Virus record (IMG/VR): IMGVR_UViG_3300042520_000217
Span: 1-36,765 of that record
DNA length: 36,765 bases
DNA from: a virus
Reading direction: 5' to 3' (one strand)
Below are positions 1-36,765 of the stretch, piece after piece (the stretch's first letter is position 1; the number at the start of each line of letters is the position of its first letter). Position numbers and translations under genes: made by a program. The notes under the pieces were generated by a model. The model did no database searches. It saw only the letters and a program-made list of their open reading frames with translations, and was not told where the DNA came from.

Positions 1-117
1 CCTGCATACAGCAAAAAAAATCCCCATTAATAAAAATAGGGATATTCTGCTCAAGGCAATAGTCAAGATGTCTCTTTAACATTTCACGATCACACTTAGG
101 ATTATCCCAGTGAATAT
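1..117. repeat. Terminal repeat, left copy (circular overlap)
   Basis: The first 117 bases recur as the last 117 bases (36649-36765) with one difference, A at position 8 against G at 36656. The metallophosphoesterase frame runs unbroken across the join, so this is best read as the end overlap of a circular or circularly permuted genome of about 36,648 bp. A true short direct terminal repeat of the packaged DNA cannot be excluded. Confidence 0.9.
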
Positions 118-196
118 CTGAAAGTAAAGCTACCCGATTCTCTTCTGTTTTTAGTGAAAGAGAATGCACATTACGTGCTATTTTTATAAGTTCCAT
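1..196 (-). CDS. Metallophosphoesterase, N-terminal part (continues at 36765)
   Basis: This is the 5' end of a calcineurin-like metallophosphoesterase that continues across the circular join into 35963-36765. The ATG at 196-194 overlaps the stop codon of the upstream peptidase gene as TAATG, which suggests translational coupling. Joined in frame the protein has 293 residues. This part carries the first metal-binding motif, SDIH (D27, H29), and the NGD motif (D59) lies in the overlap. The family hydrolyses phosphomono- or diesters using two metal ions. The substrate here is unknown. Confidence 0.85.
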   Translation of the reverse strand, partial: MELIKIARNVHSLSLKTEENRVALLSDIHWDNPKCDREMLKRHLDYCLEQNIPIFINGDFFCCMQ

Positions 197-660
197 TAAG
201 GAATAGTTTGGTACACTGTTTTGCCTCCAGACCGAACGGCCTTCAGCTTTTGCTTTCTATTGCCTGTTTTAACGTAGCTAACATGAACCCAATCAGGATT
301 AGCATCAGTCCCAAATTCCCAAATCAGCTGATCAAAGTCTAGTCTGTCCTTGATGAAATCAAAGACCATTTTGTTAGTCACTCCGCCCTTGCTTGCATCC
401 ATGTCGATGTCAATCGCTTGGCCTTTGCAATGCTGGCTAGATGAACTCCCCTTAATCAGCTTGTTCAAAGCCTCTGACCTGTACCCTGACGAGATAAAAA
501 TAGGCTCCTTGAAATGCAAACGAATAGGCTCGAATACCTTTTCTGCTAATAGCTTAAAGTTCTCCAAATGCTCAGGAGTTGGCGTGTTGTCAATGCCGTG
601 ACGCTTTGCAGAATCGCTTCGTGTAACTTCTGCTAGGTTTAGGTGTGTGCTAATTTTCAT
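196..660 (-). CDS. M15-family peptidase, probable endolysin
   Basis: The 154-residue protein fits the M15A zinc peptidases (D-Ala-D-Ala carboxypeptidase type). Visible motifs are SSGYRSEALN (58-67), the zinc site H77...D84 in QHCKGQAIDID, and the third ligand H126 in WVHVSY. Family members of this size cut peptide cross-links of peptidoglycan, so host lysis is the likely role. There is no signal peptide, so access to the wall would need a holin, in keeping with the small membrane proteins just upstream. The start overlaps the end of the PAS gene by 11 bp and the stop overlaps the next start as TAATG. A virion-associated wall-degrading role is the alternative. Confidence 0.85.
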   Translation of the reverse strand: MKISTHLNLAEVTRSDSAKRHGIDNTPTPEHLENFKLLAEKVFEPIRLHFKEPIFISSGYRSEALNKLIKGSSSSQHCKGQAIDIDMDASKGGVTNKMVFDFIKDRLDFDQLIWEFGTDANPDWVHVSYVKTGNRKQKLKAVRSGGKTVYQTIP

Positions 661-1408
661 TCTTAGATTTTTTATCTTCTGAGGTTGCGTATTTAATACC
701 CATGATTGTGCCTACAATAGAAAACGCATTGGTAAGCAGTACTGAAAACATATTGCTCCAAGTTGAGCCAATAATTTGCGTGTCTTTATTAGAAAGAATT
801 GCAAAGGAATACATTATTGTTGTAATAAATCCTACAGACATAATTACAAACAAGGCAGACTTTACAATTACCTTAATTAATTCGTTTTGGCTTTTCTTTA
901 TTGTTGCATCCAAGTCATTAAGGGCAGCATCCTTTTCAATTTCAATTGCTGATCTTAGCTTGTTTGAATTCTCTAATTCAGCCTTGACTTTATTTGAAAG
1001 TTCTTCAATAGTATTTTTACTTTTAATAGTTTGGCTAATATCAGTAGCGATCTTCATAATCTTGGTTATTTCACCAACCTCATTAAAGATAGGATTATAA
1101 GTAGCCTGCAAGTAGATTGGACTGCCATCTATTTTTCGCCTTTCAAATTCTCCTTCATAGAACTTTCCTTCTCTAAGCGTTTCCCAAAATTTAGTGTAAT
1201 CGTCAGACTTTGAATATTCGTAGCTTACAAAAATAGAATGGTGTTTTCCGATTAGCTTATTATGCTCATCCTCACCCAATCCCATGGCCTTCAAAAAAAT
1301 AACATTTACTCCAAGGATAAAACCATTAAGGTCAAAGTAAATAATCGCATTGCTGCGATTAATTGCCTCCATACGGCTTAATAGTTCTTCCCTAGATAGG
1401 TTTTTCAT
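650..1408 (-). CDS. PAS-domain protein with two C-terminal membrane helices
   Basis: The protein has 252 residues. Residues 15-125 form a PAS domain of the chemoreceptor type: FYEGEFERRKIDGSPIYLQ (83-101), then ATYNPIFNE and ATDIS. Residues 127-175 look like a coiled coil. Two hydrophobic helices follow at about 182-206 and 220-240, then a charged tail. PAS domains bind small ligands or cofactors and signal through coiled coils. The gene lies between a holin-like gene (ATGA overlap at 1405-1408) and the peptidase, so a holin or lysis regulator with a sensor domain is possible. That role is inference. The domain was probably captured from a host receptor. No kinase or methyl-accepting domain is present. 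Confidence 0.8.
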   Translation of the reverse strand: MKNLSREELLSRMEAINRSNAIIYFDLNGFILGVNVIFLKAMGLGEDEHNKLIGKHHSIFVSYEYSKSDDYTKFWETLREGKFYEGEFERRKIDGSPIYLQATYNPIFNEVGEITKIMKIATDISQTIKSKNTIEELSNKVKAELENSNKLRSAIEIEKDAALNDLDATIKKSQNELIKVIVKSALFVIMSVGFITTIMYSFAILSNKDTQIIGSTWSNMFSVLLTNAFSIVGTIMGIKYATSEDKKSKNEN

Positions 1409-1629
1409 TCCTTCTTAAATATTTTTTCCGCAGCAGTAATTCCTAATGCAGCAGCAGATAAGGCAGCTACGGAATAAACCAAAGCCTCAGATGGCTCATT
1501 TACCGCATCGTGATTTGCGTACAATGTCCAGCACAAGGCTATGGCACTAAATACTCCGACAAATCGCTTGCTAGAAGCCTCACCATTCTCAGACAAGAAT
1601 CCTTTTAACCATGTAAACAACTGTTTCAT
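1405..1629 (-). CDS. Small holin-like membrane protein
   Basis: The 74-residue protein has two hydrophobic stretches, about 23-39 (FVGVFSAIALCWTLYA) and 50-67, between charged ends. Its size, two predicted helices, lysine-rich tail (EKIFKKE) and position two genes upstream of the peptidase fit a phage holin, but no family motif is recognised. It is coupled on both sides by 4-bp TCAT overlaps (ATGA on the minus strand), to the 40-residue basic protein before it and the PAS protein after it. Confidence 0.65.
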   Translation of the reverse strand: MKQLFTWLKGFLSENGEASSKRFVGVFSAIALCWTLYANHDAVNEPSEALVYSVAALSAAALGITAAEKIFKKE

Positions 1630-1748
1630 CTTCCTTGACCTCTGTATTTTTTAGGCTTGTTTAAACTTTTAGAATATGATTTCTTGGCTTTGCCGTTTCT
1701 ACGCTTGCCAAATGGAGTTGCCTTAACTACGCTATTTCCTTTTTTCAT
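1626..1748 (-). CDS. 40-residue very basic protein in the lysis cassette
   Basis: ATG at 1748-1746 and TGA at 1628-1626 give a 40-residue ORF with about 15 lysines and arginines and almost no acidic residues. It begins MKKGNSVVKATPFGKRRNGK. It fills what would otherwise be a gap of about 100 bp, overlaps the upstream gene by 17 bp and the downstream holin-like gene by ATGA, which supports translation. No family is recognised. A nucleic-acid or membrane-surface binding peptide is possible from the charge alone. Confidence 0.6.
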   Translation of the reverse strand: MKKGNSVVKATPFGKRRNGKAKKSYSKSLNKPKKYRGQGR

Positions 1749-1935
1749 TTTCTCGCTTGTCGTGAACCGCTTTCTCGTTTTTAATTTTGTAGATCAGATA
1801 GACAATTGAAAGCAAAGAGATAATCATGGTAAGAACCACATTTAAGAAATCTATTCCGATGGCTTGAAAAACATTTGCCACAAATGCCACAAGGGTAGAT
1901 GGTACTCCTATTTCGTCTTTTTGCAATAAATTCAT
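1732..1935 (-). CDS. Small membrane protein, holin candidate
   Basis: Taken from the ATG at 1935, since the upstream in-frame start at 1944 is TTG. The 67-residue protein has one strong hydrophobic segment near residues 31-52 (NVVLTMIISLLSIVYLIY), a weaker one before it, and a highly charged C-terminus (KNEKAVHDKRENEKRK). This is a common holin or antiholin pattern. It is the first gene of the lysis block, just after a terminator and a possible promoter. Confidence 0.6.
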   Translation of the reverse strand: MNLLQKDEIGVPSTLVAFVANVFQAIGIDFLNVVLTMIISLLSIVYLIYKIKNEKAVHDKRENEKRK

Positions 1936-1959
1936 TTTTATCAATCGCTAATCGTTTAC

Positions 1960-1967
1960 CAAAAATA
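1960..1967 (-). promoter_or_regulatory. Possible -7 promoter element of the lysis block
   Basis: On the minus strand this reads TATTTTTG, a match to the Bacteroidota -7 consensus TAnnTTTG. It lies 24 bp before the ATG at 1935 and just downstream of a terminator, where a new transcript would be expected. No TTG is seen about 20 bp upstream, so the call is weak. Confidence 0.35.
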
Positions 1968-1984
1968 AGTCATTTAATAGGAAA

Positions 1985-2008
1985 TAAAAAAGCGCTATTT
2001 CTAGCGCT
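1985..2008 (-). terminator. Intrinsic terminator between tail and lysis genes
   Basis: On the minus strand a 6-bp stem AGCGCT/AGCGCT with a 6-nt loop is followed by a T run. It ends the tail-fibre gene group (2034-7171) before the lysis block. Confidence 0.75.
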
Positions 2009-2033
2009 CTAAATCCTCGGTGGTGGTTTACCA

Positions 2034-2321
2034 TTACTTTTCCTTTAAAGCCTCGTAGAGAGGTCCTAAAACAAGCACAGTAAAGCCTTTAGCCTTTACC
2101 TTCTCTTTGATTAGGTCTGCATCGGATTTGCTTACTTCAATCTCTGCCTCGGAGTAGTAGATTTTCTTAGCCAACTCATAAAGACGAATCGGGTCTTCTT
2201 TCTCTTCAGCAGCAAACAATGCGTTGCCCACCATTTTAGAAAGGAGCATCTCTTCGCCTTTCTCGTTTTGGATTGCGTTGCCCTCGATGTCAGTTAGGGC
2301 GATTGCTAGATTTACATTCAT
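2034..2321 (-). CDS. Conserved-looking small phage protein downstream of the fibre
   Basis: The 95-residue soluble protein is rich in E and K. It has the pattern (N-terminal ALTDIEGNAI, middle EDPIRLYELAKKIYY, C-terminal VLGPLYEALKEK) of a small protein I have seen beside tail genes of other phages, without an assigned function. The start overlaps the previous stop as ATGA (2318-2321). It is the last gene before the terminator at 1985-2008. A fibre assembly or accessory role is a guess from position only. Confidence 0.7.
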   Translation of the reverse strand: MNVNLAIALTDIEGNAIQNEKGEEMLLSKMVGNALFAAEEKEDPIRLYELAKKIYYSEAEIEVSKSDADLIKEKVKAKGFTVLVLGPLYEALKEK

Positions 2322-2599
2322 GGTACAAGTGTAAGGTTTAATTTTTCGGCAATATATGCATAGGCTGCATCATTTGTGCCATCCCAAGCAAGATAATCTT
2401 CTCCACTTAAAGTCAAACTACCTTCAGCAACAGGAATGCTATACATTATTGGCATTGCCTCTGTTCCCTCGCCTCCAATGAGAAGCTGGTAGTAGAATGT
2501 GCAAGAATTAATTAAATTGTCTTGACTTGTAGAGTTTAAAAGAGTAGCCTCTAACTCTTGTCCGTTTTTCCATACTTGTACTGGTTCGATTTTTTTCAT
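2318..2599 (-). CDS. Hypothetical protein downstream of the tail fibre
   Basis: The 93-residue protein has no signal peptide, is acidic overall and contains a short run of hydrophobic strands (CTFYYQLLIGG, YSIPVAEGSLTL). It starts 12 bp after the tail fibre ends and overlaps the next gene by ATGA, so it is probably part of the fibre operon. No family recognised. It could be a fibre accessory or chaperone, but nothing in the sequence proves it. Confidence 0.7.
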   Translation of the reverse strand: MKKIEPVQVWKNGQELEATLLNSTSQDNLINSCTFYYQLLIGGEGTEAMPIMYSIPVAEGSLTLSGEDYLAWDGTNDAAYAYIAEKLNLTLVP

Positions 2600-2611
2600 T
2601 TGTTGTATTGT

Positions 2612-5600
2612 TTAAATTATTTGTCTAGCTACTAGGTCATAACCTACTCCTGCAATTTCAACTCTAATTAATCTGTTTGCGTTAACAGTTCCTGTTGCTG
2701 CTGCTCCTAGTCTCCAAGTAGGATTTGAATTACCTGTTGGAGCCAATGTAGTAATTGTGTTAGTAAAAGTATTACCTCCAACTCTTAGGATATCGGTAGT
2801 TAAAGATTCATTAATTGCAATATTACCATCACTAGAAATAACCATTCTTATATTGTTGTTGGTTAAAAAAGCCATACCTGTATTAGATGTATTTCTAAAT
2901 AGTGTGCCATTAATATCTGTCTCTATGGCAAATTTTGCTGTGTTTGCATTATTTCTTAATGTTAAAACTGAACCTGATGAATTAGCTAATTCTAAATTAG
3001 TATAACCTGTAAATGCCGAAGGAGTAGTACCAATGCCAACATTTCCGCCTGAGGTAATGCGCATACGTTCGGTATCATTTGTAAGAAATTGTAAATCAGC
3101 ATTTTCCTTTTGTAATAAAAAGGCATTTAATGTTGAGTTATTAACACCAATATGAAACCCATCAGATGTAGTGCTACCTGTTCCAGTTGAGGTAAATTGT
3201 AACTGTGGGTTTGCCGCTCCTGCTGCTATATGCAATAAATAATTAGGATTATTTGTACCAATCCCAACATTTCCGCCTGAGGTAATTGCAAAAGCATCTG
3301 TTGTGTTCATAGTTATTTTAAAACCATTTCCATCTGACAAAGTGCCTCCTATTAATTTTACTGGATTATAACCGTCAGTTCTTTGAAGCCATAATTGAGC
3401 CGCTGAACCACTTTCACCAATGTGTAGCCTTGCACTAGGACTAGCCGTTCCGATGCCTACGTTTCCGCCATTAAAATAACTATTGCCCTGTGCTAATAAT
3501 CTAATATTTAGTTCAGTAGAATCATTGTATAAATCCAAGCAACCAACACCGCTTTGAGTTCCTAAAGCACCTCTTCTAGAGCCTGTTGATGATTTTCTTA
3601 TTCTTACAACGTCTGAGGTATCAGATGTTCCTAAAACATCTAATTTAACATCAGGTGAAACACCAATTCCGACATTTCCCTGAACCAACAATCCTTGCGA
3701 AGGTGCTGCCGATGGTGTTCCAATAGATAGTCCGCTATTAGAACCCAATGTCATCGCTTGGGTGAAGCTTATAGCATTGCCTGCCGTTCCTGATGGGGCG
3801 GTTCTCCAAGTAAAAGAACCATCTGTAACAGTATACAATGCAGATAATGCACCACTAAAAGCATATTTATAAGAACCATCAAAATAAGTATTTGACATTA
3901 TTCTTAAATCTGATGCTCCAACTCCATAAATTGCATTTCCTAAACTACCAATTTCAATTGCTTTTGTTGATACAGAAGTTTGCCACGCACCTGGTGTAAC
4001 TCCTAAGCCAAGGTTGCCTGAGGAGTCAATAAAAACTCTTTCTTGAGAACCTGTAATTAATTTTAATCCATTTGATTCTCCTCTAATTCTAACTGCACCA
4101 TTAGTGGTAGTAGAATTATTAAGCCAAATATCAGCTTTAGTTCCATTTGTATCAACTTTTAAAATATCTCCATTACCAGTTCCGTCATAAATAGTTAATG
4201 TAGTGTTAGTTATTGATGAGGTATAAATTCCAACCCTAGTACCATTATCAAATATTTGACTATTTCCAATTGTTGTAGAAGCTGTAAACTTTGGAAGAAA
4301 ATTATTGTCTCCTGTCCCTGTAACAGGGTTAGTCAAAGCGTTCTGCTTGTTGTTAAAGGTTGTCCAATCCGCTGCACTTAATGCACCTCGGTTAGTAGCA
4401 GATGCAGTAGGAACATTTAAGGTAATAACAGGAGTTGTTGTACCGTTTGCAACACTACTTGATAAGTCCGTTCCTGATGTGCCTAGAGTTAAAGCTGCAA
4501 CGCTAGTAACAGTTCCGACATTGTAAGTTCTATTAGCACTAAGGTCTAAAGTAGTCCCGTTAATCGTAATTGTTCTATTACTAGGAACTGCATCTGTAAT
4601 GCCATAGCCTGCAAGAGTAGTTGGTCTTGAAATAATCTTTGACCAATCCAAAGAGGTTATCCAACTTGGATTCGCATAAGAGCCAGTTGTTACAACTCCA
4701 TTTGTAACGGCAATGCCCCAAGTTCCTCCGTTCTCAAAAACATATCTTTGACTGCTTCCGTTTTTAAGCAAACCATCTGTATCAATTTGAACACGAATTA
4801 AACTTGTCTGAGTAAATACGATTGCCTCATTTCCATTATCAGATGTTCCAATTTGCAAGTAGGATTCACCTGTGCCATCACCAACAGAAATAAACTTTAT
4901 AGCAGCACCATCTGTGTTTCTTGACCAAGTTAGTCCAACATCATTGGCAGTCCAGTTAATATTTCCTGTCATTGTACCACCTGCCAAGGCAAGATAAGTA
5001 CTCGCAGCAGCAGCGGTTGTTAGGTAAGTCGAGTTATCGTAGCTAATCGTAGTTCCGCTAATCTTAACAAACCCAGTTCCATTTAAAGCAGCTTGTTTAT
5101 TGTTGAAAGTTGTCCAATCCGTTCCGCTCAATGCTCCTGTAACTCCTGCACTTGCTAGACCTAGAGACAACTGCTGAGTATTCAAAGAAAGTCCATTAGC
5201 CGTTCCTAATGTAACCGCAGCGTGACGAGCAGCGGTGTTGGCTGCAACATCTGTGTTAGCACTTACCCTAGCTTGAGTAAAGTAAAGGTTAGTCCCCTCG
5301 GCAATATTACTTGTCGTAAGAGTTACCGCACCTGTCTGACCATTGACGCTAGAAACTCCTGTTACTAAAGCACCAATGTTTCCATTTAGCTTTTGAATAG
5401 CTGACAAGATAGAATCAGCAGCACTAATCGTTCCTGCACCACTTGTGTAGCCTGTAAGTACCGATGCGATTGCTCTAGCGTTTGTAAAGTAAAGATTCCC
5501 ACTTTCAGGAACTGCCGCAGTATTAAGCGTCTGAAATGTCTTATCTCCTCTAAAGTACTGAGCAGTAGTTCCAGCAGTTATAGCGTTTTCCTTGTTGTTG

Positions 5601-7171
5601 AAAGTATTCCAATCAGTAGAAGATAATGCACCATTCTGACCGCTTGTAGCTAGTTGCAGACTAAGCTGCTGAGTAGATAAGCTAAGTCCATTCGCAGTCC
5701 CAAGAGTCACCGCGTTGTGTCTTGCTGCCGTATTCGCAGCGACATCCGTATTGGCACTTACTCTCGCTTGTGTAAAGTAAAGGTTAGTATTCTCAGTTAC
5801 CTGACTAGTGTTGTAGTCTCCATTGGTAGCAGTAACGTTGCCTGTTCTGCCAAATACACTACTTACCGCATCCGTGTTGTCTACCTTCTGCCAAGCACTT
5901 CCGTTAGAGATAATCCAATCACCAACTTCAAAGCTAATGCTTGCAAATGTTCCTGCCGTGCTGACAATGTAGTAGTATCCCTTCGTGCCACTAGAAGGAG
6001 GGTTAACCAATGTCGGGTTATTCGTTGAAGCGTTCCACAATCCTTGATAGTTGACATTACCAATCAACGCATCGTTAATCTGAGTCAACGGAACCTTGCC
6101 GTTACCATCTAGCGATGCATAGCCGTTAGGTTGTCCTTTCTCAGAGGTTACCTGATAAGTCGAGTTATCGTAGGTTATCGTTGTACCACTTGCCTTGACA
6201 AAGCCTGTGCCGTTGAGTTGGTTCTGCTTGTTATTAAATGTACTCCAATCAGCAGATGCCAACGCTCCTCTGTTAGTTGCAGAAGCCGTAGGCAGGTTAA
6301 ATGTATGCGTATCGGTAGCACTAGCAATGTTAAAGTTAGTTCCGCTTGTCCCTACTGCAAAGAACTGAACTTGGCTAGTCAATCCGTTTAATGCAGATAA
6401 TCCTGTTGTAAATGTGGTTATAACTTGGCAAAGGTGACCATTCTCAGTATGTAGAGTAATGGTTCTGCCAGCAGTAGTAACATAAATGCGAATAGCAAGT
6501 CTATCCGTTAAAGTTAGCGTTGTCTGAGGAACCGCTAAAGCACTAAAGTAAGCCTCAATGCTTGTTCCATCGTTAATTAACTTAGGAGAGCCACTATTGG
6601 ATGCAATAAGTGTAAATGTTGTTCCATCGTACTTATACAACTCAAGATAAAAGGTTGGACTTCCTCCACCGCTTGATGCCTCAAAGTAAGTTTCAAAATT
6701 CCAGTTACCAGCAGGGATAACTAATAAAGCTGGGTCGTTTGCATCGGTTAAAAACGAAGCAATGTAACCATTTGAGTTTCTAGTAAAGTCAGTACCCGCT
6801 CCAATAATCGGAGTCTTATTCATCTCGTAGTAAGTGACTCCACCAATCGTTCCTTGGTTAACAGAACCATTCAAGTAGTAGCTTACAGATGCTCCTGATC
6901 CAATACTCTCAGGAAAGTCTGCCAATGAGCCGTCTCCTCGAACATACTGAGAAACTGTTCCTGCTCCTGTAACTGCAATCGTTCCGTTAGAAGTCAACGG
7001 ACTATTAGCTACCTCAAACGCAGAAGGCATGGTAAGTCCTACTGAGTTTAGATCACTTCCAGGAGGGTTAACAGGAGGCAATGTCTCACCCTGCTCAACA
7101 CCTGGGCTACTCGGTGATACACCTGTTCTTACTTTCTTCGCTGAGAAAAACTTACCTGATACATCTGCCAT
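2612..7171 (-). CDS. Tail fibre / receptor-binding protein with modular repeats
   Basis: The 1519-residue protein is rich in G, N, S and T with almost no cysteine. Its middle carries repeated modules such as ADWSTFNNKQ with NGTGFVKASGTTITYDNSTY, and TNLYFTQARVSANTDVAANT, the latter near residues 461 and 625. From about residue 1050 the C-terminal part carries GNVGIGT-type repeats. Such modules are typical of long trimeric fibres of Bacteroidota phages and prophages. No S74 auto-chaperone domain is evident at the C-terminus, which ends in a short beta-rich stretch. It starts 1 bp after the stop of the 741-residue tail protein, so the two are co-expressed. The role is adhesion to the host surface. 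Confidence 0.85.
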   Translation of the reverse strand: MADVSGKFFSAKKVRTGVSPSSPGVEQGETLPPVNPPGSDLNSVGLTMPSAFEVANSPLTSNGTIAVTGAGTVSQYVRGDGSLADFPESIGSGASVSYYLNGSVNQGTIGGVTYYEMNKTPIIGAGTDFTRNSNGYIASFLTDANDPALLVIPAGNWNFETYFEASSGGGSPTFYLELYKYDGTTFTLIASNSGSPKLINDGTSIEAYFSALAVPQTTLTLTDRLAIRIYVTTAGRTITLHTENGHLCQVITTFTTGLSALNGLTSQVQFFAVGTSGTNFNIASATDTHTFNLPTASATNRGALASADWSTFNNKQNQLNGTGFVKASGTTITYDNSTYQVTSEKGQPNGYASLDGNGKVPLTQINDALIGNVNYQGLWNASTNNPTLVNPPSSGTKGYYYIVSTAGTFASISFEVGDWIISNGSAWQKVDNTDAVSSVFGRTGNVTATNGDYNTSQVTENTNLYFTQARVSANTDVAANTAARHNAVTLGTANGLSLSTQQLSLQLATSGQNGALSSTDWNTFNNKENAITAGTTAQYFRGDKTFQTLNTAAVPESGNLYFTNARAIASVLTGYTSGAGTISAADSILSAIQKLNGNIGALVTGVSSVNGQTGAVTLTTSNIAEGTNLYFTQARVSANTDVAANTAARHAAVTLGTANGLSLNTQQLSLGLASAGVTGALSGTDWTTFNNKQAALNGTGFVKISGTTISYDNSTYLTTAAAASTYLALAGGTMTGNINWTANDVGLTWSRNTDGAAIKFISVGDGTGESYLQIGTSDNGNEAIVFTQTSLIRVQIDTDGLLKNGSSQRYVFENGGTWGIAVTNGVVTTGSYANPSWITSLDWSKIISRPTTLAGYGITDAVPSNRTITINGTTLDLSANRTYNVGTVTSVAALTLGTSGTDLSSSVANGTTTPVITLNVPTASATNRGALSAADWTTFNNKQNALTNPVTGTGDNNFLPKFTASTTIGNSQIFDNGTRVGIYTSSITNTTLTIYDGTGNGDILKVDTNGTKADIWLNNSTTTNGAVRIRGESNGLKLITGSQERVFIDSSGNLGLGVTPGAWQTSVSTKAIEIGSLGNAIYGVGASDLRIMSNTYFDGSYKYAFSGALSALYTVTDGSFTWRTAPSGTAGNAISFTQAMTLGSNSGLSIGTPSAAPSQGLLVQGNVGIGVSPDVKLDVLGTSDTSDVVRIRKSSTGSRRGALGTQSGVGCLDLYNDSTELNIRLLAQGNSYFNGGNVGIGTASPSARLHIGESGSAAQLWLQRTDGYNPVKLIGGTLSDGNGFKITMNTTDAFAITSGGNVGIGTNNPNYLLHIAAGAANPQLQFTSTGTGSTTSDGFHIGVNNSTLNAFLLQKENADLQFLTNDTERMRITSGGNVGIGTTPSAFTGYTNLELANSSGSVLTLRNNANTAKFAIETDINGTLFRNTSNTGMAFLTNNNIRMVISSDGNIAINESLTTDILRVGGNTFTNTITTLAPTGNSNPTWRLGAAATGTVNANRLIRVEIAGVGYDLVARQII
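5160..5815 (-). repeat. Duplicated fibre module, diverged at third codon positions
   Basis: Two copies of a roughly 45-codon module lie near 5165-5295 and 5660-5788. The protein is nearly identical (TNLYFTQARVSANTDVAANT plus AVTLGTANGLSL), but many codons differ synonymously, for example in the TDVAANTAARH stretch. This shows an old duplication kept under selection at protein level. Confidence 0.75.
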
Positions 7172-7172
7172 A

Positions 7173-9398
7173 TTAACTTCCTATTTCGCCTAATCTTGCT
7201 AATTCTAATCTCCAACTATTTGCCATTAAATCTACATCCATAGCAATTACCATCCAATAATGCCCATCGTATTCGATGTTCTGATATGGTTTAATTTCTA
7301 ATGGATCAGCAGCACTTCTAGGCAATGTCAATATCAATCTAGGGTTTTGTCTGCCCTTAATGTTTGCTAACTCCTGAAGGAATATCTGAATCAATGGAAC
7401 TGACTCGACACCATCACGAGACCAAGCCTGAGAATTTGGATAGCCATATCCAACCAGGTCGAGCCGTATAGCACTACTTGAGTTTTCGGTGTCGACATCG
7501 CCAATCTTAAATTTGACTTCCTCGTAGACATTGGAGTAGGATTCATCGGTTACGAATTTCTCTGAAATTTCCTCAGTCGCAAAGGCATCATTTTCTTCGA
7601 TTTTAAGCGACATATTTCTGTACCCTACTGTGTACCCATCTACTGATGCTAAGTTCGTTGTAATGACCTCATATAGCCTTATAATGACCGCTCCGTCTTC
7701 AGGTACAACTACACCAACGATGTCTAGCTTATTCCACATACGAACACCATCTTTCATTGGGAACTGCATGATAGTCGGAGTATTAGTCCAAGTAAATTCA
7801 TCTACACCATCAAACTGAAGGTAGCTTGATCCGATGCGAATCTGAACACCAGCGTTGGTGTTAACTCTAACAACATTATCACTAAGTCCTAGCTCGAAGA
7901 TAAACTCTAACTGAAAGCTAAGCGTATTTGCTAACCCTTGAGCAATCGCAATGTCTTGCCCTGTTCTTGTAGAATCAAGTTCTATGAACGATAACTTATC
8001 ATCTGCAATACCAGTTACATCAGTTGTACCCCAAATCTTAGCGTATTCTCCTAGCGAATCAGAAACATACTGAACAAGGGCAGGAGCATCTCCCATAGGA
8101 TAAAATGCAGGTCTGCTACTTGGAATAGCATTGACATAGTTCCATGCACGAAGTTGATAGATGTTAGGATATGCTGATATAACAGAACCATAGAACCATG
8201 AATCAACAGTAAATGGCTCCTCGTAGATGCCTCCACGAGATGAGTAGTCTAATACCCCTAGTTCCAATGTTGCTGTAAACTCTGTGTAAACAGGTCTTCC
8301 TGTGCGTTGTCCTGCGGTAAACTTGCAAGAGACATCCATGCCAGGTGTTATGGTGCTTATGCCCTCAAACTCTGCTTCGTTGTTAAAATTAAAGAGTCTA
8401 TAAGAATCTTTTGCTAGTTCAGGCATTGAGATTACATAGAACTCATCTCTCCACAAGAATATTCTGCAAAGAAAAGGCTTTAGTATTGCATTAATAAAGT
8501 CAGAAATGTACACAGATGTATTCTCTGCTATCTCACCATTTCCATAAAACAAAGGAATGTCTCCATCAGTATATACTGCGTTGGCAGGCACTAGAAGTTG
8601 TGCAAAAACAGAATCATCTCTATCTAGCCTAGTCTCGTAAATTTCACAAGCAAGATTAATAGGTCGAAGTTCTTTGTATGTCTGATTGATAGCAGCGAAT
8701 ATACTGCCAAGCATAGTTCCTTCTGCAAATCCTGCAAAGTATTGATCTACAACTCGCTTAGAGTCAAATGCATTTAATCCATCAGAAGCGGTAAACTCCA
8801 TGACTTCTTTAATTCCTATCTCATTGATAGTCAGCGTAGAGTTGTTTACATATCCTTTCCAGAACAAATCCCCTTCAATCAGAACTCTTACTTGCCACTT
8901 TCTATAACCTCCTTCAAGAAGCTCGAAGTACTCGTCACGCATTCCTACAAGGCCGAAGTTAAATGATGACCTAACGATTGGCTCTAGTTCGTCTTGACCA
9001 AAGTTTCCCCAACGAAAAGAGAATCCTGCACTATCTTTCTTTGTTGCAGCACCTACAAAACCTAACTCGTAAATCTCTACTCGAATAAGCTGATTGGATT
9101 GATCGCAAGTTTCTGTGAAGTACTTTAGTTCGTAATCAGTATCACTAGGTGTAAAACTTCCTGTAAGCGTTACTCTAAGCTTTATATCCCTAGATGGCAT
9201 TAAAAAAGTCCAAGGATTGGCATTGGAATTTAGGAATCCATTATTAATGTCATAGGAAAAGAATGAAAAACCAGGGTCAAGTGTTCCAACAATGGTTAAA
9301 GAAGTGCCTTCTTCATAAAATGGTTGAGGTACATCACCATTAACTGTGATTGAACCTGTGCCACCAAATAGTCCCCAAATGAATCTGTATTCTGCCAT
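7173..9398 (-). CDS. Large tail protein (tail-tip/baseplate-like) with N-terminal InlB B-repeat-like domain
   Basis: The protein has 741 residues. Residues about 5-80 resemble a divergent InlB B-repeat: TGSITVNGD, then EEGTSLTIVGTLDPGFSFFS, then WTFLMPSRDIKL. The remainder is mixed alpha/beta with motifs such as RKWQVRVLIEGDLFWKGYV (near 168-186) and AFLCRIFLW-like strands, as in distal tail or tail-tip proteins of Bacteroidota siphophages. Placement between tape measure and fibre supports a tail-tip hub or fibre-attachment role. The exact family is not recognised. The ATG follows a TATTTTTG motif by 4 bp. Confidence 0.7.
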   Translation of the reverse strand: MAEYRFIWGLFGGTGSITVNGDVPQPFYEEGTSLTIVGTLDPGFSFFSYDINNGFLNSNANPWTFLMPSRDIKLRVTLTGSFTPSDTDYELKYFTETCDQSNQLIRVEIYELGFVGAATKKDSAGFSFRWGNFGQDELEPIVRSSFNFGLVGMRDEYFELLEGGYRKWQVRVLIEGDLFWKGYVNNSTLTINEIGIKEVMEFTASDGLNAFDSKRVVDQYFAGFAEGTMLGSIFAAINQTYKELRPINLACEIYETRLDRDDSVFAQLLVPANAVYTDGDIPLFYGNGEIAENTSVYISDFINAILKPFLCRIFLWRDEFYVISMPELAKDSYRLFNFNNEAEFEGISTITPGMDVSCKFTAGQRTGRPVYTEFTATLELGVLDYSSRGGIYEEPFTVDSWFYGSVISAYPNIYQLRAWNYVNAIPSSRPAFYPMGDAPALVQYVSDSLGEYAKIWGTTDVTGIADDKLSFIELDSTRTGQDIAIAQGLANTLSFQLEFIFELGLSDNVVRVNTNAGVQIRIGSSYLQFDGVDEFTWTNTPTIMQFPMKDGVRMWNKLDIVGVVVPEDGAVIIRLYEVITTNLASVDGYTVGYRNMSLKIEENDAFATEEISEKFVTDESYSNVYEEVKFKIGDVDTENSSSAIRLDLVGYGYPNSQAWSRDGVESVPLIQIFLQELANIKGRQNPRLILTLPRSAADPLEIKPYQNIEYDGHYWMVIAMDVDLMANSWRLELARLGEIGS

Positions 9399-9402
9399 TG
9401 GT

Positions 9403-9410
9403 CAAAAATA
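9403..9410 (-). promoter_or_regulatory. Possible -7 element adjacent to the tail-tip gene start
   Basis: The minus strand reads TATTTTTGACCATTGG-like context: TATTTTTG, then ACC, then the ATG at 9398. It matches TAnnTTTG but has no clear TTG at about -33. The same arrangement precedes the starts at 12105, 13803 and 16108. Confidence 0.3.
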
Positions 9411-9431
9411 CAAAAAAAAATAGGGATTATC

Positions 9432-9462
9432 TTGACTTATATTTAGTCTACTGCTAGATTTG
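9432..9462 (+). promoter_or_regulatory. Bacteroidota-type promoter for the lone plus-strand gene
   Basis: TTG at 9432-9434, 20 bp spacer, then TAGATTTG at 9455-9462. This is a full match to the TTG / TAnnTTTG promoter type. The first 15 bases CTTGACTTATATTTA (9431-9445) match 14 of 15 in the early promoter at 24185-24199. The start site expected 5-8 bp downstream falls at or next to the ATG at 9470, so the mRNA would be leaderless or nearly so. Confidence 0.75.
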
Positions 9463-9469
9463 TCCCAAC

Positions 9470-9640
9470 ATGAACAGAACATTGAAAGAATCATCAGATG
9501 TTATCGCCAAGTGCATAGCAGAAATCAGGTCAAGACCTGACAACATCACAGACGAATTAATCGAGAAAAGTTGCATTAAGTACGATGTCGATGAGGATCG
9601 AATCAGAAAGATAGCACTACTAAGAAAAAGAGTTTCATAG
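9470..9640 (+). CDS. Lone plus-strand 56-residue protein in the tail block
   Basis: ATG 9470, TAG 9638-9640, 56 residues, beginning MNRTLKESSDVIAKCIAEIR. It is mostly helical, and DELIEKSCIKYDVDEDRIRK looks like a compact helix-turn-helix, but no family is certain. It is the only plus-strand gene between 1 and 24.2 kb and has its own promoter (9432-9462) and terminator (9671-9698), so it is a complete independent unit, or moron. The promoter shares an element with the early promoter, so it is probably expressed early while its neighbours are late. A small regulator or anti-host factor is possible but unproven. Confidence 0.75.
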   Translation: MNRTLKESSDVIAKCIAEIRSRPDNITDELIEKSCIKYDVDEDRIRKIALLRKRVS

Positions 9641-9670
9641 CAGTTATTTTGGGTTTTTGTTAACAGAAAG

Positions 9671-9698
9671 CCTTGGCCGTGTGGTCAAGGTTTTTTTT
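9671..9698 (+). terminator. Intrinsic terminator of the lone plus-strand gene
   Basis: CCTTGGCC, loop GTGT, GGTCAAGG forms an 8-bp stem with one G-U pair, followed by eight T. The T run overlaps the stop codon of the convergent tape measure gene (9697-9699). Confidence 0.85.
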
Positions 9699-12105
9699 AT
9701 CTTATGTTCCTTCTGATTTGAGCCTGCTCTACAAAGAATAGCAAATCATCTGGGCCTTTAAGCATTACTTCAACACCGTACATTCCTGAACTTACTGATG
9801 CACCAGAATAATCCATTGATGGCACTTGAGGCACAATTACTCCATTAGTATTAGGTACAAACAACTCAGGTCTACGCTCACCTACGATGTAAGCTCTTCC
9901 CTTAGATACAGGGCCACCAAATTCTCTTCTGTTAGTGAATGTAGAACCTGTGCCTGCTGAAGGAGAACCTCCTCCTCCACCTCCAAATCTCCCAGATAAT
10001 CTATTTGCTTGAGAAGATACAAATCCTGCTAATGCAATTAAAGCAACCCCTGCGGCTATTGCTATAGGTCCATTTAAAGTTTTTAAAGCAATTTTTATTT
10101 TTTCTAATGTTATACCAACACCAATTGCATATTGACCTAATTCATTTAAAATCCTAGCAATCCCTCCAAGCAAAGCAGCACCTCCAGCCTGTAAAGCATT
10201 TGTTCCTTCTCCTAATGCGTTTCCAATAGCAAAAGCTACATCACCTAATGTATTTTCAATTCCTTGTTCAAGAATTCTAGTTGCTTCATTAAGAAATTGC
10301 TGAGTTTCAGATAATTTAAGTATAAATTCATTTAGTGAATTAAATCCTTGAGCAGAACCTAGTGCAATTGCTTGAAAAACTTGAGCAGAAGTTAAGCCCA
10401 CTTGATTCAAACTTTCCTCAAATAAAGTAAGCTGCTGACGAATTGCTTCTAAATTCTCAGTATAAATTTGTGAAGCTCCTTGAACAGGGCCTGCTATATC
10501 TGCTGATTCTAAATCCCTACTAAAAAAAGCAGCTAAGCTCTCTCCAAAGAAATTCTCTCTTACCTTACTTAGAATTGTTAAAGAATCATTTAATTTAGAT
10601 AAACTTTCATTTGTTCTTTTAATAGTTTTATCTGGCTCACCATCTGATAAATCAGCTAAAGCTTGATCTAACGCTCCATATTGTTCATTTAATATTGATA
10701 ACGTAGCAGAATTTTCTTGTAAAGCATCTTCAGTAGCTTTAGCTGAAACATTCCCTAAAATTGATATTTGCTCGTTTACAGAAGCAATTGCAGCTCTTTT
10801 TTCTCTTAATTTTTTAGTTACTTCTGTTTCTTGAGTAATCCCTCTAGCATTGTTTCTATTTACTATTTCTGATAAATCAATTTCTTCTTTTCTTAATTTG
10901 TCTCTTTCTGCATATAATTTATTTTGCAAAAGAGTTTCTTTTCTTTCTTTTACAATTAAGTCAATTCTTTCTTTTTGAGCATCTGAAAACGACTCTGAAA
11001 TTGCATCAATAGCTGCTCTTTCTTTAATTGAAGCAATCAGTACATTATAAGCATCACCAAGGCCTTCTGTAAGAGCTTTTTCCTTAGTAATATTTCCGAT
11101 GATTTTTGGATATTTTTCTAATAGCTTATTATAAACTACTATCCTTTCATTTTCAGATTTACTATTATCAGTTAAAACAGAGTTAAGCAATTGTACTTCT
11201 GCTGATTCTGACGCTGCTGATTTATTTGCTTTTAATCTTGCTGAATCAACATCATTTAATGATTTTATTACATTATTTAAAGCTTCATTAAATCTATCAG
11301 TTTCAGAAACCACTTCTTTAGTCTCTTCTGCTGTGTCAAATAATCCAAGTTGATAAGCAGTAAATGCTGATGTAGCTACTGATATTCCTAAAACAAGAAG
11401 ATTTGATCCTGTTAATAAACTTTTAAAGAAGGTAGATAAGGCTGACCCAGTGCTACCAGTAGTAATTCTTAAAGCACTAAATTGCTCGGCAAGTTGCTGT
11501 ATGTTGTTACCTACACCAATAATACCAAAAGGTGCATCCTGAATTACACGGTTAAAAGCAATAGCTGAACCATTAGCTGCTCCTGCTGATACTCTAAATT
11601 TATCAAATGATTTAACAGAAGTAGTAGCAACTGTTTTACCTAAAGAATTAATTCTTGTAAGTTCAGCACTCGTTTGTTCTAGTTGAGCATTTAGCCTAGC
11701 TACTTCTTCTTCGCTTGTTGCTTGTTGTAATGAAACTTTTAATTGCTTTAATTGAGCGTTTAATGTGCCAATTAATCCAATTTCTTCTTTTTGTTTAACA
11801 TTTCTTTGTTCAAATACTTTGCCTAGAGCATTTAATCTTGCTAATTCTTTTTGCGTTCCTTGAAGTTTAGCGTTGTACTCAGCAATCTCTTTTTCGCTTA
11901 AAGCCCGAGTTATTGAAGTTTTATATCCATTAAGTTTGGCATTTAATTCTTCAATTATCCCTTTTTGCCGTTGGAGCTTACCATTGGTTTTATCAGATGT
12001 TGATGACATTGAGTCATCAAAGTCCTTCAAGGTCTTTTTTACCTTTGTCAGTGCCGATTGGATGTCCTTTATATCGGCCGTTAATTTTATCTGAAGCTCA
12101 TTCAT
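9697..12105 (-). CDS. Tape measure protein
   Basis: The 802-residue protein sits between the chaperones and the tail-tip gene. Its N-terminal 160 residues are helical with two related 45-residue blocks (about 52-96 and 112-157, each with LNAxL near its start and LNALGK/INSLGK at its end). A hydrophobic segment lies at about 233-256, long coiled-coil-rich stretches follow, and a second hydrophobic segment lies at about 678-700. The C-terminus has a glycine run (GGGGGG ending at 713) followed by EFGGPVSKGRAYIVGERRPE, a signature common at tape measure ends. The protein sets tail length and helps DNA passage. At roughly 1.5 Å per residue this would give a tail near 110-120 nm, a family rule of thumb. 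Confidence 0.9.
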   Translation of the reverse strand: MNELQIKLTADIKDIQSALTKVKKTLKDFDDSMSSTSDKTNGKLQRQKGIIEELNAKLNGYKTSITRALSEKEIAEYNAKLQGTQKELARLNALGKVFEQRNVKQKEEIGLIGTLNAQLKQLKVSLQQATSEEEVARLNAQLEQTSAELTRINSLGKTVATTSVKSFDKFRVSAGAANGSAIAFNRVIQDAPFGIIGVGNNIQQLAEQFSALRITTGSTGSALSTFFKSLLTGSNLLVLGISVATSAFTAYQLGLFDTAEETKEVVSETDRFNEALNNVIKSLNDVDSARLKANKSAASESAEVQLLNSVLTDNSKSENERIVVYNKLLEKYPKIIGNITKEKALTEGLGDAYNVLIASIKERAAIDAISESFSDAQKERIDLIVKERKETLLQNKLYAERDKLRKEEIDLSEIVNRNNARGITQETEVTKKLREKRAAIASVNEQISILGNVSAKATEDALQENSATLSILNEQYGALDQALADLSDGEPDKTIKRTNESLSKLNDSLTILSKVRENFFGESLAAFFSRDLESADIAGPVQGASQIYTENLEAIRQQLTLFEESLNQVGLTSAQVFQAIALGSAQGFNSLNEFILKLSETQQFLNEATRILEQGIENTLGDVAFAIGNALGEGTNALQAGGAALLGGIARILNELGQYAIGVGITLEKIKIALKTLNGPIAIAAGVALIALAGFVSSQANRLSGRFGGGGGGSPSAGTGSTFTNRREFGGPVSKGRAYIVGERRPELFVPNTNGVIVPQVPSMDYSGASVSSGMYGVEVMLKGPDDLLFFVEQAQIRRNIR

Positions 12106-12117
12106 ATTTCAAAAATA

Positions 12118-12426
12118 CTAATTTTTAGCCATCTTATCTAAGAAGGCATTTCTACGAGCTTTAACTAAGGAAGAATCTAATTTCTTGCCACTCTGATCAG
12201 TAGGCAATGGGAAGTACTGCTGAATAGATTTATTAGGAGCCTTCTTAGGAATCGAGGTGTAGACCTGGTACGCAACAAGCCGATATTTTTCCCACTCTCT
12301 TGACTGACTAATCTGATGACCACGCATGGTCAAGATAGTCTCAGCAAAAGTCATTTCATAAAAATTTCGAGGAAGTATTCGAAGTTCACCAAAACATTCT
12401 TGGCAAACATCAATCCATGTTAACTT
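12118..12426 (-). CDS. Tail assembly chaperone, frameshift extension (gpT-like)
   Basis: This is the second part of the tail chaperone, reached by a -1 ribosomal frameshift at the A9 run of the preceding gene. Reading in the -1 frame from 12426 passes without a stop through LTWIDVCQECFGELRI and FYEMTFAETILTMRGHQ to the stop at 12118, giving a fusion of about 231 residues. The pattern FGEL...PRNFYEMTFAE resembles the T part of gpG-gpT proteins. An ATG at 12354 lies in the same frame, so a 78-residue product alone is possible but unlikely to be the main one. The fusion helps assemble the tail around the tape measure. Confidence 0.85.
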   Translation of the reverse strand, partial: KLTWIDVCQECFGELRILPRNFYEMTFAETILTMRGHQISQSREWEKYRLVAYQVYTSIPKKAPNKSIQQYFPLPTDQSGKKLDSSLVKARRNAFLDKMAKN

Positions 12427-12812
12427 TTTTTTTCAGCGACAGAATCTGTCGTTGATTCCAATTCCTTAACCGCAGGCAAGTCAACTCCCATAGAAGTCCA
12501 AAAAGTTTGCCATACAGAATAGATGTCTTCTTCGCCAATCTCTGCAATCCACTCTCCAACCTGCTCCACAGTTACAGACTCCTCAAAGCCTACAACATAG
12601 TCATTGCCAATAATACCTGCGTAAATCAATGTCTTAACAAGTAGAAAGTGATTCTTCTCATTGAGCTTCATGATTCGATTTAGCAAATCCTCGGTCTCGA
12701 AATTAGCATTCTCACCCTTGTAGATAATCTTAGCAAGTTCGATAGCTGAAAAGTTGTTAAACCGCAAAGTTCGGTTCTTTCCGCCTATGTTTAGTGTCAT
12801 TATTCCTGTCAT
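12420..12812 (-). CDS. Tail assembly chaperone (gpG-like)
   Basis: The 130-residue protein lies between the major tail protein and the tape measure, the standard place for gpG. It is acidic and alpha-rich (AIELAKIIYKG, EQVGEWIAEIGEEDIYSVWQ). The stop codon follows directly after a run of nine A, where a -1 slip yields the longer fusion. A second in-frame ATG (12800) is possible. It is preceded by a terminator (12843-12868), so it needs read-through or its own promoter, which would keep it much less abundant than the major tail protein. Confidence 0.8.
   Translation of the reverse strand: MTGIMTLNIGGKNRTLRFNNFSAIELAKIIYKGENANFETEDLLNRIMKLNEKNHFLLVKTLIYAGIIGNDYVVGFEESVTVEQVGEWIAEIGEEDIYSVWQTFWTSMGVDLPAVKELESTTDSVAEKKS
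12423..12434 (-). promoter_or_regulatory. Programmed -1 frameshift site
   Basis: Minus-strand zero-frame codons GAA AAA AAA AGT TAA contain a slippery A-AAA-AAA heptamer within nine A (12425-12433). A -1 slip reads AAG TTA ACA TGG and joins the downstream gpT-like frame, which is open to 12118. Confidence 0.85.
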
Positions 12813-12842
12813 GCCACTAATTTAGTAATAAATGTAACAAGC

Positions 12843-12868
12843 AAAAAAAAAGCTCCTAAAAAAGGAGC
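12843..12868 (-). terminator. Intrinsic terminator after the major tail protein gene
   Basis: A 6-bp stem GCTCCT/AGGAGC with an A/T loop is followed on the minus strand by nine T. On the plus strand it is followed by CTTTTT, so it may work both ways. Confidence 0.8.
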
Positions 12869-12901
12869 CTTTTTACTAAACACAAACACGAAAAACAGAA
12901 A

Positions 12902-13336
12902 TTAAGTTGTTACTGCGTCATCAATTGGGCCAGAACCTGTGATGGTTACAGAGTATGTCTGATATTCAGGAGCAGTTGCAGTTTCGTCAAACTGAGAGAT
13001 GAACCCTTCACCATATCTGATGTAAGAAGCATCTAGCGATTCAAACTTAAACTTTCTTGTTGCTCTAGCAATAGTATATCCAAAGATGTCTTCAGCAGAA
13101 ACTTCATTCACACCTGGGTTGGTATTAACATCACCCTCAAAGCTCATTGTCCAAGAAGCAGTAGAAGGAAGGTTTCTTACGAAGTCACCAGTACAATCGT
13201 TGTTGATTTCTGTAGAGCCTACGGAAATAGACAAAGATTTTGAGGAGGTACAAACCGCCAATTTCCAAGATGGTGTTGAAGTTGCAGAAATGTCAATGTA
13301 AACACCAATATCTTTACTAAATAATTCGTTAGCCAT
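12902..13336 (-). CDS. Major tail tube protein
   Basis: The 144-residue protein has the beta-rich, low-charge composition and the motifs of tail tube proteins: STEINNDCTGDFVRNLPS (41-58) followed by SWTMSFEGDV, with a C-terminal YQTYSVTITGSG strand. It sits next to the tail terminator and chaperone genes. It has its own matched promoter (13358-13388) and a strong terminator (12843-12868), as suits the most abundant tail protein. It polymerises into the tail tube. Confidence rests on motif style, size and position. Confidence 0.85.
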   Translation of the reverse strand: MANELFSKDIGVYIDISATSTPSWKLAVCTSSKSLSISVGSTEINNDCTGDFVRNLPSTASWTMSFEGDVNTNPGVNEVSAEDIFGYTIARATRKFKFESLDASYIRYGEGFISQFDETATAPEYQTYSVTITGSGPIDDAVTT

Positions 13337-13357
13337 AGTCTTATTATTTTATTATTT

Positions 13358-13388
13358 CAAAGGTATCAGATTTTTTTTTATAATCAAA
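13358..13388 (-). promoter_or_regulatory. Promoter of the major tail protein gene
   Basis: On the minus strand TTTTG (13389-13385) is followed after 19 bp by TACCTTTG (13365-13358), a full match to the Bacteroidota type. The start site would lie about 15-20 bp before the ATG at 13336. Confidence 0.7.
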
Positions 13389-13803
13389 ATGGTACTACTA
13401 TGTGAGAATATGTCCTAACATTTCTGTAAATCCAATACTCACCTGTTCTCAACTGAACACTATCAGAACTTGCTAGGTTGGTAGTTCCAATCTCCCATCC
13501 GTAAGCGTTAATGTTTATGTCAGCGTTACTCATTGGATTTATAATGTCTTCAATATCCTGAGCGATGTCAAATGCCTGATCCATACCAGTAGGTCTAGTA
13601 AAGCCTGTTACAATATCCAAGGTAACATCTGCATTAAACTTCTTGCAAGTAGTGTTAGTAATCTCAGAAGTTGTTATGCTAGAGATAATCACATAGGGAT
13701 ATCCTGCCATCTCAGGGATAGAAAATGCATCGTAGATAGGTACACCTATCTCTGGGTATAGTGCTTGAAAATAACCAGCTTTTAATGCTTTTGATAAATC
13801 CAT
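13384..13803 (-). CDS. Tail terminator / completion protein (DUF3168-like)
   Basis: Taken from the ATG at 13803 (the longer reading uses TTG), giving 139 residues. The N-terminus DLSKALKAGYFQAL with PIYDAF and YPYVIISS follows the pattern of gp17-like tail completion proteins (DUF3168), and GMDQAFDIAQDIEDII is the usual middle helix. Such proteins cap the tail tube and join it to the head. It sits between the head-tail genes and the major tail protein, as expected. TATCTTTGA lies 2 bp before the ATG. Confidence 0.75.
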   Translation of the reverse strand: MDLSKALKAGYFQALYPEIGVPIYDAFSIPEMAGYPYVIISSITTSEITNTTCKKFNADVTLDIVTGFTRPTGMDQAFDIAQDIEDIINPMSNADININAYGWEIGTTNLASSDSVQLRTGEYWIYRNVRTYSHIVVPF

Positions 13804-13821
13804 AGTCAAAGATAAGGTTTT

Positions 13822-14625
13822 TTAACGATTTGTAAATCCAAACCTATTGCCCTCCTGCTTAAACGACAATCTGCATCTGCAATTAATGGTGTTAGTCATA
13901 GAAGCTCCTTGGGTTGAATCACCAGGATATGCCAACTGCTGACCATTGATAATGAAGTTATTCTTTATCGGAATAAAGAATTTTGGGTCTGTAAATAGGT
14001 GAGCATCTCTAGTTCTATCATCACGGATAGCCTTCCATGCTTTCTGCCAATTTAATCCTGAGCTTTCTAGTGCAAGAAGTTGTGCTTTGCTCATTGCATT
14101 GGTAACCTCTGTTCTTGCAATCGTGTTAGATCGTAGCACAAGGTCTGTCTGTCTAATTAAGTCAGCTATCTGCTCGTTGCTTAGTCCATTGCCTCTGCTC
14201 TTGCCAATTAACTCGTTTACTCGCTTGATTCCTGTCGATAGTACCTCTGAAATTCTAAAGCCAATGTAGGTGCTTAGAAAGCCATCCATAAGCCTTCTCC
14301 AAAATGAGGTCATCTCGTTTACATTCTGTGGTGCAAGAGTGCTTGCTACCTCATCAAAGATGTCTTTTGTCTGTATTTCTTGGTTGGTGATTGGCTTGAC
14401 AAACTCGTTCCAAGTTAAAGTGCCCTCATCCTCCATTATAAGCTGATACATGGCTTGATATACCATAGCTATACCTTGACCACTCACAGAGCCGATGTCT
14501 TGTCCTGACTCAAATAAACGAGCCATTTCATCGTACTGCTCATCCAATGCTCGGTTGATTAGCCTAGCAAATCGTTTCTCAAAATAAGAATGTCTTGAAA
14601 GATATATTTTGTCCGTGTAGTTCAT
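13822..14625 (-). CDS. Mu gpF / SPP1 gp7-like head morphogenesis protein
   Basis: The 267-residue protein has the Mu F-like signature in its C-terminal half: NTIARTEVTNAMSKAQL (167-183), KAWKAIRDDRTRDAHL and the final YPGDSTQGAS...NCRCRL. Family members are minor head proteins needed for capsid assembly or DNA ejection. The gene usually follows the portal; here it lies further on, between connector and tail genes. The start overlaps the stop of the 59-residue membrane protein by ATGA (14622-14625). Confidence 0.85.
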   Translation of the reverse strand: MNYTDKIYLSRHSYFEKRFARLINRALDEQYDEMARLFESGQDIGSVSGQGIAMVYQAMYQLIMEDEGTLTWNEFVKPITNQEIQTKDIFDEVASTLAPQNVNEMTSFWRRLMDGFLSTYIGFRISEVLSTGIKRVNELIGKSRGNGLSNEQIADLIRQTDLVLRSNTIARTEVTNAMSKAQLLALESSGLNWQKAWKAIRDDRTRDAHLFTDPKFFIPIKNNFIINGQQLAYPGDSTQGASMTNTINCRCRLSFKQEGNRFGFTNR

Positions 14626-14801
14626 TTAGAACGCTCATATATTTCTACTCCTCCCCAGATAACTAAGAAGCAGAAAGATACGGATAAAAGATAAGCAAAC
14701 GGCTTGTTGCACCATAAGGCAAACTCTAGGATGCCTGAGCAAATTGAAAGGCACAGAAATGACAAAGCAAAAATCTGTGCCCAATCCTTTAATTGTTTCA
14801 T
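14622..14801 (-). CDS. 59-residue two-helix membrane protein within the connector genes
   Basis: ATG 14801-14799 and TGA 14624-14622 give 59 residues beginning MKQLKDWAQIFALSFLCLSI. Two hydrophobic helices (about 9-26 and 34-50) contain four cysteines. It overlaps both neighbours by ATGA, which supports expression. A holin-like or superinfection-exclusion protein would fit its size, but nothing proves this. It is unusual to find a membrane protein among head-tail joining genes. Confidence 0.7.
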   Translation of the reverse strand: MKQLKDWAQIFALSFLCLSICSGILEFALWCNKPFAYLLSVSFCFLVIWGGVEIYERSK

Positions 14802-15244
14802 TGTGTTTGTAGAAGTTTCTTAATATTAGCTAAAGTTTTCTCAAACTCCAACCTAGCGTTTCGGTATAGGTAGCTATTAGCAGGTATTGGATTTTTAGCT
14901 GGTTCATTACCCTTAAAATCACTAGCGTATTCTACTAATCCATATTCAGTTAAAAATGCTTGATCAACCCCAGCACCAGTTCCAAACTCAACAAATGGAG
15001 CATAATTAACTCCATTTATACCTCCAGCCAAAACAGACCAAGTTAATCCATTGTTTGATACTTCTGTGCGAATAGTTTTTTGTAATTCACGAGTCTTAAC
15101 AGGAACTTTATTTACGGCAGCAATTTTAGTTCTTTCCGACCAATCTTTAATTTCCAAAAGAATACCTACCTGTACATCTTCCGAGTACTGTTCAATATTC
15201 TTAATTAATGTATCAATACCATTAACCTTAACTTGGACTGCCAT
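14798..15244 (-). CDS. HK97 gp10-like head-tail connector / tail completion protein
   Basis: Start placed at the ATG at 15244 because the longer reading begins with TTG, giving 148 residues. The pattern VKVNGIDTLIKNIEQYSEDV, then VPVKTRELQKTI, then the YAPFVEFGTG motif (about residue 90) is typical of HK97 gp10-like proteins. These act at the head-tail interface. It overlaps the previous gene by 17 bp. Confidence 0.85.
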   Translation of the reverse strand: MAVQVKVNGIDTLIKNIEQYSEDVQVGILLEIKDWSERTKIAAVNKVPVKTRELQKTIRTEVSNNGLTWSVLAGGINGVNYAPFVEFGTGAGVDQAFLTEYGLVEYASDFKGNEPAKNPIPANSYLYRNARLEFEKTLANIKKLLQTQ

Positions 15245-15572
15245 TTCTATTAGTAGTTTCCATTGCAGCAAATGCTCTGATAGTAATATATCTTCTCAAT
15301 GGGTCAACCTTTGGTGCAAGAGCAGTAAAGTAATACCCTCTCCACTCAATCTGATCTCCATTCTGAATGGCAACAGAAGGATTGTAACGAATCACAACCT
15401 CAATCAAAGTACTTAACTCTTGCTTCTGTACAACAGTATCTACACTAGGTGTAATTTCTTTAACACTAGCACCCTTTGGTTCGTAATAAGTAGATACGGT
15501 ATTTATCAACTGACCTGTAACAGGGTCTTGAGTCTGCACAGACCTTTTAAATACCACTTTTTCACGCATCAT
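15228..15572 (-). CDS. Head-tail joining (stopper) protein
   Basis: The 114-residue protein starts REKVVFKRSVQTQDPVTGQL and ends with a beta-rich part containing NGDQIEWRGYYFTA, then DPLRRYITIRA. This is the usual layout of the SPP1 gp16 / phage head-tail joining family, which closes the connector after packaging. The start overlaps the gp6-like gene as ATGATG. It is flanked by the connector and gp10-like genes in the usual order. Confidence 0.85.
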   Translation of the reverse strand: MMREKVVFKRSVQTQDPVTGQLINTVSTYYEPKGASVKEITPSVDTVVQKQELSTLIEVVIRYNPSVAIQNGDQIEWRGYYFTALAPKVDPLRRYITIRAFAAMETTNRNGSPS

Positions 15573-16108
15573 GGGAATACTATTCTTCTGTATGGATTTA
15601 CTAACAACTTAACCTCACTCAACAAATCAGGCTTAGAATTAGCCTCTCTGTATTCGTAGTAATGGTAGGCTTGACGATAGATTGCTTGCTTAATTGCATC
15701 GTTTACCAAAGTTGCGTTGGTAACATAGGTTATATTAATGTCTTTACCGCCTTCTTTTAGCAAATCGCCAAATAAAGTATATCCTGCGGTAGTGATTGAC
15801 TGAATAGGACCATAAGGCAACTTATAGTTCTTAGGCAAATGCAAAGCAATCAAGTTGATTGTCCGTACACCCAAAGACTTCTGCATATACTGCTCAATGT
15901 TCTGTCTAGCCGACTTTAGAAACAATAGAATCAAGTTGTCATCGGTATCAAAGTCAATCCTAGCGTAGTCCTTAAAGTCCTCTACATTGTAAGGCTCAAC
16001 ATAGCTTGCCTCACTTGTAAAGGTAACTTGGAGTCCTGTTGCACCTAAGTATTCATATACTGGCAGTATATCGCCAAGCATATCTTCGTTGTATTCATAT
16101 CCTGCCAT
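15569..16108 (-). CDS. gp6-like head-tail connector (adaptor)
   Basis: In this 179-residue protein the stretch VEDFKDYARIDFDTDDNLI followed by LFLKSARQNIEQYMQKSLG (about 42-80) is the classic signature of gp6/gp15-like adaptors that bind the portal ring. An N-terminal extension of about 40 residues precedes it. The gene comes directly after the capsid terminator, and TATCTTTGA lies 3 bp before its ATG, so it may have its own start of transcription. Confidence 0.85.
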   Translation of the reverse strand: MAGYEYNEDMLGDILPVYEYLGATGLQVTFTSEASYVEPYNVEDFKDYARIDFDTDDNLILLFLKSARQNIEQYMQKSLGVRTINLIALHLPKNYKLPYGPIQSITTAGYTLFGDLLKEGGKDINITYVTNATLVNDAIKQAIYRQAYHYYEYREANSKPDLLSEVKLLVNPYRRIVFP

Positions 16109-16122
16109 GTCTCAAAGATAAT

Positions 16123-16150
16123 AAAAAAGCCTTGGAAAATATCCAAGGCT
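16123..16150 (-). terminator. Intrinsic terminator after the major capsid gene
   Basis: A perfect 9-bp stem AGCCTTGGA/TCCAAGGCT with a 5-nt loop is followed on the minus strand by TTTTTT. It ends the capsid transcript and so would lower expression of the connector genes. Confidence 0.85.
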
Positions 16151-16175
16151 CTTATTCTAAACTATTGACTTCTAA

Positions 16176-17336
16176 TTAGGAAGCCAAAGTTACCTTAATG
16201 AACGCATTGTCATAGAACACTGGAAGTGCAACTCTCTCCTCAACACGAACCAAGATAACATTCTTCTCAGCATCGTCAGAGTTCTGATCGAAGAATCTGA
16301 TACGAGGAGCCTGACGAGTCAACAACTGAGCTTGGTTCCAATCACCAACGATACCAGTTCCTTGAGAAAGGTAAGAGTTAGAGAATACAGGGATACCAAC
16401 TACATTAAGTTGACCAGTCAAAGGATTAACAGTCACAACACCTGGGAAGTCATACTCACCAGAACCAGCAGCCTTACCCAACAAGATGTTTACATAATCT
16501 TGGTTAGACAATACGATTCCAGTTGGAGTGTGAAGGTTGTTCTTCAACTGACGCAAAGCAGCATCAATCAAGATTTCGATGCTTACAGTCTTAGAACCAT
16601 TGTAGTTCTCAGAGTTAGCAGCATCAAGAAGCAAACCTTGGATGAAGGTATCTTCCTTCTTCAACAATTCTGCACGACCTTTGTTCTGCAAGAAAGCAGT
16701 CATCCAAGCCAAATCTTCAATCATAGAAATTGGAACTCCTTTGATAAGACCTGCAATCCACTCGGCATCAGCCTGGTAGGTAGTCATCTTAGGCTCAATC
16801 TCAGGCTTAGAACCGTCTCCGTATGCCCAAGTGTTTGCTCCACCAGTAGTAGCAGTTTCTTTAGGATACTTAACGAACTCACCAGACATTGTTCCACCAG
16901 GAAGTACATTTCTGTAATGGAATGACTCGTAAGGCAACAAGATTGGATCTCTGAAGTCAGTTACGAAAGGCTCATAACCTGTGAAGTCAGAATAGTTGAA
17001 ATCCTTCATGGTCAATTCCATGCCCTTACCAGACTTCACATTCTTAACCATCTCAGCGTGGTTAGACTTCAAAGTCTCATGCAAAGACCATCCGAAGTTC
17101 TTACGCTCAACTTTAGCAGCAGACTTCTCAGTCATATCTGCAAGTGCCTTGTCCATTTCCTTCTGGATGTCAGCGTGCTTAGCCTGCATATCAGCAGTAA
17201 GCTTGTCCATTGCGTCTTTAACTTTTGCGTCAAATCCAACAACATCTTTTTCTCTTTCAGTAGAGAAGTTTTTCTTCAGGGTTTGTAGCTCTTCGGCTAG
17301 AAAATCCTGAACCTCTTTAATTTGCAATTCTGCCAT
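16176..17336 (-). CDS. Major capsid protein, HK97 fold
   Basis: Taken from the ATG at 17336 (the longer reading uses TTG), giving 386 residues. Residues 1-75 form a charged coiled coil, like the HK97 delta/scaffold domain normally removed by the prohead protease. The rest has the family layout, including FVKYPKETATTGGANTWAYG and the C-terminal VERVALPVFYDNAFIKV strand. It follows the protease directly with a 20-bp overlap. A strong terminator follows. It builds the icosahedral head. Confidence 0.9.
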   Translation of the reverse strand: MAELQIKEVQDFLAEELQTLKKNFSTEREKDVVGFDAKVKDAMDKLTADMQAKHADIQKEMDKALADMTEKSAAKVERKNFGWSLHETLKSNHAEMVKNVKSGKGMELTMKDFNYSDFTGYEPFVTDFRDPILLPYESFHYRNVLPGGTMSGEFVKYPKETATTGGANTWAYGDGSKPEIEPKMTTYQADAEWIAGLIKGVPISMIEDLAWMTAFLQNKGRAELLKKEDTFIQGLLLDAANSENYNGSKTVSIEILIDAALRQLKNNLHTPTGIVLSNQDYVNILLGKAAGSGEYDFPGVVTVNPLTGQLNVVGIPVFSNSYLSQGTGIVGDWNQAQLLTRQAPRIRFFDQNSDDAEKNVILVRVEERVALPVFYDNAFIKVTLAS

Positions 17337-18411
17337 GATTTCTAAATGTAGATTTAAGTGATTCAATTAATTTATTACTATCCAAATCGGCTTTAACCTG
17401 CTCCAAAGTGATTTCTTTCGGCTTTAGAATTTCGTAAAGTGATTTAAGTCTTTCTTCTAGTTTGACAAGTGTCTCATCAGTTGCGTCAGAAGTCCTAACA
17501 AACTTCTCTAGTCTGTCAAGGTATTCAAACGCATCATTCTCAGATTTCAAGTCAATGAATGTGGTCTCAGGATTCGCTCCCAAGAATTGTACTGCTGATC
17601 CTTCGTACATAATTACTTCCTTGATGACATTAGCTTTCTTAGTGCCATCAAAGTACTGCTTGTCTTTAGGTACAGAGAATCCAAAGCTATGCTGGTTGAT
17701 TAGTCCTGACTCTACCATCTTCATAAAGTCAACACCCAAGCTATGAGTACCAATCTTAGCCTCATATCTCAAACCCTTCATATCCTCCTCTAGGTTGGTA
17801 ATAAGAGCAACAGACTTCTTAGAGTCATGGTCTAGCAAATACTTGATTAGCTTCTTACCATTAGGCCCACGCTCCTGGATAGTCTTAGCGAATGCTCCTC
17901 TCTCGATGACATCACCATCCAAGTCCTTGTTACCAAACATTGCAAAATAACCTGAAACAACACCTTGCTTCATGTCGGCATCTTGAAATCCTTGGTTAAT
18001 ACCTTTAGTTAGAAAACCCATATTGCTCTGTTCTTTTATTTCTCCTAATTCTCTCAGTTTACTCCTGCTCCACGATAGTGCAGCTTTTCCACCCCATGCA
18101 TCGTACATCAATAGACCGCAGCCATCCTCGTAAGAGCTAGAAGATTGTAAATCAACCTCATGTCTACTTAGATAGCTATACATTCTCTTGATTGTATCAA
18201 CTGATACAGGCTCGCCTTTTGCAAGCTGATTCGCTCTCTGCTTTCCAACATCTGTGCCACATGGCCCCCAACCGTTCTCCTCAACATATTTAAGAACCCT
18301 CTTAGCGTTATTTCTAACTGCCTCAGGATAATCTGAATAGCTTTTTTGTTCGATAGATTCGAAATCTAAATCCTCATTCATACACAAAGATTGAAAAAAA
18401 CTATCAAACAT
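17317..18411 (-). CDS. Prohead protease with extra N-terminal domain
   Basis: The 364-residue protein has two parts. Residues about 25-125 (VRNNAKRVLKYVEENGWGPC, then VDTIKRMYSYLSRHEVD, then DAWGGKAALSWS) match a small helical domain often found beside phage head proteins. Residues 135-310 form the HK97-type serine protease with the LLDHD motif (H195) and QHSFGFS (S242). It matures the capsid by cutting the capsid delta domain. The start may instead be the ATG at 18381. It is followed by the capsid gene and preceded by the glycosyltransferase cassette. Confidence 0.9.
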   Translation of the reverse strand: MFDSFFQSLCMNEDLDFESIEQKSYSDYPEAVRNNAKRVLKYVEENGWGPCGTDVGKQRANQLAKGEPVSVDTIKRMYSYLSRHEVDLQSSSSYEDGCGLLMYDAWGGKAALSWSRSKLRELGEIKEQSNMGFLTKGINQGFQDADMKQGVVSGYFAMFGNKDLDGDVIERGAFAKTIQERGPNGKKLIKYLLDHDSKKSVALITNLEEDMKGLRYEAKIGTHSLGVDFMKMVESGLINQHSFGFSVPKDKQYFDGTKKANVIKEVIMYEGSAVQFLGANPETTFIDLKSENDAFEYLDRLEKFVRTSDATDETLVKLEERLKSLYEILKPKEITLEQVKADLDSNKLIESLKSTFRNHGRIAN

Positions 18412-18417
18412 ACAAAC

Positions 18418-19608
18418 TCATAGAAGATGACTAATATTCCGTCTAGTATCTTGACCACTCTCAAATCTATAATAGTGGAACAAGTATATACCTTTAGCGA
18501 TACCAATCCGTAGTCTGTGCTGCATTATCTTCTTGCAGAAATGGTAGTCAAAGAAATGGCCATTAATCTGAATGCCTCCTTCAGGAAAGCCTCCGACTAG
18601 CAACCATGTCTTTTTGCTAAACAGCATAAACAGGCCACCAATAATTTGGTTAAAGAACATCACATTACTTCCATGCTCGTTGTACAAGTCAACGGCAATC
18701 TTTCTATGGTTCATGATATCAGAATCATCTGACTTTTGTCCTCCCACAAGCTGATAGTGCAAACCTAGTCGATTTGTCATGCATCCAACTAGATCAAAGT
18801 CACCTCTCTGTGCTATCTCCTCGCATTGCTGATATATCTTCTCGTGATACATCGGTAGCGTATCAATGTCTCTAAGACAAATCCAATCATCGTCAGGCAG
18901 GCCCTCGATTATTGCGTTTATAGCCTTTCCAATATTCTTGTCAGACCTACCAGGAGTTATGTGGTGTACCTGAACACTCTTCCTTACCTCAACCTTTCCT
19001 TTATGCTTATTTATCGTAACAAAGGTTGCCATAACATTGTGTGGCTTGATATTCTCAGGGCTTAACATACACCAATGCATAGCATAGGGAAACGCTAACT
19101 CATCCCTACTTGTGTAGTTCTGAACTATGTGCCAAACACCATCCATAAGCCTATTCTGCAATGCATCTCGATTTGACCGCACAAAGAAGTTAGTCTCTAG
19201 CAATCCTGCCTTGTCCCTGTACCTACTCTCCAAGTAATACCTAAACTGCCTCTTGACCTGATCCTCGTTTACCTTTCCCTCGTTAACCAACTCCTTGGCT
19301 CTAGTGTACACATCTACATGGGCACGAGTCTTAAACCATATCGGGAAACTAGGTGGCTCATGAACAAACGAAATATTCGCATCAGCATAGCAGACCAAAT
19401 CGTATTCGCTTAGATACAAATGTGATAGAAGTTTGTATTTCCTAGACTCCTTCTGTCTATCTGTAATGCCATCCACCACTCGTATCTGCCATCCATCAAC
19501 ATTAAGCTCTGCATTATCGGTAAATAACACAAAGTCCCACCCCTCAAACTTAGGGGCAGGACTGACATCATCGTAGTCTCCGAACAAGACCGAATAAATT
19601 ACTTTCAT
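18418..19608 (-). CDS. Two-domain glycosyltransferase
   Basis: Taken from the ATG at 19608, which overlaps the previous stop as ATGA; the longer reading uses TTG. Of 396 residues, 1-210 resemble the DUF616/TOD1-type transferases (IYSVLFGDYDDVSPAP, FVLFTDN, YKLLSHLYL, LVCYADANIS with a D76-A-N motif). Residues 213-380 form a second GT-A-like domain with GRSDKNIGKAINAI, a DxD at D247-I-D249 and GGLFMLFSKKTWLLVGGFP. Two sugar-transfer sites in one protein could add a disaccharide. The target is unknown: the position among head genes suggests a virion protein, but the host envelope is possible. Confidence 0.75.
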   Translation of the reverse strand: MKVIYSVLFGDYDDVSPAPKFEGWDFVLFTDNAELNVDGWQIRVVDGITDRQKESRKYKLLSHLYLSEYDLVCYADANISFVHEPPSFPIWFKTRAHVDVYTRAKELVNEGKVNEDQVKRQFRYYLESRYRDKAGLLETNFFVRSNRDALQNRLMDGVWHIVQNYTSRDELAFPYAMHWCMLSPENIKPHNVMATFVTINKHKGKVEVRKSVQVHHITPGRSDKNIGKAINAIIEGLPDDDWICLRDIDTLPMYHEKIYQQCEEIAQRGDFDLVGCMTNRLGLHYQLVGGQKSDDSDIMNHRKIAVDLYNEHGSNVMFFNQIIGGLFMLFSKKTWLLVGGFPEGGIQINGHFFDYHFCKKIMQHRLRIGIAKGIYLFHYYRFESGQDTRRNISHLL

Positions 19609-20255
19609 CTTAAATTTCTCCAAGTTCTTTGCTCATAGAAGTTGTGATTGACATTTGAGCTTGCATATCCAAAGATACACTCATCCTTATCTGCCATAAT
19701 ACCTGGGAACTGCTCAGTCAAGTACCTGTCTAGCCTTAGCTTAACATTTTTTAGTCTAGCCTTAATTTTATCGGTAGCAAACCAATAGAACGACCCAGAG
19801 TAGTGAAACGGATACGGAACATACGGAGGGCATGGGAGTAGCTTAGCACAAACACCTGCAAACAACTTGTCTCCCAACACGGGTGGATCAGTCAAGTTCT
19901 TTCGATACAAATGATTTATCCAAATGTCCAATCCTGCCCATACAGGTCTAGTAACTCCCTTGCAATGTGCATAGAATGTCATGCCACCATCTATCTCTAC
20001 CAATGAGTCTAAGAAGTGAATACACTCCCCATACTTAGCATCGTTCTGCACTACTCGATAGTCACAATCTTTCGGCAGCATATCCACAATAGGTGCCAAA
20101 GAATAGTTGCCCTTTACGGCTATCTTAACTATCCTCTGACCATCAAACACATTCCAATACGCTTCCAAGAACTTTAAGTTCAAGACATGGTAATGGTTTA
20201 ATGTCCCATCGTAGTAAATGAAGTAGATTAAATTTTTTCTAGCATTAGAGTCCAT
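19605..20255 (-). CDS. Glycosyltransferase-like protein
   Basis: The 216-residue protein starts with a strand-helix unit KNLIYFIYYDGTLNHYHVLN and contains FYAHCKGVTRP (94-104) and PFHYSGSFYWFATD (149-162). These motifs recur in capsule-type and large-virus glycosyltransferase-like proteins. No classical DxD is evident, so catalytic activity is uncertain. It overlaps the methyltransferase by 28 bp and the next transferase by ATGA, so the three genes form one translationally coupled cassette. Confidence 0.6.
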   Translation of the reverse strand: MDSNARKNLIYFIYYDGTLNHYHVLNLKFLEAYWNVFDGQRIVKIAVKGNYSLAPIVDMLPKDCDYRVVQNDAKYGECIHFLDSLVEIDGGMTFYAHCKGVTRPVWAGLDIWINHLYRKNLTDPPVLGDKLFAGVCAKLLPCPPYVPYPFHYSGSFYWFATDKIKARLKNVKLRLDRYLTEQFPGIMADKDECIFGYASSNVNHNFYEQRTWRNLR

Positions 20256-20758
20256 GTCGTAGGAGTTGATGGTTTCTCTAATACCTTATACCCTAGAACC
20301 TTCCAGAATGCAATCCACTCTGGCTCCTGCTTGATGTTAATGTGTCCCCACTCTGCATCGTTCTCAGTAGTATGTGGAGTAGAGCTAAACAATATCACCT
20401 TCGGCTCTATAACATCAATCGCATTCTTAATCTCTTGGTCGGTCATGTGTTCTGCCACCTCGATGAACAACATCATCTCTGCTGCCTTCGGTCTAGCAAT
20501 AACCTTTAGATCAGCATACTGCTCCTTGCAGTAATCTCTGTGGCTCTTGAACACATCTAGTGCCATGATGTTAAATCCATCCTGTCGCATCACCTCACTA
20601 TACACTCCTGTGCCACATCCGTAGTCTATTACACTACTCGGCTCAAACTTCTTGCAGTAGTTAGCTACACTCTTAGCCAAGCCTACAAACAATTCATTGT
20701 TCATCGTCAGGTTCAGAGTCTCAATCTCTGCCTTCAAGAATTCTTCTTCTGATATCAT
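20228..20758 (-). CDS. Class I SAM-dependent methyltransferase
   Basis: In this 176-residue protein the SAM-binding loop VIDYGCGTGVYSEV (43-56) and the acidic end of strand 2, IMALDVF (64-70), identify a Rossmann-fold methyltransferase. LFIEVAEHMTD and PKVILFSSTPHT are later core strands. No DNA-methylase NPPY motif is present, so a small molecule, sugar or protein is the likelier target. Being first in the cassette with two glycosyltransferases, it may O-methylate the added sugar, which is inference. Confidence 0.8.
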   Translation of the reverse strand: MISEEEFLKAEIETLNLTMNNELFVGLAKSVANYCKKFEPSSVIDYGCGTGVYSEVMRQDGFNIMALDVFKSHRDYCKEQYADLKVIARPKAAEMMLFIEVAEHMTDQEIKNAIDVIEPKVILFSSTPHTTENDAEWGHINIKQEPEWIAFWKVLGYKVLEKPSTPTTWTLMLEKI

Positions 20759-20773
20759 CGTGTTTATATTTAG

Positions 20774-20965
20774 TTATGGCATTACAGAAAGCAGCTTTAT
20801 AGTCTGCTCTATAATATCCTTGGTACTCATTCCTTCCTTGAATTCAAATGTATAATCATCGGCCTTGCACCAGCAGGTATACTCCTCACCCAACCTCTGA
20901 GCCTTGACGGTTATAATCCCATCAACAGGCTCGAAGTTCTTAGTCAAAATCTTGGTCTTCGTCAT
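20774..20965 (-). CDS. Hypothetical small protein after the portal
   Basis: An ORF open from 21037 has only a GTG there, inside the portal gene. The ATG at 20965 (or 20968) leaves a 26-bp overlap and a 63-residue protein, beginning MTKTKILTKNFEPVDGIITV. It contains strands with EEYTCWCKADDYTFEF and a C-terminal helix. No family recognised. It lies between portal and cassette and is probably co-translated with both. Confidence 0.6.
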   Translation of the reverse strand: MTKTKILTKNFEPVDGIITVKAQRLGEEYTCWCKADDYTFEFKEGMSTKDIIEQTIKLLSVMP

Positions 20966-22355
20966 CATCTTCGATGTCTTGGTCTTGTCTCGGTACATTT
21001 CTACCACTCGGCACAGTATCAACATCCAAGTCTCCACCCCTCATATCAGCCAACGGCATATAGTTAGTAGGAACCAACACCTGAGTCTCATCTACAATCG
21101 TTCCATATCCTAGTGCCTCACGGATTTCATCTTGGCTAAACACCATCGCCTGACGCATCCAATGCACCAACTCCTTCTTATCCCCTTCCAATTCAGGATA
21201 AACATCGGTATCAGACATTACTACCAAGCTGTTATCGCCATACCATTTACGAACCATCTTAGTCCACACATCATCCATCTTTCTCAACAACGGCAATACG
21301 CAGTTCGTAATCACCCTCGTATCACCTGTCTCACTATTGGCCAATGTTCCCTGAGGAGTCAGCAACTGAGACGGATATCCGTAGATGTTAGCAATCTGTC
21401 TTTCCAAGTCTGCGTTGAAGTCCAAGATACCCATGTCCACAGGACTCAAGCCTATCTGCACCCACTTCAAGTCTGATGGAGTCACAACAATGTCTCCTGC
21501 GTTGTGGGCACCCATGTGGTTCTGTCTAAACGAATCGTTAATGGCAACGGCCTGCTCAGCAGTCAACTCACTCTGATCGCTGTGTCGTGCATTACCACTC
21601 ACAATACCACTAGGCCCCATGTTTGCAAACAACGACCCCTGAGCCACATCAGCATATCTCTTCTGAGAGATAATACTAACACTAGAACGCAACGGGCTCA
21701 ATCCCCAGAATGTACTCTCATAACCTTGCCACTCAGACACAGGGTTGAAGTACTTAAAGTGAGCTATCTGCTCGTTTGGGATAATATTCTCAAAGTTATA
21801 TGTAATCGCATATCCTGCCAACGGCTGAGTTCTTTGCCCAGACATCACAGGCTTAACAGTCGGACTCGGAACACTCCACAACTCAATCGGCTGCTTCGCT
21901 CTCACTCCTGCACCAGGTACACTAGCGTAAACAATCGCATTCCCCGTAATCAACAGATACCCTGCAACTTCTTCTCTCAACTGTCTTCCCGTACTAGTCG
22001 GGTTCGGCATATCCATCAACTGCAAGAACGGATGCGATTCCACCGACTCAAACGCTTTCACCCTCAACTTCGCCAACTCCGTAGCATTCTCCTTACTCTT
22101 CAAATACTTTCTTTTCGCATAGTACTTCTCTGCAAACCGCTTGTCCTTAATCTTATACAACATCGGTGCAGCATCCGCACTCTTCTCTACTATCTTAGAA
22201 ACTACTGACTGAACAACAGGGATAGCCTTATACGCTTTATCAATGTAAATACCATCCTTTGCATCATAAGGCATCCATACTCCCTTAATATACTGCCATT
22301 GCAAAGCCACAGGCAAACCTGCATCCTTAGTTCTAAACGCTTTCAGTAGATTCAT
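20940..22355 (-). CDS. Portal protein, HK97 family
   Basis: The 471-residue protein has the family pattern: HPFLQLMDMPNPTSTGRQLR, then GYLLITGNAIVYA, IELWSVPSPTVKP, IAHFKYFNP, GLSPLRSSVSII and FNADLERQIANIYGYPSQLL. The tail is very acidic and hydrophilic (DIEDDDEDQDFD). Twelve copies form the DNA entry ring on which the head is built. It starts 32 bp after the large terminase stop. Confidence 0.95.
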   Translation of the reverse strand: MNLLKAFRTKDAGLPVALQWQYIKGVWMPYDAKDGIYIDKAYKAIPVVQSVVSKIVEKSADAAPMLYKIKDKRFAEKYYAKRKYLKSKENATELAKLRVKAFESVESHPFLQLMDMPNPTSTGRQLREEVAGYLLITGNAIVYASVPGAGVRAKQPIELWSVPSPTVKPVMSGQRTQPLAGYAITYNFENIIPNEQIAHFKYFNPVSEWQGYESTFWGLSPLRSSVSIISQKRYADVAQGSLFANMGPSGIVSGNARHSDQSELTAEQAVAINDSFRQNHMGAHNAGDIVVTPSDLKWVQIGLSPVDMGILDFNADLERQIANIYGYPSQLLTPQGTLANSETGDTRVITNCVLPLLRKMDDVWTKMVRKWYGDNSLVVMSDTDVYPELEGDKKELVHWMRQAMVFSQDEIREALGYGTIVDETQVLVPTNYMPLADMRGGDLDVDTVPSGRNVPRQDQDIEDDDEDQDFD

Positions 22356-22387
22356 CTATATCTCACTTTTTTGTAAAAGTACTAATT

Positions 22388-23623
22388 TTACCTAAATAAT
22401 TTTCCTTTTATCAATACGAACCCATTACTTCGGTTCTTGACCATCAACTCAGTCAATCCCCATACCAACGCATCCACTCTATCAGGTGACTTCCCCTTAT
22501 CAGGATCAAAGGTAACCATCTGACTCTCTAACAACGGAAAGCTCCCTACATGGTACACCTGACCCTTCTCATACAACGAATACACAGGCTCCGCTCTCAC
22601 ATACTTACCCTTGGTAGCCGACACTAGCTTAATTCTCGTGGTTGTCCCCTGAGCCTTCAAAACAGCCTCCACCATGTCTCCACCCTGGTTCTTCTCTGCC
22701 ACAATACAATCCGCATTCCACCTAAACGCTGCATCGTTTGCAATCTTCGCCCAATGGTTCGGAGAATACTTCCCACTCAAATCCTCCAACACATACCCAA
22801 ACCCTTCCTTACACTTTCCAACCACAATAATACCCGTCTCATCACTATTCATGTTCGCAGTCACAGCAGGGTCAAGTGCAACCACAATCCTCTTCAAGTT
22901 CGGAGCTTCATCAACCCTCGCCTTTCCAATGATAGCCCTGTTCCACAACATACCTTCCGCATCATCCAACCAAGTGCCCATGAACAAGTGGTCATATCTA
23001 GCCCTATTCTCTCGCTTAGTCTTCTCCGCTGCCTGCACAAACGACTCACTCAGATTTATCTTATTATCCAAGTAAGTCGTGTGGATGTAAGTCGTATCCT
23101 TCCTCTTATTCTTTACAAAGTCCCTATATATCCAATGACTCTTGTACGATGGGTTCATTACCAATATCACCCTGTTATAGTTATCCTTTGCCCTGATACT
23201 CAAGTCCACCTTATCAAATATCTCAGGGTCTGTCAATTCCTCAGCCTCATCCACTACCCATGTCGACAACCCAGCAATTGACTTCAGATTTGCCGTGTTT
23301 ACTCCTGAGCTAGTTTTTATTCCACGAAATAGAATTTTAGAACCTGTTAGCTTATTTATAATCTCACTCTGAGTCACATCAAAGTCATTCATCTTACCCA
23401 TAATCTCAATCTTATCCAAGAACTCTGGAATAATCGAAATAAACGCAGATACCAAGGTGTATCTAGTGAAAAGAATCACATGGCCCTTCTCATAGGTCAA
23501 GTTCAACAGAAACAAAGCCAAGGTCCATGATTTACCACTTCCTCTACCACCCGTAATCAAATAGTACCTCGTGTCAGGCTGCTCGTAGAATAATGGCTTG
23601 TAATCGTCTAAAAGTTGAATCAT
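22388..23623 (-). CDS. Terminase large subunit
   Basis: Taken from the ATG at 23623, since the longer reading uses GTG inside a repeat, giving 411 residues. The ATPase domain has Walker A GGRGSGKS (25-32) and Walker B WVVDEAEEL (122-130). The nuclease domain has the acidic residue D251 in IVVALDPAV and the final SPDRVDALVWGL. It packages DNA into the prohead and cuts concatemers. It is separated from the small subunit by 147 bp that carry a tandem repeat. Confidence 0.95.
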   Translation of the reverse strand: MIQLLDDYKPLFYEQPDTRYYLITGGRGSGKSWTLALFLLNLTYEKGHVILFTRYTLVSAFISIIPEFLDKIEIMGKMNDFDVTQSEIINKLTGSKILFRGIKTSSGVNTANLKSIAGLSTWVVDEAEELTDPEIFDKVDLSIRAKDNYNRVILVMNPSYKSHWIYRDFVKNKRKDTTYIHTTYLDNKINLSESFVQAAEKTKRENRARYDHLFMGTWLDDAEGMLWNRAIIGKARVDEAPNLKRIVVALDPAVTANMNSDETGIIVVGKCKEGFGYVLEDLSGKYSPNHWAKIANDAAFRWNADCIVAEKNQGGDMVEAVLKAQGTTTRIKLVSATKGKYVRAEPVYSLYEKGQVYHVGSFPLLESQMVTFDPDKGKSPDRVDALVWGLTELMVKNRSNGFVLIKGKLFR

Positions 23624-23626
23624 AGC

Positions 23627-23768
23627 TAAATTAATTAATTGGGGATTTCCATTTTCCGTTTCATTCCTGTACACTCAGAAACATACCCCCCCATGGGTAA
23701 ATTAGTTAATTGGGGAAATCCACTTTCCAATCGGTTTCCATACACTCACGAACATACCTCCCCCAGGT
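23627..23768. repeat. Two imperfect 71-bp tandem repeats between terminase genes
   Basis: Two copies, from 23627 and from 23698, share TAAATTARTTAATTGGGG at one end, then ATCC/TTCC blocks, ACACTCAC/ACACTCAG and ACATACC with a C run. I judge about 75-80 percent identity by eye. CCCATGGG (23690-23697) is a palindrome at the junction. The region fills the gap between small and large terminase genes and could be a packaging (cos/pac) site, a TerS binding site or an operator. Confidence 0.75.
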
Positions 23769-23770
23769 GC

Positions 23771-24085
23771 TTATTCGTCTATGCGGGTAAGCGTTTCATC
23801 CTCAACTAGTTTGGCTTCTTGTATCTCAATAGTCTTGCTAATCCAATGAATGGGAGGGGCTACCTTTTCCCCATTACTAGTAATGTCTATTTGTTGCTTA
23901 GGCAAGCCAAGTCTATAGGATAGCCAAAGTTTCAAGGCTTGGGTATCCCCCTCCTCGCATTTTCGCAACAAGGCTTCCCATATCCTTTGAGGTACGGCTA
24001 TAGCATCCATCTGCTCAATGAGTTTAACCTCCATGATTTTTGGCTTTCTTCCCGCACCTTCCCTTGCACCTCCATTTTTCCCCAT
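23771..24085 (-). CDS. Terminase small subunit
   Basis: The 104-residue protein begins MGKNGGAREGAGRKPKIMEV, the AT-hook-like start of small terminases in many Bacteroidota phages. A helical middle follows (AIAVPQRIWEALLRKCEEGD, then ALKLWLSYRLGLPKQ). It binds the packaging site and hands DNA to the large subunit. It is the first gene of the leftward late unit. Two dyads lie directly upstream. Confidence 0.85.
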   Translation of the reverse strand: MGKNGGAREGAGRKPKIMEVKLIEQMDAIAVPQRIWEALLRKCEEGDTQALKLWLSYRLGLPKQQIDITSNGEKVAPPIHWISKTIEIQEAKLVEDETLTRIDE

Positions 24086-24089
24086 ATAC

Positions 24090-24131
24090 TTACAAAGTAT
24101 TGTAAAACTGAAATAAAGTGTTTATTCAGTT
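24090..24131. promoter_or_regulatory. Two adjacent dyads, likely operators of the divergent region
   Basis: TTACAA-AGTA-TTGTAA (24090-24105) is a perfect dyad. It abuts AACTGAA...TTCAGTT (24106-24131), a 7-bp inverted repeat that continues inward with TAAA/TTTA. They start 5 bp upstream of the terS ATG. A further dyad, TTGTA-TT-TACAA (24191-24202), lies in the spacer of the early promoter. Related half sites at both ends suggest one regulator switching early and late transcription. Confidence 0.55.
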
Positions 24132-24185
24132 CTAAAGGTAATTGAAAAAAATATACCAATTGATAAAAAATATTTACTTAAATAC

Positions 24186-24217
24186 TTGACTTGTATTTAC
24201 AAACCTTTGTACATTTG
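24186..24217 (+). promoter_or_regulatory. Main early promoter
   Basis: TTG at 24186-24188, 21 bp, then TACATTTG at 24210-24217, followed about 28 bp later by the first early ATG (24246). It matches the Bacteroidota type and shares CTTGACTTRTATTTA with the promoter at 9432. Confidence 0.75.
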
Positions 24218-24245
24218 CTTAACATTTAACCCTAACTAATTAAAT

Positions 24246-24332
24246 ATGACAGACTTACTAATTATCGGATGCGGAACTTTATTGATTTTCGCCTTGACCT
24301 ATGTTTTAACACCTAACCAAAAAACAGCATGA
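24246..24332 (+). CDS. 28-residue membrane microprotein, first early gene
   Basis: ATG 24246 to TGA 24330-24332, with a sequence starting MTDLLIIGCGTLLIFALTYV. A single membrane helix fills residues 3-21. It directly follows the early promoter and overlaps the next start as ATGA, which supports translation despite its size. Function unknown. Confidence 0.55.
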   Translation: MTDLLIIGCGTLLIFALTYVLTPNQKTA

Positions 24333-24430
24333 AAAAGACTTTGAAAGCCATTGGACTTGTAATTTATTTCATCGTGGCATTAATCCCGATTTTTATCCTT
24401 GGCTATATGTTAGGCCTTAAACTACTTTAA
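24329..24430 (+). CDS. 33-residue membrane microprotein
   Basis: ATG 24329 to TAA 24428-24430. The peptide begins MKKTLKAIGLVIYFIVALIP and is one hydrophobic helix with a basic N-terminus. The start overlaps the previous stop (ATGA) and the next gene begins 3 bp later. Function unknown; small early membrane peptides of phages often act on host envelope or exclusion, which is only a general analogy. Confidence 0.55.
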   Translation: MKKTLKAIGLVIYFIVALIPIFILGYMLGLKLL

Positions 24431-24433
24431 AGA

Positions 24434-24694
24434 ATGGAACTAGAACAGAATATGGAATGGCTAATGAAATGGTTTCCCGATGAAAACCACGCAAAAGGCT
24501 TTGAGTTGGCAAAGAAAACTCCTCATAGTAAAAGCACTTCGTACCATTCGGGCGGAGGTTTTACTCATTTGTTTTTGCACTTAATTGATGGCAGAGTAAT
24601 GGCCATTCACTTTATGGACTTTGAGGTTGAAACCTCAGAGAATACTTTTGATACCCTAGAAAATTATATTGATAAATGTTTTAACACCTACTAA
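24434..24694 (+). CDS. Hypothetical early protein
   Basis: The 86-residue soluble acidic protein contains MEWLMKWFPDENHAKGFEL and a beta stretch TSYHSGGGFTHLFLHLIDG, then VMAIHFMDFEVE. It lies third in the early unit, 3 bp after the membrane peptide. No family recognised. Confidence 0.7.
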   Translation: MELEQNMEWLMKWFPDENHAKGFELAKKTPHSKSTSYHSGGGFTHLFLHLIDGRVMAIHFMDFEVETSENTFDTLENYIDKCFNTY

Positions 24695-24695
24695 A

Positions 24696-24878
24696 ATGAT
24701 GATTTACACATTCACTATTTTCCAAAGAGACGAGTTTTGGGATTGGATTCCATCAACTGCAAAAATTGTAAAGGTAAGGAGGGCAAGGCTTTCATCAGCA
24801 CAAGACTACCTATATAGAAAATATCCTAAAACAAGAATAGAATTGTTAGACGCTGAATTATTAAAAAAAAATAAATAA
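24696..24878 (+). CDS. Hypothetical early protein, basic
   Basis: Start placed at the ATG at 24696 just after the previous stop (upstream in-frame start is TTG), giving 60 residues; the next codon is also ATG. FTIFQRDEFWDWIPSTAKIV is followed by a lysine/arginine-rich part. No family recognised. Confidence 0.65.
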   Translation: MMIYTFTIFQRDEFWDWIPSTAKIVKVRRARLSSAQDYLYRKYPKTRIELLDAELLKKNK

Positions 24879-24899
24879 ATAACTAAAACACTTATTAAC

Positions 24900-25175
24900 A
24901 TGAACAATCAGAAATCATTTGCCTATTGTGAGGCAGTCGGAAAATCAAAAGTTTGGGCAGCATATGCTGAGTACTTCGCTTGCGAAGAAATCCTTGAGGA
25001 AGATTTTAATCATAATTCGGGCTATGTTTATTTATACCTTGAAGGTGTAGCTATTGGGAGTTTACTTGGTGGAGATGTTGAATTCATAGTGTATAATGAA
25101 GAGACAGATGGGGAAATGTTTTTCGACACTTACCAAGAACTTGAACAACATTGGGAGTCTACTAAACAAGGTTAA
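24900..25175 (+). CDS. Hypothetical acidic early protein
   Basis: The 91-residue strongly acidic protein contains YAEYFACEEILEEDFNHNSG, then VYLYLEGVAIGSL and ELEQHWESTKQG. The charge pattern is reminiscent of DNA-mimic antirestriction proteins, but no ArdA motif is seen, so that remains an idea only. Its TAA stop (25173-25175) lies in the 5' strand of stem I of the hammerhead fold, so translation to the end should disrupt that fold. Confidence 0.7.
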   Translation: MNNQKSFAYCEAVGKSKVWAAYAEYFACEEILEEDFNHNSGYVYLYLEGVAIGSLLGGDVEFIVYNEETDGEMFFDTYQELEQHWESTKQG

Positions 25176-25231
25176 CCGATGAGACTTCAGTAGTCGAAAC
25201 AATTGGGGCGAAAGCCCCTTTTGTCTTAACC
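25170..25231 (+). ncRNA. Hammerhead ribozyme-like RNA (type I layout)
   Basis: Stem I pairs GGUUAA (25170-25175) with UUAACC (25226-25231). The core CCGAUGA (25176-25182) matches CUGAUGA except C for U at position 4. Stem II is GACU/AGUC (25183-25186 with 25192-25195) with loop UCAGU. GAAA follows (25196-25199). Stem III has A-U, C-G, A-U, A-U, a U-U internal loop and GGGGC/GCCCC capped by a GAAA tetraloop (25199-25224). The unpaired C25225 is the expected cleavage residue, after GU, so cleavage falls between 25225 and 25226. Stem III plus UUUU also looks like a weak terminator. Activity is uncertain because of the U4C change. Confidence 0.75.
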
Positions 25232-25247
25232 ATAAACAAGAAAAACA

Positions 25248-25679
25248 ATGGAAAAAAAATCAACAAAATTCCAAGAATTAGTCGGCACTCGTTTTCAAAT
25301 TGCAATAGGAAGTTCTCATATAATTGGAACTTGGACAGAAGAAAAACTCATTGAACAAATTAAAGGAGGTATTGTGCATTATCTCTACGATAGAGATTTT
25401 CACTACAATTGGACAAGATTGGAACAAGAGTATTATTCCATCTTCAAGGAAGAAACTTTGAATCCGATGATGAAAGACATTGACAATACCATAAATGATT
25501 TTTTTGCTTTTCAAAGGACTGCAATGGGTGAGGTCTTTGAGTTTAAATTAGAATGGAAAGAGTCTCAAAAAATAATAGATAAATGGTTTCAAGAAAATAA
25601 AACTATTTCTAAAGAATTGAAAAGGGATTACTACTCATATAGAAAAGAATATGCGGGTATTGATTTAGCCGTTTTTTAG
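25248..25679 (+). CDS. Hypothetical protein downstream of the ribozyme
   Basis: The 143-residue protein is rich in aromatic and charged residues (IVHYLYDRDFHYNWTRLEQE, then EFKLEWKESQKIIDKWFQEN) and mostly helical. Its ATG lies 22 bases downstream of the predicted ribozyme cleavage site, so cleavage would give its mRNA a short 5'-hydroxyl leader. No family recognised. It is the last gene before the first iteron region. Confidence 0.7.
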   Translation: MEKKSTKFQELVGTRFQIAIGSSHIIGTWTEEKLIEQIKGGIVHYLYDRDFHYNWTRLEQEYYSIFKEETLNPMMKDIDNTINDFFAFQRTAMGEVFEFKLEWKESQKIIDKWFQENKTISKELKRDYYSYRKEYAGIDLAVF

Positions 25680-26052
25680 ATCAATTTTTAGCCCTTTTTT
25701 AAGCCAATTTTAAGCCCATTTAAGACATTTAAAATTTTGCCTATGTAACACCACTCAAAAAAATATATCGTCTGACAAAGGACCTAAAAATGCCATCCTT
25801 TGCCTTTCTAGGTTGCAAGGTTGCCATGCCATGCCGAACCCCGAACGGACCCTAACGGGCACGGCCGACCCATACCCCATAGTGTAAAACATGGCGGATT
25901 GACCCATAGTGTAAAACATGGCGGAAAAATAGGGTTAGTGTAAAACAGAACCAGTTCGAACCGGTTCAGACCCATAGTGGAAAACAAAATCTCCTGGGGT
26001 GTTAGTGTAAAACAAAACCAATCAGCCCAGGATATTACCCTTAGTGTAAAAC
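25680..26052. repeat. Iteron cluster 1 in a gene-free stretch
   Basis: Six copies of TAGTGTAAAAC start at 25880, 25907, 25936, 25975 (TAGTGGAAAAC), 26003 and 26042, all in the same orientation, 27-39 bp apart. Between copies three and four lies an imperfect palindrome AACCAGTTCGAACCGGTT (25949-25966). Upstream, 25685-25730 holds three TTTTAAGCC-type repeats, and 25810-25870 is a GC-rich patch in an AT-rich genome. The stretch 25680-26134 has no convincing gene. It may be a replication origin or a regulatory array. Confidence 0.75.
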
Positions 26053-26074
26053 AAAAATAAATTTTATAATTCCC

Positions 26075-26106
26075 TTGCATTTAATGTGCAGCCTCTTGTA
26101 CCTTAG
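26075..26106 (+). promoter_or_regulatory. Promoter for the recombination/replication genes
   Basis: TTG 26075-26077, 21 bp, then TACCTTAG (26099-26106), one mismatch from TAnnTTTG. It lies about 29 bp upstream of the ATG at 26135 and directly after the last iteron, so iteron-bound protein could regulate it. Confidence 0.5.
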
Positions 26107-26134
26107 CATCATTAATCACTTAAACACAAACACA

Positions 26135-26374
26135 ATGTTAAAAGATCACCACTTTATTCTTGAGCAGTCAGGGTTTACCCTGGAGCTTGAATCCTTCTCT
26201 AACGAAGGCATTGTCCTAGACCTATTCTTTGGCAATGGGAAGTCCCTTACCCTAGAGTTGTACGATGACCTCAACGAGCGGTTTACAGACCACTATCGGG
26301 TTATCTGTGCCATCCTTGATCCTTTTATTGTTGAACAACTAGAAGCCAATGTAAGACAATGCTTTACGAAATGA
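26135..26374 (+). CDS. Hypothetical early protein
   Basis: Start placed at ATG 26135, as the longer reading begins with TTG inside the promoter, giving 79 residues. Two beta-rich halves are visible (HHFILEQSGFTLELESF and LFFGNGKSLTLELYD), followed by a helix. First gene after the iterons. No family recognised. Confidence 0.65.
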   Translation: MLKDHHFILEQSGFTLELESFSNEGIVLDLFFGNGKSLTLELYDDLNERFTDHYRVICAILDPFIVEQLEANVRQCFTK

Positions 26375-26547
26375 TGACTGCTACCGAGTACGGTGTACTA
26401 CGGGGCTTTACCGAAAAATCTACTAGAGTTCACCAGATTATCCGCTCAGGTGTATGGCCTGAAGAATGGGTGTATCCTCCTAAGAGATTAGGCAACCAAT
26501 GGGTTCTATTTGTATCAACTAACTGGATTAACAATGGTAGAGGATAG
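26371..26547 (+). CDS. Small winged-helix / excisionase-like DNA-binding protein
   Basis: ATG at 26371 overlaps the previous stop (ATGA), giving 58 residues. MTATEYGVLRGFTEKSTRVH followed by QIIRSGVWPE and KRLGNQWVLFVS follows the MerR/excisionase-like pattern of a helix-turn-helix plus a beta wing. Without an integrase, a transcription or replication control role is more likely than excision. Confidence 0.65.
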   Translation: MMTATEYGVLRGFTEKSTRVHQIIRSGVWPEEWVYPPKRLGNQWVLFVSTNWINNGRG

Positions 26548-26698
26548 AATCAAAGAATGGATACTAGAGAACTTTGGGGAAGTACCCCATAGTGAAAAAA
26601 TAGAGATTCTTAAAACCTTCGAGATGTATTGGGATGAGATTAGTTACCGATACGCAGAAATGAAAACACTAGAAAAATATAAACACTTAAAACGATGA
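26534..26698 (+). CDS. Hypothetical small helical protein
   Basis: Taken from ATG 26534 within the end of the previous gene (the longer reading starts with TTG), giving 54 residues starting MVEDRIKEWILENFGEVPHS. It overlaps the ERF gene by ATGA. No family recognised. Confidence 0.6.
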   Translation: MVEDRIKEWILENFGEVPHSEKIEILKTFEMYWDEISYRYAEMKTLEKYKHLKR

Positions 26699-27228
26699 AA
26701 GAACTAATTCTAATTCAAAACGAGCTTAAAGCTCCCAAAAGCCAATTCAACGCATTTGGCAAGTACAAGTACCGATCCGTAGAGGATATCCTAGAAGCGG
26801 TAAAGCCTTTGCTATTGAAGTATGAATGTACCTTGACTATTGAAGACGAGGTAAAAGAAGTAGGAGGTCTTGTCTTCATAGAAGCTACGGCTGCAATTCA
26901 GGTAGACAAAGAAGGCAGAACTGAAGGAAGAGCAGTAACTGCCCAGGCAGGCATCGACATCAACCGCAAGGGTATGGATGTTGCGCAGTCGTACGGAAGC
27001 TCATCGAGTTATGCTCGAAAATATGCATTGAATGGGCTCTTTTTAATTGACGATACAAAAGACCCTGACTCGACCAACGATCATGGTGGTAAAAAAGAGG
27101 AGTTAACTCCATCTCATGTTAAGTGGCAAGGAGCAAAGGATTCTTTAGCCAATGGCAAGGTGACCTTAGAGCAAATTAAGTCGGTTTATATTTTAACAGC
27201 ACAAAACGAAAAACTTCTATTATCATGA
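26695..27228 (+). CDS. erf: ERF-family single-strand annealing protein
   Basis: In this 177-residue protein the ERF core is clear: AFGKYKYRSVEDILEAVKPL (20-39) and GSSSSYARKYALNGLFLIDD (101-120). It anneals complementary single strands during recombination and genome circularisation. It is coupled by ATGA to the exonuclease gene, its functional partner. The C-terminal third is variable. Confidence 0.9.
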   Translation: MKELILIQNELKAPKSQFNAFGKYKYRSVEDILEAVKPLLLKYECTLTIEDEVKEVGGLVFIEATAAIQVDKEGRTEGRAVTAQAGIDINRKGMDVAQSYGSSSSYARKYALNGLFLIDDTKDPDSTNDHGGKKEELTPSHVKWQGAKDSLANGKVTLEQIKSVYILTAQNEKLLLS

Positions 27229-27824
27229 ACTTCAAATGCAGAGCAAGTGCCCTTGGTCAATTGATGACTAACGCACGGAGTAAAACAGAATCATTGTCTC
27301 AGACAACTAAAAGCTACCTAGAGGATTGGTACAAGGAGCAGATTTACGGAGTAAAGAAGCAGATTAAGAGCAAGTACATCCAAAAGGGATTGGCACTAGA
27401 AGATACGGCTATCGAGTTTTACTCGGTAGCTATGAATAAGGACTTCATGATAAAGAACCTTGACCACTTTGAAGATGATTTCTTCACAGGTACTCCCGAT
27501 TGTTTTCACGAGGGTATAGTCTATGACTTTAAAACCTCGTGGGACTGCTTTACTTTCCCTCTGTTTGACGATAGTCCCGACATGGGGTACTACTATCAAC
27601 TTCAGGTTTATATGCATCTGACAGGCTTAAAAAAGGCTAAGTTGGTTTACACCCTACAGGACACCCCAGAGTTCTTGACTTACGAGGAGCCCGTAAGCTA
27701 CTCCCATGTGGAAGACAAGTACCGTATCAAGGAGTTTGACATCGAGTATGACCCCCAGGTAATTGAGACGGCAAAGGCTAAGGTATTGGAGTGTAGAGAG
27801 TATTTAAAAGGAATGGCGGTATGA
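27225..27824 (+). CDS. Lambda Exo/YqaJ-like recombination exonuclease
   Basis: The 199-residue protein has the PD-(D/E)XK core: GTPDCFHEGIVYDFKTS (89-105) gives D92 and D101-x-K103 (Asp in place of Glu), and YYYQLQVYMHLTG (122-134) is the QxxxY helix. E59 in GLALED may be the first acidic ligand. It resects DNA ends to make 3' tails for the ERF protein encoded just upstream. ATGA overlaps flank it on both sides. Confidence 0.85.
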   Translation: MNFKCRASALGQLMTNARSKTESLSQTTKSYLEDWYKEQIYGVKKQIKSKYIQKGLALEDTAIEFYSVAMNKDFMIKNLDHFEDDFFTGTPDCFHEGIVYDFKTSWDCFTFPLFDDSPDMGYYYQLQVYMHLTGLKKAKLVYTLQDTPEFLTYEEPVSYSHVEDKYRIKEFDIEYDPQVIETAKAKVLECREYLKGMAV

Positions 27825-28030
27825 AAAAGCAGACGGCAGTAGAATGGTTGCATGAGCAACTAACTTCCACATGGTATGATGGAAAGTCTTCCAAGGAAGT
27901 ATTAGAGATAGCTAAGTACAAGGAGAGAGATCAGATTGCAGAGGCCCACAGAGAAGGTGCTTGGTTCTATGCAGTCAAGACCTATGAAAGCGGACAGAAT
28001 TACTATGAAGAAACCTACGGAGACAAATGA
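27821..28030 (+). CDS. Hypothetical small protein of Bacteroidota phage type
   Basis: 69 residues with KKQTAVEWLHEQLTSTWYDG, then KYKERDQIAEAHREGAWF. The QTAVEWL start and the ME/KERDQI helix recur in many small phage proteins of this host group, function unknown. Coupled by ATGA on both sides. Confidence 0.7.
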   Translation: MKKQTAVEWLHEQLTSTWYDGKSSKEVLEIAKYKERDQIAEAHREGAWFYAVKTYESGQNYYEETYGDK

Positions 28031-28473
28031 CATCACTAACTCAAGAACAGAAAGACGAGATAGCTAGACTATATAAACTTAAGGTATTAAACAAGAATAT
28101 AGCTACTATTATGAATATTAGTAAGCATCTAGTAAATAATTATATATACAAGGAGTATCTGTTGACCAATGAGAGAGCAAAGAACACTTGCTCTCACCTG
28201 AAGTCTGCGGATCAGGTACTTGAATTATATAAGAAAGGTGTACCATACAAAGAAATTATGTATAGTACTGGTGTAAAATACCATCACTTATGTGATATTC
28301 TCAAACTAACCGATGAGAGAAGAGTAAAGTCTCTTAGTATAAAAATAGTTAGACAAATAGAGCGTATGGTAGCGGAAAATTGGAGGACTTGCGACATCGC
28401 AAAAGAGCTGAATCTAGACTACAACAGAGTCTCACATTGGGTGAGAAAAGCCAAGAAGGAGGGTGTACACTAG
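28027..28473 (+). CDS. Triple helix-turn-helix protein, candidate iteron binder
   Basis: The 148-residue basic protein carries three successive homeodomain-like HTH units: about 8-42 (QEQKDEIARLYKLKVLNKNI), 61-94 (ADQVLELYKKGVPYKEIMYS) and 105-142 (IERMVAENWRTCDIAKELNL). Three units could read extended or repeated DNA. Its stop codon falls directly in the second iteron cluster (28463-28732), so binding there to control the primase gene or replication start is a reasonable inference. It has no nuclease or transposase residues that I can see. Confidence 0.75.
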   Translation: MTSLTQEQKDEIARLYKLKVLNKNIATIMNISKHLVNNYIYKEYLLTNERAKNTCSHLKSADQVLELYKKGVPYKEIMYSTGVKYHHLCDILKLTDERRVKSLSIKIVRQIERMVAENWRTCDIAKELNLDYNRVSHWVRKAKKEGVH

Positions 28474-28782
28474 TTTACACTAAGTGTACACCTAAGTGTA
28501 AACCAAAATCGGCCTCCATTGGCTCCAATCGCAATAAGTGAACACTTTGAACACTTTTTGGCAAAAATGAAAAAAAATAAATTTTCACCTAGTCAAAAAA
28601 AATATATTCTAAAAAAAAGTGTAAACTTGTAAACCTAGGGCAAAAAACGGCCTAAAATCTGCGAATCTAGACAGTATAGGGGGTTTTGGGGGGTTTACAC
28701 TAGGTGTAAACCAAGTGTAAACTTGTGTACACTTTTTTGCCCAAAAATGCCATTTTTCTATAAACCTTTGTAAAACACGAAA
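28463..28782. repeat. Iteron cluster 2 and probable replication origin
   Basis: At least nine AGTGTAAAC-type sites occur in both orientations: 28463, 28473, 28484, 28495, 28537 (AGTGAACACT), 28618, 28693, 28703, 28714 and 28725. 28692-28712 is a perfect 21-bp palindrome, GGTTTACAC-TAG-GTGTAAACC. The middle (28565-28620) is almost pure A/T, suited to strand opening, and 28679-28694 holds G runs. The 309-bp stretch before the primase gene has no gene. The core AGTGTAAA is the same as in cluster 1. Confidence 0.75.
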
Positions 28783-30990
28783 ATGAATGTAACGCTAGGA
28801 AGAGCAATCAATTTACTGAACTCAGGGTTCAGCGTAATGCCCATATCGGAGGGTAAAAAGCCTCTGATTTTATGGAAGGAGTACCAGACAAAAAAGATAG
28901 AAAAGTCAGAATTAGAGAAGCTCGAATCCAAGACAAAAGGGTATGGTATTATAACAGGTTATTATAATGTTGAGTGTATAGATGTAGATTTAAAGGTATT
29001 CCCTACTATCCAAGATGGAAAGAAGTTCTGGAGTGAGTTTGTGTCCTTTATATCTGATCATATTGATGACTTTAATAGAAAGTTTGTTATATATAAGACT
29101 ATAAACTCAGGTTATCATATTATATATAGATGCTCTAAAGTTGAGGGCAACAGAAAGCTTGCAACACTCAAGGGTCATTCTCAAGCCTTAATTGAAACTA
29201 GGGGTACAGGAGGATATATATATATCTATGACAACCAAGTATCGGAGATGTCTTATGAGCAAATCCAGGATATTACAGAGGAGGAGAGAGACATTCTGTT
29301 TAGCCTATGCAGATACTTCCACTACGATGAAGCCAAGGTGGAAGTCAAGGTGGAAAATACAGAGTATAGCGGATTGACCCCTTGGGAGGATTATAATCAG
29401 AGAAACAAGGTCTTGGACTTGATTGCAAATGAGTTTACCGCAGTTAAGCACTTGACCGACCGAATAGTTATAAGAAAAACTAATTCTAAGGATGCCTTGC
29501 ATGGATTTATATACAAGGATACTGGACTGTGTTATCTCTTCACCACGGCCACAATTTACCCTCATGAGAGCCCTTTGACTCCGTTTAGTATCTATGCTTA
29601 CAAGTACTTTAATGGGGACTATTCTGCTGCTGCTAAGGAACTCTATAAGGAAGGCTATGGAGAGCGGAAAATTAGAAAGGTAGAGATTGAGAAGATTGAG
29701 ATCCCCAAAGAAGATTTGATATTTCCGATTGATGTGTTTCCAGAGTCAATACAGAGTTATATTCTGTTAAATCAGAAAACACTTAATCATTCTATTGACT
29801 ACATGGGGTGTAGCTTACTTTGGCTTCTGTCACTATGCATTGGTAACGCTTGCAAGGTGGAGGTAAAAACAGGATGGAGAGAGTCTTGCAACATTTGGAT
29901 TGGCTTGATAGGTAAGGCAGGACTTGGAAAGACTCCTAGTATAAATGCCATCATCTTCCCGATTGCTAAGAAGAATAGTTTTGAGATTAAGCACTTTCAG
30001 AACGAGTACAAGAAGTACAAGGAATACGAGAAGCTTACTGCAAAGGAAAAGAAGGATGTCGAAGAAGTTAGGGAGCCTGTTAGAAAGCAGTTAATAGTAA
30101 ATGATATTACTGTTGAAGCCTTGGCGGATTTGCACGAGGAAAACCAGGTAGGCATAGCTGTATTTAAGGATGAGCTAAACGGATGGATTAAAGACATGAA
30201 CAAGTATAAGCCTGGTTCTGATCTTGAGTTTTGGTTGTCTTGTTGGTCTAACCAAGCAGCGATTCTTACACGGAAGACTGCCAAGAGTAGCTTTGTGGCA
30301 AGTCCATTGATTCCTGTGCTTGGTGGTATTCAGCCTGGTATATTCTCTCAGATATCCACAATGGAAAACAAAGACAATGGATTCCTAGATAGATTGCTTG
30401 TGAGCTACCCTGATAAGGAGATTGAGCATTATAACAAGAACTCGATTGACCAAGAGATATTAGATTGGTACGAGGCTTACATTAGTCAGTTCTATAACCT
30501 AGTGAGAAACCAGGTTTTGCAGTACAATAAGTTTGGAGAGATTGAGAGTAGGATTATTCGATTTGATAGCCAAGCAGATATTGAGTGGGAACGGATATTT
30601 AATAACATAACGGATTTGCAGAACTCTGATGACATCTCAGAATATGTAAAGTCGATGTTAAGTAAGCAGAAGGCTTATGTTCCTAGATTTGCTATGCTAA
30701 TAAATACCTTGACTTCTTTTGAGACAGGCAAGGACTTTGACTTTGTTACTAAGGAATCCTTGCTAAAGGCAGAGAAGTTAAGTAACTACTTTATTGCGAT
30801 GTCTAAGAAGATTAAGGTCAGTAGCTTAGAGTCTAATGAGCTTAGTGAGATTATTCGTTCGATGAAGAATGAGTCCATAGAAAAGAAAATCGAGATGATT
30901 AATAAGACCATTCCTGATTTTAACCGCTCTGAGTTAGCAGAGTTACTGAATGTTAGTAGAACCACTATTTATAAACACTTAAAGAAATGA
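28783..30990 (+). CDS. Prim-pol primase with DUF3987 helicase-like domain
   Basis: The 735-residue protein has three parts. Residues 1-165 form a prim-pol (AEP) domain: GFSVMPISEGKKPLILW, the acidic pair in ECIDVDLKVF, SGYHIIYR and ETRGTGGYIYI. Residues about 320-600 form a DUF3987 ATPase with Walker A GLIGKAGLGKTPS (about 373-385) and VFKDELNGW. The C-terminal 25 residues, ELAELLNVSRTTIYKHLKK, form a small HTH. It primes and unwinds DNA at the origin. No phage polymerase is seen, so the host replicase is needed. Confidence 0.85.
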   Translation: MNVTLGRAINLLNSGFSVMPISEGKKPLILWKEYQTKKIEKSELEKLESKTKGYGIITGYYNVECIDVDLKVFPTIQDGKKFWSEFVSFISDHIDDFNRKFVIYKTINSGYHIIYRCSKVEGNRKLATLKGHSQALIETRGTGGYIYIYDNQVSEMSYEQIQDITEEERDILFSLCRYFHYDEAKVEVKVENTEYSGLTPWEDYNQRNKVLDLIANEFTAVKHLTDRIVIRKTNSKDALHGFIYKDTGLCYLFTTATIYPHESPLTPFSIYAYKYFNGDYSAAAKELYKEGYGERKIRKVEIEKIEIPKEDLIFPIDVFPESIQSYILLNQKTLNHSIDYMGCSLLWLLSLCIGNACKVEVKTGWRESCNIWIGLIGKAGLGKTPSINAIIFPIAKKNSFEIKHFQNEYKKYKEYEKLTAKEKKDVEEVREPVRKQLIVNDITVEALADLHEENQVGIAVFKDELNGWIKDMNKYKPGSDLEFWLSCWSNQAAILTRKTAKSSFVASPLIPVLGGIQPGIFSQISTMENKDNGFLDRLLVSYPDKEIEHYNKNSIDQEILDWYEAYISQFYNLVRNQVLQYNKFGEIESRIIRFDSQADIEWERIFNNITDLQNSDDISEYVKSMLSKQKAYVPRFAMLINTLTSFETGKDFDFVTKESLLKAEKLSNYFIAMSKKIKVSSLESNELSEIIRSMKNESIEKKIEMINKTIPDFNRSELAELLNVSRTTIYKHLKK

Positions 30991-31187
30991 TAATTAACGG
31001 AAAAGAGTTAGGGTCATTTGAGATTGTCAGATACTCATTTGAACAAGTAAAAGGAGAGCCAAAGATTTTAATACATCAGATTAAGGCTCTTGATGTCAAT
31101 GGTGCATACATAAAGTTTGCTAAGCTAGAATCGGTAATGCCTTACCTATGTCAATATCCTATCACATTTAAAAACCTAGAACAATGA
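30987..31187 (+). CDS. Hypothetical small protein
   Basis: 66 residues, alternately charged and hydrophobic, containing FEIVRYSFEQVKGEPKILIH. The start overlaps the primase stop and the stop overlaps the next start, both as ATGA. No family recognised. Confidence 0.65.
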   Translation: MIINGKELGSFEIVRYSFEQVKGEPKILIHQIKALDVNGAYIKFAKLESVMPYLCQYPITFKNLEQ

Positions 31188-31405
31188 TTGAAGCACTAGA
31201 CGAAGTATCAGAAATCCCATTTGAAGTATTTTGGGATAAGTTTATGGAGCAGAGACCTGGGGACTATGATAAGACCTACACCCAAGGAATATGGCTCAAG
31301 ATGAGAGAAGCAAATAGGGTACTTGCATTTGAATATATGTCTAGATTCGGCACAGACTACAAGACTCCTGTTGCACATTTAGAGGCTTTTGATTTGCCGT
31401 TTTAA
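31184..31405 (+). CDS. Hypothetical small protein
   Basis: 73 acidic residues with IPFEVFWDKFMEQRPGDYDK, then WLKMREANRVLAFEYMSRF and a C-terminal DLPF tip. Proteins of this form occur near replication genes in related phages without a known role. Coupled to the previous gene by ATGA and followed 1 bp later by the methyltransferase. Confidence 0.65.
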   Translation: MIEALDEVSEIPFEVFWDKFMEQRPGDYDKTYTQGIWLKMREANRVLAFEYMSRFGTDYKTPVAHLEAFDLPF

Positions 31406-31406
31406 G

Positions 31407-32561
31407 ATGAGACATGGATCACTATTTAGCGGAATAGGAGGCTTTGATTTAGCCTCCGAATGGATGGGATGGGAGAATGTATTGCATTGTGAGTGGAATG
31501 AGTTTGGACAGAAAGTTTTAAATTATTATTGGCCTAAAGCAATATCATATCATGATATCACAAAGACAGATTTCTCTATTCACAGAGGAACAATTGACAT
31601 CATTACCGGTGGATTCCCATGCCAACCCTATTCAATGGCAGGAAAAAGAAAAGGCAAAGAGGATGAACGCCATTTATGGCCCGAAATGCTTAGAGCAATA
31701 CGAGAAATTCAACCGACATGGGTCGTGGGCGAAAATGTTCTCGGACTTGTTAATTGGGATGGAGGGTTGGTATTCCACGAGGTGCAAGCTGACTTGGAAG
31801 CTCAAGGGTACGAAGTACAACCGTATGTACTTCCAGCTGCAAGCGTCAACGCTCCACACAGAAGGGACAGGGTTTGGTTTGTTGCTTACTCCAAATCTTG
31901 TGCAGATAGCAGAAAGTCCAGAAAATTATCAAACGAGGCAAAAGAAGAGAACGGAGGATGGATTGAACCAGGCACCTCACCCAAACAACAAGTACAACTG
32001 CCTACTGAGTCAAGTTCTTTATTCGGGTCTGTTAAAAACTCCAACAAAGATGGATGGGGAAGTGAGTTCGGGCAAAAAGAATCCAATATCGGGGAACAGC
32101 GGAACTCTTGCTCAAGAGATAATGAGTGGATACCCACCAACAATGAAAAAGTTGGGAATGATACCAACTCCACAAGCAAGGGATTGGAAAGGGGCACAAG
32201 GGAGAGCCTACAAGGGACAGGCACAAGATTTACCAAGCACGGTAGCAATGAATATGCTTCCGACTCCAACAGCGAGATGTTGGAATACGGGAACAGAGAA
32301 GGAGAGACCTTTAGACGAACCATCAAGAAGAAGCGAACTAAATCATCTAATGGCTCAAGAGAATGGGAAGCCTTCCCAACTGTCTCCCCAATTTGTAATG
32401 GAGATGATGGGCTTTCCAACAGATTGGACTCTATTACCTTTCCTAAATGGAGAAACGAATCAATTAAAGCAGGAGGAAACGCAATAGTTCCGCAAGTAGT
32501 TTATCAGATATTTAAGGCAATCGAGCAGTACAATCAACTTGATAAGCAACTATCTATATGA
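31407..32561 (+). CDS. C5-cytosine DNA methyltransferase
   Basis: Taken from ATG 31407 (the longer reading starts with TTG), 384 residues. Motif I LFSGIGGFDLA (6-16), catalytic GGFPCQPYS with C72, motif VI GENVLGL (E109-N110-V111) and motif VIII HRRDRVWFVA (151-160) are all present, and the final motifs IX-X include GGNAIVPQVVYQIFKAI (about 360-376). The middle (165-320), where the target recognition domain lies, is low in hydrophobic residues and rich in S, N, G and K, and overlaps a second ORF. It methylates cytosine, probably protecting phage DNA. Confidence 0.9.
   Translation: MRHGSLFSGIGGFDLASEWMGWENVLHCEWNEFGQKVLNYYWPKAISYHDITKTDFSIHRGTIDIITGGFPCQPYSMAGKRKGKEDERHLWPEMLRAIREIQPTWVVGENVLGLVNWDGGLVFHEVQADLEAQGYEVQPYVLPAASVNAPHRRDRVWFVAYSKSCADSRKSRKLSNEAKEENGGWIEPGTSPKQQVQLPTESSSLFGSVKNSNKDGWGSEFGQKESNIGEQRNSCSRDNEWIPTNNEKVGNDTNSTSKGLERGTRESLQGTGTRFTKHGSNEYASDSNSEMLEYGNREGETFRRTIKKKRTKSSNGSREWEAFPTVSPICNGDDGLSNRLDSITFPKWRNESIKAGGNAIVPQVVYQIFKAIEQYNQLDKQLSI
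31552..32487 (+). CDS. Overprinted ORF inside the C5 methyltransferase gene (+1 frame)
   Basis: ATG 31552 opens 311 codons in the +1 frame relative to the methyltransferase and lies wholly within it. The product looks like a real protein: SLFTEEQLTSLPVDSHANPI at the start, WYSTRCKLTWKLKGTKYNR (133-151 region), LLTPN/IPTPQARDWKGAQG/MLPTPTARCWN repeats, and SPQFVMEMMGFPTDWTLLPF at the end. From memory, LPTP...MMGFP proteins occur in other phages and bacteria next to C5 methyltransferases, so I think it is expressed. Its role is unknown; a partner of the methyltransferase is possible. Confidence 0.65.
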   Translation: MISQRQISLFTEEQLTSLPVDSHANPIQWQEKEKAKRMNAIYGPKCLEQYEKFNRHGSWAKMFSDLLIGMEGWYSTRCKLTWKLKGTKYNRMYFQLQASTLHTEGTGFGLLLTPNLVQIAESPENYQTRQKKRTEDGLNQAPHPNNKYNCLLSQVLYSGLLKTPTKMDGEVSSGKKNPISGNSGTLAQEIMSGYPPTMKKLGMIPTPQARDWKGAQGRAYKGQAQDLPSTVAMNMLPTPTARCWNTGTEKERPLDEPSRRSELNHLMAQENGKPSQLSPQFVMEMMGFPTDWTLLPFLNGETNQLKQEETQ

Positions 32562-33040
32562 AACCACTTGACATTCTAAAACAACTCAAGCAAGAGTCGA
32601 TGCTAGAATCTTATCCTAATGTACCTAAGTATGCCATATCAGCACCGAAGTACGAGGATAAGACCGCCAATGGACTAACCAAGTGCGTCAAGGAGTTCCT
32701 AGAGCTTAGCGGATACCAGGCAGAGCGAATCAACACAATGGGTAGGCCTATTGACAACCGAAAGCAAGTCACCGATGTCATAGGCAGAACCAAGACCATC
32801 GGCTCAATGACCTGGGGCAAGTCAACTGCAACCAAAGGATCAGCCGACATATCAGCTACAATCCTTGGAAGGTCGGTAAAGATAGAGGTAAAGATAGGCA
32901 GAGATAGGCAGTCAGAGCATCAGAAAGTCTACCAAGAGGCAATAGAAAAGTCAGGAGGTCAGTACTGGATAGTTAAAAACTTTGATGACTTCTATGAAAA
33001 ATATCAGAATTTTCTTGAATCCAATAAATCAATAACTTAA
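32558..33040 (+). CDS. VRR-NUC-type nuclease
   Basis: In this 160-residue protein the C-terminal half has the fold motifs GSADISATILGRSVKIEVK (D97, E110-x-K112) and QYWIVKNFDDF, with a conserved Q after the catalytic strand. The N-terminal half is basic and helical. VRR-NUC enzymes of phages are thought to cut branched or junction DNA during replication or before packaging. Coupled to the methyltransferase by ATGA. Confidence 0.8.
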   Translation: MKPLDILKQLKQESMLESYPNVPKYAISAPKYEDKTANGLTKCVKEFLELSGYQAERINTMGRPIDNRKQVTDVIGRTKTIGSMTWGKSTATKGSADISATILGRSVKIEVKIGRDRQSEHQKVYQEAIEKSGGQYWIVKNFDDFYEKYQNFLESNKSIT

Positions 33041-33073
33041 TATTACAAGACAAACCAAAAACAATTAAAAAAA

Positions 33074-33385
33074 ATGGCAAATTTATCAGAAATCTTCCTA
33101 AAGCAGGAAACACTAGAAACCCTACTTAGCACAGTTAAGGCAAAGGGTCTTAAAGGAGTATCATTGACCATCTCTATGAGCGATGAGGCGAACGATTACG
33201 GACAGAATGTTCAATCCTATGTGTCTCAGACAAAAGAGGACAGAGAGGCTAAAAAGCAGAAGTTCTGGACAGGATCAGGCAAAGTATTTTGGTCTGATGG
33301 TAAACCAGCGATGGTGGTAGAGAAAAAGCAAGCACATCAATCTAAACCTCAGTATGCCGAGAAAGAAAGTTCACTCCCCTTCTGA
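33074..33385 (+). CDS. Hypothetical protein with SSB-like acidic/PF tail
   Basis: The 103-residue protein has an N-terminal helix-strand unit (SEIFLKQETLETLLSTVKAK, then VSLTISMSDE) and a C-terminal KESSLPF. The last residues resemble the DxxPF tip of single-strand binding proteins, which docks replication proteins, but no OB fold is evident. It lies among replication genes. Function not known. Confidence 0.65.
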   Translation: MANLSEIFLKQETLETLLSTVKAKGLKGVSLTISMSDEANDYGQNVQSYVSQTKEDREAKKQKFWTGSGKVFWSDGKPAMVVEKKQAHQSKPQYAEKESSLPF

Positions 33386-33611
33386 TTTTATTCTGAAGCG
33401 TAGGTTTATCAATAAGTTCAACGAATTCACAGAGTGGCAAGACATCGGATATGGAGAGTTTCTCTCCATTGAAGATGTTCAAGAGAAAATAAAGCTGCTG
33501 ATTCAGAACTATAAGAATAAACACATGGAGGTACACTTTGAAATGAACGGCAAACTCTTAGACTTTAATGGAAATGAAATATCACATCCTATTAAATTTA
33601 CACCGAAATGA
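33354..33611 (+). CDS. Hypothetical protein overlapping its neighbour by 32 bp
   Basis: 85 residues, basic at the start (MPRKKVHSPSDFILKRRFIN) and helical after. The 32-bp overlap is long for this genome, so a later start is possible, but no ATG follows soon. The stop overlaps the next start as ATGA. No family recognised. Confidence 0.6.
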   Translation: MPRKKVHSPSDFILKRRFINKFNEFTEWQDIGYGEFLSIEDVQEKIKLLIQNYKNKHMEVHFEMNGKLLDFNGNEISHPIKFTPK

Positions 33612-33775
33612 AAAGGCATCTTTGGCAGTTACTTAAATTCATAAATGTAGCCTGGGGTTTTATGACCTGCCTATATTTAATTTCTAAGTCTCTTGGGATG
33701 TTTGCATTGGTACTTGCTATTTTCGTCACTTACTTAAACATCTTGATTGATGAAATACTCAAAGGAACAGATTAA
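33608..33775 (+). CDS. 55-residue membrane protein
   Basis: ATG 33608, TAA 33773-33775. Sequence starts MKRHLWQLLKFINVAWGFMT. Two hydrophobic segments (about 8-25 and 29-49) sit between a basic N-terminus and an acidic end. It starts with an ATGA overlap and overlaps the next gene by 26 bp. Function unknown. Confidence 0.6.
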   Translation: MKRHLWQLLKFINVAWGFMTCLYLISKSLGMFALVLAIFVTYLNILIDEILKGTD

Positions 33776-33980
33776 AAGAGCGGTACGATCATGCGTATTC
33801 TGTGAGCGAAACGGAATTAAGGCTGACCCCGACATGGAAGACCATCCTGAAGCAGGAGAGATATTGTTCAACCACTTCATGGGAATGGTAGAGCCTAGGC
33901 TTACAGAACTGCTAGAGAATCCTAGATATGTTATCAAGCTTCAATTAATTACTAGACACTTACACCACAATTACAGATAA
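33750..33980 (+). CDS. Hypothetical protein
   Basis: ATG at 33750 chosen over TTG 33747, 76 residues. Contains IKRAVRSCVFCERNGIKADP with a CxxC pair and a helical end ELLENPRYVIKLQLITRHLH. A single CxxC does not make a zinc finger by itself, though later histidines could complete one. The stop overlaps the next start by 1 bp. Confidence 0.65.
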   Translation: MKYSKEQIKRAVRSCVFCERNGIKADPDMEDHPEAGEILFNHFMGMVEPRLTELLENPRYVIKLQLITRHLHHNYR

Positions 33981-34171
33981 TGATTAAATATAAATACGAA
34001 GAGTTGGACTTTTATGTCGATTCAGAAACAGGAAACTTGGTTATTGACTATAAAGAAAATATAGCCGAAATAGAAAACCATGTAGCTATTGAACTTATTG
34101 AAATATTAAGACAAAAGCTTTATCTACACAAGGAACAGAAAGAAAATGTAATTAAACGATTCTTTAAATAA
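33980..34171 (+). CDS. Hypothetical acidic protein
   Basis: 63 residues, acidic in the first half (YEELDFYVDSETGNLVIDYK) and helical and basic at the end. Shares 1 bp with the previous stop; the next gene starts 1 bp after its stop. No family recognised. Confidence 0.65.
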   Translation: MIKYKYEELDFYVDSETGNLVIDYKENIAEIENHVAIELIEILRQKLYLHKEQKENVIKRFFK

Positions 34172-34172
34172 G

Positions 34173-34481
34173 ATGGAAGAAGCTCAAGTACTCAATCCCT
34201 TTGGATACCTATCTGCGACCAAGGTACTCGATGAAAACCGCAAACCTAGTGAGTGGTGGATTGAGTACCTGGAGTTTAACGAATTAGTTGCTGAAAACGA
34301 GTTCTATGTTCTATTTGGAGATGGCTTACTGATTAAGAAAGGAAGGTCTAAGTTTAGGACTAGCCAATATCTAAAAGGAGATAGGTTTATCTCGTTCAAG
34401 CAATACTATGATAAAGAAAAGCTACTTAAAGAAGACATCAATTATAATTTTGTCTCTGTTGCTCACGACCTGTTTAGTTAA
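34173..34481 (+). CDS. Hypothetical protein
   Basis: 102 residues with several aromatic residues (SEWWIEYLEFNELVAENEFY, then RFISFKQYYDKEKLL). Soluble, mixed alpha/beta. Starts 1 bp after the previous stop. No family recognised. Confidence 0.65.
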   Translation: MEEAQVLNPFGYLSATKVLDENRKPSEWWIEYLEFNELVAENEFYVLFGDGLLIKKGRSKFRTSQYLKGDRFISFKQYYDKEKLLKEDINYNFVSVAHDLFS

Positions 34482-34511
34482 ATGGTGGATTGAGTTTTTA
34501 AAGATACACGC

Positions 34512-34778
34512 ATGACACCTCCATTTGCAATCCAGGTAGAAGAAGTTCTTGAGCAGATTCAGAAAATGCTTATCGACAAGAATCGTAAGTATGGTAACTC
34601 TGCATTAGAGCCTCTAGGAGTATTTAGTCAGTTGTCCGCAAAAGAAGGACTACTGATCCGCATCGATGACAAGCTAAAGAGAATCAAGAACGGAAGCTTA
34701 GAGAAAGATGATGAGGATGTGGTAAATGACTTGATTGGTTACCTAGTTCTGCTAAAAATTAGTAATAATGAGCCCTGA
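34512..34778 (+). CDS. Nmad1/DUF1599-like nucleotide-modification-associated protein
   Basis: The 88-residue protein has the pattern KNRKYGNSALEPLGVF (23-38), LLIRIDDKLKRIKNG and DVVNDLIGYLVLL, close to the small all-alpha family called nucleotide-modification-associated domain 1, related in layout to MazG-type pyrophosphohydrolases. Family members sit near DNA base-modification genes in phages and may act on dNTPs. The only base-modifying gene seen here is the C5 methyltransferase. The specific substrate cannot be told. Confidence 0.65.
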   Translation: MTPPFAIQVEEVLEQIQKMLIDKNRKYGNSALEPLGVFSQLSAKEGLLIRIDDKLKRIKNGSLEKDDEDVVNDLIGYLVLLKISNNEP

Positions 34779-34965
34779 TATCGCAAAATGCCTGGGGACA
34801 GGTTGTCCCTACAAAGAAACTTGTTACCGCTATACTGCAAAGCCTAGCGATTGGCAAAGTTATTTTTCAGAACCTCCAATTAAAGATGGCAAATGCGATA
34901 TGTATTGGGGAGACAATGCAGAGGCTATTTTTAACCATCTCAAGGATATTGTCAAGCCTAAATAA
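34768..34965 (+). CDS. Small cysteine-rich protein
   Basis: 65 residues. KCLGTGCPYKETCYRY (7-22) plus a later cysteine in DGKCDMYWG give four cysteines able to bind a metal. The pattern CP-KE-CYRYTA...SYF recurs in small phage proteins of this host group, function unknown. Overlaps the previous gene by 11 bp and is the last gene of the rightward unit. Confidence 0.7.
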   Translation: MSPDIAKCLGTGCPYKETCYRYTAKPSDWQSYFSEPPIKDGKCDMYWGDNAEAIFNHLKDIVKPK

Positions 34966-34967
34966 GT

Positions 34968-34988
34968 AATTCGGAAAATATCCGAATT
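34968..34988 (+). terminator. Hairpin at the end of the early unit
   Basis: A perfect 8-bp stem AATTCGGA/TCCGAATT with loop AAATA lies 2 bp after the last early stop. The T tract is poor (GTATAAT), so it may be a weak or factor-assisted terminator. Its GGAAAATATCC centre is the same as in the capsid terminator at 16123. Confidence 0.5.
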
Positions 34989-35003
34989 GTATAATAAATA
35001 ATG

Positions 35004-35038
35004 ACCCAAGAGCAGATCCAACGGTATGCTACTTGGGT
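35004..35038. other. Second large hairpin in the convergent gap
   Basis: ACCCAAG-AGCA pairs with TGCT-CTTGGGT with a one-base bulge (11 bp, 12-nt loop). With 34968-34988 it makes two successive hairpins between the convergent early and late units. No T run follows. A 23-codon ORF (35001-35072) covers it but has no support. The remaining bases to 35075 hold nothing I recognise. Confidence 0.5.
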
Positions 35039-35075
35039 ACTTATAAGTTCACAGATTGGGAACTTTTGTTAACCT

Positions 35076-35612
35076 TTAGAATAACTTTTTACTCACTCCA
35101 ATCTGATGTATCTTCTGCAATGGTTGGTACTGATACTCGAACAAATACTTGTTGTCCAAGTAGGAAACTTTTCCGCTAGGCTGCATTAAAGAATTGATGC
35201 CTGCACCTAGGTAAATTCCTTTCGGTTTTTCAATAATTGTCTCGGTTTTTGTCTCCGTAATCGTGTTGGTTACCACAGGTATCTTATAGTCGTTCGTAGC
35301 GGTCATTTTAAGCACTTCTCCGAGGACTTCTCCGCTTAGATATGTATTACCATATTCGAAAGGTATAGTGGTCTTAAACAGGCTAATTTGTGGCTTAAAA
35401 TCGATTAGGATTGTATCCCTTAAAACTTCGGTTTTTATCTTGGTTTTAGGGATGTAAACTGTCTCCAATTTGTCGACAAACAAAGTGTCCGTTTTTGTCA
35501 CGGTTTCAAACTTGTAGACAGTCTCCTGCTCATGTCTAGGGTAGACTACGAAAGTTAAAATTACCCCTGCAAGAAAAGCAAAAATAGCTATTCTAATTCT
35601 TTGATCCTCCAT
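35076..35612 (-). CDS. Membrane-anchored periplasmic protein, possible spanin
   Basis: Taken from ATG 35612 (the longer reading starts with GTG), 178 residues. A basic N-terminus and one membrane helix (RIAIFAFLAGVILTFVVY, about 7-24) are followed by a polar, threonine-rich outer part and a C-terminal beta-rich section with KGIYLGAGINSLMQ. The last late gene in transcription order. A one-helix anchor with a long outer part fits an inner-membrane spanin bridging to the outer membrane, but no spanin family match is claimed. Confidence 0.55.
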   Translation of the reverse strand: MEDQRIRIAIFAFLAGVILTFVVYPRHEQETVYKFETVTKTDTLFVDKLETVYIPKTKIKTEVLRDTILIDFKPQISLFKTTIPFEYGNTYLSGEVLGEVLKMTATNDYKIPVVTNTITETKTETIIEKPKGIYLGAGINSLMQPSGKVSYLDNKYLFEYQYQPLQKIHQIGVSKKLF

Positions 35613-35745
35613 TGGTGTATTGAAAATAACATACAGCAGCTCTTTGTTTACTTTCAGGGAACTCTCGTTCCATAATTGGGTCGACAATGCATCGTGAGAT
35701 AAACTCACTCTGTGTCTCGGCAGGCTTTGGCTTAGGTAGTGGCAT
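35593..35745 (-). CDS. 50-residue PLPKP-type small phage protein
   Basis: ATG 35745-35743 and TAG 35595-35593 give 50 residues: MPLPKPKPAETQSEFISRCI, then EREFPESKQRAAVCY. The pattern PLPKP...FISRC...EFP...KQRxAVC recurs as a small phage peptide or as the N-terminus of some head-maturation proteins. Here it stands alone far from the head genes. The start overlaps the previous stop as TAATG and the end overlaps the next gene by 20 bp. Confidence 0.75.
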   Translation of the reverse strand: MPLPKPKPAETQSEFISRCIVDPIMEREFPESKQRAAVCYFQYTNGGSKN

Positions 35746-35966
35746 TATTGTTCGATAAATAGGTTGTCTTCTTCAAGTATCTTTCTTAATTCCTTACGGC
35801 AAAAATCATAAGCTTTATAAGTATCTTCAGATAATTCCTTGTATTTCATTTCAGACCTAAGAAGCTGGTCCAACTCCCAATGGGCAATTTTATATTTATG
35901 TCCGTTTATTGCCGCATGGAAATCGTTATTCTCCTCAGGCAAATCAAATTCTAATATTGCTTTCAT
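35745..35966 (-). CDS. Conserved small phage protein of unknown function
   Basis: 73 residues: MKAILEFDLPEENNDFHAAI, then LDQLLRSEMKY and LRKILEEDNLF. This FDLPEE...DQxLRSEMKY pattern is a frequent small protein in many phages, with no known role. The start overlaps the metallophosphoesterase stop as ATGA. Confidence 0.75.
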   Translation of the reverse strand: MKAILEFDLPEENNDFHAAINGHKYKIAHWELDQLLRSEMKYKELSEDTYKAYDFCRKELRKILEEDNLFIEQ

Positions 35967-36765
35967 AGCGGAAATTTATGTGAATCTACTAATAGTTCAT
36001 AATTATCTGACCCATCTTTTACATACCTTCTGCCATGCAAGGTCAAAATTCTGCCTCCAACTGGCTTAACTGGTGCCCCTCTTTCTATATGCCATCCCTG
36101 ACTACCATCTCCATACTCTTCCTTGTATGTACCTGTAATAGCTAGGTGAATCTGCTTTTGCTGTAGTTCATAAATCCGCTTTCCTTTGTTATACTGAAGG
36201 GTATCTCTAACATCATTTCTACTTGAGTTCTCATGGATGTGACCCATCACAAAGATGTCCATGTTTTCATACATCTCTAATGATCTTGTTAAGTTAATGG
36301 CACCACGTGTAACAATTCCTCCTAAACCGATTCCGTGATGGTACTTCAAATTTTTTGTCATTGAAGTGCTAGGTCTTAAATCATATTTAAGAACTATCCA
36401 CCCACCATATCCACCCACATATACATTGCTTTTATTCTTGTAGTTAAATAGGTCTACAAATCTTTGAAGGATGTCAGTTTCAGAATACTTAATTATAGAA
36501 GTTTCATGGTTGCCATATCCAATAACAGTTAATATTGAAGCATAAGGAGACCACCACTCTACCGCAGTTTCTACTATGCTATCCAAGTACTTTGAGTTAT
36601 TATGCTCTGGCCTTATGTCTGACTTATTGTTTCTGCGATCCATACGGCCCTGCATGCAGCAAAAAAAATCCCCATTAATAAAAATAGGGATATTCTGCTC
36701 AAGGCAATAGTCAAGATGTCTCTTTAACATTTCACGATCACACTTAGGATTATCCCAGTGAATAT
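35963..36765 (-). CDS. Metallophosphoesterase, C-terminal part (start lies at 196)
   Basis: Continuation across the circular join of the gene starting at 196; the full protein is 293 residues. This part holds the second metal site NGDFF (D59), the catalytic GNHE (111-114) and the MGHIHENS histidines, so all family motifs are present. The short in-frame ATG at 36730 lies downstream of the first motif and is not the true start. Such enzymes in phages may act on nucleic acids, nucleotides or phosphoproteins. The one base change between the two copies of the overlap (TGC/TGT) is silent. Confidence 0.85.
   Translation of the reverse strand, partial: IHWDNPKCDREMLKRHLDYCLEQNIPIFINGDFFCCMQGRMDRRNNKSDIRPEHNNSKYLDSIVETAVEWWSPYASILTVIGYGNHETSIIKYSETDILQRFVDLFNYKNKSNVYVGGYGGWIVLKYDLRPSTSMTKNLKYHHGIGLGGIVTRGAINLTRSLEMYENMDIFVMGHIHENSSRNDVRDTLQYNKGKRIYELQQKQIHLAITGTYKEEYGDGSQGWHIERGAPVKPVGGRILTLHGRRYVKDGSDNYELLVDSHKFPL
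36649..36765. repeat. Terminal repeat, right copy
   Basis: Copy of 1-117 with one difference (36656 G, 8 A). The difference lies in a Cys codon of the metallophosphoesterase and is silent. The last 109 bases are identical to 9-117. Confidence 0.9.

Follow-up and report, generated by a model that had tools for sequence, protein, structure and literature searches.

What is the element at positions 25170 to 25231, between two genes of this virus, and what would it do to the message that carries it? The window, that is, the whole stretch of DNA analysed here, is an entire IMG/VR virus record of 36,765 bases, and the element is read on its + strand. The original prediction took it for a type I hammerhead ribozyme. 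Every part that it described is present, in place and on the + strand, and the parts are listed here with the genes on either side.

24900–25175, +: upstream ORF, 91 aa, TAA stop at 25173–25175
25170–25175, +: stem I 5' strand, GGUUAA, containing the UAA stop of the upstream ORF
25176–25182, +: catalytic core CCGAUGA (canonical CUGANGA), with C4 at 25177
25183–25195, +: stem II, GACU/AGUC (strands 25183–25186 and 25192–25195), loop UCAGU
25196–25198, +: core G12, A13 and A14, invariant in 13 alignment rows
25199–25224, +: stem III, with A15.1-U16.1, C-G, A-U, A-U, a UU/UU mismatch, GGGGC/GCCCC and a GAAA loop
25225, +: C17; cleavage predicted 3' of it, from its position in the fold
25226–25231, +: stem I 3' strand, UUAACC; the downstream cleavage product would begin here
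25232–25247, +: A-rich leader of 16 nt, from the end of the hammerhead to the next ATG
25248–25679, +: downstream ORF, 143 aa, weak match to phrog_21512 (E 0.0028), function unknown

The three stems stand in type I order and open at stem I, both in the predicted fold and in a covariance model described below. As had been noted, the C at 25177 in place of U4 is the sole departure from the hammerhead core consensus (C3 to A9, G12 to A14, A15.1-U16.1 and H17), all other core positions being canonical, and the stop codon of the 91-aa ORF does lie inside stem I. C17 at 25225 is presumably the cleavage site, by the rules that hold for hammerheads. Stem III begins with A15.1 at 25199, and on its 3' side the GC part is followed by a U-rich stretch, in the manner of an intrinsic terminator.

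For the segment 25165–25240, the minimum free energy structure and the centroid were both the type I hammerhead fold, at −22.3 kcal/mol (z −4.18). Shuffled versions of the segment had a mean of −12.1 kcal/mol (sd 2.4), and none of 200 was equally stable. A descriptor search of 200 dinucleotide shuffles of the window, on both strands, returned four looser hits and none as good, where as good means at least 6, 4 and 4 pairs in stems I, II and III. This bears out the claim that a match by chance is very unlikely.

Rfam, which had been proposed as a check, gave a negative answer: the window has no hit at gathering cut-offs. A profile search of the record with RAGATH-1-hammerhead (RF03152) produced none at E 0.001, and 14 control genomes likewise gave none. 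When 25100–25300 was searched at E up to 10, four Rfam matches appeared, the best being to RAGATH-1-hammerhead with 23.9 bits against a curated cut-off of 56.3 bits (E 0.04). The element shares the type I topology with this family and fails its cut-off; the window is a poor fit to the additional 5' hairpin of that model. For Hammerhead_1 (RF00163), with which it has the type I topology and the core in common, no hit was reported in the window up to E 10, and the curated cut-off is failed here too. A RAGATH-17 match across stem III and the start of the next gene reached 22.3 of 102.3 bits and was discarded.

Eight further phage loci also gave no Rfam hits at curated cut-offs. Five of them (L030, L040, L107, L109 and L117) carry three to five canonical U4 copies each, and the remaining three carry C4 copies. 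At locus L246, canonical copies score 22.7 of 34 bits with Hammerhead_1 or 26.5 of 48.5 bits with Hammerhead_3. Since canonical relatives fail Rfam as well, its silence concerns the compact form of these hammerheads and is no argument against the window. Given the misses at eight loci, annotation pipelines may overlook compact hammerheads.

A covariance model, R1, was made from 73 other phage hammerheads, six of them C4 and none with the UUUUGUC stem III of the window's clade. With filters off, R1 gave the window element 52.1 bits (E 2.7e-12), which supports the prediction. A second hammerhead of the compact form was not found in the window, where the next-best R1 score was 9.3 bits.

Close relatives of the element were collected in two ways. 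A search via the upstream protein yielded 12 loci; 11 of them (L008 to L018) have the element, and at L019 the contig ends just past the gene. C4 and the UUUUGUC run are common to all 11, the core being intact apart from C4; in one (L016) the first stem II pair is gone. A 3'-half pattern, TTTTGTCTTNACCATAAA, matched 35 viral stretches, 36 with the window. The element is present in 20, and the 16 others, which hold nothing that resembles it, were set aside as unrelated. Part of the constancy of the clade is built in, since the pattern fixes the U run, U16.1, C17 and the 3' strand of stem I save one base, and the filter required the core motif. The 20 stretches reduce to 13 distinct sequences, 11 C4 and two U4. 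The two U4 sequences (four contigs) have A.A at 10.1-11.1, the first pair of stem II, and on these contigs the core UGA terminates another gene, of 173 aa. Among the C4 sequences, L272, from the same contig as L016, is broken at this pair too. Every one of the 13 has at least one non-canonical feature in the core or in stem II, and none is fully canonical. R1 scores were 48.7–53.2 bits for the C4 members except L272, 39.2 bits for L272 and about 33 bits for the U4 members. Across the 11 upstream-protein loci and the 13 distinct sequences, C3, G5, A6, G8, A9, G12–A14, A15.1, U16.1 and C17 are invariant; position 7, stem II, loop II and the distal part of stem III vary.

The search of relatives for compensatory changes, another check that had been proposed, revealed paired changes in stems II and III. 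In alignment A2 (13 rows, 12 distinct, all C4), an A-U pair of stem II is replaced by G-C on both sides in five of the 12 distinct rows; one pair of stem III is changed on both sides in five and another in one. Pairing fails at the first stem II pair in one row and at the fourth stem III pair in four. The shuffle controls were mixed: 11 cells were changed on both sides versus 4.1 in shuffles (0 of 500 as high), and three pairs were changed on both sides versus 1.8 in shuffles (26 of 500 as high). Pairing counts from another alignment, A1, are circular, its rows having been picked for pairing, and were not used as proof.

Within the clade, the element is joined to three upstream gene families (20 contigs) and to six downstream families (19 contigs; on contig L166 no downstream ORF was found). 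The 91-aa ORF, for which PHROGs gave no match, belongs to a family that lies upstream of the element in 15 of the 20 contigs, the window included. The 143-aa ORF represents one of the six downstream families, and this gene is also present without the element at loci L005 and L006.

Viral contigs were then scanned with a 5'-half pattern, CYGANGAGNCTNNNNNAGNCGAAAC, which allows either letter at position 4 and demands no pairing in stems I and III. At least 120 stretches were found. Among the stretches listed there were 132 matches, of which 120 have a complete stem III, cleavage site and stem I (114 U4 and 6 C4) and 12 are incomplete, one of these being cut off at a contig end. In the unique hammerheads from the viral loci collected, stem I is exactly 6 bp long in 169 of 175 and takes many sequences at this constant length. 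It is preceded by A in 168 of 174 and followed by A in 163 of 175, and its outer pair is G-C in 156 of 174; stem II usually has 4 bp. Pairing and the length of stem II are partly built in, since the finder accepts no fewer than 4 pairs in stem I or 3 in the other stems and part of stem II is set by the scan pattern; the 6-bp length and the flanks of stem I are not imposed in this way. The A flanks of stem I, together with loops that mostly run from U to U, hint that stem I may touch loop II. Among known hammerheads are minimal ones with a single tertiary contact.

R1 found an element in 41 of 42 chosen long records behind scan loci, as is expected from the way the records were found, and at least two copies in 23; in the exception, behind L060, the pattern match is not a hammerhead. 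One record (G015, 32,467 bases) has ten type I hammerheads within about 5 kb (L242:2808-7574), which separate small genes, often one per interval and sometimes two or more. This array would be a good system in which to test gene-by-gene cutting, if the phage could be grown.

Blast searches with two family members listed Pelagibacter phages, Flavobacterium phages and one other record. With R1, one copy each was detected in the Pelagibacter phages HTVC019P and Jormungand EXVC012P and in Flavobacterium phage elemoA_7-9A, and no hit was obtained in Cellulophaga phage phi38:1. Members thus occur in named phages with recorded hosts, which makes a direct test possible. With 76 nt from the window as the query, named phages gave 558 records up to E 10, none of which covers 80% of it, and E was at least 0.6 in the best 30 of the 558. 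Plasmids searched with one family member gave no match. In elemoA_7-9A, a 108-base CDS annotated on the reverse strand (gp68, L247:2968-3075) covers the hammerhead; it may be an over-predicted CDS.

Taken together, the fold, the covariance model from other phages, the paired changes in stems II and III and the similar elements in phages support the identification of the window element as a type I hammerhead ribozyme, predicted to be self-cleaving.

Where these elements lie relative to genes was determined, with same-strand ORFs of at least 45 aa, for the 186 unique hammerheads that have 200 nt or more of sequence on either side. An ORF ends within −120 to +30 nt of stem I in 174 of them. In 138 of the 186, the upstream stop falls between −10 and +6 relative to stem I, as against 5.4% at random same-strand places on the same contigs and 10 of 186 on the reverse strand at identical sites. 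An ORF start at ATG follows within 80 nt in 167, mostly 12–27 nt past stem I. Both together, upstream stop and downstream ATG, were seen in 159 of 186 (random places 14.1%; reverse strand 3 of 186). Under a slightly different ORF rule from that of the 138 of 186, 64 stop codons precede stem I, 24 straddle its start, 31 lie inside it, 31 coincide with core U4-G5-A6 and one with core positions 7–9, and 23 lie at stem II or beyond; in 12 cases none was found. Leaders of 8–30 nt (131 cases) contain 55% A versus 29% in bulk, and 62 of them have a Shine-Dalgarno-like motif; none was found in the 16-nt leader of the window. This placement suggests that compact phage hammerheads are candidate mRNA-processing sites. 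The support for the processing role originally proposed for the window element is positional and comes from these stop/start junctions.

A C4-only pattern matched 37 viral stretches, 31 of them full hammerheads. In bacterial and archaeal genomes, 43 stretches matched, of which three pass a relaxed descriptor and two are supported by R1. The notion that C4 hammerheads occur only in phages was rejected, two matches in Albitalea terrae scoring 40.8 and 41.8 bits with R1. R1 did not detect the third stretch to pass the relaxed descriptor, L171, even at E 1; L204 once gave 26.2 bits (E 0.0005) and was absent at E 0.001 in a whole-genome search. The A. terrae genome has three R1 matches at E ≤ 0.001; the two best (L183:3725-3786 and L199:5548-5600) are C4 and have their stem II sequence in common. 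Nor is C4 bound to the stem I strand GGUUAA: it was also found with GUCAAA, GGCUAA, CUAGCA, GGUUAG, GCCUAA, GUUAUC and GGUAAA. Because it occurs with several stem I sequences, C4 probably arose more than once.

In a folding prediction, replacement of C by U at 25177 gave a slightly better misfold (−22.9 kcal/mol, ensemble frequency 0.27), with core ACUGA paired to the stem II loop UCAGU. Loops of this sequence are enriched in C4 hammerheads, 7 of 22 versus 5 of 157 U4 (P 9e-5), or 3 of 11 versus 4 of 114 when representatives only are counted (P 0.015); these counts omit 12 of 191 unique copies that lack a 13-nt stem II block, and they come from an uneven sample in which C4 was sought deliberately. 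Between similar natural copies, predicted stem II formation was 0.66 for L136 (U4) and 0.99 for L167 (C4). As a full explanation of C4, loop II is not supported, most C4 copies carrying other loops. The U4 copies with UCAGU at L081 and L131 are predicted to fold well and the C4 copy at L146 poorly, and mean predicted folding is nearly equal for C4 and U4. C4 may to some extent keep the core from mispairing with loop II, which is a partial explanation at best.

The viroid hammerhead U4C was reportedly the subject of Ambros and Flores in 1998. According to the available text of PMC3088659, this same natural core change makes the viroid ribozyme much less active in vitro yet permits infection, and is active enough in vivo. 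Its context is viroid replication, whereas that of the window is a gene junction of a DNA phage. U4C being, as far as these sources go, a known active natural variant, the C4 of the window counts as a departure from the consensus and not as proof of exclusion. In the accessible part of a study in which phage MS2 was selected against a ribozyme, inactivating mutations are reported without changes at U4 (PMC4075628), and in that of a survey of one hammerhead, mutations of the CUGA turn led to low activity (PMC9901934). A natural C4 branch tests how far the hammerhead core can drift, and why.

What, then, does the element do? We read it as a cis-acting, self-cleaving type I hammerhead that serves as punctuation between two co-directional phage genes, and put the probability of this reading at about 70%. 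It is built on the sequence, fold and homology of the element, on paired changes and on its position at a junction. From these we infer cleavage in the cell, its timing and its benefit. On the transcript, stems I–III would fold round the core and the RNA would be cut after C25225. By known hammerhead chemistry, that cut would leave an upstream mRNA whose last part is the stem II/stem III domain, terminated by a 2',3'-cyclic phosphate, and a downstream mRNA that starts with 5'-OH UUAACC and the short A-rich leader, its AUG 22 nt on. A ribosome at the UAA would be expected to cover stem I together with some of the core. Since stem I includes the upstream stop codon, the terminating ribosome would have to leave before the ribozyme folds; by this geometry, folding would be delayed until then and the cut would follow translation of the upstream gene. 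Such stop-codon gating fits the stop position across the family. C4 would probably slow the chemistry and lessen pairing of the core with the UCAGU loop, and the window ribozyme would probably cut more slowly than a canonical one. The benefit would be separate mRNAs with uniform ends and free gene swapping at the junction. Counted against this reading are the single copy in the window, by which the phage as a whole would not be cut gene by gene by compact hammerheads, and the considerable loss of in vitro activity with C4, according to the available text of PMC3088659.

The main rival takes the element for the relic of a hammerhead that has been retained for its use as an intrinsic terminator: stem III would end upstream transcription, and catalysis would be lost or marginal. 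Transcription could stop at the UUUU run, with stem I still incomplete. The hairpin at 25205–25218, followed by TTTTGTCTTA, has the GC-rich stem and U run by which intrinsic terminators are recognized. If transcription did end there, no cut would be needed; cleavage would be left to read-through RNA, and by either event the upstream mRNA would acquire almost the same 3' end. The original remark that stem III with its UUUU looks like a terminator holds for the clade, where UUUUGUC follows a C-rich strand in all 11 upstream-protein loci, and fails for the family as a whole, in which only 13 of 191 unique hammerheads have the run; few hammerheads carry it, those of this clade among them, and this counts for the relic. 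The lack of a fully canonical member among 13 distinct sequences is also what a decaying ribozyme would show. However, stem I, the core, the GAAA and C17 are of no use to a terminator and are nonetheless kept in 11 loci, and also beside neighbours that change, stem II pairing has been maintained through a two-sided change, and terminator-like sites in 23500–29000 are only moderately above shuffles (8 versus 4.4, sd 1.9). We consider the relic unlikely, at something like one chance in a handful, and still prefer self-cleavage.

The element could also be kept mainly as a recombination linker, a conserved stop/leader sequence for the exchange of single-gene cassettes, as one clade joins three upstream families to six downstream ones and the downstream gene occurs without the element at two loci. 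This leaves unexplained why stem I across the family has many sequences and yet 6 bp and A flanks, and why the clade has paired changes, and we hold it to be rather improbable. More improbable still is that same-genome copies with identical stem I exchange strands, the pieces being rejoined or circularised. With duplicates removed, stem I was identical in 16 of 115 same-genome copy pairs from 26 multi-copy genomes (3.6 expected; 4 of 5000 shuffles as high), whereas stem II showed no excess identity (17 of 115 versus 17.6 expected). The start of stem III, however, is also identical more often than expected (8 of 115 versus 1.2; 1 of 5000 as high), duplication would give the same picture, and the identity may reflect the descent of copies. 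A strict rule of within-genome stem I identity was discarded: an identical pair occurs in only 9 of the 26 genomes and is lacking in 17. The window has a single copy, and ligation products were sought in 2011 and not detected, by the available text of PMC3088659. A chance fold without function can practically be dismissed, for although the Rfam score is under every curated cut-off, the shuffles, the R1 score, the paired changes, the junction position and the relatives all contradict it.

Going from the window to a broad phage group, the punctuation reading becomes tentative, with the odds on the other side: compact hammerheads, each carrying or abutting the stop of the preceding gene and setting the leader of the next, would punctuate genes by a stop-gated cut and make single-gene cassettes self-separating, C4 and the terminator-like stem III tuning the window's clade to a slow cut that depends on read-through. 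In engineered insulators such as RiboJ, a hammerhead cuts shortly before the start of a gene, whose leader is thereby made uniform. RiboJ is synthetic, whereas the window element is natural and has the upstream stop codon inside its stem I.

Hammerheads that flank genes in phages and prophages were described in 2011, when the cutting of long transcripts was proposed (Perreault et al. 2011, PMC3088659). In the available text of that paper, three clustered bacterial arrangements cleave in vitro, the Agrobacterium one also in E. coli. The tested core variants mentioned there include none at position 4, and core mutants were dropped from the final alignments. As far as that text goes, the present hammerheads are like its phage set in the core, the intergenic phage position, the several copies round single genes or short blocks and the proposed processing; they are unlike it in C4, in a stem I of 6 bp flanked by one A on each side, in a stop codon that lies within the 5' part or adjoins it, and in the position statistics. 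In the literature searched, which mostly excluded subscription papers and is weak evidence of absence, no description was found of the 6-bp stop/start-junction form or of natural C4 phage hammerheads. Gene-flanking phage hammerheads are thus already known, and C4 and the compact 6-bp form at stop/start junctions are, on that weak evidence, apparently new. The roles of prokaryotic hammerheads are an open question of the field, according to the available part of a review (PMC6155905). The family matters for its near-fixed architecture and its preferred stop/start place, and for being missed by Rfam cut-offs in the window and eight loci. The compact design recurs in nearly two hundred related phage sequences, mostly at comparable places, which suggests that these phages may divide long messages into shorter ones by self-cutting RNA.

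Three further features of the virus were recorded. The primase/helicase protein matched 32 records, with two faecal phages best, then Cellulophaga phages, and Arthrobacter phages lower; the terminase matched 1424 records from many hosts, a Bacteroides phage being among the lowest E-values listed. These protein matches and the A-rich leader point weakly to a host in the Bacteroidota. On the + strand, 25876–26060 holds six TAGTGTAAAACA-like repeats, one of them mismatched, between two early gene blocks; they look like origin iterons or binding sites of a regulator. On the − strand, a glycosyltransferase gene (18421–19623, phrog_26101) lies in the head gene block, where it adjoins the head maturation protease gene, with the portal gene near.
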